Shown here: piece after piece, positions 1 to 64,000 of the stretch | How positions within the stretch are numbered: the first letter of the stretch is position 1 | Layout: every line of letters starts with the position of its first letter | Position numbers and translations under genes: made by a program | Notes under the pieces: generated by a model | The model's input: the letters and a program-made list of their open reading frames with translations, nothing else | Told to the model about the DNA's origin: nothing | The model's database searches: none | NCBI RefSeq assembly: GCF_000069185.1 | Contig: NC_010397.1 | Span: 3,224,001 to 3,288,000, forward strand | Length of the DNA: 64,000 bases | Direction of reading: 5' to 3' | Origin: Mycobacteroides abscessus ATCC 19977 | GTDB lineage: Bacteria; Actinomycetota; Actinomycetes; Mycobacteriales; Mycobacteriaceae

Positions 1-248
1 CGGCCCGGGTGGATATGCTCGCGCCCGTACAACTGGCCCCGCAGGAGATGCGACTCGGCGAGCACCTGCTGGGGACCTATCTGCCGGTCACCCGGGGCGC
101 AACCGCGGTGCCCGGCATCTATGCCGCCGGAAACGTCACCGATATCAAGGCACAAGTCATCACCTCCGCGGCGGCCGGAACAGAGGTCGCTGTCGCCATC
201 AACGCCGACCTTGCGGTCGCAGACGCCCAGGAGTTGCAATATGCATGA
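1..248 (+). CDS. thioredoxin reductase-like FAD/NAD(P) oxidoreductase, 3' end only
   Basis: The frame is open from the left edge, so only the last ~82 residues are present. It carries the C-terminal FAD-contact signature of the thioredoxin-reductase-like family: VPGIYAAGNVTD followed by an Ala/Gly-rich helix ending in INADL. These proteins pass electrons from NAD(P)H through FAD to a substrate. The CxxC motif that would prove disulfide reductase activity lies outside the window, so the substrate is unknown. The stop codon overlaps the start of the following methyltransferase by 8 nt, suggesting translational coupling. Confidence 0.8.
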   Translation, partial: ARVDMLAPVQLAPQEMRLGEHLLGTYLPVTRGATAVPGIYAAGNVTDIKAQVITSAAAGTEVAVAINADLAVADAQELQYA

Positions 249-894
249 TCACAACAACCCGCCTTCCGACGAGAAGTCTTGGGACGAGTTCTATCAATCA
301 CACGACGCGCTGTGGAGCGGGAACGCCAATCCGCAGTTGGTAGCCGAGATATCGTCGCTACCGCCGCGGACGGCGCTGGACGCGGGCTGCGGCGAAGGCG
401 GCGACGCGATCTGGCTCGCGCAGCATGGCTGGCAAGTCACCGGCATGGATTTTGCCCACACCGCGCTGCGGCGCGCCGCCGACAACGCCGTCAAGGTGGA
501 TCCCGAACTCGCGAACCGGATCTCATGGACCCAGGCGGACCTGACCGCCTGGCAGCCGAATCGGCAATTCGATTTGGTGACATCACATTTCATGCATCTA
601 CCCACGAATCTTCGCGAGCCGGTGTTCGCGGCGCTGGCCGCTGCCGTGGCCCCCGGAGGGACGCTGCTCATCGTCGGGCACCATCCGTCGGACATGCAGG
701 CGGCGATCGGACGACCGGACCTGCCTGACTGGTACTTCACCGCCGAGGACATCGCCGACACCCTCAACCCAAAGGAATGGACGATCATCGTCGCCGAATC
801 ACGGAGCCGAAAGTTCACGCGTGACGACGAGGAGTTTGATATCGCAGACACCGTGCTGCGGGCCGAGCGCAAGCCCACGACGGAATCGGCTTAG
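241..894 (+). CDS. class I SAM-dependent methyltransferase
   Basis: A 217-residue soluble protein with a Rossmann-type methyltransferase core. Motif I (ALDAGCGEGGDAIWLA, near residues 45-60) binds S-adenosylmethionine. The acidic end of strand 2 (VTGMDF) and a motif IV-like segment (FDLVTSHFMHLP) follow. The ATG at 241 is chosen because it overlaps the end of the upstream oxidoreductase; a longer frame reaching back to 121 only shadows that gene. The overlap suggests the two act together, perhaps in redox or xenobiotic metabolism. The substrate cannot be read from the sequence. It ends convergently on the LysR gene with a 4-nt overlap. Confidence 0.88.
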   Translation: MHDHNNPPSDEKSWDEFYQSHDALWSGNANPQLVAEISSLPPRTALDAGCGEGGDAIWLAQHGWQVTGMDFAHTALRRAADNAVKVDPELANRISWTQADLTAWQPNRQFDLVTSHFMHLPTNLREPVFAALAAAVAPGGTLLIVGHHPSDMQAAIGRPDLPDWYFTAEDIADTLNPKEWTIIVAESRSRKFTRDDEEFDIADTVLRAERKPTTESA

Positions 895-1757
895 GCGATA
901 GCCGCCGATTCACCCGAGAGGGCCTCGCGGGCAGCATCCTTCACAGCATTGAACGCGACGGGGTCCAGCCCGCGGCGACCGACGACCGATAGCGTCGCCA
1001 GGTTCGCCGCGGGCATGGCGTCAACCGGTGCGATACCGTCGGGCAACCACCCGATGATGGGCAGCAGCGCCATGCCCAGGCCCGACCGCAGTCCCGCGTA
1101 CAGACCGGACAAATCCGGTGATTCTCCGACGATCTGGTACTGATTTCCCAGCGTATGCAAGGCACTGAACATGGGCGCACGCAGCGTGCACGGCTCGGTG
1201 AACGTCATCACCCGCAGGGGCTCAATGGGATTCGGCTTGTAGCCGCGTGCGGCAACCCACTGCAGCGGAACGGTGCCCACCGCATTGGCGCGATCCAGGC
1301 CCGATCCGTCCAGGATGACCGCAAGGTCCATGATTCCCCGGTCCACGGATTCGGCGAGATAAAGATTGCGATCGAAGCGCACACGCACCGACCAATCCGG
1401 AAGATGGCTTCGCAGGGCCGAGGTGATGCTCGGCAAGATCAAGTCCGCGCCATGTTCGGTGACGCCCAAAACCAGGGCGCGTTCCTGGCCGGCCACCAAA
1501 TCATCGACCGCGGCATCGTGTGCGGCCAAGATGCGCCGGGCATGCACCAGCAGCCGGGCGCCCCTGTCGGTGAACACCACGCCGCGTCCATAGCGCCGAA
1601 CCACCGGCTCCCCGATCGCCGTCTCGAGCTTGCGTACATGCTGACTGACCGCGGATTGGGTCAGGTGCAGCACAGCGGCGGCGCGGTGGAATCCCCCGCA
1701 ATCGGCGACCGCCGCCAGCGACCGCAGCGGCGCGATATCGAACGTCGAACTCGCCAT
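891..1757 (-). CDS. LysR-family transcriptional regulator
   Basis: A 288-residue LysR-type regulator. The N-terminal winged helix-turn-helix (about residues 8-66) contains the typical SQHVRKLE recognition helix, followed by an effector-binding domain. LysR proteins usually control the divergent neighbour, here an EamA-type exporter 157 bp away, so a small metabolite exported by that protein is the likely inducer. The pairing resembles LysG/LysE-type exporter control, but the transporter family differs. The shared intergenic region is AT-rich and holds a short inverted repeat, consistent with an autoregulated divergent promoter. Confidence 0.88.
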   Translation of the reverse strand: MASSTFDIAPLRSLAAVADCGGFHRAAAVLHLTQSAVSQHVRKLETAIGEPVVRRYGRGVVFTDRGARLLVHARRILAAHDAAVDDLVAGQERALVLGVTEHGADLILPSITSALRSHLPDWSVRVRFDRNLYLAESVDRGIMDLAVILDGSGLDRANAVGTVPLQWVAARGYKPNPIEPLRVMTFTEPCTLRAPMFSALHTLGNQYQIVGESPDLSGLYAGLRSGLGMALLPIIGWLPDGIAPVDAMPAANLATLSVVGRRGLDPVAFNAVKDAAREALSGESAAIA

Positions 1758-1808
1758 ATCGACACGCTAACTCGATCACAAAATTTGATCAATGCCTGAG
1801 ACAATGAA

Positions 1809-1821
1809 GGGAAATATTCCC
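1809..1821. promoter_or_regulatory. candidate LysR operator (inverted repeat)
   Basis: GGGAAATATTCCC, with arms GGGAA/TTCCC around ATA, lies in the 157-bp divergent region between the LysR gene and the EamA gene. The position suits a LysR recognition site. This is inference from symmetry and location only. Confidence 0.35.
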
Positions 1822-1914
1822 ATTTCAAACGCAGATTTCGTCTTGAGTGATAAGTATTAGCAATCAATTCTGATCAGCAATTATCGTTGGACACCACCTC
1901 CCGCACCGGCCACG

Positions 1915-2880
1915 ATGGCAACCATGCAGAAGACGCCCGTGCCCATGACCAAGTCCTCGGCGGTGGCACTTACGTTTCTGTACGCGCTCGGCTATCCGAT
2001 TGGCGCACTCTCGGTGTCTGCCATGACACCCATGTTGGTGTTGGTCGCGCGTTTCGCGCTCGCCGGAGCCATCTTGGCCACCTGGGCACTGATCGCGAGG
2101 GCGCTCTGGCCAACCGGTCGCACGTTGTGCCATGTCATCGTCGCCGGCCTACTCATGCAGGCGGTGCAGTTCTGCGCGTTGTACGAGGCCCTCGAACACG
2201 GAGCTCCCGCGGTATTGGGGGCCGTGGTCATCTCGATGAACCCCGTCGTCACCGCGGTACTCGCTGCCCTGTTCCTCGATGAGCGCCTCAATCGCTGGCG
2301 CCTCGTGGCTCTCGCGCTGGGCGTGGTGGCGGTACTTGCCGCATGCGCCAACCGGCTGCTCGCCACCGGTGGGATCGATACCGTATTGGTGCTTCTCCTC
2401 GTGGCGTTGTTGGGCCTGGCGGCAGGCGGGGTGTACCAACAGCGCTTCTGCGCCGATGTCGATTTTCGCGTCAACAGCACCATCCAGAACCTGTCCGGAC
2501 TGCTGCCGGCAGGCGCATTGGCGCTTCTGACCCCCAGCGCCGTCCACGATCCTTGGAAGGGTGCCGCTGCCGTGGCCGCGGTAGTGCTGCTCAACGCCAC
2601 GCTGTGCACCTCGCTGTACGTGCGTTCGGTCAGCACATTCGGCGCGGCCGCAGTTGCGATGCTGTTCTGCGTCATTCCGGCCGTCGCCGGCCTGTTGTCC
2701 TGGCTCCTGCTCGGCCAGCGTGTCGACATCGGCATGGGGATCGGACTGGTCATAGGCGCTCTCGCCTGCTGGCTCAATGCCCGGGCAAGCCGATCCACCA
2801 AATTGGCTGTGAAACCCCAGAGCCCCTCAATCGGGGCGGCGACCGCCGCGCCTACCCGTGAGCCGGCGGTGGCCAGCTAG
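1915..2880 (+). CDS. EamA/DMT-superfamily transporter
   Basis: A 321-residue integral membrane protein with about ten hydrophobic helices arranged as two EamA repeats. Examples are the segment ending in GALSVSAMTPML and the conserved NPVVTAVLAALFLDERL, where an acidic residue follows the fourth helix of repeat 1. The family exports amino acids and other small metabolites. The C-terminal ~40 residues are a polar Ser/Ala tail. A second in-frame ATG lies 9 nt downstream. The divergent LysR gene is the likely regulator. The substrate is unknown. Confidence 0.87.
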   Translation: MATMQKTPVPMTKSSAVALTFLYALGYPIGALSVSAMTPMLVLVARFALAGAILATWALIARALWPTGRTLCHVIVAGLLMQAVQFCALYEALEHGAPAVLGAVVISMNPVVTAVLAALFLDERLNRWRLVALALGVVAVLAACANRLLATGGIDTVLVLLLVALLGLAAGGVYQQRFCADVDFRVNSTIQNLSGLLPAGALALLTPSAVHDPWKGAAAVAAVVLLNATLCTSLYVRSVSTFGAAAVAMLFCVIPAVAGLLSWLLLGQRVDIGMGIGLVIGALACWLNARASRSTKLAVKPQSPSIGAATAAPTREPAVAS

Positions 2881-2889
2881 CCTGGCTGC

Positions 2890-3597
2890 ATGCGTGCCCT
2901 GTTACTTGGTGGTCTGACCCTGCTGGGAGCAATGCTCCTGGTCGCCGGATGCTCGAAGGGAGCCACGGTATCCCCGACCGTCCCCTCATCGAGTCAACCA
3001 CCATCGAGCAGCAGCACCAGCAAGCCGATCACCACAACCACCACCACGACGGCTCCGGTCGACTTGCCCGAGCCTGTTGCGGGAGCGCCGTATGATGCTG
3101 TCGCCCAGTGGATTTCCAAGGGCGCGCCGGTTGATGTGACGAATTTTCACGCAGCGACCAGCCAGGATGGGCAAAAGACCGATCTGGGCGACAATGTCGC
3201 GTTCAAGACCCCGTCCGGGAAAACGCGCTGCATGACCGACAACATCCAGCCAGGCACGCTGTCCTGCCTGGTCAACTTGACCAATCCGCCGAAAAGACCT
3301 GCCGGCACAGAGGGCAACTGGGTAGGCGGCTGGACTGATTTCAGCGGCCGGCAGGTCACGGTGGGCGGGCTACATGGCGATCCGGGCCCCTTCCAGAGCG
3401 GTGACGGAAATCCGCTCGACTACGGCGGCCGCCTCTCGTTCGGAGATTTCAGTTGCCGCAGCGAGACTTCCGGACTGTTCTGCGCGAACACCAAGGCCAA
3501 GTCCGCAATTCGGATCAGCGATGCTGGGATCGAGCCCTTTGGCTGCTTACAGGAAGCCACCCCTTCCGAGGGCAATGGGCGAGAATTCAGCTGCTAG
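2890..3597 (+). CDS. secreted lipoprotein of unknown function
   Basis: A 235-residue predicted lipoprotein. A hydrophobic signal peptide ends in the lipobox LVAGC (Cys at about residue 21), followed by a low-complexity Ser/Thr/Pro linker with a run of Thr, typical of mycobacterial cell-wall-anchored lipoproteins. The mature domain (about residues 60-235) has six Cys residues that could form disulfides, for example in TRCMTDN, TLSCLVN and DFSCRSE. I do not recognise a catalytic motif. It starts 9 nt after the EamA gene and could be co-transcribed with it. Confidence 0.82.
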   Translation: MRALLLGGLTLLGAMLLVAGCSKGATVSPTVPSSSQPPSSSSTSKPITTTTTTTAPVDLPEPVAGAPYDAVAQWISKGAPVDVTNFHAATSQDGQKTDLGDNVAFKTPSGKTRCMTDNIQPGTLSCLVNLTNPPKRPAGTEGNWVGGWTDFSGRQVTVGGLHGDPGPFQSGDGNPLDYGGRLSFGDFSCRSETSGLFCANTKAKSAIRISDAGIEPFGCLQEATPSEGNGREFSC

Positions 3598-4211
3598 CGT
3601 GAGGTTCGGGCCAGATACTCCGCACCGCGCGGCGAGAGCCGGTAGCCCACCGGCAGGCTCAGTGTGAGCCCCAGGTTCTTGAGCTTGCGCACCTGAACCT
3701 TGAAGGTCGCTAAATCCGGCCAGCGGGAGCATGATTCGAGGTCCTTTGCCCGAACTGCTGGGCGATGGGCGATCTCCCGGAGTACCTCACGGGTCCAGGG
3801 ACCCGGCTTGGCGTTGCGATCCATGCGGTCCAGCCGCGCGTCTATGTCGGCGATTTCCCCGACCGAAAGCGCCACCGACGAGGCCAACTCCGCACGCGGA
3901 TCAGGCATATCGATCTTGCGGAACGCCAAGCGGTACAACACATCAGCAGCGTCCTGGGCGCCCACATCGCTGCGGGCCGCAGCAGCCGACGGGTATCCGG
4001 CCAGCTGTGCATCGGCGTCATCGATGTCACGCGCGAGAATCTCGTCAACGGCATCGACTTCAATGAAGTCGAACTCGGTCATGGAGCGGATCCGGTCCGA
4101 TCCGACGCGATAACGGCCACCAACCCGCACCTGCGGGCGCTTCCAGCGCCGGTAGGCCACCGAGATGCTGCCATCGTGTATTCCGGCGCGCAGCCTCGGC
4201 TCGAACAGCAC
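3594..4211 (-). CDS. ASCH/PUA-like domain protein
   Basis: A 205-residue soluble protein. The N-terminal ~100 residues look like an ASCH fold: a KRPQVRVGGRYRVG strand pattern, then EFDFIEVDAVDEI. ASCH domains are PUA-related and are thought to bind RNA or nucleotides. The C-terminal third (DLATFKVQVRKLKNLGLT..GYRLSPRGAEYL) looks like a winged helix of the kind seen at the end of DNA-binding proteins. The start is GTG, overlapping the stop of the upstream dienelactone hydrolase by one base (TAGTG), which implies translational coupling. No catalytic residues were identified. It converges on the upstream lipoprotein with a 4-nt overlap. Confidence 0.65.
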   Translation of the reverse strand: MLFEPRLRAGIHDGSISVAYRRWKRPQVRVGGRYRVGSDRIRSMTEFDFIEVDAVDEILARDIDDADAQLAGYPSAAAARSDVGAQDAADVLYRLAFRKIDMPDPRAELASSVALSVGEIADIDARLDRMDRNAKPGPWTREVLREIAHRPAVRAKDLESCSRWPDLATFKVQVRKLKNLGLTLSLPVGYRLSPRGAEYLARTSR

Positions 4212-4948
4212 TAGTGCCCCAAGGTGGCGCCGTAGAGGTCTTCGAGCGCCTTCCAGTGCCGTTGCGCGGCCCCCTCGTCATAGGTGGGGTTGTCCGTGAC
4301 GGCGAACCCATGCTTGGCCGGATAGGTCTCGATGGTGTGCCGCACGCCGGCGTCCGTGAGCACCTGCCCCAGTAACTGTTCCTGCTCAGCAGGAAAGGAC
4401 GCGTCCTCCTCGGCCGCCGCGATCAGCACCACGCCGGTGATACGCCCGGCAAGGTGGTGCGGACTGTTGAGGTCGTCGGCCTTGGCGAGGTTGCCGCCAT
4501 GAAATGACGCCACGGCGCCCACCCGGCTCGCATGAGTTGCCGCCACCCGCAAAGAGATTCGGCCACCCATGCAGTAGCCGGTCAGGCCCACGAGCTCGCC
4601 GGTCACCTCCGGCTGGTCGGCAAGAAAGTCCAGAAAGCTCCCCGCGTCGGCATCGATCCGATCGGGGGTGAGCGTTCCCATCGTCGCGAACAGGCGTCCG
4701 CGCTCCTGCGTGTCGCCGAATGCGGTGGCCATATTGAATGGCTGCCAATTGCCTTCGCGGTAGTACACATCCGGCACCAGCACGACATACCCCCAGCTCG
4801 CGAGCCGGTCCCCCATCGCCCGCATCACATCGCGGGCGCCGCCGGCATCGGGGTAGAGAACCACCGCCGGGCCCGGCTGGTCCGGTAGGTGCAACGTTGC
4901 GGAGCATAGGCCGTCGGGGGTCAGGATCTGAGCATCGCGGCGCTGCAT
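4211..4948 (-). CDS. dienelactone hydrolase family protein
   Basis: A 245-residue alpha/beta hydrolase. The nucleophile elbow GYCMGG carries a Cys instead of Ser, diagnostic for dienelactone hydrolases. The other triad members are likely the Asp in EEDASFP and the His in KHGFAV. The family hydrolyses cyclic ester intermediates of aromatic degradation, but many members have other substrates. The start chosen is the ATG giving MQRRDAQIL; an in-frame upstream start at 4987 would add 13 poorly conserved residues. It is coupled to the downstream ASCH gene. Confidence 0.83.
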   Translation of the reverse strand: MQRRDAQILTPDGLCSATLHLPDQPGPAVVLYPDAGGARDVMRAMGDRLASWGYVVLVPDVYYREGNWQPFNMATAFGDTQERGRLFATMGTLTPDRIDADAGSFLDFLADQPEVTGELVGLTGYCMGGRISLRVAATHASRVGAVASFHGGNLAKADDLNSPHHLAGRITGVVLIAAAEEDASFPAEQEQLLGQVLTDAGVRHTIETYPAKHGFAVTDNPTYDEGAAQRHWKALEDLYGATLGH

Positions 4949-5035
4949 GTTTCCATCAAACCAGCCACCCGGCCCGGTAGCTACCACGCTGGTATCTTGG
5001 GCGGCAACGATCCGTCAATGACCAGGGGGAATCTG

Positions 5036-5854
5036 ATGGCCTTTGCCAACACACTGTCCACATCGTGGCAAATCTTCAAAACGTCGGCAAAGGTATTGAG
5101 CTCACGCAAGGAGCTCGCGGTTTTCCCCCTCCTATCCGGCATTACGTCATTGCTCGTGCTGGTGGGAATGGTGGCGCTGGGCGTGCTCCTACTACCCGCC
5201 ACGACGGGCGATTCGGTTCCACCGCTCTTTTACCCCGTTTTCGCCGTCGGTTACTTCATCCTGATGTATGTCGCGACCTTCTGGCAGGCGGCGCTCATAT
5301 CGCAGGCGAACATCGCGCTGGAGGGCGGAGATCCCAGCGTGGCCGCCGGCATCTCGGCAGCGGCGCAGCGCGGCGGTCGCCTCCTCCCCTGGGTCCTCAT
5401 CACCGGCGTTGTCTCCTGGATCATCAGCGCCGTGGAGGAGCGGGTGCCCTTCATCGGACGGTTCCTGGACGTCGCGTGGCGCGTGGTCTCCTTCCAGGTG
5501 CTGCCCACGCTCGTGCTGGAAAACCTCGGGGCGATTGATGCCGTCAAGAAGACCAAGGAAACGCTCAAGAACGCCTGGGGCCGCAACGTCGTCGGCATCG
5601 TGGGACTGAACTTTTTCACCGCGCTGCTGTCACTCCCGGGAATCGGTCTGATCTACCTGGGCGTGGCCGCGAACATGGCCGCGGTGACGGGTGTCTTCGC
5701 GTTGTTCGGAGTGCTCTGGATCCTGGTGGCCTCCATCGTCGGCGCCGCGCTCACCGGCATCTTTCAGACAGCGCTGTACAGATTCACCGTTGACGGCCAC
5801 GTGCCGGGCCCCTTTGCCGGACTGGACCTGCGCCAAGCACTCAAAACGCGGTAA
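5036..5854 (+). CDS. DUF6159-like multi-pass membrane protein (copy 1)
   Basis: A 272-residue integral membrane protein with about six hydrophobic segments. The start MAFANTLSTSW is preceded by a good ribosome binding site (AGGGGGA, ~6 nt); an in-frame upstream start at 4997 lacks one. The N-terminal amphipathic stretch STSWQIFKTSAKVLSSRKEL and the core PFIGRFLDVAWRVVSFQVLP are shared almost word for word with the next gene, so this is a tandem duplicate. The function of this family is unknown. A strong hairpin follows the stop. Confidence 0.8.
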   Translation: MAFANTLSTSWQIFKTSAKVLSSRKELAVFPLLSGITSLLVLVGMVALGVLLLPATTGDSVPPLFYPVFAVGYFILMYVATFWQAALISQANIALEGGDPSVAAGISAAAQRGGRLLPWVLITGVVSWIISAVEERVPFIGRFLDVAWRVVSFQVLPTLVLENLGAIDAVKKTKETLKNAWGRNVVGIVGLNFFTALLSLPGIGLIYLGVAANMAAVTGVFALFGVLWILVASIVGAALTGIFQTALYRFTVDGHVPGPFAGLDLRQALKTR

Positions 5855-5871
5855 ACGGGCCCGTACATAGG

Positions 5872-5900
5872 GGAACCGCAGGGCACGCGGGTGCGGTTCC
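5872..5900 (+). terminator. hairpin, probable terminator
   Basis: A perfect 9-bp stem (GGAACCGCA / TGCGGTTCC) with an 11-nt loop begins about 17 nt after the first DUF6159-like gene. It lacks a long T-run, as is usual in mycobacteria. It would separate the two paralogues transcriptionally. Confidence 0.6.
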
Positions 5901-5967
5901 GTAAACCACAGCCGTCACACTGGTAACTTAATGTACCAAGAGTAACTTAAGTGTCAGGGGTTTCGGT

Positions 5968-6777
5968 GTGGCTTCCTTCAACGCGCTATCGACCGCGCTG
6001 TCGACATCGTGGGACATTTTCAAGACGTCGACACGCCTCCTGAGCCACCGTAAGGCGCTGCTGTTCTTCCCCATCGCCGCGGCGGCAACGCTGGCCGTCT
6101 TCATCGTGGCCCTGATCGTCCTGGGGCTGCTGCTGCCACCGAACATCGACAAAACCTCGCCGCAGTTCGTCCGGGCTGCCCTGGCTATCGACTACGTGAT
6201 CCTGTTGTATGTCGCACTGTTCTGGCAGACGGCCCTCATCACTCAGACCACTGCGGCACTGCAGGGCGAGAAACCGAGTTTTACCCGCGGCTTCGCCGCA
6301 GCCCGTCGTTACCGCACGCGGTTGCTGCCCTGGGTGCTCATCGACACGGCGGTCACCTGGGGCTTCGGCATCATCGACGAGAACCTCCTCTACGTGGGCA
6401 GCCTTGTCCATGTCTTATTCATCGGGCGGTTTCTCGATCTGATGTGGCGTGCCGTCTCGTTTCAGGTGCTGCCGACAATCGTCCTGCGAAATGTCGGCAC
6501 TGTGGAAGCCATCAAGACCTGCAAAAAGACCCTGCGGAGCATGCTGTCCAGAAACGTCCTCGCCCAGCTCGGTCTGCGAATCTTCATCCTGGTACTGGTA
6601 CTGCCCGGTGTCGGCATGCTCTTCGCTGCCGCCGCGGCGGGCCACGGGGTGTTATCGGGCGTGCTCGGGCTGGCCGGCGGGCTATGGATCGCGGCCGCGA
6701 TCCTCTATGGCGCAACCGTCAGCGGGATTTATCAAACAGTGCTGTACCGAAGCGCGGAGGCGTCAAACCACGCCTAG
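5968..6777 (+). CDS. DUF6159-like multi-pass membrane protein (copy 2)
   Basis: A 269-residue paralogue of the preceding gene, starting at GTG with a CAGGGG ribosome binding site ~7 nt upstream. Shared landmarks are STSWDIFKTSTRLLSHRK at the N-terminus and FIGRFLDLMWRAVSFQVLP near residue 150. It has the same number of hydrophobic segments. The terminator-like hairpin between the copies suggests that each has its own promoter. The function is unknown; the family looks like a membrane scaffold or transporter-like protein without enzymatic motifs. Confidence 0.8.
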   Translation: MASFNALSTALSTSWDIFKTSTRLLSHRKALLFFPIAAAATLAVFIVALIVLGLLLPPNIDKTSPQFVRAALAIDYVILLYVALFWQTALITQTTAALQGEKPSFTRGFAAARRYRTRLLPWVLIDTAVTWGFGIIDENLLYVGSLVHVLFIGRFLDLMWRAVSFQVLPTIVLRNVGTVEAIKTCKKTLRSMLSRNVLAQLGLRIFILVLVLPGVGMLFAAAAAGHGVLSGVLGLAGGLWIAAAILYGATVSGIYQTVLYRSAEASNHA

Positions 6778-6788
6778 TTACGCGCTCT

Positions 6789-7676
6789 TTAGATGAAGAG
6801 CGTCAGCACAATCCAGGTAGCGACCGCCGACGGCAGCAGCGAGTCCAGGCGGTCCATGATGCCGCCGTGACCGGGCAGCAGCGTGCCCATATCCTTGATC
6901 CCCAAGTCGCGCTTGACCTGTGACTCCACGAGGTCGCCCAGTGTGCCGGTGATGACAAGCATCACGCCGAGCGCGATACCCACGAACGGGTGATGTCCGA
7001 GCAGGAACGTCACCGCCAGAGTAGACGCCGTGGTTCCCACCACGAGCGAGCCCGCCAGGCCCTCCCAGGATTTCTTCGGGCTGATCGCGGGTGCCATCGG
7101 ATGCTTACCGAACAAGACCCCCGCCGCGTATCCGCCGATATCGGAGAAGGTGACACCGAGCATCAGGCAGAAAACCTGCTCTGCGCCGTTGTCCGGATAG
7201 ACCAGCAGCGCGCCGAAGGATGCGAACAGCGGAATCCATGCGGCCACGAAAACCGTGATCGCCACATCGCGCAGATAATTCACCGGCTGACTGCCCAGCC
7301 CCTGGCTCAAGAGCCGCCAAATCATGCACACCACAACGGTCGCGGCGAAGGCACCAACCGATCCCGCGGTCCCCCACGGCCACGTCAACCAGATCATGGC
7401 CTGCCCGCCGAAGAACAAGGGGATGAAAGGAACCGAGATATCGGCCTGGCGCAGCCGCTTGGTCACCTCCCACATCGCGATCCCGAGGAAGACCGAGATG
7501 ATGCCGACCCAGATCTCCTTCTGGTACAACAACGAGAAAATGATCAGGGCGGCGAGCGCAACCCCGACGCCAATTGCGGCCGGCAGGTTGCGCCCGGCCC
7601 GGGACTTCGCCCCCGCAGGGGGCGCAGGGCTGCTGCCGGGGGCCGGAGCCGCGTCGGTGTCTCCCATGGTCGTCAC
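6789..7676 (-). CDS. cdsA: phosphatidate cytidylyltransferase
   Basis: A 295-residue membrane enzyme that makes CDP-diacylglycerol from CTP and phosphatidic acid, the branch point to phosphatidylinositol, cardiolipin and PIM synthesis. Eight or so hydrophobic helices follow a 35-residue Pro/Ala-rich cytoplasmic tail. The family signature is visible as SPKKSWEG followed further on by DRLDSLLPSA. It is the last gene of the pyrH-frr-cdsA cluster, 11 nt after frr, the same order as in M. tuberculosis. Confidence 0.95.
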   Translation of the reverse strand: MTTMGDTDAAPAPGSSPAPPAGAKSRAGRNLPAAIGVGVALAALIIFSLLYQKEIWVGIISVFLGIAMWEVTKRLRQADISVPFIPLFFGGQAMIWLTWPWGTAGSVGAFAATVVVCMIWRLLSQGLGSQPVNYLRDVAITVFVAAWIPLFASFGALLVYPDNGAEQVFCLMLGVTFSDIGGYAAGVLFGKHPMAPAISPKKSWEGLAGSLVVGTTASTLAVTFLLGHHPFVGIALGVMLVITGTLGDLVESQVKRDLGIKDMGTLLPGHGGIMDRLDSLLPSAVATWIVLTLFI

Positions 7677-7687
7677 TACCGGCGGCC

Positions 7688-8245
7688 CTAGACCTCCAGT
7701 AGCTCGCCTTCTTTGTGTTTCACCAGCTCATCGATCTGGCTCACGTACTGCGCGGTGGTCTTGTCCAGATCCTTTTCCGCTCGGCCCACCTCGTCCTCGC
7801 CGGCCTCGCCATCTTTCTTGATCCGGTTAAGCTCGTCGTTGGCCTTACGCCGGATATTGCGCAGGGTCACCTTGGCGTCCTCGCCCTTGCCCTTGGCCTG
7901 CTTGACCAGCTCGCGGCGGCGCTCCTCGGTGAGCTGAGGAATGGCGACACGAATGATGCTGCCATCATTGCTCGGGTTCAAGCCCAGATCCGAGTTGCGG
8001 ATCGCGTCTTCGATGGCCTTGAGCTGGTTGGACTCATAGGGCTTGATGACCACCATGCGCGCCTCGGGCACGTTGATACCGGCCACCTGCGTGATCGGGG
8101 TCGGAGTGCCGTAGTAGTCGATGACGACCCGCTGGAACATGCCGGGGTTTGCCCGCCCGGTCCGAATGGTCGCGAAGTCGTCGCGGGCGACCGTCACGGC
8201 CTTTTCCATCTTCTCCTCGGCATCGAGAAGAACCTCGTCAATCAC
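7688..8245 (-). CDS. frr: ribosome recycling factor
   Basis: A 185-residue cytoplasmic factor that, with EF-G, splits post-termination ribosomes. The GTG start ([17 protein letters not shown]) matches the known mycobacterial N-terminus and has a GGGAGA ribosome binding site; the frame extends upstream to 8293 without conservation. The signature [12 protein letters not shown] and the C-terminal [20 protein letters not shown] are intact. It lies between pyrH and cdsA. Confidence 0.97.
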
Positions 8246-8314
8246 GATTGATCTCCCATCGGGTTCGATGATCTTCGCGCAAGCTGGGGCCACCGCCCGC
8301 CTGCGGGGGCCTCA

Positions 8315-9040
8315 TCACGGTGTTACCAGCGTTCCGATCTTCTCACCTGCGACCGCCCTTGCGATATTCCCTTCGGTAAGCAGGTTGAACACCAGGATCG
8401 GCATCCGGTTGTCCATACACAGGCTGAACGCGGTGGCATCGGCGACCTGTAGGCCGCGATCGATGACCTCGCGGTGCGTGATCTCGGGCAGGAATTCGGC
8501 GTCGGGATTGGCGCGCGGGTCGTCGGTGAAGATGCCGTCAACCGCCTTGGCCATCAGCACCACCTCGGCGCCAATCTCCAGTGCACGCTGCGCGGCCGTA
8601 GTGTCGGTGGAGAAGTACGGCAGGCCCATGCCGGCACCGAAGATGACGACACGCCCCTTCTCCAAGTGCCTTCTGGCACGCAGCGGAATGTACGGCTCGG
8701 CGACCTGCCCCATGGTGATGGCGGTCTGCACGCGCGTCACGATGCCTTCCTTTTCCAGGAAGTCTTGCAGCGCAAGGCTGTTCATCACGGTTCCGAGCAT
8801 GCCCATGTAGTCCGACCGAGTGCGCTCCATACCGCGCTGCTGCAACTGGGCGCCCCGGAAGAAGTTGCCGCCGCCGATCACCACCGCAACCTCGGCACCG
8901 GTACGTACCACCTCGGCAATCTGCCTGGCCACCCGGTGAACCACATCAGGGTCCAAGCCGACGGCACCCCCACCGAACATTTCGCCGCCGAGCTTGAGCA
9001 GCACCCGCTTATATCCGGTGCGGCTCACATCGCGCGTCAT
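8315..9040 (-). CDS. pyrH: UMP kinase
   Basis: A 241-residue hexameric bacterial UMP kinase that phosphorylates UMP to UDP with ATP. The amino-acid-kinase fold is recognisable from [13 protein letters not shown] at the N-terminus, the GGGNFFRG phosphate loop and the [11 protein letters not shown] segment. The ATG start sits 4 nt after AGGAGG on the minus strand; the frame continues upstream to 9127 but is unconserved. It is the first gene of the pyrH-frr-cdsA cluster. Confidence 0.96.
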
Positions 9041-9149
9041 CACGCCTCCTCGGTACGGGCTCAACAAAGCCGGTGCACAAGCACAGCCATCGGGCCCCGG
9101 ATACCCCGGGCGCCTCGACGGCTGCATCTATCTCGCGGACCATCCTGCC

Positions 9150-11411
9150 CTATTGGGCGACGCCTGTTGGCATGACCCGGTGATCCGGGCCTGGGCCGGT
9201 TGTGCTTTCGGTCAGACCGATCAGGGGCTGAGGCAGCGGCGCCACATGCAGCACCCCCAACCGCTGCGTGGCACGGGTGAGCGCCACATAGAGTTCAGCG
9301 GCGCCACGCGGACCGTCGGCCAGGATACGTTCCGGTTCCACCACCAGCACCGCGTCGAACTCGAGCCCCTTGGTCTCCGAGGCCGGCACTGTGCCCGGCA
9401 CACCCGGTGGGCCGATCACCACACTGGTACCCTCGCGACCTTTCTCGTTCAGCACGAATTCTTCTATGGCTTTTGGCAATTCGCCTTCGGAGAGGCGCCT
9501 GGACCACGGCAGGACGCCGCTTGAACGGACGGATTCGGGCGGTTGGGTACCCGGCGCGAACTCGGCCAGCACCGCCGAAGCAACGGCCATGATTTCTGCG
9601 GGCGTGCGGTAGTTGACCGACAGCGGCCGGTACAGCCAGCGCCCGGGCACGTACGGCTGCAGCATCGCCTCCCAGGATGTGGCACCGGCGGCTGATCGGC
9701 GCTGAGCCAGATCGCCCACGACCGTGAACGAACGACTTGGGCAGCGGCGCATCAACACTCGCCAGTCCATCTCGGACAGCTCCTGCGCCTCATCGATCAC
9801 AATGTGTCCATAGGTCCAGTCTCTGTCGGCCGACGCACGTTCGACCAGGTCGCGAGTGTCACGTTCGGTGAATCGTTCCGCGAGATCCTCCGCCCCCAAC
9901 AGATCGGTGGCGAAGAGGTGGTCCTCGTCGTCCATCATGTCCTCGCGACCGGTCATCAGATCGAGGACACCGGCGGCATACTCGGCCTCGGCCCTGCGTT
10001 CACGTTCGGCGGCTTCTTCTGCCGCCTTGTCACGGCCCAGCAGATCGACCAGCTCGTCCAGCAAGGGAACATCGGAGACTGTCCACGCATCACCTATGCG
10101 CCGGGCCAGCGCTGGATCCGCGCCGGCCGCCCGCAATCGCTCGGGCGAGGTGTACAACTCCGACAACAGTGTCTCCGGTGTGAGCATCGGCCACAGCGCG
10201 TCCAGGGCAGCGGCGAATCCCTCGTGATCCCCCAGTTCGTCGAGAAGCTCGGCGCGCAGGTGTTCCCAGGCCTTGCGGTCCTCGCGAGTCAGCCATCCCT
10301 TGCCGATGCGCGGGATGGCCCGCTCGGTCAGCGCCCAGGTGAGCACGTCGGTAAATACCGTCCTGGCCTCGTTGTGCGGAAGCTTGCTCGCGCGGGCCTC
10401 CTCAATGGCCCACTGCGCAATGTCGGCATCGATGCGCACGCTGACGTCGGCAAGCTGAATCGGCATCGGATTCTCGGGCGCCCGCTGCCGATCCGCGACG
10501 GCGGCGGCCAGCACATCCAGAATCTGCAGCGAGCCCTTGACCCGGGCGGCCTCCTCGTCGTCCTCCGCGGTGACCTTGAGGCCCGGTACCAGATCACCCG
10601 CCGTGGTAAACACCACGTTCGTCTCCCCCAGCGAGGGCAGCACGCGAGAGATATGGCCCAGGAAGGCCGCATTCGGGCCAACGACCAGCACCCCGTGGCG
10701 TTCCATCCGTTTGCGCTGGGTGTACAGCAGATACGCCACCCGGTGCAGCGCCACCACCGTTTTGCCCGTGCCGGGACCGCCCTCGATCACCAGTACGCCC
10801 GGATGGTCGAGTCGGATGATCCGGTCCTGTTCGGCCTGGATGGTTGCCACGATGTCGCGCATCCCGTGACCACGCGGCGCGTTCACCGCGGCCAGCAGCG
10901 CGGCATCACTCAGAGTTCCGCGTTCCCCGTCGTGGTCCTCGCCATCCGGGCGGCCGAGGATCTCATCGGTGAAGTCGTCGACGTGACGTCCCCGTGTGCG
11001 GAACTGGCGCCGGCGCCGGGTGTTCTCGGGATGCGCGCTGGTCGCGATATAAAACGCTTGCGCCGCGGGCGCCCGCCAATCGATCAGCAGCGGTTCGTAG
11101 TCGTTGCTCTCATCGAGGAGGCCGATGCGCCCGACGTAGGAGCGCTCGCCGGTGATGGCGTCCAGCCGGCCGAAGCACAGCCCGTCATCGGCGACATCCA
11201 GGCGCTGCGCCTGCCTGGCCAGTGCGCGCACCTCGTCGTCGCGCTCCGCCATCGCCCCACCGTTCTGCTGGTCGACAGGCCCGCGCAGGGCGCTGCGGTA
11301 TCGCCCCTTCACACGCGCGCGTTCGGCATCGAGCCGCTCATACAGTCCAGCGATGTATTCGCGCTCGGCCTGCAGTTCTTCTTCGTGCGTCGTCAACCGA
11401 AATTTCCCCAT
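9150..11411 (-). CDS. helR: HelD-family RNA polymerase-releasing ATPase, HelR type
   Basis: A ~753-residue UvrD/Rep-like superfamily 1 ATPase with the HelD architecture. An N-terminal charged coiled coil (THEEELQAEREYIAGLYERL) reaches into the RNA polymerase channel. The family hallmark DYEPLLIDWRAPAAQAFY follows, then Walker A GGPGTGKT (about residues 211-218), Walker B VIDEAQELSEMDW, motif IV LSVNYRTPAEI and the C-terminal YVALTRATQRLGV. HelD proteins release stalled RNA polymerase. The HelR subgroup in Streptomyces and M. abscessus displaces rifamycins and gives resistance. The RAE-like repeat 58 nt upstream supports the HelR assignment. An alternative start lies at 11432; neither start has an ideal ribosome binding site. 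Confidence 0.87.
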   Translation of the reverse strand: MGKFRLTTHEEELQAEREYIAGLYERLDAERARVKGRYRSALRGPVDQQNGGAMAERDDEVRALARQAQRLDVADDGLCFGRLDAITGERSYVGRIGLLDESNDYEPLLIDWRAPAAQAFYIATSAHPENTRRRRQFRTRGRHVDDFTDEILGRPDGEDHDGERGTLSDAALLAAVNAPRGHGMRDIVATIQAEQDRIIRLDHPGVLVIEGGPGTGKTVVALHRVAYLLYTQRKRMERHGVLVVGPNAAFLGHISRVLPSLGETNVVFTTAGDLVPGLKVTAEDDEEAARVKGSLQILDVLAAAVADRQRAPENPMPIQLADVSVRIDADIAQWAIEEARASKLPHNEARTVFTDVLTWALTERAIPRIGKGWLTREDRKAWEHLRAELLDELGDHEGFAAALDALWPMLTPETLLSELYTSPERLRAAGADPALARRIGDAWTVSDVPLLDELVDLLGRDKAAEEAAERERRAEAEYAAGVLDLMTGREDMMDDEDHLFATDLLGAEDLAERFTERDTRDLVERASADRDWTYGHIVIDEAQELSEMDWRVLMRRCPSRSFTVVGDLAQRRSAAGATSWEAMLQPYVPGRWLYRPLSVNYRTPAEIMAVASAVLAEFAPGTQPPESVRSSGVLPWSRRLSEGELPKAIEEFVLNEKGREGTSVVIGPPGVPGTVPASETKGLEFDAVLVVEPERILADGPRGAAELYVALTRATQRLGVLHVAPLPQPLIGLTESTTGPGPDHRVMPTGVAQ

Positions 11412-11468
11412 TTTCCTTGTAGTCCATGGCATCTGACATTTGAGCTCAGTGATTGTGCGGTATCACCC

Positions 11469-11487
11469 GGGTCTTGCCGCAAGCCCC
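11469..11487 (-). promoter_or_regulatory. rifamycin-associated element (RAE)-like inverted repeat
   Basis: Read in the direction of helR this is GGGGCTTGCGGCAAGACCC: a perfect CTTGC-G-GCAAG core with C-rich/G-rich flanks and one mismatched pair. It resembles the RAE found upstream of rifamycin-inducible genes (arr, rgt, rph, helR) in actinomycetes, as I recall that consensus. It ends 37-58 nt upstream of the possible helR starts, and a CACAAT -10-like hexamer follows at 11452-11457. It would make helR inducible by rifamycins. Confidence 0.7.
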
Positions 11488-11521
11488 CCTGTGCGTTATA
11501 AGTTGAAAGGGGAAAGGTTAT

Positions 11522-12100
11522 TCAGGCCGATTCGGTGGTCGCCACCGCGTGCAATTCTTTCCGCCAACTCCACAGCCCCACCGCGGCCATGACGCTGAGG
11601 AACGCGTAGAAACCCGCCGTGAGGTTCAGCCCCTTGTACAGATAGACGCCGACGGAGAACGTATCGGTGACGATCCACAGGATCCAGTTTTCGATCCACT
11701 TACGGTTCATCATGAGCTGGGAAACCACGCTGAACCCCGTGATGGCCGAATCAAGCTGCGGGGCATTTGAATCGGTGAAGGTAACCAGAAACGCGTAGAG
11801 GCCCGCGACCAGGGCGACGAGGCACGAGACCAGTGGGAGCCACGCCCGTTGCGGTGTACGCGTGACTGTCACCCCGTGCCGGTCCTGACTTCCCCGCAGC
11901 CATAGATGCCAACCCTGCGCGGCCAGAGCGATAAACATGATCTGCAGGGCCGCGTCGGCGTACAGGGTCTGCCGACTGAAGACCACCATGTAGAACAGCG
12001 AGCTGACGATCGCCACCGGGAAGGTCCAAATATTTTGCCGTACCGCCAGAATGACGAACAGCACACCGGACAGGCTGCCAATTAGCTCGGTCCAGTCCAC
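11522..12100 (-). CDS. pnuC: nicotinamide mononucleotide/riboside transporter PnuC
   Basis: A 192-residue membrane protein with about seven hydrophobic helices. PnuC landmarks include WTFPVAIVSSLFYMVVF, the ALQIMFI..GWHLWLRG helix and the C-terminal NLTAGFYAFLSVMAAVGLWSW. PnuC proteins import nicotinamide riboside for NAD salvage, usually with a cytosolic kinase trapping the product. The next, divergent gene encodes a P-loop nucleoside-kinase-like protein, which would fit that role, although it is not NadR. No riboswitch was recognised upstream. Confidence 0.87.
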   Translation of the reverse strand: MDWTELIGSLSGVLFVILAVRQNIWTFPVAIVSSLFYMVVFSRQTLYADAALQIMFIALAAQGWHLWLRGSQDRHGVTVTRTPQRAWLPLVSCLVALVAGLYAFLVTFTDSNAPQLDSAITGFSVVSQLMMNRKWIENWILWIVTDTFSVGVYLYKGLNLTAGFYAFLSVMAAVGLWSWRKELHAVATTESA

Positions 12101-12136
12101 GGCACCAGATTAGCCGAGCAGCAGTAAGCTCGCGCC

Positions 12137-12856
12137 ATGACGACGGCGGACCAGCAGCGGAGCTTCTCGTGGCTGGCCGGGCTGATCAACGACAGCGAAC
12201 CACGATGCGGCAATGTGCGCGTTGTCGCCATCGACGGCAGAGGCGCCGCAGGTAAGAGCACCTTTGCTGCGCGACTGCATTCCGCGCTGACGGAGACTTC
12301 TTCGCCGACCGCGGTCCTCCACACCGATGATTTCGCGTCCTGGGACACGTTCTTCGGCTGGTGGCCCCGGCTCGAGGAGCAGGTGCTGGCGCCGTGGGCA
12401 CGCGGCGAAGAGGCCCGCTATCGGCGCTACGACTGGCAGACCCGCGAATTCGGCCCGTGGGAGCCCTTGTCGCCGCCATCGGTCCTCATCCTGGAAGGAG
12501 TCGGGTCGGGCCGCACGGCCGGCGCCGATCAGCTGAGCATGCTGATCTGGGTGCAGACCGATCAGCCCACCCGGCGCCTGCGGGCCCGGATTCGCGATGG
12601 CGCACAACTGAGCGAGTTCTGGCAGCTATGGATCGACGCCGAAGAAGCACACTTCCGCCTGGATCCCACCGCCGGTCGCGCCGATATCGTCGTCGACGGC
12701 GACCCCGCGGTGGCCCCGCAGCACCCGGAACGCGACTTCATGGTACGGGCGGCTACACCCAGGGCGTCTAACGCAGCGCGACCGTGGGCCCGTTCGGATC
12801 CAGCGGGGCGCAGCTGTCCTGTCCCACCGTCGTGGAGCACTTCGCCGCCGGAATGA
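12137..12856 (+). CDS. uridine-kinase-like P-loop kinase with aberrant C-terminus
   Basis: A 239-residue P-loop kinase. Walker A is DGRGAAGKSTFA (about residues 33-44), and VLHTDDFASWDTFF is a nucleoside-kinase-type DD(F/Y) motif. A lid-like RYRRYDWQTREF and a Walker B-like segment LILEGVGSGR follow. The family phosphorylates nucleosides or related small molecules. The last ~35 residues, rich in Pro, Arg and Ser, are antisense to the end of the GH1 gene and look non-native. A different frame would end at 12771, exactly at the GH1 stop, so a frameshift late in the gene is possible. It is divergent from pnuC and may trap its substrate. Confidence 0.7.
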   Translation: MTTADQQRSFSWLAGLINDSEPRCGNVRVVAIDGRGAAGKSTFAARLHSALTETSSPTAVLHTDDFASWDTFFGWWPRLEEQVLAPWARGEEARYRRYDWQTREFGPWEPLSPPSVLILEGVGSGRTAGADQLSMLIWVQTDQPTRRLRARIRDGAQLSEFWQLWIDAEEAHFRLDPTAGRADIVVDGDPAVAPQHPERDFMVRAATPRASNAARPWARSDPAGRSCPVPPSWSTSPPE

Positions 12857-14153
12857 CCGGCCGGTATCCGGGCACAGTCCCCGCGTCCCGGGTGATCTGG
12901 GTGTACGTTGCGACGGCATCGGTGGGCACCCGCTTGAGCGCCGGATCACCCAATGCATCAACGGTATACAGACCGAAACGTGGCCGGTAGCTTCCCCACT
13001 CGTAGTTATCGACCAAAGACCAGTAGTTGTAGCCGACGATCGGGATTCCGTCCGCCTTGGCCCGCTGCAGCCAAAAGACGGTGTCGCTCAAGTACTGCGA
13101 TCGCGTCACCCCGTCGGCCCGCGGCTTGCCATTGTCGGTCACCATCCCGTTCTCGACGATGTAGATCGGCAGTCCCGGGTAGCGCTGTGCGTAATGCCGT
13201 GACACGTAGTAGATGTCTTCGGGCTGAAGTTTGATGTTCCAGCGGGCCGCCATGCTCTGCGCCGATGCCGGATTGTCTGCCGCGGTCCCGGTGTAGTAGT
13301 CGAACCCCAGATAGTCGAGGCTGCCGGCAACCCGGTCGAAGAACGAACCCTCGATACCCTTCACGCCGAAACCTGCGAACTGCGCCAACACATCCGGTGG
13401 GATGTAGGCCTCATTGGTCGTCACCTTCGCCTCGGGGTCGGCCTCGTGGGCGGCGCGGTATACCGCACGGTGCGCATCGGCGACCCGGTCCAGAAACCCG
13501 TTGAACTGGTCAGGCTTGATCGCGCCCGTGCGCACCTCCATCGCCCCGAAGGCCAGCGGTTCGTTGATGCTGACCCACAGCACCCCTTGCCCGGCATAAC
13601 GTTTGGTGATCGCCTTGGCGAATTCCTCAAAAGCGGGGAGATTGTTCATGAACCCGCCGCTGTCGGCAACCCACCCCGGATACACCCAGTGCATGAGCGT
13701 GATCATCGGTGTCATGCCGTTTTCACGCAGTGTGGCGACAACGGAGTCGTAGTACGCCAGCTCCTTCTCATCCCATTTACCCGGTTCAGGCATCACCCTG
13801 GACCACTCCAGGCCGAATCGAAATGTGTTGACGCCCATGGCATGCGCATTGGCGATGTCTTCGGCGTACCGGTGCCGGAAATCATCGGCCTGCTTATAGG
13901 GATCCACGGGGCCATCCGCGAGGAGATTCGATTCGTCGGGGTGTACGGGTTTACCCGCGCTGCGCTCGACGTAACGGCGCCAATTGCTGTCGGGCGCACT
14001 GCCCTCTACCTGGTAACCCGCGGTGGCGGTGCCCCAGTAGAACCCGCGATCCCAGCCGGCATCCTCCTTGGGGGCCTCCTGCCGAGGGCTGCAGGCCGTC
14101 AACCCCAGTGCGACCACAGCTGCCGATGCCATGACGGCGTTCATCCACTTCAT
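12768..14153 (-). CDS. glycoside hydrolase family 1 lipoprotein (beta-glucosidase-like)
   Basis: A 461-residue exported lipoprotein: signal peptide with lipobox LTAC (Cys21), then a full GH1 TIM barrel. Acid/base Glu198 is in SINEP, and nucleophile Glu334 is in YIVENG. Sugar-binding residues are seen in GTATAGYQVEG, LEWSRVMPE and MHWVYPGW. GH1 enzymes cleave beta-linked glucosides and related sugars with retention of configuration; a cell-envelope-anchored GH1 is uncommon. It starts 26 nt after the TetR gene, with a palindrome and a -10-like TATGGT in between, so TetR likely controls it. The end overlaps the convergent kinase frame by 89 nt. Confidence 0.88.
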   Translation of the reverse strand: MKWMNAVMASAAVVALGLTACSPRQEAPKEDAGWDRGFYWGTATAGYQVEGSAPDSNWRRYVERSAGKPVHPDESNLLADGPVDPYKQADDFRHRYAEDIANAHAMGVNTFRFGLEWSRVMPEPGKWDEKELAYYDSVVATLRENGMTPMITLMHWVYPGWVADSGGFMNNLPAFEEFAKAITKRYAGQGVLWVSINEPLAFGAMEVRTGAIKPDQFNGFLDRVADAHRAVYRAAHEADPEAKVTTNEAYIPPDVLAQFAGFGVKGIEGSFFDRVAGSLDYLGFDYYTGTAADNPASAQSMAARWNIKLQPEDIYYVSRHYAQRYPGLPIYIVENGMVTDNGKPRADGVTRSQYLSDTVFWLQRAKADGIPIVGYNYWSLVDNYEWGSYRPRFGLYTVDALGDPALKRVPTDAVATYTQITRDAGTVPGYRPVIPAAKCSTTVGQDSCAPLDPNGPTVALR

Positions 14154-14159
14154 GACAAA

Positions 14160-14176
14160 ACCATACACCGTACGGT
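14160..14176 (-). promoter_or_regulatory. TetR operator and leaderless promoter of the GH1 gene
   Basis: ACCGTACGGT (14167-14176) is a perfect 10-bp palindrome between the TetR stop and the GH1 start. Immediately downstream on the minus strand, TATGGT (14160-14165) lies 6 nt before the GH1 ATG, the spacing of a leaderless mycobacterial transcript. TetR bound here would block the promoter. This is inference from position and symmetry. Confidence 0.45.
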
Positions 14177-14179
14177 TTC

Positions 14180-14773
14180 TTACCTGAGCAGCAACTCCCA
14201 CACCCGGCGCATGTGCTCGCCCATATCGATGGACGGGTCCGACATCCACTGGATCTGAATTCCATCGGCGGCGGCGATCAGGGCCGTGGCGGCAAAGTCG
14301 GCGTCGACGTGCGCCGGAACGGTGCCGTCGACCTGGCGCCCACGCACGTACGCGGCAATGCGTGCACGCATCCTTTCGTACCGGTCGCGCAGGTACGCAC
14401 CCGCGGGATGTTCGGGGTCCACCGCCGCCGCGGCCGCCAGCGACAAATACACCGTCCCCGAGCCAGGCTTGTTCGCCTTGTCCAGCATGGCCTGCGCCAG
14501 CACCTCGCCGGGATCGAGCTCAATCTCCGAATTACGGTATCGCTCTTCAAAAGTAGCGTCCGCGCCGCGCTGAATCTCGGTGAGAATGACGTCCCGCGTC
14601 GGAAAGTAGTGCATCAATCCGGCCAGACTGATGTTCGCCTCCTTGGCGATCACGCGCATCGAAGCACCGGCCTCCCCGTCACGCTCCAACACCGTCAAGG
14701 CCGCGGACAGAATTTCCTGGCGTTTGGCTTCCCCTTTTGGGTACCGCTTGGTGCCCGTCCCGGCAGCTGACAT
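14180..14773 (-). CDS. TetR-family transcriptional regulator
   Basis: A 197-residue TetR regulator. The N-terminal HTH spans about residues 17-62 (RQEILSAALTVLERDG, then ISLAGLMHYFPTRDVILTE). A helical ligand domain containing ERMRARIAAYVRGRQVDG follows. It lies directly upstream of, and on the same strand as, the GH1 lipoprotein, separated by 26 nt that hold a 10-bp palindrome. It is therefore most likely a repressor relieved by a sugar or glycoside taken up or released by the GH1 enzyme. Confidence 0.88.
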   Translation of the reverse strand: MSAAGTGTKRYPKGEAKRQEILSAALTVLERDGEAGASMRVIAKEANISLAGLMHYFPTRDVILTEIQRGADATFEERYRNSEIELDPGEVLAQAMLDKANKPGSGTVYLSLAAAAAVDPEHPAGAYLRDRYERMRARIAAYVRGRQVDGTVPAHVDADFAATALIAAADGIQIQWMSDPSIDMGEHMRRVWELLLR

Positions 14774-14806
14774 TGCCCGAGGCTAGCGCACCCCGGGCCA
14801 CCTACC

Positions 14807-15136
14807 TCACTGCCGATACGGCGGCCGGTATGCCGGGTAGGCCATGCGCGGGCGGACGGGTCCGCGCGTGATCAGCCGGGCCGTGGGCACCTCGGCCAGG
14901 GAAACACGATCGGTCAAGGGAGTGCCCTGTACCGCCGGCTCATCCACGTCGCCGCCGCGGGCGCTGATCCCGTCCCTGACCAGATAACTCGTCAGCGAGG
15001 TGATGATGACGGTGATCGCCGAGCCGACCTCTCCCGGCACCACCACGTTGAAAAGACCAAGAACGAACAGCAGGACGACGGTAATCGCGCCGGCCACGCC
15101 GCCCGCGGCCACCTTGGCACTGGGTGTCACTCCCAT
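14807..15136 (-). CDS. small holin-like membrane protein
   Basis: A 109-residue protein with two hydrophobic helices at about residues 12-33 and 38-52, joined by VVVPGEVGSA, and a basic, Pro/Arg-rich cytoplasmic tail. The pattern of two helices with a short (V)PxEV turn, then SxLTSYLVRD, is typical of actinophage holins. No endolysin or other phage gene is nearby, so this may be a domesticated remnant or an unrelated small membrane protein. An AAAGGGGA ribosome binding site precedes the ATG. Confidence 0.6.
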   Translation of the reverse strand: MGVTPSAKVAAGGVAGAITVVLLFVLGLFNVVVPGEVGSAITVIITSLTSYLVRDGISARGGDVDEPAVQGTPLTDRVSLAEVPTARLITRGPVRPRMAYPAYRPPYRQ

Positions 15137-15244
15137 CGCAGTCCCCTTTCCTCTGGTTCATCCAGAAGATAGGAGCGAGGGACACCGGAAAACATGAGTA
15201 ACGGACTACCCGAGTTCGCACACCGGGACGGAGAAACAATTCGA

Positions 15245-15269
15245 CCCCGCCCGGAAACTCCCGGCGGGG
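15245..15269 (-). terminator. hairpin after tsf, probable terminator
   Basis: The arms CCCCGCC/GGCGGGG enclose an 11-nt loop that can add a further GG/CC pair. It begins about 20 nt beyond the tsf stop and is followed on the minus strand by a short T-containing stretch. This is the expected end of the rpsB-tsf transcript. Confidence 0.6.
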
Positions 15270-15289
15270 CCGAACTGACGTAAAGCGAA

Positions 15290-16123
15290 CTAGGCCTGGC
15301 CGACCTCGAACCGCGCGAAGCGGGTCACGGTGACACCGGCCTCGTCAAGCAGAGCCTTGACAGACTTCTTGTTGTCGGACACCGACGGCTGATCCAACAG
15401 CACGACATCCTTGTAGTAACCGGTGACGCGGCCCTCGACGATCTTGGGCAGTGCCGCCTCGGGCTTGCCCTCTGCCTTCGCGGTCTCCTCGGCGATCCGA
15501 CGCTCGTTCTCGACCACATCGGCCGGAACGTCCTCGCGCGTCAGGTACTTGGCCTTGAGCGCTGCGATCTGCAGGGCCACAGCGTGCGCAGCGTCTGCGC
15601 CGGTGGCATCGCCCGATGCCGACTCGTACTCGACCAGCACACCCACGGCCGGCGGCAGATCCGCGGCACGCTTGTGCAGGTAGGCCTCGACGGTTCCGCC
15701 GAAGTACGCCACCCGGCGCAGCTCCAACTTCTCGCCGATCTTGGCGGCCAGGTCGGCGATCGCCTGCTCGACGGTCCGGCCGTCCTCGACCTTGGCGGCC
15801 AGCAGAGCGTCGACCTCGCCGATCTTCCCGGCCGCGGCCGCACCGACGATGGCGTCGGCGAGAGCCTGGAACTCGGCGTTCTTGGCGACGAAGTCGGTCT
15901 CCGAGTTCAACTCGACAAGCGCACCGTCACGCGCGACGACGAGGCCTTCGGCGGTGGCACGCTCGGCGCGCTTGCCAACGTCCTTGGCGCCCTTGATGCG
16001 CAGCACCTCGACGGCCTTGTCGAAGTCACCGTCAGACTCGGCCAGGGCGTTCTTGCAGTCGAGCATTCCGGCACCGGTCAGTTCCCGGAGCCGCTTCACA
16101 TCGGCGGCAGTGAAATTCGCCAT
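15290..16123 (-). CDS. tsf: elongation factor Ts
   Basis: A 277-residue guanine-nucleotide exchange factor for EF-Tu. The UBA-like N-terminus ([21 protein letters not shown]) and the core motif [11 protein letters not shown] are intact. The C-terminal dimerisation part ends in [20 protein letters not shown]. The ATG directly abuts the rpsB stop codon with no gap, so the two are translated from one message. A hairpin terminator follows. Confidence 0.98.
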
Positions 16124-16957
16124 TTAGCCTTCCTCGGTTGTGGTTTCGGTGGCCGCAGCGGACGGCGCTGAAGCCTCGTCGGTGGTCGCGACAGCGGAGG
16201 CGAGCAGTTCCTGCTCCCACTCGGCCAACGGCTCGCCAGCCTCGGGCTTCTCGTCGCCGCCAGCCAGGCCGGAGCGTGCCTGCAGACCCTCGGCGATCGC
16301 GGAAGCGACGACCTTGGTGAGCAGCGCGGCGCTGCGGATGGCGTCGTCGTTGCCCGGGATCGGGTAGTCCACGACATCGGGATCGCAGTTGGTGTCCAGG
16401 ATCGCGATGATCGGGATGTTCAGTTTGCGGGCCTCGGCGACAGCCAGGTGCTCCTTGTTGGTGTCAACCACGAAGATTGCCGAAGGCACCTTCTGCATGT
16501 CGCGAATACCGCCGAGGCTGCGCTCGAGCTTGTTCTTCTCACGCGTGAGCATGAGGATTTCCTTCTTGGTGCGTCCCTCGAAGCCACCGGTCTGCTCCAT
16601 CGACTCCAGCTCCTTGAGGCGCTGCAGACGCTTGTGCACGGTGGAGAAGTTGGTGAGCATGCCGCCCAGCCAGCGCTGGTTCACGTAGGGCATGCCGACG
16701 CGGGTCGCCTCTTCGGCGATGGGCTCCTGAGCCTGCTTCTTGGTGCCGACGAACATGACCGAACCACCGTGGGCGACGGTCTCCTTGACGAACTCGTACG
16801 CCTTGTCGATGTAGGTCAGCGTCTGCTGCAAGTCGATGATGTAGATGCCATTGCGGTCGGTGAAGATGAACCGCTTCATCTTGGGGTTCCAACGTCGGGT
16901 CTGGTGCCCGAAGTGCGCGCCGCTGTCAAGCAGCTGCTTCATGGTTACCACGGCCAT
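16124..16957 (-). CDS. rpsB: 30S ribosomal protein S2
   Basis: A 277-residue small-subunit protein. The S2 signatures [20 protein letters not shown] and [15 protein letters not shown] are present, with an acidic Ala/Thr/Glu-rich tail typical of mycobacteria (about residues 230-277). A GGAGG ribosome binding site precedes the ATG. It is the first gene of the rpsB-tsf operon; the ~170-nt upstream stretch contains a TAAACT -10-like hexamer (17122-17127), implying a long leader. Confidence 0.98.
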
Positions 16958-17245
16958 GCCGTGCCTCCTGTGTATGTCGGTTATTCGCCCCGGATCGGGT
17001 GATCCTGGGCCCTGGCGCCTGCTGCGTGCCGGAACCCACCTGAGTGGGACCGCCCGGCATGCTGCTCACAAGCTCGTGTGCAGACGCGCGAAGTCAACCC
17101 GCCAAGCGAGTTGCGGTGCTGAGTTTACATGCTTGCGACCCGTGGTTTTGCCACGTGGCCAAGCCCCCGTATCCAGCGGGCAGGGTTATCCACAGCGGCA
17201 GGAATGACTCTTTCCCGTACTGCACTTCCCGGTCACTATGACGTC

Positions 17246-17758
17246 GTGCGGTTCAGAAGGCTCGGCTGCGTCCCTCTGATCCTCGCGCTGGCAGTGGCCG
17301 GCTCTCCCATGGCGGCCACTGCCCCTGCCGATACCGGGGACCGTTTCGGGTGGCCACTAAGTCCCCGGCCTGCGGTGATACGGCAATTCGACAATCCTCA
17401 GCAGCGCTGGAACCGGGGACACCGCGGCGTCGATCTGGCCGGTGGCCCCGATCAGGCAGTGGTCGCCGCGGGGCCCGGTGTGGTGGTCTTCGCGGGAGTG
17501 CTCGCCGGCCGACCACTCGTGTCGATCGAGCATCACGGCGGCTTGCGCACCACCTATGAGCCGGTTACCCCAGTGGTCCGGCCCGGCCAGCGGGTCGATG
17601 AGGGGGCGGTCATCGGCCTGCTGCAGCGTGGCCACCCCGGCTGTGCCATGACAGCGTGCCTGCACTGGGGCGCCCTGCGTGGGCCCGCATCAAGCGCTCA
17701 CTACCTGAACCCGCTGGGTCTGTTGGCGGCGATCCCGCTGCGACTCAAACCGCTCTAG
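17246..17758 (+). CDS. secreted M23-family peptidase (LytM-like)
   Basis: A ~170-residue exported protein. The GTG start gives a signal peptide VRFRRLGCVPLILALAVAGS with likely cleavage near ATAPA; the frame also contains upstream starts to 17129. The LytM fold is visible as GHRGVDL, which supplies the first two zinc ligands (His, Asp), and CLHWG, which supplies the third. In canonical M23 enzymes the last motif is HxH; here the first His is Cys, so catalytic activity is uncertain. Its position next to rpsB matches Rv2891 of M. tuberculosis. The likely role is peptidoglycan cleavage or binding in the cell wall. Confidence 0.82.
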   Translation: MRFRRLGCVPLILALAVAGSPMAATAPADTGDRFGWPLSPRPAVIRQFDNPQQRWNRGHRGVDLAGGPDQAVVAAGPGVVVFAGVLAGRPLVSIEHHGGLRTTYEPVTPVVRPGQRVDEGAVIGLLQRGHPGCAMTACLHWGALRGPASSAHYLNPLGLLAAIPLRLKPL

Positions 17759-18009
17759 GCGGGCTGACAGACGTCGACGTGCGCCGGTTTACCGGTGGAC
17801 TGCGACAGCCGCGCCACCGCGTCGTGGAATCGGTCGAGAGCGTCTTGTTCGCTCACCACTTGATAGAACGCACGCATCTCACCACCATTAGCCATGCATA
17901 CCCACCACGGCGGGTACACGTCCGCGACCGCCGCCGCGGGGGCGACCAGTCCGAGACTCAGAGCCAGCGCGGTGGCGGCGACGGTCATGGCAGGGATTCC
18001 GGCGCGCAT
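17755..18009 (-). CDS. small secreted protein of unknown function
   Basis: An ~84-residue protein with an N-terminal signal peptide (MTVAATALALSLGLVAPAAA) and a short mature part containing two Cys (WVCMANG and VDVCQPA) that could form one disulfide. The ATG at 18009 gives a normal signal peptide. A GTG at 18027 would overlap the stop of the upstream regulator as GTGA and may be used for coupling. It converges on the M23 gene with a 4-nt overlap. No function is recognised. Confidence 0.65.
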   Translation of the reverse strand: MRAGIPAMTVAATALALSLGLVAPAAAVADVYPPWWVCMANGGEMRAFYQVVSEQDALDRFHDAVARLSQSTGKPAHVDVCQPA

Positions 18010-18023
18010 GGTAGGCACTTTAG

Positions 18024-18980
18024 TCACCGGACCGACGCCGACCAGGCTTTTGCCCAGAGGTGCAGTGGCGCCAACGCCACCAGCAGGCCCTTGCCCACAG
18101 TCGTCAGCGAGTATTGCCCGTCCTGGTTGCGTACGATGTGCGCCGCGGTCAGCTCCTTGAGACGAGTAGCGAGCACACTACTGGAGGCGTCACCCATCTC
18201 CGCCTTCAGCTCAGGCAAAGTCTTTGTGCCCGAACGCAGTTCCCACACCACGAGGATGGCCCAGCGCCGGCCGAAGAGATCGAACGCCGCATTGAGGGGC
18301 TGCCCGGAACCAGATCCGCGCACCGGCGTGCCGGGACGTGGCACGGCGCCGCCCTCTGGCGCCTCCGCCTCCGATATCCCGGCACTGGCGATGATTCCGA
18401 TCAGGCGGCTGGCGCGCTCGGCCATCTGCTCCGCACTCTGTTCCGGATGCCTGATCCACCAGGTGATCATGGCGCCGACCATCCCCATCCAACCTTGCGT
18501 GAGCACACCGATGTCCTGCGCGTCACGCAGCTGCGTGGCCGCACTTCCCACCGCGGCCACGCCCTGACCGGCCAGCGCGGCGAGCCGGGTTCTGGCGACA
18601 CGCGCCGCGGCCAGGGCCTCGCTCCCCTCGGGCAGGGTCTGATCCCAGATCACCAGCCAATCAGACGGACGAGGCGCCAATGCCTGGAAGATGGCCTGCA
18701 GCACGGCACGCGGCAATGCCAATGTGGGCGGCGCGGCCGTCATCGCCGCCTCGATGTGATCGCCGACGGTGGCCCCGGCACGCTCCACACATGCGATATA
18801 GAGCTGCTCTTTGGATCCGAAGTACGCCAACACCATGGGTTTGGAGACGCCGACCGCAGCGGCGACCGCAGCCAGTGACATGCCCACATATCCGCTGCGG
18901 CCGAATTCCTGGCATGCGGCATCGAGGATCTGCCGTTCCCGCTCTGCGCGGGGCATCCCCTTGGTGCCTGCCCGTGTCAT
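18024..18980 (-). CDS. TetR-HxlR fusion transcriptional regulator
   Basis: A 318-residue protein with two DNA-binding modules. Residues ~12-60 are a TetR HTH (RQILDAACQEFGRSGYVG, then VSKPMVLAYFGSKEQLY), followed by a TetR ligand domain to ~205. A Gly/Pro linker leads to residues ~228-318, an HxlR-type winged helix (FDLFGRRWAILVVWEL, then RLKELTAAHIV and YSLTTVGKGL). It is divergent from mmpS/mmpL across 158 bp holding three palindromes, so it probably represses that exporter, with the two heads contacting different sites. Fusions of this type are unusual among mmpL regulators. Confidence 0.85.
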   Translation of the reverse strand: MTRAGTKGMPRAERERQILDAACQEFGRSGYVGMSLAAVAAAVGVSKPMVLAYFGSKEQLYIACVERAGATVGDHIEAAMTAAPPTLALPRAVLQAIFQALAPRPSDWLVIWDQTLPEGSEALAAARVARTRLAALAGQGVAAVGSAATQLRDAQDIGVLTQGWMGMVGAMITWWIRHPEQSAEQMAERASRLIGIIASAGISEAEAPEGGAVPRPGTPVRGSGSGQPLNAAFDLFGRRWAILVVWELRSGTKTLPELKAEMGDASSSVLATRLKELTAAHIVRNQDGQYSLTTVGKGLLVALAPLHLWAKAWSASVR

Positions 18981-19024
18981 GAATCCCTTCTACCAGTTCG
19001 CAGTCGGCAGACATGACACATTGG

Positions 19025-19092
19025 TGTGGCGCGCGCCACAGTAGACCGATCGGTGTGACGTTGATATGACCGACTGTTAAATTAACGATCGG
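19025..19092. promoter_or_regulatory. mmpS promoter region with three palindromes
   Basis: Three symmetric sites lie in the divergent region. There is a perfect 16-bp palindrome at 19025-19040 (TGTGGCGC/GCGCCACA), a perfect 10-bp ACCGATCGGT at 19045-19054, and a 23-bp imperfect palindrome at 19070-19092 (CCGA..GTTAA-A-TTAAC..TCGG). The last lies between a possible -35 TTGATA (19061-19066) and -10 TAACGA (19083-19088) of mmpS. The sites suit the TetR and HxlR modules of the adjacent regulator. Confidence 0.5.
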
Positions 19093-19138
19093 CCAGTTAA
19101 CGTCAACGCTCACCAACGGGATCAATGAGGAGCTCCGA

Positions 19139-19546
19139 ATGCGTGGCGCGTGGGTGTATCTGGTGTCGATAGCGACGCTGTGTATCGCGGGGGCATACAT
19201 CGCCCATCTGCGCTTGAGCGACATCCCCGATCCGGCGATCGGCCATTCGCCCAAGCCGCCGGTGATCGGCAAGCCGCGCGACAAGATCGTCGAGTATCGG
19301 CTCGACGGACCGGCGGGCAGCACGGTCAAGGCGTCATATTTGGACGTCGACGGCGCGGTACGCGAGGTGTCGGGCACACTGCCCTGGCAGGCCACCCTGC
19401 ACGCGAAGCAACTTGTCGTCCCTGTCGGCCTTGTCGCCCAGTCCAGTTCAGAACAGATGTCGTGCAGCATCACGATCAACGGACTAACCCGCGATCAGAG
19501 CCCGGCCAATGCGTCGGCTGTCTCTTGCCAGGTGACGGTGGCGTGA
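19139..19546 (+). CDS. MmpS-family accessory protein
   Basis: A 135-residue membrane-anchored periplasmic protein. A single N-terminal helix (VYLVSIATLCIAGAYIAHL) is followed by the beta-rich MmpS domain (IVEYRLDGPAGSTVKASYLD, TLPWQATL) with two Cys. MmpS proteins partner MmpL RND transporters in exporting lipids, siderophores or drugs. An AGGAG ribosome binding site lies 7 nt before the ATG. The stop overlaps the mmpL start as GTGA, the normal mmpS-mmpL coupling. Confidence 0.92.
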   Translation: MRGAWVYLVSIATLCIAGAYIAHLRLSDIPDPAIGHSPKPPVIGKPRDKIVEYRLDGPAGSTVKASYLDVDGAVREVSGTLPWQATLHAKQLVVPVGLVAQSSSEQMSCSITINGLTRDQSPANASAVSCQVTVA

Positions 19547-22482
19547 ACCTGATGAACAAATTTCGCACGCAGATACTGGACAATTTGCGGGCACGGCCCG
19601 CAGACGTGGTACCCGCGCCCGGGCGCCCGCCGCTGGCCCGATTCCTCTACCGATTCTCGATACCCATTCTCGTACTGTGGCTCGGCGCGGCAGGTCTCCT
19701 CAATCTCGCTGTACCCCAGCTAGAAACAGTGATCAAGCAGCACGCCCGCTCATTCCTGCCCGATGACGCCGCGTCCGTACAGGCCATCTCGAAGATGGGC
19801 GACTACTTCGGTGGCGCCGGGACCAACAACTTCGTCTATCTGCTGCTCGAAGGTGAGTCGCCTCTCGGCGCCGAAGCGCACCAGTACTATTCGTCGATCC
19901 TGGACCGGATCAACCAGGACAAGAAGCACGTCAACTCGTCCATGGACCTGTGGTCAGACCCGCAGTTCGCACCGGCCAACGAGAGCGCCGACGGCAAGGC
20001 CGCCTACGTCCTGATCAACCTCAAGGGCAATATGGGCACCGCCCTGGCCATGGAGTCCACCGCGCAGATCCGCGAGCTGATCGCCCAGTACCCGCCACCC
20101 AAGGGCATCACCGCGCACCTGACGGGCCCGTCCGCCGTCGTGAACGACGAACTGGTCTCGATCAACGACTCGATCCTGATCTTGTTGGTCGCGTGCGCGG
20201 GGCTCGTGGGCGTCATCTTGCTGGTGGTGTATCGCTCACCGATCACTATCGCCTTGCCGCTGCTGGTCGCGGGAGCGGGCCTGGGTGTGGGGCGGCCGAT
20301 CGTGGCATTCCTCGGCCAGCACCAAGTGATCGGTGTGTCGATCTTCGCGTCGGCGCTGCTGGCGGTGATCGTGCTGGGAGCCGGAATCGATTACGGCATA
20401 TTCCTTTTGGGAAGATATCAAGAGGCACGCCGGGCAGGCGAAGATCCGGTGACCGCGTACTACACGGCACTGGCCGGGGTGCAGCACATCATCATCGCCT
20501 CGGGGCTCACCGTCGCCGGGGCCACGGCATGCATGGTGTTCACCCGATTGGCCATCTTCAGCACATCCGGACTGCCCTGCACCGTCGCGGTCGTGGTCAC
20601 CCTGGGCGCGGCGCTGACCCTGGCGCCCGCCGCGCTGGCCGCCGGCAGCCGATTCGGGTTCTTCGAGCCACGAGAGGAAAAGTCCCAGCGCCGCTGGCGG
20701 CGCATCGCCACCTACGTGGTGCGCTGGCCCGGACCGGTGCTGGCGGGCAGCATGGCCGTGCTGGCGATCGCATTTCTGGCGGTACCCGGGTTCCAACCCA
20801 GTTACAACGAACGACAGGCCCAGCCCAGCGACTCTCCCGCCAACGTGGGCTTTGCCGCCTCAGACAGGCATCTGCCTCCGAATATCATGTCCCCCAGCGT
20901 GTTCATCGTCGAGTCGGACCACGATATGCGCAACTCAGGGGACCTGATCGCCCTCGCGAAAATGAGCAGCGCCATATTGAACATCCCCGGAATCAGCAAT
21001 GTGCAGGGCATCACCCGACCGCTGGCTGCTCCCCTGGAACTGGGGACACTGCCCGCACAGGCGGGTTATGTCGGTGGACGGCTGACTCAGATGACCAACC
21101 TGCTCAAACAGCGCATCGAGGACCTCACTGCCCTCAGTGGCCGTGTGGGCCAGCTGTCACTGACGGTACGGGGCCTTGAGCAGGCCGTGCGGACCGGAAC
21201 CACAGGGGCCACCCAGATACATTCGGGCGCAGCCGAATTGCGCACGAGTCTGGCCGCCGTGGTCCAGAAGGTCGACTCGTTGCGTGGGACTGCCAAACCC
21301 GCCGAGGACTTCATCGGCGGGATCCCGAACTGCCGCGACAACGACTACTGCCAAGCGGCACTCACCGGCTTCTCACTCTTCGACGATCTGCACCGTTTCG
21401 ATGGGCTCGTCGGCAATCTGGTGAACGGAACCGGAACGCTCGCGCAGACGTTGCCGGCTCTCGGAGCGCAGTTGCCGGGCCTGAAAGATTTCATCAACCA
21501 GGTCAACGCGGTCATCGCACCGCTGCAGAGCACCCTCCAGGTGCTGTTGCCTCAGGTCTCCGAGATCACGCAATTCACCGATGATCTGAGTAAGAGCTTC
21601 ACCGACGGTGACCCGAACAACTCGTTCTTCATACCCACGCAGGCATTTCAGAACCCACTCTTCAAAAGCGCTATGCCGTACTTCTTCTCAGGCGACGGCA
21701 AGGTCACGCGGATGGTCGTCACCCCAGAACGAGAGGGGTTCAGCCAGGAAGCCATGGAGCTGAGTTCCAAAATCATCCCGACGGCGCTGCAGGCTATCAA
21801 GGGCACGTCCTTGGCGGGCAGCACCGTCAGCATCGGCGGACCGGGTGGCACGCTGTTGAATATCGAGGCCTTCACGCGCGAGGACTTCATTACCAGCGCC
21901 GTGGCCGCATTCGCCTTCGTGTTCTGCGTGATACTGATCCTGCTGCGCAGTCTGGTCGCCGCGATTGTGGTGATCGGGACCGTCGCACTGTCCTATGTCT
22001 CGGCACTGGGCGTGACGGTGTTCGTCTGGCAAGAACTCATCGGCATACCACTGCATTGGTCCGTAGCACCGCTGTCCTTCGTGTTCTTGGTCGCGGTCGG
22101 GGCCGACTACAACATGCTGCTGGTGGCCAGGTTCCGAGAGGAGCTACATGCCGGCATCAAGACCGGCATCATCCGTTCCATGGCCAATACCGGCGGCGTG
22201 GTGACGACCGCGGGCCTGGTGTTCGGGTTCACCATGTTCGCGATGATCGTCGCTCCCGCACGCAACATCGCCCAGCTCGGCACCGCCGTCGGCCTAGGCC
22301 TGCTCATGGACACCTTGATCGTGCGGTCATTCGTCGTGCCAGCCATCGCCACCCTGTTGGGCCGCTGGTTCTGGTGGCCGGCGGTGGTGCATGACAGGGC
22401 CGCGAGCCGGGACACCGTCGCCCGCGCTGTGACGTCCGCGGATGTGACCGGTCCGGTCCGGTTGGTCGGTGCGTCCCGATGA
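19543..22482 (+). CDS. MmpL-family RND transporter
   Basis: A ~979-residue RND transporter with twelve predicted membrane helices and two large periplasmic domains. Proton-relay Asp-Tyr pairs are present in TM4 (GAGIDYGIFLLGRY) and TM10 (VGADYNMLLVARF). The second periplasmic domain contains the long helical hairpin (about residues 510-670) typical of MmpL4/MmpL5-type proteins. The GTG start overlaps the mmpS stop; an ATG nine nt later (19552) is an alternative. Substrates of this clade include glycopeptidolipids, siderophores and drugs; which applies here is not visible. Regulation is likely through the adjacent TetR-HxlR protein. Confidence 0.93.
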   Translation: MNLMNKFRTQILDNLRARPADVVPAPGRPPLARFLYRFSIPILVLWLGAAGLLNLAVPQLETVIKQHARSFLPDDAASVQAISKMGDYFGGAGTNNFVYLLLEGESPLGAEAHQYYSSILDRINQDKKHVNSSMDLWSDPQFAPANESADGKAAYVLINLKGNMGTALAMESTAQIRELIAQYPPPKGITAHLTGPSAVVNDELVSINDSILILLVACAGLVGVILLVVYRSPITIALPLLVAGAGLGVGRPIVAFLGQHQVIGVSIFASALLAVIVLGAGIDYGIFLLGRYQEARRAGEDPVTAYYTALAGVQHIIIASGLTVAGATACMVFTRLAIFSTSGLPCTVAVVVTLGAALTLAPAALAAGSRFGFFEPREEKSQRRWRRIATYVVRWPGPVLAGSMAVLAIAFLAVPGFQPSYNERQAQPSDSPANVGFAASDRHLPPNIMSPSVFIVESDHDMRNSGDLIALAKMSSAILNIPGISNVQGITRPLAAPLELGTLPAQAGYVGGRLTQMTNLLKQRIEDLTALSGRVGQLSLTVRGLEQAVRTGTTGATQIHSGAAELRTSLAAVVQKVDSLRGTAKPAEDFIGGIPNCRDNDYCQAALTGFSLFDDLHRFDGLVGNLVNGTGTLAQTLPALGAQLPGLKDFINQVNAVIAPLQSTLQVLLPQVSEITQFTDDLSKSFTDGDPNNSFFIPTQAFQNPLFKSAMPYFFSGDGKVTRMVVTPEREGFSQEAMELSSKIIPTALQAIKGTSLAGSTVSIGGPGGTLLNIEAFTREDFITSAVAAFAFVFCVILILLRSLVAAIVVIGTVALSYVSALGVTVFVWQELIGIPLHWSVAPLSFVFLVAVGADYNMLLVARFREELHAGIKTGIIRSMANTGGVVTTAGLVFGFTMFAMIVAPARNIAQLGTAVGLGLLMDTLIVRSFVVPAIATLLGRWFWWPAVVHDRAASRDTVARAVTSADVTGPVRLVGASR

Positions 22483-22637
22483 CGTGGGCGAGCTGGTGCG
22501 GCACAACGGCACTTGAGATGCGCTTCGGCACAGCACATCTCAACGACGCCGTATGCGAGCTGAATCTGGGCTCGCTGCGGATCCACGTCGTCACCTCACG
22601 CACACCGCGCCGGGGGCACGCGCCATGCCCACGATAG
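22479..22637 (+). CDS. small hypothetical protein coupled to mmpL
   Basis: A 52-residue open frame starting ATGA on the mmpL stop and running into the next small gene with a 13-nt overlap. The product begins MTWASWCGTTALEMRFG and contains three Cys, with no obvious membrane helix or known motif. Its existence is supported only by the chain of overlapping start/stop codons; codon use is not strongly diagnostic at this length. It may be a regulatory leader for the following membrane peptide. Confidence 0.4.
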   Translation: MTWASWCGTTALEMRFGTAHLNDAVCELNLGSLRIHVVTSRTPRRGHAPCPR

Positions 22638-22861
22638 TGGGTCTCTCCGCGGTCCTGATGCTGCTGATAGCGGTAACGCTGTGGGCAACGGGCGGCAACG
22701 ACTCGACGAGCTACTACCAGCGCGAGGTCATGCGCGCAATGCGCACGCAATCCCGCCAGGAGAAGAATCACCTGGCGGCTCGCGCCCATCGTCATCGGCT
22801 ACGCCGCTGGGCCAGTCGCCTCGGTGCGGTATTCACCCGAAGGAACAAGCGACACCATTGA
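22625..22861 (+). CDS. small single-pass membrane protein
   Basis: A 78-residue protein: an N-terminal hydrophobic helix (IVGLSAVLMLLIAVTLWATG) followed by a strongly basic cytoplasmic tail rich in Arg, His and Lys and ending in RRNKRHH. The ATG at 22625 is preferred because it places the helix at the N-terminus; the frame opens at 22553. It is the last gene of the mmpS-mmpL chain and could be an accessory subunit of the exporter. It converges on xerC with a 3-nt gap. Confidence 0.6.
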   Translation: MPTIVGLSAVLMLLIAVTLWATGGNDSTSYYQREVMRAMRTQSRQEKNHLAARAHRHRLRRWASRLGAVFTRRNKRHH

Positions 22862-22864
22862 GGG

Positions 22865-23779
22865 TCACGCCCGCGGATGCGCCTGGTCGTGTACAGCGCG
22901 CAACCGCGCCACAGTGACATGGGTGTAAAGCTGGGTGGTCGCCAGGGTGGAATGCCCGAGCAGCTCCTGCACGACGCGAAGATCCGCGCCGCCCTCGAGT
23001 AGATGGGTAGCGGCGCTGTGCCGCAACCCATGCGGCCCGATGTCGGGAGCGCCGGGAACGGCAGACATGGTTTGATGCACCACGGTGCGGACCTGCCGCG
23101 GATCGACGCGCCGGCCGCGTGCGCCCAGCAGCAGTGCGGCTCCAGATGCAGGGACCGCCAGATGAGGCCGTCCGCGATCCAGCCACGCGCTCAGGGCATC
23201 GGCGGCCGGATCACCGAACGGCACGGTGCGCTCCTTGTCGCCCTTGCCCAAGACGCGCAGCACCTTTCGTGGCCGGTCAATATCGTCGATATCCAGTCCA
23301 CACAACTCGCTGACACGGATCCCGGTGGCGTACAGCATCTCGACGATCAAACGATCCCGCAGTGCCATTGGATCGTCTTGTTCGGCACCGGAATGCGCGG
23401 CTTCCATCGCCGCGGCGGCTTGGTCCTGCCGTAACACCGCGGGAAGGGTTCGACGAGACTTGGGCTGCTGCAAGCGAATCGCGGGATCTGTCGGCAGCAA
23501 GCCGCGACGCGTCGCCCAGGCGGTAAAGATCTTCACCGCCGACGTACGCCGCGCCACGGTGGAGCGCGCCGCACCTTGCCTGGCCTGTGCACCCAACCAG
23601 GACCGCAGTACCGGCAGCGACAGGTCGGCCAGGGTGGCCTCGGGATTGGAGGCCGACAGATGGTCGAACAGCAGCGTCAGGTCGCCGCGATAGGCACGCT
23701 GGGTGTGCACCGACCGGCCGCGTTCCAGCGCAAGGTGCTCGGCGAATTCGTCGAGAATGGCGGCCAGTTGCGGTGTCAC
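22865..23779 (-). CDS. xerC: tyrosine recombinase XerC
   Basis: A 304-residue site-specific recombinase that, with XerD, resolves chromosome dimers at dif. The N-terminal SAM-like core-binding domain begins [20 protein letters not shown]. The catalytic domain holds the R-H-R-H-Y set: Arg in [27 protein letters not shown], then [15 protein letters not shown] with the nucleophilic Tyr. The GTG start overlaps the stop of the upstream siderophore-interacting gene (GTGA), and the size matches mycobacterial XerC. No transposon or integron context was seen, so this is the housekeeping enzyme. Confidence 0.95.
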
Positions 23780-24606
23780 TCCTTCACGGTAGCTTCGGCG
23801 GCCGCCAGCTCCTGCTTCCACACGCGGAATGTCTCCTCGGTGCGGCCACGCCGCCAGTATCCCGAGATCGACGCCGCCCATTTGGGCGCGACCCCGCGTT
23901 CCTTGCGAATGTACGGCCGCAGGTTGTGCATGACGGTCTGTGCCTCACCGTGGATGAACACCTGCACCTGTCCGGGCGGCCACTCCGCTGAACGCACCGC
24001 GGCCACCAGTGGGGCGTTGTCGCCCGCATGCTCCTCACCGACCTCGTCGGCTCCGGCGCCGCGATGCACCCAGACCACGTCCACGTCGCCCCGGGTATCG
24101 AAGTCGATCTCGTCCTGGGGACCGGCCACCTCCACGAACACCTTGGCGCGAGCCTTTTCCGGAAGCGCCTGCAGCGCGACGCTGATCGCTGGAATCGCCG
24201 ACTCATCACCGGCGAGCAGATGCCAATCGGCGGCGGGGTCGGGTGCGTACGCACCATGCGAGTCGGTGATGTACAGCTTGTCGCCGGGTTTGGCCCGCGA
24301 CGCCCAGGGCCCTGCCACGCCGGTGTCACCGTGCACCACGAAGTCGATGGCGACCTCGCGACGGTCGGTATCCACGGACCGGATGGTGTAGGTGCGCACG
24401 GTGGCCTGCATATCGCGCGCCTCGTCGATATCGCGCGGGCCCGGCCCTTCGTGGCTCTGCGGAAGAAATATCAGCTTGGCGTAGCTGTCGGTGAACGAGC
24501 TGACTTCGAATCCCTCGAATCCGTTCCCGCCGAGCACCACCCGGGTGATGTGCGGGCTCACCTGCTCGGTCCGAACTACCTGCAACTCGTGGAGCGGGCG
24601 TGTCAT
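23776..24606 (-). CDS. siderophore-interacting protein (FAD-dependent ferric reductase)
   Basis: A 276-residue ViuB/SIP-family flavoprotein. The N-terminal FAD-binding barrel shows YTIRSVD and [14 protein letters not shown]. The C-terminal NAD(P)H domain includes [12 protein letters not shown] and [10 protein letters not shown]. These enzymes reduce iron in siderophores after uptake. It is the counterpart of Rv2895c and coupled to xerC. No clear iron-regulator (IdeR) 19-bp box was found upstream; a short GTCAA/TTGAC inverted repeat lies in the gap to the TetR gene. Confidence 0.9.
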
Positions 24607-24632
24607 ATCGCCTCCTGCGTCGAATCCTCTAT

Positions 24633-24647
24633 GTCAATTGCCTTGAC
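24633..24647 (-). promoter_or_regulatory. inverted repeat upstream of the siderophore-interacting gene
   Basis: GTCAATTGCCTTGAC has 5-bp arms (GTCAA/TTGAC) around 5 nt and sits 27 nt upstream of the start, just after the TetR gene. It overlaps a TTGACA -35-like hexamer on the minus strand. It is a possible operator for the neighbouring TetR protein; not an IdeR box. Confidence 0.35.
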
Positions 24648-24681
24648 TATACGGAGGAAAGCGTGCCGATGGGCACCCACG

Positions 24682-25344
24682 TCACGGCAACAGTCCCCTG
24701 ATGATCAGTTCGGCGGCCGCCTCGGCGTGGGCCTTGACCTGGTCGGGGTCGAGCACGTCATCACCGAACACCGTGCGGGCCAGGGCGGCGCTGCTGAACA
24801 GCGCGGCGGTACCCGAGGTGATGAGGAAGAAACTGGTCTGCAGCGGCACTTCACGCAGTTCACCGGCGGCCACGGCTTCCTCGTACACCGGTCCCAGCCG
24901 CTCCTGCATGGGCAGCACATACGCCTTGCAGATGTGCTGTAACCGCTCGCTGTCCTGACCCGCCTCGATATCCATGATGCGGATCAGATCCGGGTGCTCC
25001 GCGGCGAACATGACAAAAGTCTTGATGAACCGCTTGATACGCGCCGACGGACCCAGGCTCTCATCATCGTCCGCCAGAACCTTGTCGATAATTGCTTGAA
25101 ATCCCCAATCAACGGCGGCGTACCAAAGCTGTTCCTTGGACGAAAAACGTTGATGTAGCAGGTTATGACTGACACCCAACTCTCGGTTGAGCGTGCGCAT
25201 TGACATGCCCTGATACCCGTGAGTGGCGAAGGCGCGCAACGCGGCGGTAAAAATCGCGTCTGCCGACACCCCTTCCCCACCCTTACGGGGCCTACCCCGA
25301 GGGCGCCGCGTCAGCTCACCGGCTTCGGTCACGAAATCCGTCAC
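24682..25344 (-). CDS. TetR-family transcriptional regulator
   Basis: A ~220-residue TetR regulator. A basic N-terminal arm (RRPRGRPRKGGEG) precedes the HTH (ADAIFTAALRAFATHGYQG, then LGVSHNLLHQRFSSKEQLW). The ligand domain resembles those of regulators of lipid or aromatic metabolism. The GTG at 25344 follows a GGAAGG ribosome binding site. The open frame continues to 25668, but that part is antisense to the DoxX gene and unlike protein. It lies upstream of the siderophore-interacting gene and is divergent from the doxX gene; either could be a target. Confidence 0.85.
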   Translation of the reverse strand: MTDFVTEAGELTRRPRGRPRKGGEGVSADAIFTAALRAFATHGYQGMSMRTLNRELGVSHNLLHQRFSSKEQLWYAAVDWGFQAIIDKVLADDDESLGPSARIKRFIKTFVMFAAEHPDLIRIMDIEAGQDSERLQHICKAYVLPMQERLGPVYEEAVAAGELREVPLQTSFFLITSGTAALFSSAALARTVFGDDVLDPDQVKAHAEAAAELIIRGLLP

Positions 25345-25465
25345 ATCCTTCCTTCGGTCATCATCCCCCCACTTGCTGGCAATCGCCGTGATGACATCCG
25401 CACAGCGGTCGTGATCTTTATCGGGTTCACCGAACGCCACCGTTACGGCGGGGCATACTGACGCG

Positions 25466-25840
25466 ATGGATGCCTGGTTATGGGTCTGTGCCGGCGTACT
25501 CGCCGTCGTGCACCTGGCTGCGGGGGCATTCAAACTGATCACGCCGCACGAAAAGATCGCCGCCAATGCCAACCTGGCCTGGGCCAACGATTTCTCTCCC
25601 CATGTCGTCAAGGCGATCGCCGGATCGGAAGTGCTGGGCGCGATCGGCGTGGTGATTCCGTATGCCACGGGGATTGCGCCCGTCCTCAGTCCACTGGCCG
25701 CTGCCGGACTGGCGGTGCTGCAGGCTGGGGCCTTCGGCGTTCACGTCCGCCGTAATGAAGGGAAGCTCGCGGGCGTCAATATCGTGCTGATCGTGCTGAT
25801 CGTGCTGGCGGTGTTCGTCGCGTTCGAGTGGTACGGCTGA
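25466..25840 (+). CDS. DoxX-family membrane protein
   Basis: A 124-residue protein with four hydrophobic helices in the DoxX/DoxD pattern. It begins with a helix containing VLAVVHLAAGAFKLITPHEK, then SEVLGAIGVVIPYATG and a terminal IVLIVLIVLAVFVAFEWYG. DoxX relatives in mycobacteria have been linked to redox homeostasis and thiol oxidation complexes. It is divergent from the TetR gene, 121 bp away, which probably contains both promoters. Confidence 0.83.
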   Translation: MDAWLWVCAGVLAVVHLAAGAFKLITPHEKIAANANLAWANDFSPHVVKAIAGSEVLGAIGVVIPYATGIAPVLSPLAAAGLAVLQAGAFGVHVRRNEGKLAGVNIVLIVLIVLAVFVAFEWYG

Positions 25841-25870
25841 CCGATCCGCCAACCTGGACCGTCACAGCCG

Positions 25871-26764
25871 TCACGACACGAGATTGGCGTCCTTCCGGCA
25901 CAATTCGTCAATGCACGCCGCAAAGGCCACCGCCTCGAGAGTGGCCCCTTTTCCCCTCCACAACAGAGACAGCCGCCCACTCATCGCCCTATCGGAAAGA
26001 TCGATCTGCCGGAGCCTGCCCAGCTGTTCGCGTGGCAATCTGGGGGTCACCGCTACACCCAGATCTCTCACCACGAGATGTCTCATCATGTCGGCCGAGC
26101 TTGTCTCAAAGACAACGCGCGGCGTAAATCCTGTTGCCAGACAGGCCTGATCGAGCGCTGTCCGTATCTCGCATCCCTGCGGGTGACTTATCAGCGCGCG
26201 ATCGCGCAACTCTGCCAGCGCGACCGACTCGCGCCCCGCCAAGGGGTCATCGCGATGGACCACCGCCACGATATTTTCCTTGGCCAAGATCCGTTCGCGC
26301 AGTTGAGACGGCGGCTGAGCCAGCCATGCCATTACTGCCATATCCAGCCGACGTTCCACGACCGCTGTGGCCAACTGGTCAGACCTGGCCTCGGTCAACG
26401 TCACTGTCACCGCCGGGTGCGCCCTGCGGTAGGCCGCCAGTGCCTCAGCCAGCAGGGGTGACGGGTGTGGCACCGTACCGATCGCAAGCTGGCCGCACAG
26501 CACTCCCGCCATGGCGTCAGCGGCCGAACGTATTTCACCCACCGTCCGAAGCGCGGCTCCGGCAAGCGGCAGCAGCGCCTTGCCGAACTCGGTCAGCCTG
26601 AGCACCCTGCTGGAACGATCGAACAGCTCATTGCCCAGTTCTCGCTCCAGCCGCCGCACTTGCGCACTGACCCAGGGTTGAGCGACGTGCAGAGCTTCGG
26701 CAGCGCGTGTGAAGTTAGCGTGTTCGGCCACCGCGAGAAAATACTCAAGCTGCCTCAACTCCAT
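25871..26764 (-). CDS. LysR-family transcriptional regulator
   Basis: A 297-residue LysR protein. The HTH at residues ~1-60 starts MELRQLEYFLAVAEHANFTRAAEALHVAQ, with recognition helix SAQVRRLEREL. The effector domain (about residues 90-295) belongs to the group that controls metabolic or stress genes. It converges on doxX and is followed upstream by the 51-residue peptide gene on the same strand, so no divergent target is evident. The regulon is unknown. Confidence 0.87.
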   Translation of the reverse strand: MELRQLEYFLAVAEHANFTRAAEALHVAQPWVSAQVRRLERELGNELFDRSSRVLRLTEFGKALLPLAGAALRTVGEIRSAADAMAGVLCGQLAIGTVPHPSPLLAEALAAYRRAHPAVTVTLTEARSDQLATAVVERRLDMAVMAWLAQPPSQLRERILAKENIVAVVHRDDPLAGRESVALAELRDRALISHPQGCEIRTALDQACLATGFTPRVVFETSSADMMRHLVVRDLGVAVTPRLPREQLGRLRQIDLSDRAMSGRLSLLWRGKGATLEAVAFAACIDELCRKDANLVS

Positions 26765-26816
26765 GATGAATCACCAGCGCCCCCATAGAACCCTACCGCC
26801 GCGACCAACCCAACGG

Positions 26817-26972
26817 TCAGTAGTTGACGGTCCAGAAGGGCCCGAATTTGGCCACCCCCAGCGCGATAAACAGGGCCGCGATGAGCAACGCTGTGACGAG
26901 ATCGTTCATATGCTCGATTGGGCTTGCGGCCTCAGCCTTGTGCGGTCCGTATATCTGGAATCCAGGCTCCAT
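26817..26972 (-). CDS. 51-residue single-pass membrane peptide
   Basis: A short gene with a strong ribosome binding site (GAGGAGAGG, ~9 nt before ATG). The product begins MEPGFQIYGPHKAEAA, then one hydrophobic helix (DLVTALLIAALFIALGVAKF), and ends GPFWTVNY. The helix and clean start make it credible despite its size. It is on the same strand as, and 46 nt downstream of, the DUF1275 membrane protein, and may be an accessory subunit of it. No known family recognised. Confidence 0.6.
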   Translation of the reverse strand: MEPGFQIYGPHKAEAASPIEHMNDLVTALLIAALFIALGVAKFGPFWTVNY

Positions 26973-27018
26973 GACGTGCGTCCTCTCCTCAATTTGTGTG
27001 AACTACCCGCAGCACCGC

Positions 27019-27837
27019 TCAACCGAGAATGGTCTTGCGATCCGAGTAGAAAAATGTGACCAGTGTTGTTGCGCCACAAATTATTCCGACGGTGAGTATC
27101 ACCTTTGACCCGCTGTAGACCGAAGCGATCACACCGCCGGTCGCCGCCCCCAGCACGAATGACAGGTAGAGCATCGCGTACCCCAGCCATTCGAAGACCG
27201 AACCTCTACCGAACAGATGCCGCTCGATGCCTTGCCCCAGCTTGACCACGGTTCCCGTGACGTAACTCAGGGGAATGGCCGTCTCCCCCTTCTTCACGAA
27301 CGATGTGTTGAGGGCTCCAATCGAGAAGGCCAACAACAGTATCGGCGTGAAATGCACGTCGATGTTGGCGGTGAAGCTACGGTCCTGATAGAAGTCGACC
27401 GCGGCAGCGGCCAGAAGACCGACGGTGGTCAGAACCGTCGCCCCATGCGGGTGGTTCTTCCAGAATTTTCGCCGGCAGTATGACGCCACGATGACACCGA
27501 ACAGGAAGGCCCCGATCATCGAGATCGCCGCAATCGGGCCGGCTCCCGCCACTTGTTGCTTGTCGGTGACCTTGAACCACGTCAGCACCGCACGCTCGGT
27601 GTTACCCGTCATGAATGTGACGAAGTAACCCGCACTGTGCAAAAAGGCAACCGCGCCAACCATTCCCGCCAGCCCCGAAAGCAACCAAGACAGCCGGGCT
27701 TCGGATCCGATCGCGGCCTCACGGGTGATCACCGCATCGTCGCCTTTTAATGGAGCGATAGCGCCCTTGTCACTGCCGATTTCAATCTCGCCCTGCGGTC
27801 CGCTCTCCAACGTCGCGGACCTGCCCTTCCGATTCAT
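27019..27837 (-). CDS. DUF1275 (YoaK-like) membrane protein
   Basis: A 272-residue membrane protein of the YoaK/DUF1275 family. After a ~45-residue polar tail come six or so helices, with the family motif VTFMTGNTERAVL near residue 75 and SYVTGTVVKLGQGI near residue 195. The function of the family is not established. It begins 10 nt after the beta-carbonic anhydrase, so the two are probably one transcript, which suggests a role linked to CO2 or bicarbonate. Confidence 0.85.
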   Translation of the reverse strand: MNRKGRSATLESGPQGEIEIGSDKGAIAPLKGDDAVITREAAIGSEARLSWLLSGLAGMVGAVAFLHSAGYFVTFMTGNTERAVLTWFKVTDKQQVAGAGPIAAISMIGAFLFGVIVASYCRRKFWKNHPHGATVLTTVGLLAAAAVDFYQDRSFTANIDVHFTPILLLAFSIGALNTSFVKKGETAIPLSYVTGTVVKLGQGIERHLFGRGSVFEWLGYAMLYLSFVLGAATGGVIASVYSGSKVILTVGIICGATTLVTFFYSDRKTILG

Positions 27838-27847
27838 GTCCGCCTCC

Positions 27848-28465
27848 TCAGGGATTATCGATATCGCCGACGTGGCCGTGGAGCACGACGCGTCCGTCGG
27901 CCAGTTTGTAGGTCAGATACACAATGGCCAGCTTCTTGGCCTTGACCGCATCAGCCACCACCTGCGAACGCTGCAACAACTTGGTGCCGGTCTCCTCGAC
28001 ATGACGGGCCTCGAACTCATCGACCCGCGACAACCCGTCCTTGCGCCCGCCCAGGATCGAGGGCATCACCCGCACCACCAAATCCCGGATATATCCACCC
28101 GGAACCTCACCGGTATCCAGCGCATCGAGCGTGGCCCCCACCGCACCACAGGAGTCATGACCCAAGATCGCGATCAGCGGCACCCCCAAGACCGCCACCG
28201 CATACTCAATAGAACCGAGCACGGCCGAGTCGATCACCTGACCGGCAGTACGCACGATGAACATATCGCCCAGACCCTGATCGAAAATGATCTCCGCAGC
28301 CACCCGGCTATCCGAGCACCCGAACAACATGACCTGCGGGTTCTGACCATTGGCCAACTCCGCCCGCCGCGTAACGCTCTGACTCGGATGCTGCGGAAAA
28401 CCCCCGACAAAACGCTGGTTACCCTCTTTGAGTGCCGTCCAGGCGGACTTCGGATCAGATGCCAT
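27848..28465 (-). CDS. beta-class carbonic anhydrase
   Basis: A 205-residue zinc enzyme interconverting CO2 and bicarbonate. Ligands are Cys50 with Asp52 (CSDSR) and His103/Cys106 (GHDSCG), all present. The AAGGAAAT ribosome binding site directly precedes the ATG. Upstream sits a perfect 8-bp-arm inverted repeat (28474-28492) that could be an operator. A DUF1275 membrane protein and a 51-residue membrane peptide follow on the same strand, an arrangement that suggests a small CO2/bicarbonate module. Confidence 0.93.
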   Translation of the reverse strand: MASDPKSAWTALKEGNQRFVGGFPQHPSQSVTRRAELANGQNPQVMLFGCSDSRVAAEIIFDQGLGDMFIVRTAGQVIDSAVLGSIEYAVAVLGVPLIAILGHDSCGAVGATLDALDTGEVPGGYIRDLVVRVMPSILGGRKDGLSRVDEFEARHVEETGTKLLQRSQVVADAVKAKKLAIVYLTYKLADGRVVLHGHVGDIDNP

Positions 28466-28473
28466 ATTTCCTT

Positions 28474-28492
28474 CATACCCTACCAGGGTATG
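28474..28492. promoter_or_regulatory. perfect inverted repeat upstream of carbonic anhydrase
   Basis: CATACCCT-ACC-AGGGTATG: 8-bp arms with a 3-nt centre, 9-27 nt upstream of the carbonic anhydrase start. It overlaps where the promoter or 5' UTR must be, so it is a likely operator for an unidentified regulator. A hairpin acting in the transcript is the alternative. Confidence 0.5.
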
Positions 28493-28987
28493 GCATCAAT
28501 GTGACCTCCAACACATAGTTGAAGGCTATCAACTCACAGTTGACGCGCCATTCCCTGTGCATCTCAGTCGAGATGATCTCTGCCGGAAGTGAATTCGTGC
28601 ACTTCAGGCCCTATGACCGACGATGGCAACACTGCCAAAGCTCCCCGATGGGTGTCGCAGTCATTGAAAGCACCCAAATCCAATATGCCTGGGATCTGGC
28701 AACAACGCAATGTAATTGGCGAGCACCAGCAATTATTCACTGCCACAAGGCAATAGGAAGTGGGTGTGACCCACAGTGCGTCCTTGCCGAAAGGCCCTCT
28801 ACGCCTGCCACATTGGATTTTTTGCACCCCACGATCGCACGTCCGAATCAGGCCGCTCCAGATGGAGTTGCTCTGAAAACATGATCAACTAGATGAAGAC
28901 ATGCACGCTCGCAAGCCGGTGCGTTTGAGAGACATGTGGTAGTTCGGACGTGAGTTCTCGTGCACACCAGCAGGACTGGTCACCTAT
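28493..28987. other. ~0.5-kb region without a convincing gene
   Basis: This stretch between the carbonic anhydrase operator and dprA is clearly less GC-rich than its surroundings. Open frames on both strands lack mycobacterial codon bias. It contains three AGTTGA/TCAACT hexamers in close order (28517-28522, 28529-28534, 28538-28543), which may be regulatory sites, and a weak hairpin near 28970. It may be decayed or horizontally acquired DNA, or an unrecognised RNA. Confidence 0.4.
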
Positions 28988-30124
28988 CTACCGAACCATA
29001 TTGGTGCGACGCAGCTTCCAGTCCCCCGCGACGTCGATCACCAGCTGCTCGAGCTCCAGAATCGCCAACGCACCCTGAACCCGGCCGACGCTCAGTCCCG
29101 ACTCACGCACCAACTCCCGCACCGTCGTGCTGCCTCGGCCCGGCAAGGCCTCGTAGACGCGCTTCTCATCGTCACCGAGCCCGTCAATGACACTGCCGGG
29201 GCGATCGGGCGCCGCCGTAAACTCGCCCAGCCGACCCGCCAGCGCGACCACATCCTGAGCACACACAACAAGCTGAGCTCCGCGTTCAGCGATCTCAACG
29301 TGGGTGCCCACCGACGCCGCAGACGTGATCGGGCCCGGCACCGCACCGACGGGACGGCCCAAGATACGTGCCCAGGCGGCGGTGTTGGCGGCTCCGCTAC
29401 GCGCGCCCGCCTCGACCACCACGGTCGCACCGGAAAGGGCGGCCACCAACCGGTTCCGGGTCAAAAATCGATGTCGAGCGGGCCGCACCCCAGGCGGGTA
29501 TTCACTGACCACCAACCCATGACGGGCGATTCGATAGAGCAAACCGGAGTGCCCTGCCGGGTACGGCACATCCACACCGCCGGCCAGCACCGCAACCGTG
29601 ACTCCATCACAGGCCAGCGTGGCACGATGCGCAACACCGTCGATGCCGAACGCAGCCCCCGAAACCACCGCCACCTCCCGGGCCGTCAAGCCGGCGGCGA
29701 GTTCGGCCGTAACGTGTTCGCCGTAACCACTGCAGGCTCGCGTCCCGACGAGCGCCGCCGCTCGCGAGGTAACCTCGGCAAGCGAACGCTCGCCCACGAC
29801 CCACAGCGCCAGCGGCATTCTTCCATTGGGCATCCGCTTGGTATCCACCGACGCAAATGCCTGGAACTGCCAGTGCGGCCATTCCGCATCGTCGGGCGTC
29901 ACCAGGCGCCCTTGCAAGCGCGAGAGAATTTCCAGATCCTCACGACTGCGGTCGACATCATGCCTGGCCCGCACCACAGCCCGGACCTGGTCGGGAACAT
30001 CCAATCGCCTAACCCGGGCAGCGGTCTCCCGCACACCGAACACCGACACCATGGCCGCCAGTTCGGCGCTGGGCGCCTCACTCACACGTGACAGGTATGC
30101 CCAGTCGGCCGTGGCGCTGCTCAT
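28988..30124 (-). CDS. dprA: DNA-processing protein DprA
   Basis: A 378-residue DprA/Smf protein that loads RecA on incoming single-stranded DNA in competent bacteria. A SAM-like N-terminal part is followed by the Rossmann-type core (VVSGAAFGIDGVAHRATL, AVLAGGVDVPYPAGH) and a C-terminal winged helix (about residues 310-378). The ATG overlaps the comM stop as ATGA; longer frames upstream are shadows of comM. It lies in the conserved yraN-comM-dprA cluster. Natural transformation is not established for this group, so the role may be general DNA repair. Confidence 0.93.
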   Translation of the reverse strand: MSSATADWAYLSRVSEAPSAELAAMVSVFGVRETAARVRRLDVPDQVRAVVRARHDVDRSREDLEILSRLQGRLVTPDDAEWPHWQFQAFASVDTKRMPNGRMPLALWVVGERSLAEVTSRAAALVGTRACSGYGEHVTAELAAGLTAREVAVVSGAAFGIDGVAHRATLACDGVTVAVLAGGVDVPYPAGHSGLLYRIARHGLVVSEYPPGVRPARHRFLTRNRLVAALSGATVVVEAGARSGAANTAAWARILGRPVGAVPGPITSAASVGTHVEIAERGAQLVVCAQDVVALAGRLGEFTAAPDRPGSVIDGLGDDEKRVYEALPGRGSTTVRELVRESGLSVGRVQGALAILELEQLVIDVAGDWKLRRTNMVR

Positions 30125-31620
30125 CGCTTGTCCCGGAAGGTCAGTGCGAGCTTGACATCCTCGGCGGCCGGCAGATCCCGGCCGCCGAGGTCGGCCAATG
30201 TCCACGCCACACGTAGGCATCGATCGAGCGCCCGCACGCTGATCAAACCGCGTTCCATCGCATTGCGCAGCGGTTCCATAACGGCTCGTGATGGCCGGAA
30301 CTCCCTGCGTAACAACGGCCCCGGGGCGTCGGCGTTGACCCGAAATCCGTAGTCGGCCCATCGTCGCGAAGCCCGTTCACGGGCCAGCAGTACGCGCTCA
30401 CGGACAACCGCTGTGCCCTCGGCCGCGTCATTGAGCGCCGTTTGGCTGACCTGGTGCATTTTGACCCGAAGGTCGACCCGATCGAGAAGCGGCCCCGACA
30501 ACTTGCCGAGGTACCGGCGACGCAGCTGCGCCGGACACGTGCAATCCCGCGGATTCGCCGGAGCGCACGGACACGGGTTCGCCGCGAGTACCAGTTGAAA
30601 TCGAGCCGGGTAAGTGACCACGCCGTCACGCCGCGCAAGTCGAATTTCCCCATCCTCCAAGGGGGTCCGCAACGCCTCCAGCGCCGGGGTCGACAGTTCG
30701 GCACACTCATCGAGGAACAGCACCCCCCGATGGGCCATGCTGACCGCACCGGGCTTTGCCGTGCCTGAGCCACCGCCGACGAGCGCGGCGACACTGGACG
30801 TGTGGTGCGGCGCCACGAACGGCGGTTCGGTGATCAACGGCCGCCGAGCCGTCAAGAGACCCGCCACGGAATGCACGGCTGTCACCTCGAGCGCCTCTTC
30901 GTGGCGCAGCGGCGGCAGCAGGCCCGGTAAACGCTGCGCCAGCATTGTTTTCCCAATTCCGGGAGGCCCTGTCAACATCAGATGGTGTGCGCCGGCCGCA
31001 GCCAACTCGACGGCGAAGCGGGCATCCGCGTGGCCCACTACATCCGCCATGTCCGGAGCCTCGGTCACGTGCCGGTATTCCGACTGTGACACGGGATCCA
31101 GCTCACCGTCAGCACACAGCCACGCCGTCAGCTGGCGCAATGTCCGGACTCCCAGTACCTCAATACCTTCGACCAGCCCCGCCTCTCCCAGGTTGGCCTG
31201 CGGCACCACGACCGTCGGCCATCCGTCACGCTTTGCCGCCAGTACTGCCGGTAACACACCACGAACCGGACGCACTCGCCCGTCAAGCGCCAATTCACCA
31301 AGCAACAAGGTCTTTTCCAGCCGGTCTGGTGGAATCGCCTTGTTGGCCGACAGCACAGCGGTGGCAAGCGCGAGGTCGTACACCGACCCCATCTTCGGCA
31401 GCGTCGCCGGCGATAGAGCCAAGGTGAGTCGGGACGCCGGCCACGTGAACCCGCAATTGGTGATCGCCGCGCGCACCCGGTCGCGGGATTCCTGTAACGC
31501 GGCATCAGGCAGTCCAACCAGGTGCACTCCTGGTAGTCCGGCACTTATGTCCGCCTCGATCTCGACAGTCTGGCCGGTAACCGCCTTGACCGCGACGGAA
31601 TACGCTCTGCCCAGCGCCAT
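30121..31620 (-). CDS. ComM/YifB-family AAA+ ATPase (Mg-chelatase-like)
   Basis: A 499-residue ATPase. The N-terminal Lon-protease-like fold (about residues 20-130) is followed by the AAA+ module with Walker A GPPGIGKT and Walker B GVLFLDECAEL. A zinc-type Cys cluster (NPCPCAPANPRDCTCP) precedes the C-terminal domain. In Vibrio, ComM is a helicase that promotes branch migration during transformation. Coupled with yraN (1-nt gap) and dprA (4-nt overlap), as in M. tuberculosis Rv2897c. Confidence 0.92.
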   Translation of the reverse strand: MALGRAYSVAVKAVTGQTVEIEADISAGLPGVHLVGLPDAALQESRDRVRAAITNCGFTWPASRLTLALSPATLPKMGSVYDLALATAVLSANKAIPPDRLEKTLLLGELALDGRVRPVRGVLPAVLAAKRDGWPTVVVPQANLGEAGLVEGIEVLGVRTLRQLTAWLCADGELDPVSQSEYRHVTEAPDMADVVGHADARFAVELAAAGAHHLMLTGPPGIGKTMLAQRLPGLLPPLRHEEALEVTAVHSVAGLLTARRPLITEPPFVAPHHTSSVAALVGGGSGTAKPGAVSMAHRGVLFLDECAELSTPALEALRTPLEDGEIRLARRDGVVTYPARFQLVLAANPCPCAPANPRDCTCPAQLRRRYLGKLSGPLLDRVDLRVKMHQVSQTALNDAAEGTAVVRERVLLARERASRRWADYGFRVNADAPGPLLRREFRPSRAVMEPLRNAMERGLISVRALDRCLRVAWTLADLGGRDLPAAEDVKLALTFRDKR

Positions 31621-31621
31621 C

Positions 31622-31984
31622 TCATCCCACCCCGTGGATGTGGGTGAGCTCCGGTGTGGCTCCGGCCAGCCTTACCTCGATGACGTCGATGCGCACCGAC
31701 GACCACGAACCCCCCTGTGCCGCGAGCCAGATACCCGCGAGCCGCCGCAGTCTGCGCAGCTTGGCGTACGTCACGGCCTCCGCGGGAGTTCCAAATCGCT
31801 GCCCGGTTCGGGTCTTCACCTCGACAAAGACCAGTAGATCGCCGCAGACCGCGACAATGTCGAGTTCCCCGTGCCGACATCGCCAATTGCGATCGAGAAC
31901 TGTGAACCCGTGCTGCCGGAGGTAGTCGGCGGCCAGATCCTCTCCATGAATGCCGATCTGCGACCTGCTCAGGGAATGTGTCAT
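31622..31984 (-). CDS. YraN-family (UPF0102) putative endonuclease
   Basis: A 120-residue protein with a PD-(D/E)xK-like nuclease core. GEDLAADYL is followed by GELDIVAVCGDLLVFVEVKTR, where the Asp and EVK supply the likely metal-binding and catalytic residues. Start MTHSLSRSQ is chosen; an upstream start adds only four residues. It is the first gene of the yraN-comM-dprA operon. The biochemical role of the family is not established. Confidence 0.9.
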   Translation of the reverse strand: MTHSLSRSQIGIHGEDLAADYLRQHGFTVLDRNWRCRHGELDIVAVCGDLLVFVEVKTRTGQRFGTPAEAVTYAKLRRLRRLAGIWLAAQGGSWSSVRIDVIEVRLAGATPELTHIHGVG

Positions 31985-32088
31985 GGCCCAAACCATTCCG
32001 ATCGGGCCCGACAGCGATGCACTAGCGCGCTACGTCGATCGGTAGTTAATCCACAAGCGTGAGTTCATCCACAGACAGGGGGGTGCCC

Positions 32089-32346
32089 CTAGTTCCACAT
32101 CTTGACCGGATGAACCACCGGCGCGACCTTGCCGATCGCTCCGGATGCGGGGGCCGGCAAGTCTTTTTCATTGGGCGCCGACTTGATCTCGGCATCGTGA
32201 TTCGCGATGCAAACATCCTTGGCCGTCTTCGACGGCGCACAGTGCACCGGACTCCCCGATACCGTCGCGCCCGGCGAGCCCATCGGCAGGGCTACCACAA
32301 CTACCGGCACAGTCATGGCGATCATTCTCGTCAGCAAAGCACCCAT
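32089..32346 (-). CDS. small secreted protein, unknown
   Basis: An ~85-residue exported protein. The signal peptide MGALLTRMIAMTVPVVVVA has cleavage near GSPGA, and the short mature part contains two Cys (PVHCAPS, DVCIAN) that could form a disulfide. Alternative starts lie at 32325 and 32370. No family was recognised. It stands alone between the yraN cluster and a TetR gene. Confidence 0.6.
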   Translation of the reverse strand: MGALLTRMIAMTVPVVVVALPMGSPGATVSGSPVHCAPSKTAKDVCIANHDAEIKSAPNEKDLPAPASGAIGKVAPVVHPVKMWN

Positions 32347-32472
32347 TGGCAGAGGATGGGGCACAAACACCGGGCTCGCAACTCGAACGCGGCCTCCCGG
32401 GCGGCAACTCCCATGACAACGCCAGGAAATCAGCCCGATCCCAACAGATCAGCGCAAGCCACACGCCGAACG

Positions 32473-33225
32473 TTAGCGCGGCGCGCCGTTCTCCAGCCGG
32501 TCCAGCAGCGATTCGAGCGCCTCTTCGAACTCGGTCGCGCTGTGATCCTCGCTGAGTTGTTTCTGCATGCGCTGCAGGTTGGGATAGCTCGACAGGCTGC
32601 GCAACGTCTTCTCCGGCAGTTCGTCCTCGACCGAACTCAGCGAGGCTCCGCGGGCGGACACCTCCAAGAGCAGCTGGCCCAGCAGGAAGGTGGTGTAGGC
32701 ACGGTAGGCCGACACTGCGGCGCGATCGTCGAAACCGTAGGAGATCAGCGTGTCCAGGAATGTCTCCATCCACTTCATGCTCCGCAGCGGCGGCCGCACC
32801 CACGGGGCTTCCGGCGGCCGGGTAGCCAATGTCGGAAACAGATGCGGATGGCCAATGGCGATCTCCCGTACCCCGTGCGCAAGCCGCACCAGGTAGTCCT
32901 GCCAACCATCTTCCTGCCGGCGGGCCGCCAACTGATCGTCGTACAGCTTGTCCACCAAGTGGTCCACGATTCCGCCGAGCAGGTCCTGACGGCCATGCAC
33001 GTGGCGATACAGGGCCATTGCCTCCACGCCACAGGCAGAACCGAGCCGCCGCATGGTCAGCTGATCCAACCCCTCGCTGTCCACCAGAGCTATCGCGGTA
33101 TCGAGGATCTCGGCACGGGTCAGTGATCGCGGTCGACGCCCTTCAGCGCCACCGGCAACCGTTCCGCTTTCCGTCTCGTCCACTGCGTCCGTCACTCCCA
33201 CCGTGCATTTCTGGGCTCGGGCCAT
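32473..33225 (-). CDS. TetR-family transcriptional regulator (TetR_C-type)
   Basis: A 250-residue regulator. The HTH is at residues ~35-80 (TRAEILDTAIALVDSEGLD, then GVEAMALYRHVHGRQDLL), and the LYRHVxxRxDLL form marks the classical TetR/TetR_C subgroup. The C-terminal part is helical. It is divergent from the csbD stress operon across 190 bp, but that operon has a sigma-F-like promoter, so the TetR target may be itself. Direct GTTTAC repeats (33302-33307, 33314-33319) lie in the gap. Confidence 0.87.
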   Translation of the reverse strand: MARAQKCTVGVTDAVDETESGTVAGGAEGRRPRSLTRAEILDTAIALVDSEGLDQLTMRRLGSACGVEAMALYRHVHGRQDLLGGIVDHLVDKLYDDQLAARRQEDGWQDYLVRLAHGVREIAIGHPHLFPTLATRPPEAPWVRPPLRSMKWMETFLDTLISYGFDDRAAVSAYRAYTTFLLGQLLLEVSARGASLSSVEDELPEKTLRSLSSYPNLQRMQKQLSEDHSATEFEEALESLLDRLENGAPR

Positions 33226-33344
33226 GACGGCGTCCCCGTGGCGGCTTCGCCGTCCACAAAACGGTACCCCGGCCAGCTAAACACCTGGCCAGCGCCTATT
33301 TGTTTACTAAGTAGTTTACGTAGTACACAACCCTTGCTACGGTT

Positions 33345-33370
33345 GTTTCAGTTGCCTCACTACGGGGTAA
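33345..33370 (+). promoter_or_regulatory. sigma-F-like promoter of the csbD stress operon
   Basis: GTTT (33345-33348), 16 nt, then GGGTAA (33365-33370) matches the mycobacterial SigF consensus (GTTT-N15-17-GGGTA). It lies 45 nt upstream of the CsbD start, with transcription expected near 33377. CsbD-type genes are classical general-stress genes, which supports the call. Confidence 0.65.
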
Positions 33371-33415
33371 CCAAGAGCGGTTGCACCGCACACACGCACT
33401 GAAAAGGAGCGAGAC

Positions 33416-33658
33416 ATGAGCGATGACAACAAGGACAGCGGATTCGAAGCCGGGATCAAGGGCGTCGTCGAAGACGTCAAGGGCAAAGTGAAAGAGGCCG
33501 CCGGCAAGCTCACCGGCGACGAGTCGCTGGAACGCGAAGGCCAGGCACAGCAGGACAAGGCCGAGGCTCAGCGCGAGGTGGCGACCAAGGAAGCCGAAGC
33601 CGAAAAGGCCCGCGCCGAGGCCGCTGTGCACGAGGCCCGGGAAGACGCCGAGAAGTAG
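33416..33658 (+). CDS. CsbD-like stress protein
   Basis: An 80-residue, highly charged protein. The N-terminal half is a CsbD domain (VVEDVKGKVKEAAGKLTGDE); the C-terminal half is an Ala/Glu/Lys-rich helix. CsbD is a general-stress protein of unknown mechanism; a mycobacterial relative is annotated as microaggregate-binding protein. An AAGGAG ribosome binding site lies upstream. It is the first gene of a four-gene run preceded by a sigma-F-like promoter. Confidence 0.9.
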   Translation: MSDDNKDSGFEAGIKGVVEDVKGKVKEAAGKLTGDESLEREGQAQQDKAEAQREVATKEAEAEKARAEAAVHEAREDAEK

Positions 33659-33709
33659 GACCGACACCGCAGCAGCGCGCCCATACCCACGAGAGTCAGG
33701 AAACCACAA

Positions 33710-34015
33710 ATGATTTCACCACTGGCCGCGAACGTCGCGGCAGCGCATCTCGGTTTTGGCATCGGCTGGATCGCATGGATCGTGATCGGCGGGCTCGCCG
33801 GTTGGGTGGCCAGCAAGATCATGGACACCGATGCTCAGCAGGGCCTGCTGCTGAACATCGTGGTGGGAATCGTGGGCGCGTTGCTCGGCGGGTTCCTGCT
33901 GAGCCTGTTCGATGTCGGCACCTACGGCTTTGGCTGGGTCCTGACATTCATCACCGCATTGGTCGGTGCGTGCATTCTGCTGTTCCTCGTGCGTCTGGTC
34001 ACCGGCAGACGGTGA
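33710..34015 (+). CDS. GlsB/YeaQ/YmgE-family membrane protein
   Basis: A 101-residue protein with three hydrophobic helices and the family core [16 protein letters not shown], then [12 protein letters not shown]. The family is often called transglycosylase-associated, but its function is unknown; members are stress-induced. It lies 51 nt after csbD and is likely in the same stress operon. It precedes two lipoprotein genes on the same strand. Confidence 0.87.
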
Positions 34016-34055
34016 CCAGCACACATCCCAACAGTCCTCAACAGAAGGGTCGGTA

Positions 34056-34343
34056 GTGATTCCGTCCATATCGAAGAAGTTCGCAGTGGCCGTATTCGCG
34101 GTCACCGCTGTTTCGCTGGCAGGTTGTTCCGACGTCATCAATCAGGGGGGTGACACCACCTGCAAGGAATTTCTCACCCAAGACGACAACGCACAGAACG
34201 ATGCGGTCACCAAGATGCTGAAGGACGAGAACCAACAAGAGCCCAGCGGTCTGCAAACCACGGCGGCCAAGAATTCCGCGATGGCCTATTGCAAGACTCT
34301 CGGCAACGAAAAAAGCAAGATCAAAGAAGCCCCACACATCTAA
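34056..34343 (+). CDS. small HdeA-like lipoprotein
   Basis: A 95-residue predicted lipoprotein: GTG start with AGAAGG ribosome binding site, then a signal peptide ending in lipobox SLAGC. The mature part has two Cys (TTCKEFLTQDD and MAYCKTL) spaced as in HdeA-type acid-stress chaperones, where one disulfide staples a helical bundle. A second protein with the same CxxF..DD pattern occurs at 45892-46146. The resemblance to HdeA is weak, so the function is inferred. Third gene of the stress operon. Confidence 0.6.
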   Translation: MIPSISKKFAVAVFAVTAVSLAGCSDVINQGGDTTCKEFLTQDDNAQNDAVTKMLKDENQQEPSGLQTTAAKNSAMAYCKTLGNEKSKIKEAPHI

Positions 34344-34357
34344 CTCGGGAGCATCCC

Positions 34358-34780
34358 ATGAAGACGCGAACAGTTAAGCCCGCCAAGGTTTTTGCCGGAT
34401 GCGCCATCGCGCTCGGCGCAGCCTTGGCCGGATGTGGCACCAATAACGATGGCGGTCCCACAAGCACCAGCACCACAACGACCACCACGACGACGACCAC
34501 CACGACCATCACGCCCGCACCCAGCGGCGCGCCCGAGGGCACTCCGGCCCCCGGACCGACTGGAGGTGGCGGGCCGGATGGCGGCTCGGGCGCCATTCCC
34601 GGTGGCCCGACTGGAGGCGGCGGCCCCGAAGGTGGCAGCGGAAGCATCCCGGGCGGCCCCACCGGCGGCGGCGGCCCCGAGGGCGGTGGCGGCCACATTC
34701 CGGGTGTCGGCGGCGGCCACGGCGGACCGGGCGGTGGCGGCGGGTGCGTCGACAACGTCGGTTGCGTCAGCATCCCGTAA
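34358..34780 (+). CDS. Gly-rich repeat lipoprotein
   Basis: A 140-residue lipoprotein with lipobox ALAGC, a run of Thr (about residues 39-50), then three 17-residue units of the form GPTGGGGPEGGSGSIPG and a Gly-rich tail. The C-terminus has two Cys (GGGCVDNVGCVSIP). No enzyme domain is present; it looks like a structural or surface-exposed cell-wall protein. It is the last gene of the run starting at csbD. The repeats could vary in number between strains. Confidence 0.65.
   Translation: MKTRTVKPAKVFAGCAIALGAALAGCGTNNDGGPTSTSTTTTTTTTTTTTITPAPSGAPEGTPAPGPTGGGGPDGGSGAIPGGPTGGGGPEGGSGSIPGGPTGGGGPEGGGGHIPGVGGGHGGPGGGGGCVDNVGCVSIP
34553..34705 (+). repeat. three tandem 51-bp coding repeats
   Basis: Three in-frame 51-bp units encode the 17-residue motif GPTGGGGP(D/E)GG(S/G)G(A/S/H)IPG. 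The second and third differ at few residues, indicating recent duplication. Such repeats are prone to copy-number change. Confidence 0.75.
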
Positions 34781-34814
34781 ATCACCCCACGGCCGAGCTG
34801 CGTCTGCAGGAGAT

Positions 34815-35120
34815 CTACTCCGGCAGGCGCAGCTCTGGTTTGTCGACCTCTTCGATGTTGACGTCCTTGAACGTGATGACGCGCACGTGCTTGACGAACC
34901 GTGCCGGCCGGAACAGATCCCAGACCCACGCGTCGGACAGCCGCAGTTCGAAGTACACCTCGGAGTCGGTGTTCCGCGGAATCACCTCGACGCTATTGGC
35001 CAGGTAAAACCGTCGTTCAGTCTCCACCACATAGCTGAACTGCCCAACGATGTCCTTGTACTCGCGATATAGCGAGAGTTCCATCTCGGTTTCGTACTTT
35101 TCGAGGTCTTCGGCGCTCAT
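34815..35120 (-). CDS. DUF2469 family protein
   Basis: A 101-residue protein matching the conserved mycobacterial family of Rv2901c. It begins MSAEDLEKYETEMELSLYRE and continues VVETERRFYLANSVEV. The family is nearly universal in Actinobacteria and always next to rnhB; its function is unknown. It is the last gene of the rplS-lepB-rnhB run. The start used agrees with the size of the family; an in-frame upstream start at 35162 is not conserved. Confidence 0.93.
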   Translation of the reverse strand: MSAEDLEKYETEMELSLYREYKDIVGQFSYVVETERRFYLANSVEVIPRNTDSEVYFELRLSDAWVWDLFRPARFVKHVRVITFKDVNIEEVDKPELRLPE

Positions 35121-35130
35121 AGGCCTTCCA

Positions 35131-35835
35131 TTATCCCCCTGTATCCGATTCTCTTGGCGCAAGCGGCCGCATCAAAGAACTTCCCATGGCCGCGTTACGG
35201 ACATTCACGAACGACTGTCGGTGCTGAGCCGATGGTCCCAGACGCCGCAATGCCTCGGTGTGGACGGCTGTGCTGTACCCCTTGTGTACCGCGAATCCGT
35301 ATCCAGGGTGATCGGAATCCATGTTCACCATCACCCGGTCCCGGCTCACCTTCGCCAATACGCTGGCCGCCGCGATACAGGCCGCCGACGCGTCACCCCC
35401 GATCACCGGCAGCGACGGCACCGGCAATCCCGGCACCCGGAAACCGTCCGTCAGCACATACCCGGGCTTTACGCCCAGACCTGCCACCGCCCGGCGCATT
35501 CCCTCGATATTGGCCACGTGAACGCCAATGCGGTCCACCTCATCGGCAGGCACCGACACCACATGGTAGGCCTCGGCGTACCGGCAGATGAGAGGAAACA
35601 GCGTCTCGCGCATCTTCTCGGTGAGCTTCTTCGAGTCGTTAAGCGCGGCGAGGCTCTTACGCTGATTGGAGCCCAGCACACAGGCCGCGATCACCAACGG
35701 ACCCGCGCAGGCCCCACGTCCCGCCTCGTCCACACCGGCGACCGGGCCTAAACCCACTCTGTCGAGCGTCAATTCGAGCGTTCGCAATCCGGATGCCTTG
35801 CGAATCACCGTGCGTGGCGGCCAGCTGGTACTCAT
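35131..35835 (-). CDS. rnhB: ribonuclease HII
   Basis: A 234-residue enzyme that nicks RNA in RNA-DNA hybrids and removes misincorporated ribonucleotides. The active site includes [17 protein letters not shown] (Asp-Glu), with further acidic residues downstream. The start [13 protein letters not shown] fits the family; the frame opens at 36030 over lepB. It lies 10 nt upstream of the DUF2469 gene and 10 nt after lepB. Confidence 0.95.
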
Positions 35836-35845
35836 CCCGCGAAAG

Positions 35846-37090
35846 CTAGGTCTGGGGATTAACCGTCTTGACCGCACCCCAACGACCGGGCGGCCATGCG
35901 ATGAATCGCGCCTTGCCGATGACGTTGGCCACGGGCACCGTGCCGATGTTCGGGTCGCCGGTGCAATAGATCTTGTGGTCGATATCGACGTCGAGTCCGG
36001 CGTCGCGATCCCGGCTCTGGCAGTGCGCACGGGAGTCTCCGCTATGGGTACGGTTGTCCCCCATCATCCAGAGCTTGCCCTCGGGCACCTTGACCGGGCC
36101 GAACGGGAAACCCCAGCAGCCATCGATATTCGGACCGATGGTTTCCGGGTCAAGATAGGGCTCGTCCAGTTTCTTACCGTTGACGGTCAGGCCCGTGTTG
36201 GGACGACATTCCACGGTCTGCCCACCGGTGGCGATAACTCGTTTCACCAGGTCATTCTCATCGGGCGGAACCACACCGATAAAGGAAAGAGCGTTCTGCA
36301 CGTAACGGACCGCGGTGTTGGACGAACGGATCGACCGATAGTTACCGTTCCATTCCGGCGGACCCTTGAAGACAACCACTTCGCCGGGCTGCGGCTCGGA
36401 AAATCGGAAGACCACCTTGTCGACCATGATCCGGTCGCCGGTGCATCCACGGCATCCATGCAACGTCGGCTCCATCGATTCCGACGGGATGAGATACGGC
36501 CGGGCGATGAAGTTCTGTGTGATGCAGTAAAGCACCAGAGCAATCAGCAGCAGAACGCCCACCTCACGCAGCATTCCGGATCCGCCCTCATCGGAGTCGG
36601 ATGCGTCTTTGGAATCCTGCGCCGGGTCTTCGTCGGTGGAGTCCACCGCAGACACCTTCTCGGCGGCGTCGTGCTCGACATTGTCGCCGACGGTCTCGAA
36701 CTGTCCAAGAGACTGACGGGAGTCATCCAACGTCACATCGCCGAAAACCTTCTCCGCCTGCGGATCCCATGCGGTAAGTCCAGTCTCGTCTTCGATGATC
36801 TTCGCCAGTCGCATCAAATGCTCGATGCGCGAGTCGAATTCATCGGACGTCGCCGAACCGTACGAAACTCCCATACCCACACCGTCCGGCGCATAGTTCA
36901 CCTGCGCAGTGGTAACGGAGTCGGAGAGTTCCCAGGTGCCGTCCGAGCCCTCGAAAACCTCGGGCGCGTTCATGTCGGCGACGAGCCGGGAACGCAGATC
37001 CGACGATTCCTTCAGCGGATGTTCGTTCTCCGGAACGTGTTCGAAGTCCTGGGGAGGATGCTGACGCACGAAGTAGACGTCATAGGACAC
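35846..37090 (-). CDS. lepB: signal peptidase I with extra N-terminal domain
   Basis: The open frame encodes 414 residues. Residues 119-414 match mycobacterial LepB: one membrane helix (about 174-192), catalytic Ser205 in SESMEPTL, Lys283 in [10 protein letters not shown], and the [13 protein letters not shown] box. LepB removes signal peptides at the outer membrane face. Residues 1-118 ([18 protein letters not shown]..) form a separate soluble acidic domain not present in M. tuberculosis LepB (294 aa). The chain is unbroken, but an internal GTG at 36736 would give a 296-residue LepB of normal size. Either a fusion or a mis-joined start is possible. It lies between rplS and rnhB. Confidence 0.88.
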
Positions 37091-37133
37091 TATGGACGTC
37101 CTCTACCGGGGCGGGGCCAGTGTCCCGGCTCGG

Positions 37134-37475
37134 TCAGCGCTTCTCCTTGATCTTGGCCTTCTTACCGCGCAACTCGCGCAGGTAGTACAGCTTGGCGCGA
37201 CGGACCGCACCGCGGGTCAAGATCTCGATGTGGTCGATGTTGGGCGAGTGCACCGGGAAGGTGCGCTCGACGCCAACGCCGTAGCTCTCCTTGCGGACGG
37301 TAAAGGTCGCGCTCACGCCACCGCCGGAACGACGCAGCACGACGCCCTTGAAGACCTGGATACGCTCCTTGGAGCCCTCGATCACCTTGACGTGCACATT
37401 GATGGTGTCGCCGGGACGGAAGTCAGGCACGTCCTCGCGCAGCGACGCCTGGTCGACAAAGTCCAGCGTGTTCAT
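37134..37475 (-). CDS. rplS: 50S ribosomal protein L19
   Basis: A 113-residue large-subunit protein at the subunit interface. Signatures are [31 protein letters not shown] and [20 protein letters not shown]. It is the first gene of the rplS-lepB-rnhB run and divergent from the lppW-like lipoprotein. The upstream 277 bp hold both promoters, with no coding potential. Confidence 0.98.
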
Positions 37476-37752
37476 CGGTGATACATCCTCGCGGTCGCGC
37501 GGCCGGGTGGCATGCGAAAGTGCACCTCAGCCGATCATTAGTTGCTTAATCCTGTCTGGGTTCGCCGATACAGCGGCAGACAGCTAGTCAATTGTGCCAG
37601 ACAGAGGCCCTTCCAGTGAAATCGCCCACCAGAGCACCCCTTGGGCAGGAGTTATCCAGGAAGTACTAGTAGGCTACCGTGACCGGAACACCCGTCACAT
37701 GGGTAACCACGGGTAACAAAACCAGATTCTGACCGCAGAGGGGGTCCACGTC

Positions 37753-38658
37753 ATGCGCGGCCAGCATCTGTTTGTGGGCTTGACGCTCACCGCAGCGACC
37801 GCGTTGACCTCTGGGTGTGTGGCGTCCGTGCGTAGCGATCCGGCCACTCCGGTGCTGGCCGTGGTGAGCGCTCCCGCGGAGACGCCTCCGGTCTTCGAGG
37901 TGGAGAGCCCCACCTCTTTTGAGACGCTCCCCGAGCGCACCACCGCGGCGACCACTCAGGCCAAGAGCGCCGGCGCCACGCTGACCGCCGTGATCAAGGA
38001 TCGCGCGTCGGGTGCGGTCGTATCCAATGGCAACAACAGCACCATCGCCATCGCATCGGTGGCAAAGCTTTTCATCGCCGACGACCTGCTCATGCGTGAA
38101 TCGCAGGGCGAGGTCACCCTGACCCCCGCCGATCGTGCGGCCTTCGACCGAATGCTGCAGTCCTCTGACGACAGCGCGGCCGAGGTCTTTTGGCAGCGTG
38201 GTGGCGGCAATTCGATCATCACCCGCGTGGCCGCGCGGTATGGGCTTGCCTCCACCAACGTGCCCTCCGACGGGATGTGGTGGAACACCATCAGCACTGC
38301 CAATGACCTGGTCCAGTACTACGACATGCTGCTCTCCGGCACGGGCGGGCTGCCCCCCGAGCGGGCAAACATCATCGTGGACGATCTGAGCCGCTCGACA
38401 CCCAATGGCATCGACGGGTACCCACAGCGTTTCGGCATCCCCGACGGCATTCCCGGCGAACCCGTCGCGGTGAAGCAGGGCTGGATGTGCTGCGTGGGCT
38501 CGGCGTGGATGCACCTTTCGACGGGCGTCGTGGGCCCGGACCGGCGATTCATCGTGGTGGTGTCGTCACTGCAGACCGCCAACGATGTGACGGCGCGCAA
38601 CACGCTAACTCAGGCCGTCGCCACCATGTTCCCCGGTGGGCGAATCGAAACCGAGTAG
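37753..38658 (+). CDS. lppW: LppW-like lipoprotein with a serine-hydrolase/beta-lactamase-type fold
   Basis: A 301-residue lipoprotein: signal peptide with lipobox TSGC, a Pro/Thr/Ala-rich linker, and a domain resembling class A beta-lactamases. The active-site-like segment is [14 protein letters not shown] (SxxK), with [11 protein letters not shown] in the SDN position and VAVKQGWMC resembling the KTG region. It lies in the position of Rv2905 (lppW). It may bind penicillin or act on peptidoglycan, but the atypical motifs leave activity open. The last 54 nt are antisense to trmD. Confidence 0.85.
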
Positions 38659-39333
38659 ATCTGGGCGCCGCTCAATAGTGCGCTGACGCGACTGTTCGGC
38701 CCGCCAGGCCGCGATCTTGGCGTGATCTCCCGAGAGCAGCACCGGTGGCACATCCATCCCCCGCCAGCTCGGCGGTCTGGTGTACGACGGCCCCTCCAAG
38801 AGGCTGGCCATTCCCTCGGAGTGTGAATCTTCCTGTGCGGAAAGCGCGTTGCCCAGCACACCGGGAACCAGACGCAACACCGCTTCGATGATCACCAGAG
38901 CAGCGGCCTCGCCGCCGTTGAGTACGTAGTCACCGATCGACACCTCGCGCACCCGCATCCGTGTCGCGGCGTCGTCGGCGACGCGCTGGTCGATTCCCTC
39001 GTACCGCCCACATGCGATCACCAGATGATCTTCGGTGGACCACTGCCAGGCGGTCTCCTGGGTGAACGGGTAGCCAGCGGGTGTCGGCACCACCAAAAGC
39101 GTTTCAGATGTGCAGATCTCATCCAGCGCATCGCCCCAGACCGTCGGCTTCATCACCATGCCGGGCCCACCACCGTATGGCGAGTCATCGACGGACTTGT
39201 GCACGTCGTGCGTCCAGCGCCGCAGATCATGCACCGCGACATCGACCAAACCAGCGTCAATAGCCTTGCCCGGCAAGGACTGCCGCACGGGTTGCAGATA
39301 TTCCGGGAAGATCGTGACGACGTCTATTTTCAT
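38605..39333 (-). CDS. trmD: tRNA (guanine-N1)-methyltransferase
   Basis: A 242-residue SPOUT methyltransferase making m1G37 in tRNAs, which prevents frameshifting. [12 protein letters not shown] begins the protein, and the trefoil-knot SAM site includes GRYEGID and [15 protein letters not shown]. The true ATG is at 39333; the frame extends upstream over rimM. Coupled with rimM, khpA and rpsP in the usual order. The 3' end overlaps the convergent lppW gene. Confidence 0.97.
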
Positions 39334-39343
39334 GACGGGATTC

Positions 39344-39865
39344 TCACGACAGATCCAGCAGCCCTTCCGGGGGGTCAATCTCGATAACCTTGTCCGCCAA
39401 AGAGATCGACGTGACGATCGCGGAGACGAACGGCACCAGAATCTCCCGCCGCTCGGACCCACGCACCGAAAGCAATTCCCCACCGGGGGTATGCAAGACC
39501 TCGGAAACGGTGCCGACGGCGGCCCCGTCCAGAGTCCGCACCGCGAGCCCTTCGAGCTGGTGATCGTAGAACTCGTCAGGATCCTCGATCGGTGGGAGAT
39601 CGGTGGTGTCCACCATGAAAAGGGTTCCCCGCAACGCATCAGCCGCGTCACGATCGGATACGCCGGCGAACCTGATCAGCAACCGCCCACTGTGCTCACG
39701 CACCGATTCGACGGTGAACCGGCGGCTGCCACCGCCACGGGGCAGCCGTCCGGTCAATACCGAACCAACAGCGAAACGCTCGTCGGGATCGTCGGTACGG
39801 ACCTCCACCGACAACTCGCCGGTGACGCCGTGCGCCCTGGCGATACGCCCGACCACTAGCTCCAT
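39344..39865 (-). CDS. rimM: 16S rRNA processing protein RimM
   Basis: A 173-residue assembly factor that helps 30S head maturation through S19. The N-terminal RimM barrel ([19 protein letters not shown]) is followed by a PRC-barrel ([19 protein letters not shown], ending [10 protein letters not shown]). The start MELVVGRI is chosen from family conservation. It lies 4 nt after khpA and 10 nt before trmD in the rpsP-khpA-rimM-trmD operon. Confidence 0.96.
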
Positions 39866-39869
39866 GGAG

Positions 39870-40112
39870 CTACCGGTCGGTGTCCACCACGTCGACCCGG
39901 ATGCCACGGCCGCCCACACCTGCGACGAGGGTGCGCAGGGCGGTGGCGGTGCGCCCGCCCCGACCGATCACCTTTCCGAGATCGTCGGGGTGGACGTGAA
40001 CCTCCACGGTGCGGCCGCGACGGTTCGTCACCAGGTCAACGCGGACATCATCGGGGTTGTCGACGATTCCTCGCACCAAGTGCTCGACGGCATCGACCAC
40101 AACAGAACTCAT
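39870..40112 (-). CDS. khpA: KH-domain RNA-binding protein KhpA
   Basis: An 80-residue single KH domain. The nucleic-acid-binding loop is [16 protein letters not shown] (GxxG intact). Partner KhpB/Jag forms a heterodimer that binds many small RNAs and influences cell-wall synthesis and shape. It is encoded just after rpsP and upstream of rimM, as in other actinobacteria. Confidence 0.94.
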
Positions 40113-40120
40113 CTGAGGTC

Positions 40121-40588
40121 CTATTCGCTTGCGGCGTCAGCAGACTCGGCGGCCGGCTCTTCGGCCGGAGCCTCGGCCTCGGCGGCCTCGGCCTTCTTGG
40201 GGGCCTTCTTCTTTTTCTGCTGGATGGCCTCGCCGGTGGGGGCGCCGTCGGCCTCGGCCAGGGCGGCGTTGAACAGGTCCAGCTTGCTCGGCTTGGGCTC
40301 CTTGACCTTCAGGGTGCCCTCAGCGCCGGGCAGACCCTTGAACTTCTGCCAGTCACCGGTGATCTTCAGCAGGGCCAGCACCGGATCGGTCGGCTGCGCA
40401 CCAACGGACAGCCAGTACTGCGCGCGCTCGGAATCGATCTCGATCAGGCTGGGCTCTTCCTTCGGGTGGTACCGGCCGATCACCTCGATGGCACGGCCTT
40501 CGCGGCGGGTGCGGGCATCGGCGACCTGGATGCGGTACTGGGGGTTACGGATCTTCCCGAGGCGGGTGAGCTTGATCTTGACAGCCAT
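40121..40588 (-). CDS. rpsP: 30S ribosomal protein S16
   Basis: A 155-residue S16: [20 protein letters not shown], then [18 protein letters not shown] core, followed by a Lys/Ala/Glu-rich C-terminal extension (about residues 105-155) typical of mycobacteria. ATG at 40588 is chosen; 27 nt more of frame exist upstream. It is the first gene of the rpsP-khpA-rimM-trmD operon. Confidence 0.97.
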
Positions 40589-40795
40589 GACTACAAATTC
40601 TCCTTGAGGTATCACGCGGCAATTCGGCGATTCATGCGGGAGTGCATGATCCGGTTTTGCCTCGCGTGGGTCTGACCACTGGTGGCCTTAGCCAAATCGC
40701 GGACCGGGCCATTGTGCCAGACCGGCGCCTACCAGCTCAAATCCCGCCGAAACTACGGTTTCTGATGCATCGCCCGAGTGGCCCGCACACAATAC

Positions 40796-40814
40796 GGCGT
40801 GTCGGCGTCTAGGT
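40796..40814. repeat. half copy of a dispersed palindromic repeat
   Basis: ACGGCGTGTCGGCGTCTAG lies in the non-coding gap between rpsP and the SnoaL-like gene. It matches each arm of the full inverted repeat at 48835-48891 in its 11-bp core ACGGCGTGTCG and is similar on both sides of it. This suggests a small dispersed element of which only one arm remains here. Confidence 0.45.
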
Positions 40815-40836
40815 GACGTCTCGGTGAGTTGGGCGG

Positions 40837-41283
40837 CTAGGTGAGTCGGCTGAAGCATTTCGTCTCGACCCGCCGGGTCAGGCGCCAACCGTGCCGGGTC
40901 CGCACGGCCGCATCGTCGTACCAAAGCCCAAGGAAAAGCACCTGTTCGGTATCGCCTGCGGGCACCATCGGGTTGAAACACAGGCTACGGACCTGCGCAG
41001 AGGAACGCTCTGCGCCACCTTCCGAATCGAAGGTGATCGACACGTTTCCCAGCATGTGCGCGTACATCGGGAACGCCGGCAACACCTGCGCCAACCACGC
41101 CTTGACGTCCGGGTACTCCCCGTCGATACCGCCCATCGCGCGATAGTCGATATAGGCATCGTTGGTGAACACTTCGTCCAGATCATCGAACTGGCGGGTG
41201 TCGATGGCGGTGGCGTAGTCGACCAAGAGCTGTTGAATCTGCAGGCGGTCGGAAACCTCGTCGAGAGTCCAAGCGGATGTCAT
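40837..41283 (-). CDS. SnoaL/NTF2-like protein
   Basis: A 148-residue alpha+beta-barrel protein of the SnoaL-like group. The N-terminus LDEVSDRLQIQQLLVDYATAID and the VFTNDAYIDYRAMGG segment match small hydroxylase/isomerase relatives such as dehydratase-type scytalone or SnoaL_4 proteins. It often acts on polycyclic or steroid-like substrates; the substrate here is unknown. It is divergent from a thioesterase with only 5-11 nt between the start codons, so promoters must overlap the coding starts. Confidence 0.83.
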   Translation of the reverse strand: MTSAWTLDEVSDRLQIQQLLVDYATAIDTRQFDDLDEVFTNDAYIDYRAMGGIDGEYPDVKAWLAQVLPAFPMYAHMLGNVSITFDSEGGAERSSAQVRSLCFNPMVPAGDTEQVLFLGLWYDDAAVRTRHGWRLTRRVETKCFSRLT

Positions 41284-41294
41284 AGCTTGTGAGC

Positions 41295-41702
41295 ATGCCC
41301 ACTCGGACCGAAATCATCACGCAATTCGTCCCGAACTCTCCGTTATGTCAGCATCTGGGAATCACGCTGACCGAGATCGGTGACGATCGCGCGGTGTTGC
41401 ACATGCCTTTCAAATCCGAGCTGGCGACGATGGGCCAGACCGTGCATGGCGGCGCCATCGCGACCCTCGCCGATACCGCCGCCATGGCAGCGGCATGGGC
41501 CGACGACGTGGTGCCCGAGAAGTTCGGTGGCGCAACGGCTTCGCTTGCCGTCAACTACGTTTGCGCGGCCAACGCCGCCGACCTTACCGCGGTGGGCCAG
41601 GTGGTCCGCCGCGGTAAGCGGCTATCGAACATCGAGGTCACGGTGTGCGATTCCGCGGGCCAAGTGGTCGCAAAGGCGCTGGCCACCTACAACTTCGCCT
41701 AG
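41295..41702 (+). CDS. PaaI-family hot-dog thioesterase
   Basis: A 135-residue hot-dog-fold acyl-CoA thioesterase. The family motif VHGGAIATLADTAAMAA, with the active-site HGG and Asp, is present, and SLAVNYVCAANAADLTAVG forms the following strands. Such enzymes release free acids from aryl- or acyl-CoA. A TAGCTT -10-like hexamer (41283-41288) lies 6 nt before the ATG, suggesting a leaderless transcript; GTG at 41289 is an alternative start. It converges on the flavin oxidoreductase with a 4-nt overlap. Confidence 0.87.
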   Translation: MPTRTEIITQFVPNSPLCQHLGITLTEIGDDRAVLHMPFKSELATMGQTVHGGAIATLADTAAMAAAWADDVVPEKFGGATASLAVNYVCAANAADLTAVGQVVRRGKRLSNIEVTVCDSAGQVVAKALATYNFA

Positions 41703-42730
41703 GCGGCACCAACAGCGTCCCCGGCCAACAGCTCCCGGACGCGCGGGATGACCTCGGTGCCATAGAGCTCCACGTTCTGCATGCCCAACCCCGGCTGTGC
41801 GGCCTGATACACCAAGCTGAACCTGTCGGCACCGAGACCGCGAATGGTCTTGGCCATCTTGACCGCCACGGTGTCGGGCGACCCGACGTACAACGAGCCG
41901 GCCTTCACCTCCGCCAGATAATCCTCGTAGCGCGGGGCCGGCCACCCCCGCTCACGTCCGATCGTGGTGCGCAGCTCGCGGAATCCTGGCCAGTACTGCG
42001 CGATCGCCTCCTCATCCGATTCGGCGATATGCCCGGGACTGTGAATGCCCAGCGGCATCGGCTCGGTGACACCTAGCTCGCGCTGGGCGCGACGGTAGAG
42101 GTCCACGTACGGCTCAAACCGCATCGGATTGCCGCCGATGATCGCCAGGATCATCGGTATGCGGTACCGCACGCTGCGGACCACGGATTCGGGCGATCCG
42201 CCCACTCCGACCCAGGCCCGCAGCCCCTCGGCCGTCTTGGGGTAAACCTCGACGTTGTCCAATGCCGAGCGCAACGTGCCCGACCAGGTCACCGGCGCCC
42301 CCGGCAACAGCTTGGCCATCAGATCGAACTTCTCGTTGAAGAGTTCGTCGTAGTCGGCCAGGTCGTAGCCGAACAGCGGGAAGGAATCAGTGAACGATCC
42401 CCGGCCGAGCACCAATTCGGCTCGCCCATTGGAGATACCGTCGAGGGTCGCGAAGCGTTGGTACACCCGCACCGGGTCGTCGGTGCTGAGCACGGTCACG
42501 GCGGTCGCGAGGGTGATCCGCTCGGTACGAGCCGCGATGGCGGCCAGCATCGTCTCGGGCGACTCCCCCACGAACTCGGCGCGGTGGTGCTCGCCGATCG
42601 CGAAGATATCGACACCTACCTGGTCGGCTCGCACCCCCTCCTCCACGACCGCACGGATCGCTTCGGGGTTGGTCATGCCCGCGGGGACGTCGGCGAAGGT
42701 GTCCAAACCAAACTGCACGTGATGTGTCAT
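41699..42730 (-). CDS. LLM-class flavin-dependent oxidoreductase
   Basis: A 343-residue luciferase-like TIM-barrel protein. Motifs include VDIFAIGEHHR, the ITLATAVTVLSTDDPVRV strand and AELVLGRGSF, typical of LLM enzymes using FMN or F420. It could be a monooxygenase or an F420-dependent dehydrogenase; the cofactor cannot be fixed from the sequence. ATG at 42730 (MTHHVQFGLD) is chosen over 42790. It is divergent from the protease-nuclease fusion gene. Confidence 0.85.
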   Translation of the reverse strand: MTHHVQFGLDTFADVPAGMTNPEAIRAVVEEGVRADQVGVDIFAIGEHHRAEFVGESPETMLAAIAARTERITLATAVTVLSTDDPVRVYQRFATLDGISNGRAELVLGRGSFTDSFPLFGYDLADYDELFNEKFDLMAKLLPGAPVTWSGTLRSALDNVEVYPKTAEGLRAWVGVGGSPESVVRSVRYRIPMILAIIGGNPMRFEPYVDLYRRAQRELGVTEPMPLGIHSPGHIAESDEEAIAQYWPGFRELRTTIGRERGWPAPRYEDYLAEVKAGSLYVGSPDTVAVKMAKTIRGLGADRFSLVYQAAQPGLGMQNVELYGTEVIPRVRELLAGDAVGAA

Positions 42731-42833
42731 GACCACATAAACGGACTGCAGTCCGCTTATGTTCCCAAGGCATTCCCAGCTGCGATTCATCCTGTGTTTA
42801 CCCGATGCGCACCGCCCTCTGGTTCGCAGACGC

Positions 42834-42839
42834 TACGAA
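42834..42839 (+). promoter_or_regulatory. -10-like element for the protease-nuclease gene
   Basis: TACGAA lies 6 nt before the ATG of the fusion gene, and no ribosome binding site with proper spacing precedes that ATG. This spacing fits a leaderless mycobacterial transcript. No clear -35 is seen. Confidence 0.35.
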
Positions 42840-42845
42840 TCAAGG

Positions 42846-45032
42846 ATGAGCCGCACGCCCGAAAACAGTCCGACGACGGTCGACAACCTGCAAGCCCTGT
42901 CGGTCACCGATCTCCTGGCGGCCCGCGACCTCTATCACCACCACCTCACCAACAAACCCAACGTGGTAGGGACGGCTATCGGTCGCTATCTGATTCGTGA
43001 GCAACCCGGCGGCGCGCGCACACTCGTCAATTCGCGGGTGGAGCAGGGATTTTCCTGGCCATGCGTCATGGTCTTCATCAGCGACTGGGCGGCGCCCAAG
43101 TCGCTGACCCCGTACGACTATGTGCCCAAGCAACTGTTCATGCCCGACGGGCGCGTGGTCCCGGTGTGCAAGGTGCAAGTGGATCCGGCGCCCGTGTCCA
43201 CCACCACCCCGCGGCACCCGGCCCCGGCGCGCTGGCCCACCACACTGCTGGGCGGCGGCCTGCCCGTCGTCGTCGATGTCCAGAACCAGTCGCACACCGC
43301 GACCGCGGGCTGCCTGGTCTCCGACGGCCACTCGCTGTACGCACTGACCAACCGGCACGTGTGCGGGCCCGCGGGGCAAGAGATCGACATGGTGCGAGGT
43401 CTGGCCCGCTCCCGGATCGGCGTATCCAGCGGACAACAGCTCACCAGGCTGCCTTTCGGCGAGGTGTACCCCTTCTCGATGACGAACACCTACCTCACGC
43501 TGGACATCGGACTCGTCGACGTCGATGACGCTGGGGACTGGACCTCTACCGCCTACGGCATCGGCGATATCGGCCCGATGGTCGACACCGGCGACATGAC
43601 CAACGGGCTGGATTTGATCGGCCAGCCCGTGGTGGCACATGGCGCAAGCTCCGGCCTGGTGGGGGGCAAGGTCATGGCGCTGTTCTATCGATACAAGTCG
43701 GTGGGCGGTTCGGAGTATGTGTCGGACTTTCTCATCGCCCCGGATCCACAAGGGCCACAAACGGTTCCCGGCGACTCCGGGATGGTCTGGCACCTCACCG
43801 AGAACCGTGCGCGACCCGCGCCGCTGGCCGTGGAATGGGGTGGGCAGGCCTTTCTGGACGACGCCACCCGGTGCACGCTGAATTTTGCGCTCGCAACGAG
43901 CCTGAGCACGGTGTGCAATCTCCTCGACGTGGAACCTGTCGTCGGGCAACAAGATGGCGCCCAGCCGTTTTGGGGACAGACCGGGCACTACAGCATTGCA
44001 ACCTTCACTCTCGATGCCATCCGCTCACCGAATCTGAAGACGCTGATGCAGGCCAATCTGGACGCCATCAGCTTCTCGCTGTCCGAGTTGGACCCCAAAT
44101 CCATCGCCCAGCGCCTCAAGGAGGCCCGCAGCAACCCGGACGGCATCATTCCGCTGGCCGACGTGCCGGATCTGGTCTGGAAGAACCTGCCAAACAAGGT
44201 GGTGGGCGGCCGCGACGATCACATGGTCGGATATCGCTCACAGGGCCCCGAGCACCCATGCCACTACGCCGATATCGACGAACCCGGGCCCGACGGCTCG
44301 ATCGTGCGAGACCTGTGTCTGCAGGACATCGCCAATCTCACGGTGACCAAATGGCAGCAGTTCTACGACGAGCGCGGACACCGCACGCCGGACAAACGCG
44401 GCCTGCTGCCATTCCGGGTGTGGCAGTTCTACGACGCGATGGTTGGCTTCGCCAAAAGTAGGCAGGTCGACCAGTTCGTTTGTGCGGCGGGTCTATTGGC
44501 GCACTACGTGGGCGACGCCTCGCAACCGCTGCACGGCAGTTACCTGGCAGACGGATATCCGGACGGAACGGGAGCCGGTGTCCACTCGTGCTACGAGTCA
44601 AAGATGATCGACCGATACGCCCGGCAGTTGGTGGCCGCCATACCGGCGGACCTCGCCACGCTGGGCGATCTGGAGCTGATAGACGATGGCCAGCACGCGG
44701 CACTGGCGACCGTCGAACTCATGGACCGATCGGCCCAGCGGTTGCCGCCGACTCAGCTGGTGGACGCCTTCGTGGCGTTGGGAGGCAAACCCGTGGTCGC
44801 AACCCAAGACGGGTTGTGGTCCCGGTTTGGTGAGCAAACGGGGCTCCTGATGGCCGACAGCGCCCGCACACTTGCCATGATCTGGGATAGCGCATGGGCA
44901 GCCGGCAGTGGGGACAAGATCAAAAAGTCTGCGCTGCAAGCTATTCCACATGATCGACTGCGAGAGCTGTATCAACAGCGGCAGTTCGTGGAATCGCTGG
45001 ACCTGGATCATGTGGAAACCGCCCTGCGCTAG
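42846..45032 (+). CDS. trypsin-like protease fused to S1/P1-type zinc nuclease
   Basis: A 728-residue protein without a signal peptide. Residues 1-125 are a soluble N-terminal region of unknown function. Residues ~130-360 are a trypsin-like serine protease: His171 (TNRHVCG), Asp220 (LDIGLV), Ser311 (PGDSGM). Residues 376-728 are an S1/P1 nuclease domain with the full zinc set: Trp376 and His381 (WGQTGH), Asp439 (LADVPD), His473 (CHYADID), His553/Asp557/His563 (AHYVGDASQPLHG), His580 and Glu584 (VHSCYE). In S1/P1 enzymes the Trp is the processed N-terminus and its amino group binds zinc; here it is internal, so cleavage before Trp376 should be needed for activity. The start is ATG at 42846; the frame opens at 42759. 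Its stop touches the dacB2-like gene. Confidence 0.88.
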   Translation: MSRTPENSPTTVDNLQALSVTDLLAARDLYHHHLTNKPNVVGTAIGRYLIREQPGGARTLVNSRVEQGFSWPCVMVFISDWAAPKSLTPYDYVPKQLFMPDGRVVPVCKVQVDPAPVSTTTPRHPAPARWPTTLLGGGLPVVVDVQNQSHTATAGCLVSDGHSLYALTNRHVCGPAGQEIDMVRGLARSRIGVSSGQQLTRLPFGEVYPFSMTNTYLTLDIGLVDVDDAGDWTSTAYGIGDIGPMVDTGDMTNGLDLIGQPVVAHGASSGLVGGKVMALFYRYKSVGGSEYVSDFLIAPDPQGPQTVPGDSGMVWHLTENRARPAPLAVEWGGQAFLDDATRCTLNFALATSLSTVCNLLDVEPVVGQQDGAQPFWGQTGHYSIATFTLDAIRSPNLKTLMQANLDAISFSLSELDPKSIAQRLKEARSNPDGIIPLADVPDLVWKNLPNKVVGGRDDHMVGYRSQGPEHPCHYADIDEPGPDGSIVRDLCLQDIANLTVTKWQQFYDERGHRTPDKRGLLPFRVWQFYDAMVGFAKSRQVDQFVCAAGLLAHYVGDASQPLHGSYLADGYPDGTGAGVHSCYESKMIDRYARQLVAAIPADLATLGDLELIDDGQHAALATVELMDRSAQRLPPTQLVDAFVALGGKPVVATQDGLWSRFGEQTGLLMADSARTLAMIWDSAWAAGSGDKIKKSALQAIPHDRLRELYQQRQFVESLDLDHVETALR

Positions 45033-45043
45033 TGTCGGATCCG

Positions 45044-45895
45044 ATGTCCACTCTGCGAATCCGTGCCCTGGCGGTGCTCAGCGTCCTGTTCTTGTCCACA
45101 CTCCCTGTCGGCGTCGCCCGTGCGGACATGGCTGCCCCGCCGCCCGAGGGACCCGCGCAGGCCTGGTTGGTGGCAGATCTGGACTCGGGCCAGATCCTGG
45201 CCGCCCGCGACCCCTACGCGACCCACGCCCCCGCCAGCACCATCAAGGTGCTGCTGGCACTGGTCGCGCTCGATGAGGTGCCGATGGACGCCACGGTGGT
45301 GGCCGACGCCGCGGACGCGAAGGCCGAATGTAACTGTGTAGGCATCAAGGCGGGACAGACCTACACCGCGCGGGAGCTGCTGGACGCCGCGCTGTTGGAG
45401 TCCGGCAACGACGCGGCCAACACCCTGGCCCATCTGCTCGGCGGGCGGCAAGCCACCGTCGACAAGATGAACGCCAAGGCCGCTGCCTTGGGCGCCACCT
45501 CCACGCACACCGATTCGCCGTCCGGCCTGGACGCACCCGGCATGGACATGCGCACCAGCCCTCACGACTTGGCGGTCATCTTCCGGGCCGCGCTGGCCAA
45601 TCCGGTGTTCGCCGAGATCACCGCCCAGCCGAGCGCGCCGTTCCCCGGGCGCGGATTGCACAATCAGAATGAGCTGATGTACCGCTATCCCGGCGTGATC
45701 GGCGGCAAGACGGGCTTCACCGATATCGCCCGCAAGACATATGTCGTGGCCGCCGAGCGCGACGGCAAGCGCCTGGTGGTGTCGATGATGTACGGCCTGG
45801 TACATGAGGGGGGCCCGACGTACTGGGATCAGGCCGCCAGCCTGTTCGACTGGGGCTTTGTCAATGACGGTTCGAGCAGTGTCGGTTCGCTCTAG
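45044..45895 (+). CDS. dacB2: D-alanyl-D-alanine carboxypeptidase (DacB2-like)
   Basis: A ~283-residue exported penicillin-binding protein trimming D-Ala from peptidoglycan stem peptides. After a signal peptide come the catalytic motifs SxxK (ASTIKVLLA), SxN (LESGNDAANTL) and KTG (GGKTGFTD). The sequence follows M. tuberculosis Rv2911 closely, including the AECNCVG segment and the GGPTYWDQAASLFDWGF end. A GTG at 45032, overlapping the upstream stop by one base (TAGTG), is an alternative start; the ATG gives the better signal peptide. Confidence 0.94.
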   Translation: MSTLRIRALAVLSVLFLSTLPVGVARADMAAPPPEGPAQAWLVADLDSGQILAARDPYATHAPASTIKVLLALVALDEVPMDATVVADAADAKAECNCVGIKAGQTYTARELLDAALLESGNDAANTLAHLLGGRQATVDKMNAKAAALGATSTHTDSPSGLDAPGMDMRTSPHDLAVIFRAALANPVFAEITAQPSAPFPGRGLHNQNELMYRYPGVIGGKTGFTDIARKTYVVAAERDGKRLVVSMMYGLVHEGGPTYWDQAASLFDWGFVNDGSSSVGSL

Positions 45896-46146
45896 CTCTT
45901 TGAGTTAAGCACCTGGAGCACGGTTTCGCCGGTGCGGACCCGGCACATCGCCTCGGCCAGCGCCACGGCGTCCCTGGGCGAGATCTGTGCCACCGCATTG
46001 CCGCCCGCGGCCGCCTCCTGAACAGCGGCCGATTTTGCTGTGTCATCCATGGCGTTGAAGTCTCGGCACAGCGTCTCGGCGTGCGCCGACGCCGGGAGCG
46101 AGACCGCCAAGATCCAGCTCGCCAGCACCACCCCGGCACAACGCAT
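45892..46146 (-). CDS. small secreted HdeA-like protein
   Basis: An 84-residue exported protein: signal peptide MRCAGVVLASWILAVSLPA with cleavage near AHAET, then ETLCRDFNAMDDTAKSAAV and AMCRVRTGETVLQVL with two Cys. The CxxF..DD pattern and helical content echo the lipoprotein at 34056-34343 and, distantly, HdeA-type periplasmic acid chaperones. The start is ATG at 46146; the frame extends to 46320 over the amidohydrolase. The stop overlaps the convergent dacB2 stop. Confidence 0.65.
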   Translation of the reverse strand: MRCAGVVLASWILAVSLPASAHAETLCRDFNAMDDTAKSAAVQEAAAGGNAVAQISPRDAVALAEAMCRVRTGETVLQVLNSKS

Positions 46147-46156
46147 GCCGGGCACT

Positions 46157-47224
46157 TTATCGAATCTGCCCGCGCAGCATGACGAGGTCTGGACTCGCCA
46201 GCACCCCCGGACCGGTCCGGGGGTCCGCGCGGTATCCGAGGAGATCGGCCGGTGCCCCATGCTCCAGGCCCGGTCGGCCCAGCCAGCTCCGCGCCCGCCA
46301 CGAGGCCGCACCCAGCGCATCGGTGGGACTCATGCCAATCCTGGTGAGTGCGGCAACCTCATCGGAGATGCGTCCGTGCGCGATCGAGCCGCCGGCATCG
46401 GTACCGGCGTAGATCGGGATACCCGCGTCGTACGCGTTTCCGAAGGTCGTGTGCAGACCCGCATACAGATCGCGCATGTGTTGCGCGTACTTCGGGTATT
46501 TACCGGCCTTGTCCGCAATACCGGGGAAGTTCTCGATATTGATGACGGTCGGGACGAGCGCGGTGCCATGTTCGACCATCAGGGCGATGGTGTCGTCGGT
46601 GAGACCGGTGCCGTGCTCGATGCAATCGATGCCGGCGTGAATGAGGCCAGGCAGCGCGTCCTCGCCGAAGACATGCGCGGTGACACGTGCACCATTGGCG
46701 TGCGCGGCATCGATGGCCTGTTTGAGGATCTTGTCCGACCATAGCGGCGCTAGATCACCGACGGCGCGATCGATCCAGTCCCCCACCAGTTTCACCCAAC
46801 CGTCACCCCAACGCGCCTGGAGCGCAACAGCTTCCGGAAGTTGCGCGTCGTCCTCGATATCGAGGGGCAGCCCTGGGATGTAACGCTTGGGCTTGGCCAG
46901 GTGCCTGCCCGCCCGGATGATCCGCGGCAGGTCTTCTCGCTCGTCGAAACCACGGGTATCCACCGGTGATCCGGCGTCGCGCAGAAGCAGGGCACCCACC
47001 TCACGCTCGGCTTCGGCTTGCGCGACCGCCTCTTCGAGCGAGGTCGGCCCCTGCGGACCGATTCCCACGTGGCAGTGGGCATCGACAAGTCCGGGCAACA
47101 ACCAGCCGCCGTCAAAGACGGTGTCGGCGTCCGCAATCGGCTCGATGCTGATGACGCCGTCGTGCACCCACAGATCGATTGGCTCCTCGGACGGGAGAGT
47201 ACGTCCACGCAGGTGCGCGCGCAT
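46157..47224 (-). CDS. amidohydrolase family protein
   Basis: A 355-residue metal-dependent TIM-barrel hydrolase. HxH (DAHCHVG), a Lys-bearing strand (WVKLVGDW), two His strands (TAHVFGED and EHGTG) and Asp in GTDAGG complete the metal site of the imidazolonepropionase/adenine-deaminase-like group. It hydrolyses C-N or ester bonds in small ring compounds; the substrate is unknown. It matches the position of Rv2915c next to ffh in M. tuberculosis, 5 nt downstream of ffh. Confidence 0.88.
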   Translation of the reverse strand: MRAHLRGRTLPSEEPIDLWVHDGVISIEPIADADTVFDGGWLLPGLVDAHCHVGIGPQGPTSLEEAVAQAEAEREVGALLLRDAGSPVDTRGFDEREDLPRIIRAGRHLAKPKRYIPGLPLDIEDDAQLPEAVALQARWGDGWVKLVGDWIDRAVGDLAPLWSDKILKQAIDAAHANGARVTAHVFGEDALPGLIHAGIDCIEHGTGLTDDTIALMVEHGTALVPTVINIENFPGIADKAGKYPKYAQHMRDLYAGLHTTFGNAYDAGIPIYAGTDAGGSIAHGRISDEVAALTRIGMSPTDALGAASWRARSWLGRPGLEHGAPADLLGYRADPRTGPGVLASPDLVMLRGQIR

Positions 47225-47229
47225 CGGGC

Positions 47230-48801
47230 TCAGTTCTTGGGGAACTTGAGCTTCGAGATGTCGATATCGGCCAGACCCGGGGGCAGTTCGCCCAGACCTT
47301 CGGGCATGCCGGACAGGTCGGGGAATCCGGCCGGCATTCCGCCGGGAAGCCCAGCCATACCGGGGAAGCCACCCTTCAGCTTCGGCGCAGTGGGGCCCCG
47401 TGAGCCCTTCTTGCCCTTCTTGTTGTTCTTGCCGCCCTTGCGGTTGCTCTTGCGATTGATGGCGCCCATGCCCATGCGGCCCGCCATGGACGACATCATC
47501 TTGCGCGCCTCGAAGAAGCGGTCCACCAGCTGGTTGACCTCGGATACCGCGACCCCGGAGCCGTTGGCGATACGCAGCCGGCGGGAGGCGTTGATGATCT
47601 TCGGATCGGCCCGTTCGGCGGGTGTCATACCGCGGATGATGGCCTGCACCCGGTCGAGTTGCTTATCGTCGACGGCGGCCAACGCATCCTTCATCTGGCC
47701 GGCGCCGGGCAGCATGCCCAGCAGGTTGCCGATAGGACCCATCTTGCGGATCGCCAGCATCTGCTCCAGGAAGTCCTCGAGCGTAAGTTCCCCCGAGGTG
47801 ATCTTCTCGGCGGCTGCCAGGGATTGCTCGGCATCGAAGTGTTGTTCGGCCTGCTCGATCAGGGACAGCAGGTCACCCATGCCCAGAATGCGGCTGGCCA
47901 TCCGATCGGGGTGGAAGACGTCGAAGTCCTCCAGCTTTTCCCCGGTCGACGCGAACAGGATCGGCGTCCCGGTGATCTCGCGTACGGAGAGCGCGGCACC
48001 ACCACGGGCGTCGCCGTCGAGCTTGGTCAGCACCACGCCGGTGAACCCGACGCCTTCACGGAAGGCCTCGGCGGTGCTCACCGCGTCCTGGCCGATCATG
48101 GCGTCGAGGACGAACAGCACCTCGTCGGGGTCGACAGCATCGCGAATGCGGGCCGCCTGGTCCATTAGTTCGGCGTCGATGCCGAGACGGCCGGCGGTGT
48201 CGACGAGCACCACGTCGAAGTGCTGGGCCTTGGCATGTGCCAGGCCATCGCGAGCCACCGCGACCGGATCGCCGACCAGCGAGCCGACCTCCAGGCCTCC
48301 GTCCGCGGTACCGGGGTGAGGGGCGTAGACCGACACGCCGGCGCGCTCACCGACCACCTGCAGCTGGTTGACGGCACCGGGACGCTGCAGGTCGCAGGCC
48401 ACCAGAAGTGGGGTATGCCCTTGTCCCTTAAGCCATTTCGCGAGCTTTCCGGCAAGTGTCGTCTTACCGGCACCCTGCAGACCCGCGAGCATGACAACGG
48501 TCGGCGGAGTCTTGGCAAAGGCCAGCTGGCGGGTCTCCCCACCGAGGATGCCGATCAGCTCCTCGTTGACGATCTTGACGACCTGCTGCGCCGGGTTCAG
48601 TGCACCGGACACCTCGGCGCCCTTGGCGCGCTCCTTGATGCGGGTGATGAAGGTACGGACGACGGGCAGGGCCACATCGGCTTCGAGCAGCGCCAGCCGG
48701 ATGGTCCGGCAGGTCGCGTCGATATCGGCGTCGGACAGACGTCCCTTGCCCCGTAGGCCGGCAAGGGCGTCGGTCAACCGGTCAGACAGCGATTCAAACA
48801 C
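47230..48801 (-). CDS. ffh: signal recognition particle protein Ffh
   Basis: A 523-residue SRP54 homologue that binds signal sequences and 4.5S RNA. GTG start VFESLSDRLTDALAGLRG. The NG GTPase has G1 GLQGAGKTTLAGKLA, G3 DTAGRLG and G4 TKLDGDARGG. The methionine-rich M domain (about residues 325-430) is followed by a Gly/Lys-rich tail. Its receptor FtsY is encoded at 53160-54536. The frame opens at 48840, but the start is set by conservation. Confidence 0.97.
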   Translation of the reverse strand: MFESLSDRLTDALAGLRGKGRLSDADIDATCRTIRLALLEADVALPVVRTFITRIKERAKGAEVSGALNPAQQVVKIVNEELIGILGGETRQLAFAKTPPTVVMLAGLQGAGKTTLAGKLAKWLKGQGHTPLLVACDLQRPGAVNQLQVVGERAGVSVYAPHPGTADGGLEVGSLVGDPVAVARDGLAHAKAQHFDVVLVDTAGRLGIDAELMDQAARIRDAVDPDEVLFVLDAMIGQDAVSTAEAFREGVGFTGVVLTKLDGDARGGAALSVREITGTPILFASTGEKLEDFDVFHPDRMASRILGMGDLLSLIEQAEQHFDAEQSLAAAEKITSGELTLEDFLEQMLAIRKMGPIGNLLGMLPGAGQMKDALAAVDDKQLDRVQAIIRGMTPAERADPKIINASRRLRIANGSGVAVSEVNQLVDRFFEARKMMSSMAGRMGMGAINRKSNRKGGKNNKKGKKGSRGPTAPKLKGGFPGMAGLPGGMPAGFPDLSGMPEGLGELPPGLADIDISKLKFPKN

Positions 48802-48834
48802 GTCGACCAGCCTAGCTGGCCACCCTCTTCCTGC

Positions 48835-48891
48835 CGACACGCCGTGTTCTGCGCGAGCTACTCGACCGATGCGTCAACAAACGGCGTGTCG
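48835..48891. repeat. inverted repeat with 11-bp arms between glnD and ffh
   Basis: CGACACGCCGT (48835-48845) and ACGGCGTGTCG (48881-48891) are perfect 11-bp arms separated by 35 nt (48846-48880). It fills the non-coding gap between the glnD stop and ffh. A related single arm occurs at 40796-40814, so this may be a small dispersed element rather than a simple terminator. Confidence 0.6.
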
Positions 48892-48894
48892 ACG

Positions 48895-51276
48895 CTAGGA
48901 GGCGGCCGCCTTCTTCGGCTGCGGCGCGACCGCCGGCAGCACCGAGGCGATCGCCGCTTCCAATACCGCCTGCTCGGGTCCGGTGCTCAGGCAGAACGTG
49001 TCGACGACCGAAGAGCCGAGGGTGTTGACCTTGGCCCACGCGATGTCCACGCCGTGACGCTCCAGTGTCGCGGTGATGCGCGCCAGCAGACCCGGCGCAT
49101 CGGACGTGCGGATCTCCACGATCTGCTGGTCGGCGTTGCCGGCAGGCTCGAACCACCGGATGCGGGGTGGGGCGGGCGCGTAGTTTGTGGGCACCGCCGG
49201 CGCGGCGTCCCCGACGACGCCGGTGGCGAACTGCGCGGACTCGCGTTCGCGCTCATCGAGGGCCGCGATGATGTCGGTATCGCCATCGATGGCCGAGATG
49301 AGTTGCTGGCGCAACAGCCCGGCCGCCGGAGGCGAACCAAACCGTGGCGACACCTCGAAGGTGTTGATGGCCGACCCGGCATGGCTGGCCACCGAGGCGG
49401 AAAACACCCGCAGCGAGTTCAGCGACAACACCCCGGCAGCTTTGGAGAGCAGGCCGCGCTGATCGGGCGCGATCAGGCTCACGATGTACATGTGCGGCGA
49501 ACCGGCCGGCACCAGCCGCACCTGCACTCCCCCGTCGGCGGCCAATGAAAGCAGCTCCGGGTCAATGGGATCTGGTTCGGGCAGCTGCTCTCCACGCATC
49601 ACGAGCCGGCATTTGCGCACCAACTCTCCGATCAGCGAGGCCTTCCAGTCGCCCCACACTCCGGGGCCGGTCGCCAGCGAATCGGCCTCGGCAAGCTGCT
49701 GCAGCAGCTCCAGAAGCAGCAGGTCACCGCCGAGTGTATTGACCACGCCATCAATGGTTTCCGGGTCAGCCAAGTCGCGCCGCGTCGCGGTGTTGGGCAG
49801 CAGCAGGTGGTACCGCACGATCTTGGAAAGCAGCTCGACGTCTGAGGGCCACAGCCCCAGCCTGGTGCCGATCTGCACGGCCAGATCCGCGCCGACGACA
49901 CTGTGGTCACCGCCACGGCCCTTGCCGATGTCATGGACCAACGCGCCGAGAACCAACAGGTCGGGCCGGGAGACTCTGGTGGTGAAGGCGCTGGCCTGCA
50001 CCACCGTCTCGACGAGATGCCTGTCGACGGTCCAGATGTGGACGATGTCGCGCGGGGGCAGGTCGCGCACCGGTCCCCATTCAGGAAACAGCCTGCCCCA
50101 CAGCCCGGTTCGATCCAAAGCCTCGATGGTGGCCAACGCGGGACGCCCGGACTCCAGCAGCACCAGCAGATCCTTGAGAGCCTCACGGGGCCACGGCGTG
50201 CGTAGTTCGGGCGCCGACTCGGCCAAACGTGCCAGGGTGGACGCCGCAATCGGCAGACCGGTGGTCGCCGACGCCGCCGCCACCCGCAAGATCAGCGATG
50301 GGTCACGCTCAGGGCGGGCGTCGCGGGCCAGCACCACCTCGCCGGCATGCTCCACCACCCCTTCGTCGATCGGACGCCGAACCGTACGCCGCAGCGCCGA
50401 GATACCGCGCCGCGGAATGGAATTGGCGGCCGCGCGCAAACCCACATCCACCGAATAGCTGATGGTACGAGCGGCATCGGAGAGCATCCGGGCCAGATCG
50501 AAGCGATCACCGATGCGCAATGCCGCACCGATCTCGTCGGCGAACTGAGCCAGCAGCTGGTCGCGTTCCCGCCCGGCGACACGATGTAATTCGGTGCGCA
50601 CATCCAGAATCACCGAATGCGCACCGTCGAAGGACTTGGCCAGCCCGCTGTCGGTGAGCTGGGCAATGGCCAACGCGCGCAACAACTGAACATCACGCAA
50701 GCCCCCGCGGCCCGACTTCAGGTCGGGTTCGGCGCGGTGGGCGATCTCGCCACTGCGCCGCCATCTGGCCTGGGTGTACTCAACCAGTTCGTCCAGTCGC
50801 GTCCGGATCTGCGAACGCCACTGCTGGCGCACGCCGCCGATCATCAGGCTGGACAGCTGCGCATCACCGGCGATATGCCTGGCGTCGAGGAGAGCCAGGG
50901 CCGCCGACATCTCCTGCCCGGCCACATGCAAGGTGTCGGCAACCGTGCGGACACTGTGATCCAGCCGAATATTGGCGTCCCACAATGGGTACCACAGGCC
51001 GTCGGCCACCTCGCTGAGAGTTTCCGGCGCAATGTTCTCGTCGTGCAACAGCACCAGATCCAGGTCTGAGTACGGCAGCATTTCGCGGCGACCCAATCCA
51101 CCGAGTGCCACGATGGCGAATCCACTGGAGTCGGTGATGCCGACCTCGGCGGCCTTTGTCGTCAGCCACAGCTCATTGAGGTCGGTCATCGCCTCCCTGA
51201 TAGCAGCGGCATTCAGCCGACCGCTATCGCCGAGCAGCTGCGCCCTGGCGGCCACGAGGTCCGTTGCGGCGCCCAT
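48895..51276 (-). CDS. glnD: [protein-PII] uridylyltransferase
   Basis: A 793-residue bifunctional sensor of glutamine that adds or removes UMP (AMP in some actinobacteria) on PII. The nucleotidyltransferase motif [19 protein letters not shown] lies near residue 75. The HD hydrolase domain ([14 protein letters not shown]) is near residue 460, and two ACT domains at the C-terminus bind glutamine. ATG at 51276 ([11 protein letters not shown]) is chosen over 51375. It lies downstream of glnB and amt, the classical nitrogen operon. Confidence 0.95.
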
Positions 51277-51308
51277 GTGATTACCGTTCCGTTTGTCGTA
51301 CTGAGCGG

Positions 51309-53061
<1,753 letters not shown>

Positions 53062-53159
53062 TCCTCTCAGGAAATCTCAGCAGGTTGCGCTAGGAACAAT
53101 GCGCAGCGGATGTTTCCGAGAGGGCGCGCGTGTGTTTCGCGTCTGTTACCGGTTGTCGT

Positions 53160-54536
53160 CTAGCCCAGTAGAGCGTCGACGAAGGCGGGCGGCTCGAACG
53201 GGGCCAAATCGTCCGGCCCCTCCCCCAAGCCAACCAGCTTCACCGGCACGCCGAGTTCGCGCTGCACGTGAAAGACAATGCCGCCCTTGGCTGTTCCATC
53301 AAGTTTGGTAAGTGCCACCCCGGTGATGTCTACCACGTCAGCGAACACCCGAGCCTGCGCCAACCCGTTCTGTCCGATGGTCGAGTCCAATACCAGCAGC
53401 ACCTCGTCGACATCTGCGCGGCGTTCCACGACGCGCTTGATCTTGCCGAGCTCGTCCATGAGGCCGGTCTTGGTGTGCAATCGACCGGCGGTGTCGACGA
53501 CCACCACGTCGGCGCCCTCCCGGATACCGGCATCGACGGCGTCGAAGGCGACCGAGGCGGGGTCGGCACCCTCGGCGCCCCGAACCACCTGCGCACCGAC
53601 GCGCTGCCCCCAGGCCTGGAGCTGATCGGCGGCGGCGGCACGGAACGTGTCCGCCGCGCCCAGTACCACCCGGCGCCCGTCGGCGACAAGCACACGCGCC
53701 AGCTTGCCGACCGTGGTGGTCTTGCCGGTGCCGTTCACACCGACGATGAGCAGCACCGACGGTTTGTCGTTGTGCGGCAGCGCCTTGATCGATCGGTCAA
53801 GCTCGGGCTGCAATTCGTCGATCAGTACCTCGCGCAGCAGCGCCCGGGCCTGCGCCTCGGTGCGCACGCTGCGCGCTGCCATCTCACTGCGCAGCCTGTC
53901 CACGATCGAGGCGGTAACCGCGGTGCCGAGGTCGGCGATCAACAGGGTGTCCTCGACCTCTTCCCACGATTCCTCGTCCAGGTCGCCGGCGCCCAGCAGC
54001 CCGAGCAGACCCCGACCCACCGCGTTCTGAGAACTGGCCAGACGTCCCCGCAACCGGTCGAGCCGTCCGGCAACCGGCGCGATGTCATCGAGTACGGGCT
54101 CAGGCTTCGGGGCCGGCTCGGGTTCGGGTTCAGGCTCCGGCGCGGCCTCGGCCACAGTCTCACCGGGCACGGCCGCCTCCGCCGCCTCCGCCGTCTCAGC
54201 CGGCTCCGAGACCTCAACGGGCTCCGGTTCCGCAGCGGGCTCGGGCAGCTGGACGTTCGAGATGGTGCGCCGCGGCGCGTCGCGCGGAATTTCGGCGTCA
54301 TCACCCACGGTGGGCAACGGGGCCGCTTGCGCGCCTCCCTCGCTGAAGGTGATGGTGGAACCGGCGGTGTATCCGCCGGATCGGTCGGTCGGTGTGGCGC
54401 CCTCGGTGATCCCCGTGTTTTTGTCCGAACGTGTCAGGCTGATACGACGGGAGCGGTAACGCACCAGTCCGAAGACCAATGCGGCAACAACCACGACGGC
54501 AACGATCGCAATGGCGATCCACACTTCAAGAGGCAC
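53160..54536 (-). CDS. ftsY: signal recognition particle receptor FtsY
   Basis: A 458-residue membrane-associated GTPase that receives SRP-ribosome complexes. An N-terminal hydrophobic anchor ([20 protein letters not shown]) precedes a long acidic Glu/Pro/Ala-rich A domain. The NG domain shows [22 protein letters not shown] and [10 protein letters not shown]. The GTG start is set by comparison with M. tuberculosis FtsY; AACAAT lies 6 nt upstream, so it could be leaderless. Divergent from the IPP isomerase with overlapping or nearly overlapping starts. Confidence 0.95.
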
Positions 54537-55563
54537 CAGGGCATTGTTACAGGAACGCAAGAAGCGCCACATTGACGCCTGCCTGAGCGATCCAGTGCAG
54601 TACGTCACCCGCACCACGGGACTGGAGCGGCTCGACCTGCCCTATATGGCGTTACCCAACTCCAGTCTCGCCGGCGTCGACTTGTCCACCGAGTTCTTGG
54701 GCAGGCGGCTGGCTGCTCCGGTGCTCATCGGTGCCATGACCGGCGGCGCGAAGCTCGCGGCCACCATCAACCGAAACTTGGCCGCGGCCGCCCAGGAGCT
54801 CGGCATCGGCATGATGCTCGGTTCGCAGCGGGTGATGCTGGTGGAACCGGACAGCGCCGATACTTTCGCGGTACGTGAGGTCGCTCCCGACATCCTGCTC
54901 ATCGGCAATATCGGGCTCGCACAGCTGGGCAACATAGCCCCGGCCGCTCAGCTCAACTCCCTGGTACGGCGGGTGGGTGCCGACGCGCTGGCGGTGCACA
55001 CCAACCCCCTGCAAGAGGCCGTGCAACCCGGAGGCGATACCGACTTCACCGGGCAGGTGTATCGCCTCGCCGAACTGACCCATGCGGTCGAATTCCCGGT
55101 GCTTCTCAAGGAAGTCGGCCACGGCATCAGCGGGGCCGCCGCACGCCGGCTCGGCGGATGCCGACTGGCGGCGATCGACGTCGCGGGCGCCGGCGGCACC
55201 TCGTGGGCGCGCGTCGAGCAGTTCGTGCGGTTCGGCGCGATCACCTCTCCCGAACTTGCCGAGTGGGGCATCCCAACCGCCGAAGCCCTGGTCGAGGTGC
55301 ATGCCGAGCTACCGCATATGCCCCTGATCGGATCGGGCGGCATCCGTACCGGCATGGACGCCGCCAAGGCGATCGCACTGGGCGCCAGCGTGGTGTCGGT
55401 TGCCCTGCCGCTCCTGGCTCCGGCGGTGCAGTCGCCCCAGGCCGTGGTCGCCTGGCTACAGCAGTTCCTGGACGAGCTACGCATCGCCATGCACTGCGCC
55501 GACGTCAGCACCATCGCGGATCTGCGGCGAATTTCCCTGCGTCCCCGTTCAAGCCCCCGCTAA
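54511..55563 (+). CDS. fni: type 2 isopentenyl-diphosphate delta-isomerase
   Basis: A 350-residue FMN-dependent enzyme interconverting IPP and [15 protein letters not shown] is the family N-terminus, [14 protein letters not shown] the substrate/FMN segment, and [15 protein letters not shown] the phosphate-binding loop. M. tuberculosis instead carries a type 1 idi gene. The ATG at 54511 would overlap ftsY by 26 nt; TTG at 54544 (LLQERKK) is an alternative that leaves 7 nt between the divergent genes. The promoter must lie within the ftsY 5' region. Confidence 0.9.
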
Positions 55564-55639
55564 ACACGGGAAACCCGTCATACACTGCGGGAGTCACACC
55601 GTGTTGGCTGTGTGTTTTGGGTCCCAGGAGGTTCTTGGC

Positions 55640-56176
55640 ATGAATATCCAATTCGGGGGACGTAAAAAGTTTCGGGCCCAGCAGGTTCGAGGGCTGACGC
55701 GCACCGTTGCGGTGGTCGTCGCTGTGTTGTTGGTATCCGCTGGTCTGGTGCGGGCCCCCAGTGCACGCGCCGATGGCCTACTCGATTTCACCGGAACCAC
55801 CGTGTCGGGTGCGCCGTTCAACGGCGCCAGCCTCAAGGGCAAACCCGTAGTGCTGTGGTTCTGGGCGGCATACTGCCCGTTCTGCAATGGCGAGGGGCCG
55901 CATGTGAGTGCGGTGTCGGCGGCCAATCCCCGCGTCACGTTCGTCGGCATCTCCGGCCGCGGATCGGTCGGGGAAATGGAGGCGTTCATCTCGCGCTACA
56001 ACCTCCATTTCACCAACCTCAATGACGCCGACGGCTCGCTGTGGCGGCAGTTCGGGGTGCCCTGGCAACCCGCGTACCTGTTCATCAACTCCAACGGAAC
56101 CTCGGACTTTGTGAACAACCCCACATCGTCGATGTCCGAACAGGAGCTCAGTGACCGGGTGAAGGCACTGACCTGA
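55640..56176 (+). CDS. secreted TlpA/DsbE-like thioredoxin-fold protein
   Basis: A 178-residue exported thiol-disulfide protein. The basic N-terminus and signal peptide (VAVVVAVLLVSAGLV) end near SARADG. The mature TlpA-like fold carries active-site Cys79/Cys82 (AAYCPFC) and cis-Pro region VPWQPAYLF. It resembles mycobacterial DsbF/Mpt53. ATG at 55640 follows a short ribosome binding site; the longer frame to 55400 is a shadow of fni. Its stop overlaps the CTG start of ccdA, which would supply reducing power. Confidence 0.87.
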   Translation: MNIQFGGRKKFRAQQVRGLTRTVAVVVAVLLVSAGLVRAPSARADGLLDFTGTTVSGAPFNGASLKGKPVVLWFWAAYCPFCNGEGPHVSAVSAANPRVTFVGISGRGSVGEMEAFISRYNLHFTNLNDADGSLWRQFGVPWQPAYLFINSNGTSDFVNNPTSSMSEQELSDRVKALT

Positions 56177-57021
56177 CGTCTCTGGCCTTCGCAGCGGGGC
56201 TGATCGCCGCGCTCAACCCGTGCGGCTTCGCCTTACTGCCGGTCTACCTCGCGCTCGTGGTGCGTGGGCCCGGTGCCGAGATCGGGAAGTCGCAGGCACT
56301 GGCCCGGGCGGTCATCGCCACGGTGGTGATGGCCGGTGGGTTCGTCGCGGTGTTCACCGTCTTCGGGCTGCTGACGGTCTCGGTGGCCTCCGTCATACAG
56401 CGTTATTTACCTTTTGTGACAGTGGTTTTCGGAATCGGCCTGGTGATTCTGGGCCTCTGGCTGCTGGCGGGCCGCGACATCATCGCATTGATGCCCAAGA
56501 TGCTGGACGCGAACGCACCCACGACGCGGCTGGGCTCGATGTTCGGCTATGGGGTGGGCTACGCGGTGGCCTCGCTCTCATGCACCATCGGCCCGTTCCT
56601 GGCGGTGACGAGCACGACCTTCGAAAGTGGCTCCCTGTTCGACGGCGTCATGGTCTACCTGGCATATGCCTCCGGCATCACCCTGGTGGTGGGGACCCTG
56701 GCGGTGTCCACGGCGCTGGCCAGCACAATGCTGCTGAAGGCGATGCGCCGCGCATTGCCGTACCTGAACCGGGTCAGCGGCGCCATCCTCATCGTGGTCG
56801 GCGCATACGTCGGCTACTACGGCAGCTACGAAGTCAGGCTGTTCCACGCCAATGGCAACCCCGACGATCCGATTATCAACGCGGCCGGGAAGATTCAGCG
56901 CACCATCTCCGGCTGGGTCTATCTGCACGGCGCGTGGCCGTGGTTGTTCATCCTCGGGCTGGTGGCGGTCGGCGCGGCGATCTGGTGGCGCACCAACGTT
57001 TCGGAACCGCCGAGTAATTAG
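56173..57021 (+). CDS. ccdA: CcdA/DsbD-like membrane thiol-disulfide transporter (CTG start)
   Basis: A 282-residue membrane protein with six to seven helices. Redox Cys17 (LNPCGF) and Cys137 (SLSCTIG) are the paired cysteines of CcdA that carry electrons across the membrane. No ATG, GTG or TTG exists between the nearest upstream in-frame stop (56152-56154) and Cys17; the first standard start (GTG at 56254) would delete the first Cys. A CTG at 56173 overlaps the redoxin stop as CTGA, the geometry of coupled genes, so CTG initiation is proposed. It probably re-reduces the preceding redoxin. Confidence 0.85.
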   Translation: MTSLAFAAGLIAALNPCGFALLPVYLALVVRGPGAEIGKSQALARAVIATVVMAGGFVAVFTVFGLLTVSVASVIQRYLPFVTVVFGIGLVILGLWLLAGRDIIALMPKMLDANAPTTRLGSMFGYGVGYAVASLSCTIGPFLAVTSTTFESGSLFDGVMVYLAYASGITLVVGTLAVSTALASTMLLKAMRRALPYLNRVSGAILIVVGAYVGYYGSYEVRLFHANGNPDDPIINAAGKIQRTISGWVYLHGAWPWLFILGLVAVGAAIWWRTNVSEPPSN

Positions 57022-57032
57022 CCCGCAGGGCG

Positions 57033-57038
57033 TAGCAT
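57033..57038 (+). promoter_or_regulatory. -10 element of the metallothionein-like gene
   Basis: TAGCAT lies 7 nt upstream of the ATG at 57046. The spacing suits a leaderless transcript, and no ribosome binding site is present, which supports this. It means that the small gene could be expressed separately from ccdA. Confidence 0.4.
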
Positions 57039-57045
57039 CATATGC

Positions 57046-57159
57046 ATGACTAGCAATGAGACCATGGAATCCGAAAAGACTGGGTCCTGTGGCAACCCCA
57101 ACTGCACCTGCACCGACTGTCAGTGTGGCGCCAGCTGCACCTGCGGTTCCGACAAATAG
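57046..57159 (+). CDS. metallothionein-like Cys-rich peptide
   Basis: A 37-residue peptide: MTSNETMESEKTG then a region with seven Cys (15, 20, 22, 25, 27, 31, 33) arranged as C-x4-CxC-x2-CxC-x3-CxC. That clustering of CxC pairs is the signature of metallothioneins, which bind Cu(I) or Zn(II). It differs from mycobacterial MymT. It lies just after the redoxin-ccdA pair, hinting at copper handling. An alternative ATG 4 nt upstream is out of frame. Confidence 0.7.
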   Translation: MTSNETMESEKTGSCGNPNCTCTDCQCGASCTCGSDK

Positions 57160-57203
57160 TCGGTTAGGGAATACCAGCGGCGGACAACCGCGTTCGCCGT
57201 GAG

Positions 57204-58043
57204 GTGACTACCACACCGGAGTTCGCCCCGTTCGGATTCTTCACTCATTACGCGACGGTGGACGCGGACCTGCTGCGGACCGTTGAGAGCCTTGGCTTTG
57301 ACACCGCCTGGCTGGGCGGCTCGCCGCCTGCCGATTTGCCGTGGATCGATCCATTACTGTCCGCCACCGAGCGGATCCGGATCGTGACCGCGATCGTCAA
57401 CATCTGGTCGGCGCCCGCACAGCAGGCCGCGCAGTCATGGCAACGGATCCAGCAGGCGCATCCCGGGCGTTTCATCCTGGGCATCGGCGCCGGACACCCC
57501 GAGATCGACAGTGGCGTCGCCTACAAGCCGTACAGCGGGCTGGTCGAATACCTCGACGTGCTGGACCAGGCCGGTGTCCCTCAGGAGGGCCGGGCCTTGG
57601 CCGCACTCGCGGAGAAGTCGCTGAAACTGGCGGCGCAGCGTTCGGCGCTGGCACACCCCTACCTCACGCCGCCTTCGCATACCCGTTGGGCGCGTGAACT
57701 TCTGGGGCCAGATGCGGTCATCGTGCCGGAACAGAAGGTGGTCCTCACCACGGACGCGGACGAGGCCCGCACCTTGGGCCGCCAGGCCCTGGATCTCTAC
57801 CTGGGCCTGACCAACTACCTGACCATGTTGGAGCGGTTCGCCGGCAGCACGGATGATCTGGTCAAGCCCGGCAGCGACAAGCTGGTAGACACCCTGATCG
57901 CCTATGGCACACCGGAACAGATTGCGGCGCGGCTGCAGGAGCACCGGGATGCCGGCGCGACGCAGGTCGCCATTCAGGTACTGGGTGATCCGGCCGACCG
58001 CGCCAAGACGCTAGGCGTTTTGGCTCGCGAGCTGGGTCTCTAG
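57204..58043 (+). CDS. LLM-class (F420-dependent-like) oxidoreductase
   Basis: A 279-residue luciferase-like monooxygenase fold with [20 protein letters not shown] core and [12 protein letters not shown], which match the F420-dependent LLM oxidoreductases (MSMEG-type). It begins GTG. The likely role is reduction or oxidation of a small organic molecule using F420H2; the substrate is not visible. The last 33 nt overlap the convergent smc gene. Confidence 0.83.
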
Positions 58044-61000
58044 CCCGCGCATGCGCTGCGAGACCACCTGCGTGATGCCGTCATCCCGCATGCTGACACC
58101 GTAGAGCGCGTCGGCAACTTCCATCGTCGGTTTCTGGTGAGTGATGACGATGAGCTGTGACTTCTCGCGGAGTTGCTCGAACAGGCCGATCAAGCGCTGC
58201 AGATTGACGTCATCAAGCGCCGCTTCGACCTCGTCCATCACATAGAAGGGCGAGGGTCGCGCCCGGAAGATGGCCACCAGCATGGCAACAGCGGTCAGCG
58301 ACTTCTCGCCGCCGGACAGCAGCGAGAGGCGCTTGACCTTCTTGCCCGGCGGCCGCGCTTCCACCTCGATACCCGTGGTGAGCATGTCATTGGGGTCGGT
58401 GAGCACCAGTCGTCCCTCACCACCGGGAAATAGTGACGAGAAAACACCCTTGAATTCCCGCTCCACATCGGCGTAGGCCTCCGTGAACACCTGCAGGATT
58501 CGCTCGTCGACGTCGGCGACGACATCGAGGAGATCCTTGCGGGCCGCCTTGACGTCCTCGAGCTGCGTGGACAGGAAGTTGTACCGCTCTTCCAGCGCCG
58601 CAAACTCTTCCAGGGCAAGGGGATTCACCTTGCCCAGCTCGCGCAGGTCTTTCTCTGCACGCTTGGCACGCCGTTCCTGGGTATCGCGATCGAAGGGCAT
58701 CGGCAGCGGTGCGCTCACCTGCTCGCCGCGCTCTCGGGCCTGCTCGTACTCATCGATCTCCTGCTGAGACGGCGGCAGCTCGATGTGCGGGCCGTACTCG
58801 GCGATGAGGTCATCCGCGGCCATTCCGAACTGTTCGAGCACCTGCTCGGAGAGCTGCTCGATGCGCAGTGCTGCTTGGGCTTTGGCGACCTCGTCACGGT
58901 GCAGCGCGTCGGTCAGGCGCGTCTGCGCCTGGGTGAGCTCGCGCACCTGATCGCGGACCGCGCCAATCGCCGAGGTGTGCTGTGCCCGGGTCGCACTGAG
59001 TTCATCCCGGCGTGCGGAAGCCGCCGCCACCACGTGCTCGAGGCGAGCCGCCACCATGCGTCCCGATTCGGCCACGGCCGCGGCGACGGCCGCCGCGCGC
59101 ATCCGTGCCGCGGCAGCCCGCGCCGCCCTGGCCCGTGCTTCACGCTCAGCTACAGCGGCCCGGCGCAACGAATCAGCCTTACCGCGAACGGAGTTCACTC
59201 GCTCTTCGGAGGTGCGCACTGCCAGGCGCGCCTCGATCTCGACGGAACGGGCCTCTTCCAGCTCGATGGCCATATCGTCGCGGTCCAGCGGCTCGTCGTC
59301 GAATAAGTTGGGCGCCTCTTCGGCGTTGCGCAGCCTCGACTCGACCTCGGCCAGCTCCTCCAACGTCGTGGCGCGGCCCCGCTCCAGCTGATCGCGTTGC
59401 AGAGTGAGTTTTTTCACCTCTTCGGCGGCAGCCCGAACCTCCTGGCCGACACGCCCCAGCTGCTCGTACACCGCCGAGATTGCCGCGTCGGATTCGTTGA
59501 GCGCTGCCAACGCCTGCTCGGCGGTGTCCTGACGCGCGGTCTGCTCGGCAAGTGCGCCGGCCAACGCGGCGGAGATCTCCCCCACCTGAGTCTCGGTGGC
59601 CCGCAGCTCTTCTCTCGCAGCCTCGATGGCCGCCTGAACTTCCAGGGTGCTCTGCTTCTTGTCCGAGCCGCCGGCAACCCAGCCGGCACCGACCCGATCT
59701 CCGTCGATCGTCACCGCCCGCAGCAGCGGGTTGGCCAGCACCACGTCAATAGCGGCACCGAGTTCGTCGACAACCACCACCGAGGCGAGCATCGCCGACA
59801 CCGCAGCCGCCAGCCGCTGGGGCGCCTCCACCAGATCGTTGGCCCAGTGCGCGCCAGGAGGCAGCGTGACGGCGGGGCGGGCACCCGTGTGTGCGGGCCA
59901 GTCGCCGAACACGATCGCAGCGCGGCCGCCATCCGAGGACTTGAGGGCCTTCACCGCCTCGTGCGCGGCGGCGGGGTTCTCCGCGGCCACCGCGTCCGCG
60001 GCCGGCCCCATCGCCGTGGCGATGGCTCCCTGATAGCCGGGCCGTACCTTGACCAGTTGTGCGATCGATCCGAAAATCCCGGCGCCGCTGCGGTTCTCGG
60101 CGAGCCACGCAGATCCGTCCTTGCGTTCCAGACCGATGGCCAGTGCGTCGATACGCGCCTTGAGTGAGGCGATCTGGCGTTCGGCCTGACGTTCCGCCGA
60201 CTGCAGCTCGGCAACCCGCTCATTGGCGATCGACAACGACGAGATCGAACGCTCGTGGTGCTCGTCGAGCCCGACCTCGCCCTGATCGAGTTCGGCCACC
60301 CGCGCTTTGACGGTGTCGAACTCGGTCTGAGCCGCCTCGCCGCGCACCGTCGCCTCAACGATCGACTCGGTCAGCCGCTGCGCTTGACCGTCAATGGATT
60401 CCAGCCGGGTACGCATGGTGTCGACCTGGCCGGTGAGCCGGGCCAGGCCCTCCCGACGATCCGCCTCGGCCGCGACGGCCGCCATGTGCTGACGCTGTGC
60501 CTGGGCGACCGCGGATTCGCGGGCGGATAACTCGGCCTTGGCCGTGGCCAACTGTTCGGTAACGGTTTCCAGCTGTGCGATCAGCAGGCGCTCCTGCTCC
60601 GCGACACGCTCGGCCTGTGCTTCCAGCTCCTCGGGATCGGGTCCGGTCGGTGCGGCCGCCACCTCATCGAGGTGGCTGGCCCTCTCCCCGGCGATCCGGA
60701 CCGTGGCGCTCACGCGCTCGGCCAGCGCCGAGAGCCGGAACCAGGTCTGCTGGGCCAGCTCGGCCTGCGGTAACAGCTCACCCAGGGCCGTCTCATGTTC
60801 TGCCAACAGCGCGGTTGCCACCTCGAGCCTGTCGGTGATCTCCGCGTGTTCCTTGCGTAGCGCCGTCTCGGCGTCGTTGGTCCCGTCGAAATCCGCACGA
60901 CGGGAGACCAGGTCGTCGGCGGCCAGACGCAGACGGGCATCACGCAGGTCCGCCTGCACGGTGGCAGCGCGGCGTGCGACTTCCGCTTGGCGGCCAAGAG

Positions 61001-61610
61001 GTTTGAGCTGGCGTCGAAGCTCGGTGGTGAGATCGGTCAACCGCGCCAAATTGGCCGCCATCGACTCGAGCTTGCGGACGGCCTTTTCCTTGCGCTTGCG
61101 GTGCTTGAGCACACCGGCCGCCTCCTCGACGAAGGCGCGGCGATCCTCCGGCCGGGACTCCAGGATCTGCGAGAGCCGTCCCTGGCCCACGATCACATGC
61201 ATTTCACGGCCGATGCCCGAATCGGACAACAGCTCCTGCACGTCCATCAGTCGACAGGTCTGGCCGTTGATCTCGTACTCGCCCGCGCCGTCCCGGAACA
61301 TGCGGCGGGTAATCGACACCTCGGAGTATTCGATCGGTAGCGCATGGTCGGAGTTGTCGATCGTCAGCGTCACTTCCGCGCGCCCCAGCGGAGCACGGCT
61401 GGAGGTGCCGGCGAAGATGACGTCCTCCATCTTGCCGCCGCGCAGCGCCTTGGCGCCCTGCTCACCCATCACCCAGGTCAGGGCGTCCACGACATTGGAC
61501 TTACCCGAACCATTAGGGCCGACGACACAAGTAATGCCGGGTTCCAAGCGCAGAGTCGTCGGCGAAGCAAAGGACTTGAAGCCCTTCAGCGTCAGACTCT
61601 TGAGGTGCAC
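58011..61610 (-). CDS. smc: chromosome segregation protein SMC
   Basis: A 1199-residue SMC ATPase that compacts the chromosome with ScpA/ScpB. N-terminal Walker A is [14 protein letters not shown] (residues ~32-45). Long coiled coils flank a hinge at roughly residues 505-660. The C-terminal signature is [15 protein letters not shown], with Walker [15 protein letters not shown]. The gene lies between ftsY and acyP as in M. tuberculosis. No disruption was seen along 3.6 kb. Confidence 0.97.
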
Positions 61611-61636
61611 AGCGGGCCAGAATACCGGTCTCGGCG

Positions 61637-61915
61637 CTATCGCTCGCTAAACCCGGAGATGGGCTCGCCGGGCTCGTGCCAGCTATCCACGACGAGATCG
61701 ACGCGACCTGGCGTTTCACCGCCATTCAACGTGGCAAGCAGCTGTTCACATGCGACCTGCGTACCCTGCGCGACGACATGTACCCGGCCGTCGCGCGTGT
61801 TCGCGGCATATCCGGTCAGGCCGAGTTCAAGGGCACGGGATCGCACCCACCACCGGAACCCGACTCCTTGGACGTGCCCGTGCACCCAGGCGGATAGACG
61901 AACCTCAGGGCTCAA
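61637..61915 (-). CDS. acyP: acylphosphatase
   Basis: A 92-residue enzyme hydrolysing acyl phosphates. The active-site loop [14 protein letters not shown] supplies the conserved Arg, and the catalytic Asn is in [14 protein letters not shown]. The order osmC-acyP-smc is conserved in mycobacteria. The 5' end overlaps the osmC stop by 11 nt, indicating coupling. Confidence 0.94.
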
Positions 61916-62309
61916 TACTGAAGTTCACCTCGGCTCCGGCCTTCAGCGTCCGTCCGACGGTGCATACCTGGTCGACGGCACGTTCCACGACGGTCAGCAC
62001 CCGCTGGCGCTCCTCGGAGGTGAGGCCGCTCAGATCGATCACCATTTTCTCGTCGAGCACCGGGTAGCGCTCCTGCTCCCGATCGGCGGGGCCACTGACC
62101 TCGATGCGCACGCGGTAGTCCTCGCCGAGACGGCGCGCGAGCGGCTGGTCGCTGGACATTCCGCTGCAAGCCGCGAGAGCGATCTTGAGCAGCTCACCGG
62201 GGGTGAAGACCCCGTCCACCGTCTCCGATCCGATCAGCACTTCCGCGCCCCGGGAGCTGTGCCCCGTGTAGCGCCGATTGCCCGTACGCTCTACCCATAA
62301 TGACGTCAC
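61905..62309 (-). CDS. OsmC/Ohr-family peroxidase
   Basis: A 134-residue OsmC-like protein that reduces organic hydroperoxides with two Cys: one in ALAACSGMSSD (peroxidatic) and one in AVDQVCTVGR (resolving). It is the counterpart of Rv2923c. The GTG start at 62309 lies 7 nt after TAGCAT on the minus strand, suggesting a leaderless message. The start codon and that of the divergent secreted protein share the palindrome ATGACGTCAC. Confidence 0.88.
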   Translation of the reverse strand: MTSLWVERTGNRRYTGHSSRGAEVLIGSETVDGVFTPGELLKIALAACSGMSSDQPLARRLGEDYRVRIEVSGPADREQERYPVLDEKMVIDLSGLTSEERQRVLTVVERAVDQVCTVGRTLKAGAEVNFSIEP

Positions 62310-62743
62310 GCCCGCAATGCTATGTAATCGCCGCCATCACAGCCGCGGCGACTTTCTGCGCTTCATTTTTCTGGGCGCAAACCGCCGCGGCCGAGCCGAT
62401 CGTGGCGCTAGAGTCACTCTTGCTGCGTCCGTACAGCGAGGTACGGGCGCAGTTGTTGTCTGGTTCGTGGGCTCCCCGAATCGAAGAGCTGGTGTACATC
62501 CCGCCGGGCGATCCCAAGATCGTGCCGACATCCGCCATGCGTCAGACGTACACCGTGGTCGACACCTGCTTCACCAAGCGGATTACCCCGATGGGTATTT
62601 ACGTCCTCCTCGCGTCGCCGGAAAACGTGGAGAAGGTGGGCGCCGACAATTTCCGCGCCACCTACGGGCAGTTGGTACCCAAGTACCGGCCCGGTTGCGA
62701 CCCCGACGTCCAGCAGATCGATCTCGGCCGTCCGCCGTTCTGA
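62300..62743 (+). CDS. secreted protein of unknown function
   Basis: A 147-residue exported protein: signal peptide VIAAITAAATFCASFFWAQ with cleavage near TAAAEP, then a small domain with two further Cys (VVDTCFTKR and RPGCDPD). No known motif was recognised. Its ATG is inside the OsmC coding start: the two genes overlap by 10 nt head-to-head. It ends 4 nt from the kdpE stop, convergent. Confidence 0.7.
   Translation: MTSRPQCYVIAAITAAATFCASFFWAQTAAAEPIVALESLLLRPYSEVRAQLLSGSWAPRIEELVYIPPGDPKIVPTSAMRQTYTVVDTCFTKRITPMGIYVLLASPENVEKVGADNFRATYGQLVPKYRPGCDPDVQQIDLGRPPF
62317..62322 (-). promoter_or_regulatory. -10 element of the OsmC gene
   Basis: TAGCAT on the minus strand ends 7 nt before the GTG of the OsmC gene, a leaderless spacing; no ribosome binding site precedes the GTG. 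This element lies within the coding start of the divergent secreted protein gene. Confidence 0.45.
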
Positions 62744-62747
62744 CGGA

Positions 62748-63422
62748 TCACTCCTGGAAGCGATAGCCCATCCCCGCCTCGGTGAGCAGATGCTTGGGGT
62801 GCGCCGGGTCGATTTCCAGCTTGCGCCGCAGCTGCGCGAGATACACACGCAAGTAATGAGTTTCGGAGCTGTACGCCGGGCCCCATACCTCGTGCAACAG
62901 CTCCTTCTGCCCCACCAGCTTTCCACGATTGCGCACCAGCACAGCCAGCATCGACCATTCGGTGGGTGTCAGGTGTACCTCTCTGCCGTCGCGGATCACC
63001 TTGTGCGAGGAAAGATCCACGTCGAAGGTCTCGGTATGGACCACCGGCTCGGCACTGTCAGGGGTGCCTCGGCGTACCGCGGCCCGGAGCCGGGCCAAAA
63101 ACTCATCCATGCCGAAGGGTTTGGTCACGTAATCGTCGGCACCGGCGTCCAACGCCTCCACCTTGTCCGCGGAATCGGTGCGGGCCGAGAGCACGATCAC
63201 CGGCACGTCGGTCCAGCCACGCAGCCCGGCGAGTACCTCGGTGCCGTCCATATCGGGCAATCCGAGGTCCAGAATGACCACTTCGGGCTGGGTCTCGGCC
63301 GCCGCGCGCAGCGCTCCGGCGCCGGAGGAGGCTGTCACTACCTCATATCCGCGTGCCGACAGGTTTATGCGCATGGCGCGCAGAATCTGCGGCTCGTCGT
63401 CCACCACCAGCACCCGGGTCAT
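62748..63422 (-). CDS. kdpE: response regulator KdpE
   Basis: A 224-residue OmpR-type regulator. Receiver phosphorylation site is Asp52 (VVILDLGLPDMDG), with the acidic pocket VVDDEPQ and Lys in VTKPFGMDEFL. The DNA-binding winged helix (about residues 128-224) contains LTPTEWSMLAVLVRN and YLRVYLAQLRRKLE. It activates the kdpFABC potassium-uptake operon. The ATG overlaps the kdpD stop as ATGA. The kdp structural genes are outside the window. Confidence 0.93.
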   Translation of the reverse strand: MTRVLVVDDEPQILRAMRINLSARGYEVVTASSGAGALRAAAETQPEVVILDLGLPDMDGTEVLAGLRGWTDVPVIVLSARTDSADKVEALDAGADDYVTKPFGMDEFLARLRAAVRRGTPDSAEPVVHTETFDVDLSSHKVIRDGREVHLTPTEWSMLAVLVRNRGKLVGQKELLHEVWGPAYSSETHYLRVYLAQLRRKLEIDPAHPKHLLTEAGMGYRFQE

Positions 63423-64000
63423 CGGATCGCCCCGGTAGGAGCGGAACCAGCGCTGGGTAGATCCACGATCATGGTCAGTCCGCCGCCAGCCGTGTCGGTC
63501 GCATTCACCGTGCCCTCCATCGCTTCCACAAAACCCTTCACCACCGAAAGACCAAGCCCCACACCGACGGTGTTGTCGCGATCGCCGAGCCGCTGGAAAG
63601 CATCGAAGGCCGCGCCGCGCTTGGACGCCTCCAACCCCTTACCGTGATCGGCGACGATCACCAACGTGCGGTCATCCACCTCCTCGTGGCTGACCCGCAC
63701 CTCGCCCTGTGAGTATCGCAGCGCATTGTCGACAAGGTTGGCCAACACACGTTCCAGCAGACCCGGATCTGCCCGTACCACCGCACCGCCCAAGTCCAGG
63801 TGCACCCGCTTGCGATCGTTCTCGGTGGCTCCCAACAGGGCGCGCTGCGCGATCTCGTCCACGTACACCGGCACCGCCCGGGGCTTGACGACGCCCGCGG
63901 CCAGCCGCGATGAGTCCAGCAGATTGCCCACCAACGCCGTGAGCTGATCGGCCGATTCCTCCACGGTGGCAAGCAATTCGGCGGTGTCCTCCGGCGAGAA
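63419..64000 (-). CDS. kdpD: sensor kinase KdpD, C-terminal part only
   Basis: The frame is open to the right edge; about 193 residues of the kinase are present. They start within the dimerisation region (ESADQLTALVGNLLDSSRL) and contain the N box (LANLVDNALRY), G1 (IVADHGKGLEASKR) and G2 (VGVGLGLSVVKGF) of the HATPase domain. KdpD senses potassium or turgor. The His box and N-terminal sensor lie beyond the window, so this call rests on the linked KdpE. Confidence 0.88.
   Translation of the reverse strand, partial: FSPEDTAELLATVEESADQLTALVGNLLDSSRLAAGVVKPRAVPVYVDEIAQRALLGATENDRKRVHLDLGGAVVRADPGLLERVLANLVDNALRYSQGEVRVSHEEVDDRTLVIVADHGKGLEASKRGAAFDAFQRLGDRDNTVGVGLGLSVVKGFVEAMEGTVNATDTAGGGLTMIVDLPSAGSAPTGAIR

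What the first reader, a model, noticed from the sequence alone, without database searches (positions are those of the whole stretch)
42846..45032. Protease-nuclease fusion that looks like a self-activating zymogen
A single 728-residue chain joins a complete trypsin-like serine protease (His171, Asp220, Ser311) to a complete S1/P1-type zinc nuclease. In S1/P1 nucleases and related phospholipases C the first zinc ligand is the N-terminal Trp through its free amino group, exposed by signal-peptide removal. Here the corresponding WGQTGH motif begins at Trp376, directly after a Gln/Asp-rich linker following the protease domain. Activity should therefore need a cut at Phe375-Trp376. The attached protease is the obvious candidate, in cis or in trans. 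No signal peptide is present, so the nuclease would be held in the cytoplasm in latent form. This would suit an abortive-infection or stress-triggered effector. I do not know of a described system of this kind.
Basis: partly seen in the sequence, partly recalled or inferred. Interest (0 to 1): 0.92.

Follow-up and report, generated by a model that had tools for sequence, protein, structure and literature searches.

The report
Predicted self-activating protease-nuclease fusion protein
One bacterial protein joins a plant-NAL1-like protein-cutting enzyme to a zinc enzyme of the nuclease/phospholipase kind whose key metal-binding residue is buried at the join, so a cut there would probably be needed to switch the second enzyme on; the design is conserved in distantly related bacteria but has not been tested.

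Summary

Against: two Leifsonia species encode the zinc domain alone, 17 residues before the Trp, no signal peptide, no NAL1-type protease found. The residue before Trp is only averagely conserved. No constant gene partner appeared; phages and viral contigs gave none. Defence is only suggested, by PADLOC model 'trypsin-like' (33 of 33 members match).

The zymogen reading is partly supported (about 0.5). Protease-activated immune nucleases are already described, with another nuclease in separate genes (PMC12799240). New variant of a known kind.

The parts
42846..45032 (+). Protease-zinc hydrolase fusion gene, 728 codons plus stop
   Evidence: Open frame; 100% match in own genome G000:C2; PADLOC PDLC03017 'trypsin-like' residues 66-721, E 5.4e-43
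42885..43955 (+). NAL1-type serine protease, about residues 14-370
43356..43358 (+). Catalytic His171 codon
   Evidence: Conserved in 31 of 31 fusions of A4
43503..43505 (+). Catalytic Asp220 codon
   Evidence: Conserved in 31 of 31 fusions of A4
43776..43778 (+). Catalytic Ser311 codon (GDSG)
   Evidence: Conserved in 31 of 31 fusions of A4
43932..43970 (+). 13-residue spacer, residues 363-375, with the proposed cut after Phe375
   Evidence: 13 residues in 29 of 31 and 14 in 2 of 31 fusions; model residues 368-376 have pLDDT under 50; the cut itself is inferred
43971..43973 (+). Trp376 codon, equivalent of mature residue 1 of S1/P1 nucleases and PC-PLC
   Evidence: W in 33 of 33; structure match starts at 376
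43971..44930 (+). S1/P1 nuclease / zinc PLC fold domain, about residues 376-695
43971..44597 (+). Span of the predicted metal ligands Trp376, His381, Asp442 (or Asp439), His473, His553, Asp557, His563, His580, Glu584
   Evidence: Each of the nine in 33 of 33 (Asp439 in 32 of 33); assignment as ligands by homology, partly recalled

Best explanation
A cytoplasmic, latent two-enzyme effector. While the chain is intact, Trp376 is an internal residue and cannot offer its alpha-amino group to the metal cluster, so the S1/P1-like hydrolase is off or nearly off. On a trigger that is not known, the NAL1-type protease domain, in cis or between subunits of an oligomer, cuts after residue 375. The new N-terminal Trp folds into the zinc site and completes it, and the hydrolase then attacks nucleic acid or, less likely, phospholipid, harming or arresting the cell or destroying an invader. 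Shown here: the architecture, both complete active sites, their conservation, the boundary exactly at Trp376, the nearly fixed spacer, no visible export signal, purifying selection. Shown by others for a homologous enzyme: one extra residue before W1 abolishes activity. Inferred: that the intact protein is inactive, that the attached protease cuts at 375/376, the trigger, the substrate and the biological role.
For: Triad 31 of 31; Trp376 and the other eight ligands 33 of 33; the same in 6 of 6 further distinct intact mycobacterial copies. Structure match begins at Trp376 = mature residue 1. Spacer 13 residues in 29 of 31, 14 in 2; locally low confidence in the model, so possibly exposed. The fusion spans several phyla and the two halves give conflicting trees (AU p 0.0028 and 0.00016; groups chosen after seeing the trees, and long branches are involved), yet junction and spacer are kept. 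dN and dS, window against M. franklinii: 0.028 and 0.634 for the protease, 0.055 and 0.600 for the zinc half. Listeria PC-PLC: pro-form inactive, one residue before W1 turns it off (PMC10576769). Nucleases activated by trypsin-like proteases exist in bacterial immunity (PMC12799240).
Against: Leifsonia L039/L040 encode the zinc domain with all ligands but 17 residues before the Trp, no signal peptide seen, and no Nal1_C match in either genome (the same search found 10 of the 11 fusion-bearing genomes, so one could be missed). Their domain groups with fusions (94/96, not a starred branch, root not inferred), so the protease was probably lost and the domain kept. P1 varies (Y 17, F 7, T 6, S 1 of 31) and is conserved like an average position (44th percentile). 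L021 looks protease-damaged (Tyr at the His position, internal deletion) with the zinc half present (read by eye). In a different protease-nuclease fusion, LypC, nuclease residues were dispensable (PMC13236601). No constant partner or defence neighbourhood. Metal binding, cleavage and activity are untested.
Confidence: 0.5

Rival explanations
1. The protease is the working effector or regulator and cuts another protein; the zinc domain serves for folding, targeting or a secondary activity and is not its substrate.
For: In LypC, an N-terminal trypsin-like protease fused to an EndA/NucA-type nuclease, the protease serine was essential for lysis while nuclease residues were dispensable, although deleting the nuclease domain destabilised the protein (PMC13236601 section 9). 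The solved plant NAL1 chains, the nearest solved proteases, have at most 586 residues with the matched part inside, which leaves little room for a zinc hydrolase.
Against: All nine metal ligands are invariant in 33 of 33 and both halves are under purifying selection, which a mere targeting domain would not need. LypC has a different nuclease type and was not compared by sequence here.
Confidence: 0.2
2. The zinc domain works without a cut: in this family Trp376 ligates in mid-chain, for example by its carbonyl, and the fusion just couples two hydrolases.
For: Stand-alone Leifsonia domains carry the Trp at position 18 with no cutter found; their 17-residue tail resembles the fusion spacer (by eye).
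Against: In the solved relatives shown the match starts at the first residue of the mature chain; one added residue inactivates Listeria PC-PLC. The Leifsonia proteins could be trimmed by another protease, or be inactive.
Confidence: 0.17
3. The junction is cut, but by another cellular protease or by a phage-triggered one; the attached protease acts elsewhere.
For: Leifsonia retains the domain without the protease; the P1 residue is not strictly conserved.
Against: Protease triad kept in 31 of 31 fusions of A4. The T/S versus Y/F state at P1 needs 2 changes on the protease tree and 4 on the zinc tree, though physical linkage of the spacer to the protease explains that too.
Confidence: 0.1
4. 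Two ordinary genes joined by sequencing error or a one-off fusion.
For: Some copies are split or frame-broken: L003 and L006 on plasmids, L022, and the copy in G1131.
Against: Intact fusions in 31 aligned sequences from several phyla, only one pair of them 95% or more alike, and purifying selection.
Confidence: 0.01

Closest known systems
Gated nuclease-protease pairs in Hachiman, Avs1, Lamassu and DRT (PMC12799240, Science 2025)
   Same: A trypsin-like protease activates a latent nuclease by site-specific cutting; the authors expect other proteolytically activated enzyme classes.
   Different: There the nuclease is of the MBL fold, always a separate gene, blocked by insertions that are cut; the protease is fused to a defence enzyme. 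Here both enzymes are one chain, the second half has the S1/P1-PLC fold, and the cut would create a metal ligand.
Listeria monocytogenes PC-PLC proenzyme (PMC10576769)
   Same: Same fold as the second half; inactive with its propeptide; one residue before W1 turns it off.
   Different: Exported, 26-residue propeptide cut by a separate metalloprotease (Mpl); here no export signal is seen and a whole protease domain stands in the propeptide's place.
S1/P1 nucleases (PF02265; S1, P1, SmNuc1, plant endonuclease 2)
   Same: Fold, WGxxGH start, His/Asp ligand pattern; family-profile match E 7.3e-6.
   Different: Exported enzymes (recalled) without a fused protease; Asp where this family has Glu584; Pfam cut-off not reached by this protein.
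NARROW LEAF 1 (NAL1), rice
   Different: Plant protein; its solved chains are too short to hold a zinc hydrolase.
LypC of Caulobacter crescentus (PMC13236601)
   Same: Single chain with an N-terminal trypsin-like protease and a C-terminal nuclease.
   Different: EndA/NucA-type nuclease, works with LypA and LypB; nuclease residues dispensable. Not compared by sequence here.
PADLOC-DB PDLC03017 'trypsin-like'
   Same: All 33 aligned members match, the two zinc-only ones included: the same family at model level.
   Different: The library gives no description or system; which defence system it was taken from could not be found.

Membership tests
NAL1-type serine protease (PF25608/PF25819) | Nal1_C profile above the curated cut-off | tested here: met
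   48 bits vs 26.1; 24 of 33 members of A4 match at E <= 0.01. NAL1_N 15.4 bits, under its cut-off of 27
NAL1-type serine protease (PF25608/PF25819) | His-Asp-Ser triad in a chymotrypsin fold | tested here: met
NAL1-type serine protease (PF25608/PF25819) | Proteolytic activity | not testable with these tools
   Needs an enzyme assay
S1/P1 nuclease (PF02265) | Domain fold | tested here: met
S1/P1 nuclease (PF02265) | Pfam score above the curated cut-off | tested here: not met
   15.6 vs 29.5 bits; 26 of 33 family members match at E <= 0.01, best 1.4e-7
S1/P1 nuclease (PF02265) | Asp as last metal ligand | tested here: not met
   Glu in 33 of 33 against Asp in the solved nucleases aligned
S1/P1 nuclease (PF02265) | Free N-terminal Trp after processing | not testable with these tools
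   Trp is internal in the encoded chain; processing unknown
S1/P1 nuclease (PF02265) | Secretion signal | tested here: not met
   No hydrophobic N-terminal stretch; no dedicated signal-peptide predictor was run
Zinc-dependent phospholipase C (PF00882) | Pfam score above the curated cut-off | tested here: not met
   13.9 vs 26.8 bits; 19 of 33 members match at E <= 0.01
Zinc-dependent phospholipase C (PF00882) | Glu as last metal ligand | tested here: met
   E584 in 33 of 33; that PLCs have Glu here is recalled
Gated nuclease-protease pairs (PMC12799240) | MBL-fold nuclease as a separate gene | tested here: not met
   Single chain, S1/P1-PLC fold
Gated nuclease-protease pairs (PMC12799240) | Nuclease activated by the partner protease | not testable with these tools
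   Needs biochemistry
PADLOC PDLC03017 'trypsin-like' | Profile match over most of the length | tested here: met
   Residues 66-721 to positions 60-605 of 611, E 5.4e-43; 33 of 33 members of A4 match
CARD-NLR/LypC-like system | EndA/NucA-type nuclease domain and LypA/LypB partners | tested here: inconclusive
   The second half matches S1/P1-PLC structures; no LypA/LypB-type genes stood out among neighbours, but only the top 25 families were listed, and LypC was not compared by sequence

The most novel reading that the evidence does not exclude
A one-gene, partner-free bacterial effector zymogen in which the protease is the propeptide: a self-made cut does not remove a lid but manufactures the missing metal ligand, the alpha-amino group of Trp376, and so completes the zinc site of a cytoplasmic nuclease or phospholipase. 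It is shared by chromosomes and plasmids of several phyla as a mobile self-destruct or defence cassette.
Probability: 0.35. Interest if true: 0.82.

Novelty: new variant of a known kind. Interest (0 to 1): 0.67.

Why it matters
If true, it is a proenzyme that carries its own activator and is switched on by creating a metal ligand, in the cytoplasm, from one gene. It would extend proteolytic activation of immune nucleases from separate gene pairs to a single chain with an unrelated nuclease fold. It would give the bacterial relatives of plant NAL1 a concrete substrate, and suggest how an enzyme of the usually exported S1/P1-PLC kind can be kept inside a cell. It is directly testable with one purified protein and two loss-of-function mutants.

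Tried and rejected
Chance fusion or sequencing error: rejected. Phage cargo: no match in phages or viral contigs (83 candidate stretches, none confirmed). Constant operon partner: of 175 mechanically picked neighbour ORFs from 31 loci, 117 from 26 loci were scanned; no Pfam family in more than 3 and no PADLOC family in more than 2 of the 117 (25 of 29 PADLOC and 25 of 102 Pfam families were listed). Single neighbours did match PADLOC models for LmuA, LmuB, LmuC, dGTPase, PycC, SoFic, RtcR, PDC-S04, PDC-S24, mad8 and PDC-M43B. In L019 an LmuB gene ends about 670 bases upstream of the fusion gene (LmuA and LmuC there are inferred from order and tallies); L027 has an HD-domain dGTPase-like gene nearby. 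No background rate was measured, so this is neither linkage nor its absence. Some picked ORFs are probably wrong frames. Recent acquisition by base composition: gene GC 0.641 against window 0.646, nothing unusual. Defence system behind PDLC03017: surveys found 1 of 345, 1 of 321 and 2 of 337 genomes, centre genomes included, the second hit of the last weak (E 6.3e-4, 53 model positions); no clue to the parent system. P1 residue as proof of protease specificity: average conservation only, tree signal confounded by linkage. Single-sequence fold: pLDDT 34.8, useless. Single-sequence PDB search: the second half matched only phospholipases C, weakly (E 0.14-0.31), whereas the family profile matched only S1/P1 nucleases. 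Literature; no listed paper was seen to describe a protease joined to an S1/P1-PLC enzyme in one chain, but only open-licence papers are held and most were seen as listings. NAL1 papers: search listing only. PMC12799240: abstract, first part of results, discussion. PMC13236601: section 9 and passages. PMC10576769: passages and section 11.

Rows dropped before the counts: of 39 loci, 32 went into alignment A4 with the window protein. L016, L025, L036, L041 (partial), L017 (run of N), L021 (damaged) and L022 (frame break) were left out; so were the intact plasmid copies P0002 and P0003 (aligned in A1 and A2, same triad and ligands, but the residue after the Trp is Ser in P0003) and the broken plasmid copies L003 and L006. 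L031 was first taken in a wrong frame and corrected. Of the loci, L107 and L109 belong to the genomes of L007 and L008 by their match, and L115 is identical to L037, so six further distinct intact copies are counted (L108, L110-L114); the split copy L116/L117 is not.

Full report

The boundary. In P1 (1ak0), B. cereus PLC (1ah7), Listeria PC-PLC (8cqm) and plant endonuclease 2 (4cxo) the aligned chain starts at residue 1 and the model at residue 376, also in rows where low-confidence stretches were not trimmed. Weak profile alignments likewise set family position 1 opposite the first residue, Trp, of the solved nuclease chains. So homology to the exported enzymes begins at the very residue whose amino group is a metal ligand there.

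Conservation. One scan of genome contigs gave 39 related loci; plasmids gave four, phages and viral contigs none. In alignment A4 (31 fusions and 2 zinc-only proteins) His171, Asp220 and Ser311 are kept in 31 of 31; Trp376, His381, Asp442, His473, His553, Asp557, His563, His580 and Glu584 in 33 of 33; Asp439 in 32 of 33. Six further distinct intact mycobacterial copies agree, each with a 13-residue spacer. In A4 the spacer from Val362 to Trp376 is 13 residues in 29 fusions and 14 in 2. The residue before the Trp is Y 17, F 7, T 6, S 1, and spacer positions are about as conserved as the average of the protein. Among three Mycobacteroides copies dN/dS is about 0.04-0.07 for the protease and 0.08-0.10 for the zinc half.

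History. Trees of the two halves disagree. Bacteroidota form one clade for the protease (100/100), but zinc-domain data reject such a clade (p 0.0028); protease data reject the zinc-domain grouping that holds L029 and L032 (p 0.00016). These groups were chosen after seeing the trees, and the tool warned of long branches there. The halves have perhaps been exchanged at least once, with junction and spacer kept. The gene is patchy: 1 of 61 relatives and 11 of 396 genomes of the genus, the window's own and one split copy included, in at least two lineages that sit apart in the trees, so horizontal transfer is likely. In three Mycobacteroides the same carboxypeptidase-like gene follows directly.

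Which enzyme. The family profile finds only S1/P1 nucleases in the PDB at E up to 0.1 (plant endonuclease 2 E 7.3e-6); the single sequence finds only phospholipases C, at E 0.14 or worse. Pfam S1-P1 matches 26 of 33 members and Zn_dep_PLPC 19 of 33. The last ligand, Glu584, is phospholipase-like (recalled). I favour a nuclease, but a phospholipase is not excluded.

Mechanism. The strongest outside fact is published: the pro-form of Listeria PC-PLC is inactive, and one residue added before W1 turns the enzyme off; W1 main-chain atoms bind the metal and the side chain is anchored in the cleft (PMC10576769; the one-residue experiment is cited there from a paper that is not held). By analogy the intact fusion should be latent, and the attached protease is the natural candidate for the cut. 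Several rice NAL1 entries contain six chains and others three, so cutting between subunits is possible (inference).

Evidence against. Two Leifsonia genomes encode the zinc domain alone: 368 residues, Trp at 18, no signal peptide seen. Neither genome has a Nal1_C match (that search found the protease in 10 of the 11 fusion-bearing genomes it examined and missed one), and PDLC03017 matches only the zinc part there. The domain groups with the fusions (94/96, not starred), so the protease seems to have been lost while every ligand was kept. Either another protease trims it, it is inactive, or a mid-chain Trp is tolerated; this is the main reason for a confidence near 0.5. L021 also looks protease-damaged with the zinc half present.

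Role. All 33 members match PADLOC PDLC03017 'trypsin-like', so this family is listed among known or candidate defence proteins, but the library gives no system. Neighbours show no constant partner, though single neighbours match defence models, and one copy lies downstream of an LmuB gene. A defence or self-destruct role is plausible but not shown.

Comparison. The idea of a protease unlocking a latent nuclease in phage defence is published for MBL nucleases encoded by a separate gene (PMC12799240). LypC is another single-chain protease-nuclease, with an EndA/NucA-type nuclease whose catalytic residues proved dispensable (PMC13236601). The present protein differs in nuclease fold, in being one chain, and in the predicted chemistry of activation. 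Hence: new variant of a known kind.

Noticed in passing
45032-45895 (+): A D-Ala-D-Ala carboxypeptidase-like gene (name from its sequence by eye, not from a family search) follows at once: its GTG shares one base with the stop codon of the fusion gene, or an ATG lies 12 bases further on. The arrangement is kept in M. franklinii L007 and CBMA 271 L008, so the two may be co-transcribed.
   Followed up: partly
L039:7983-9089, L040:7983-9089: Leifsonia stand-alone zinc domains whose ATG closely follows a TANNNT-like box (read by eye; possible leaderless start); their 17-residue tail resembles the fusion spacer.
   Followed up: partly
L019:3638-7303: LmuB gene, probably with LmuA and LmuC before it (Lamassu), about 670 bases upstream of the fusion gene in Sphingomonas sp. 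PAMC 26605.
   Followed up: partly
L116, L117 (genome G1131), L003, L006, L022: Split or frame-broken copies of the fusion gene, suggesting repeated decay or sequencing errors; described only.
   Followed up: no
L069:769-1887: Stand-alone 372-residue NAL1-like protease in a genome that also has the fusion (Beijerinckia), so the protease also occurs without the zinc domain.
   Followed up: partly
42885-43955 (+): This bacterial half matches the plant leaf-shape protease NAL1 over most of the solved chain; the evolutionary link between plant NAL1 and these bacterial proteins seems worth a study of its own.
   Followed up: no
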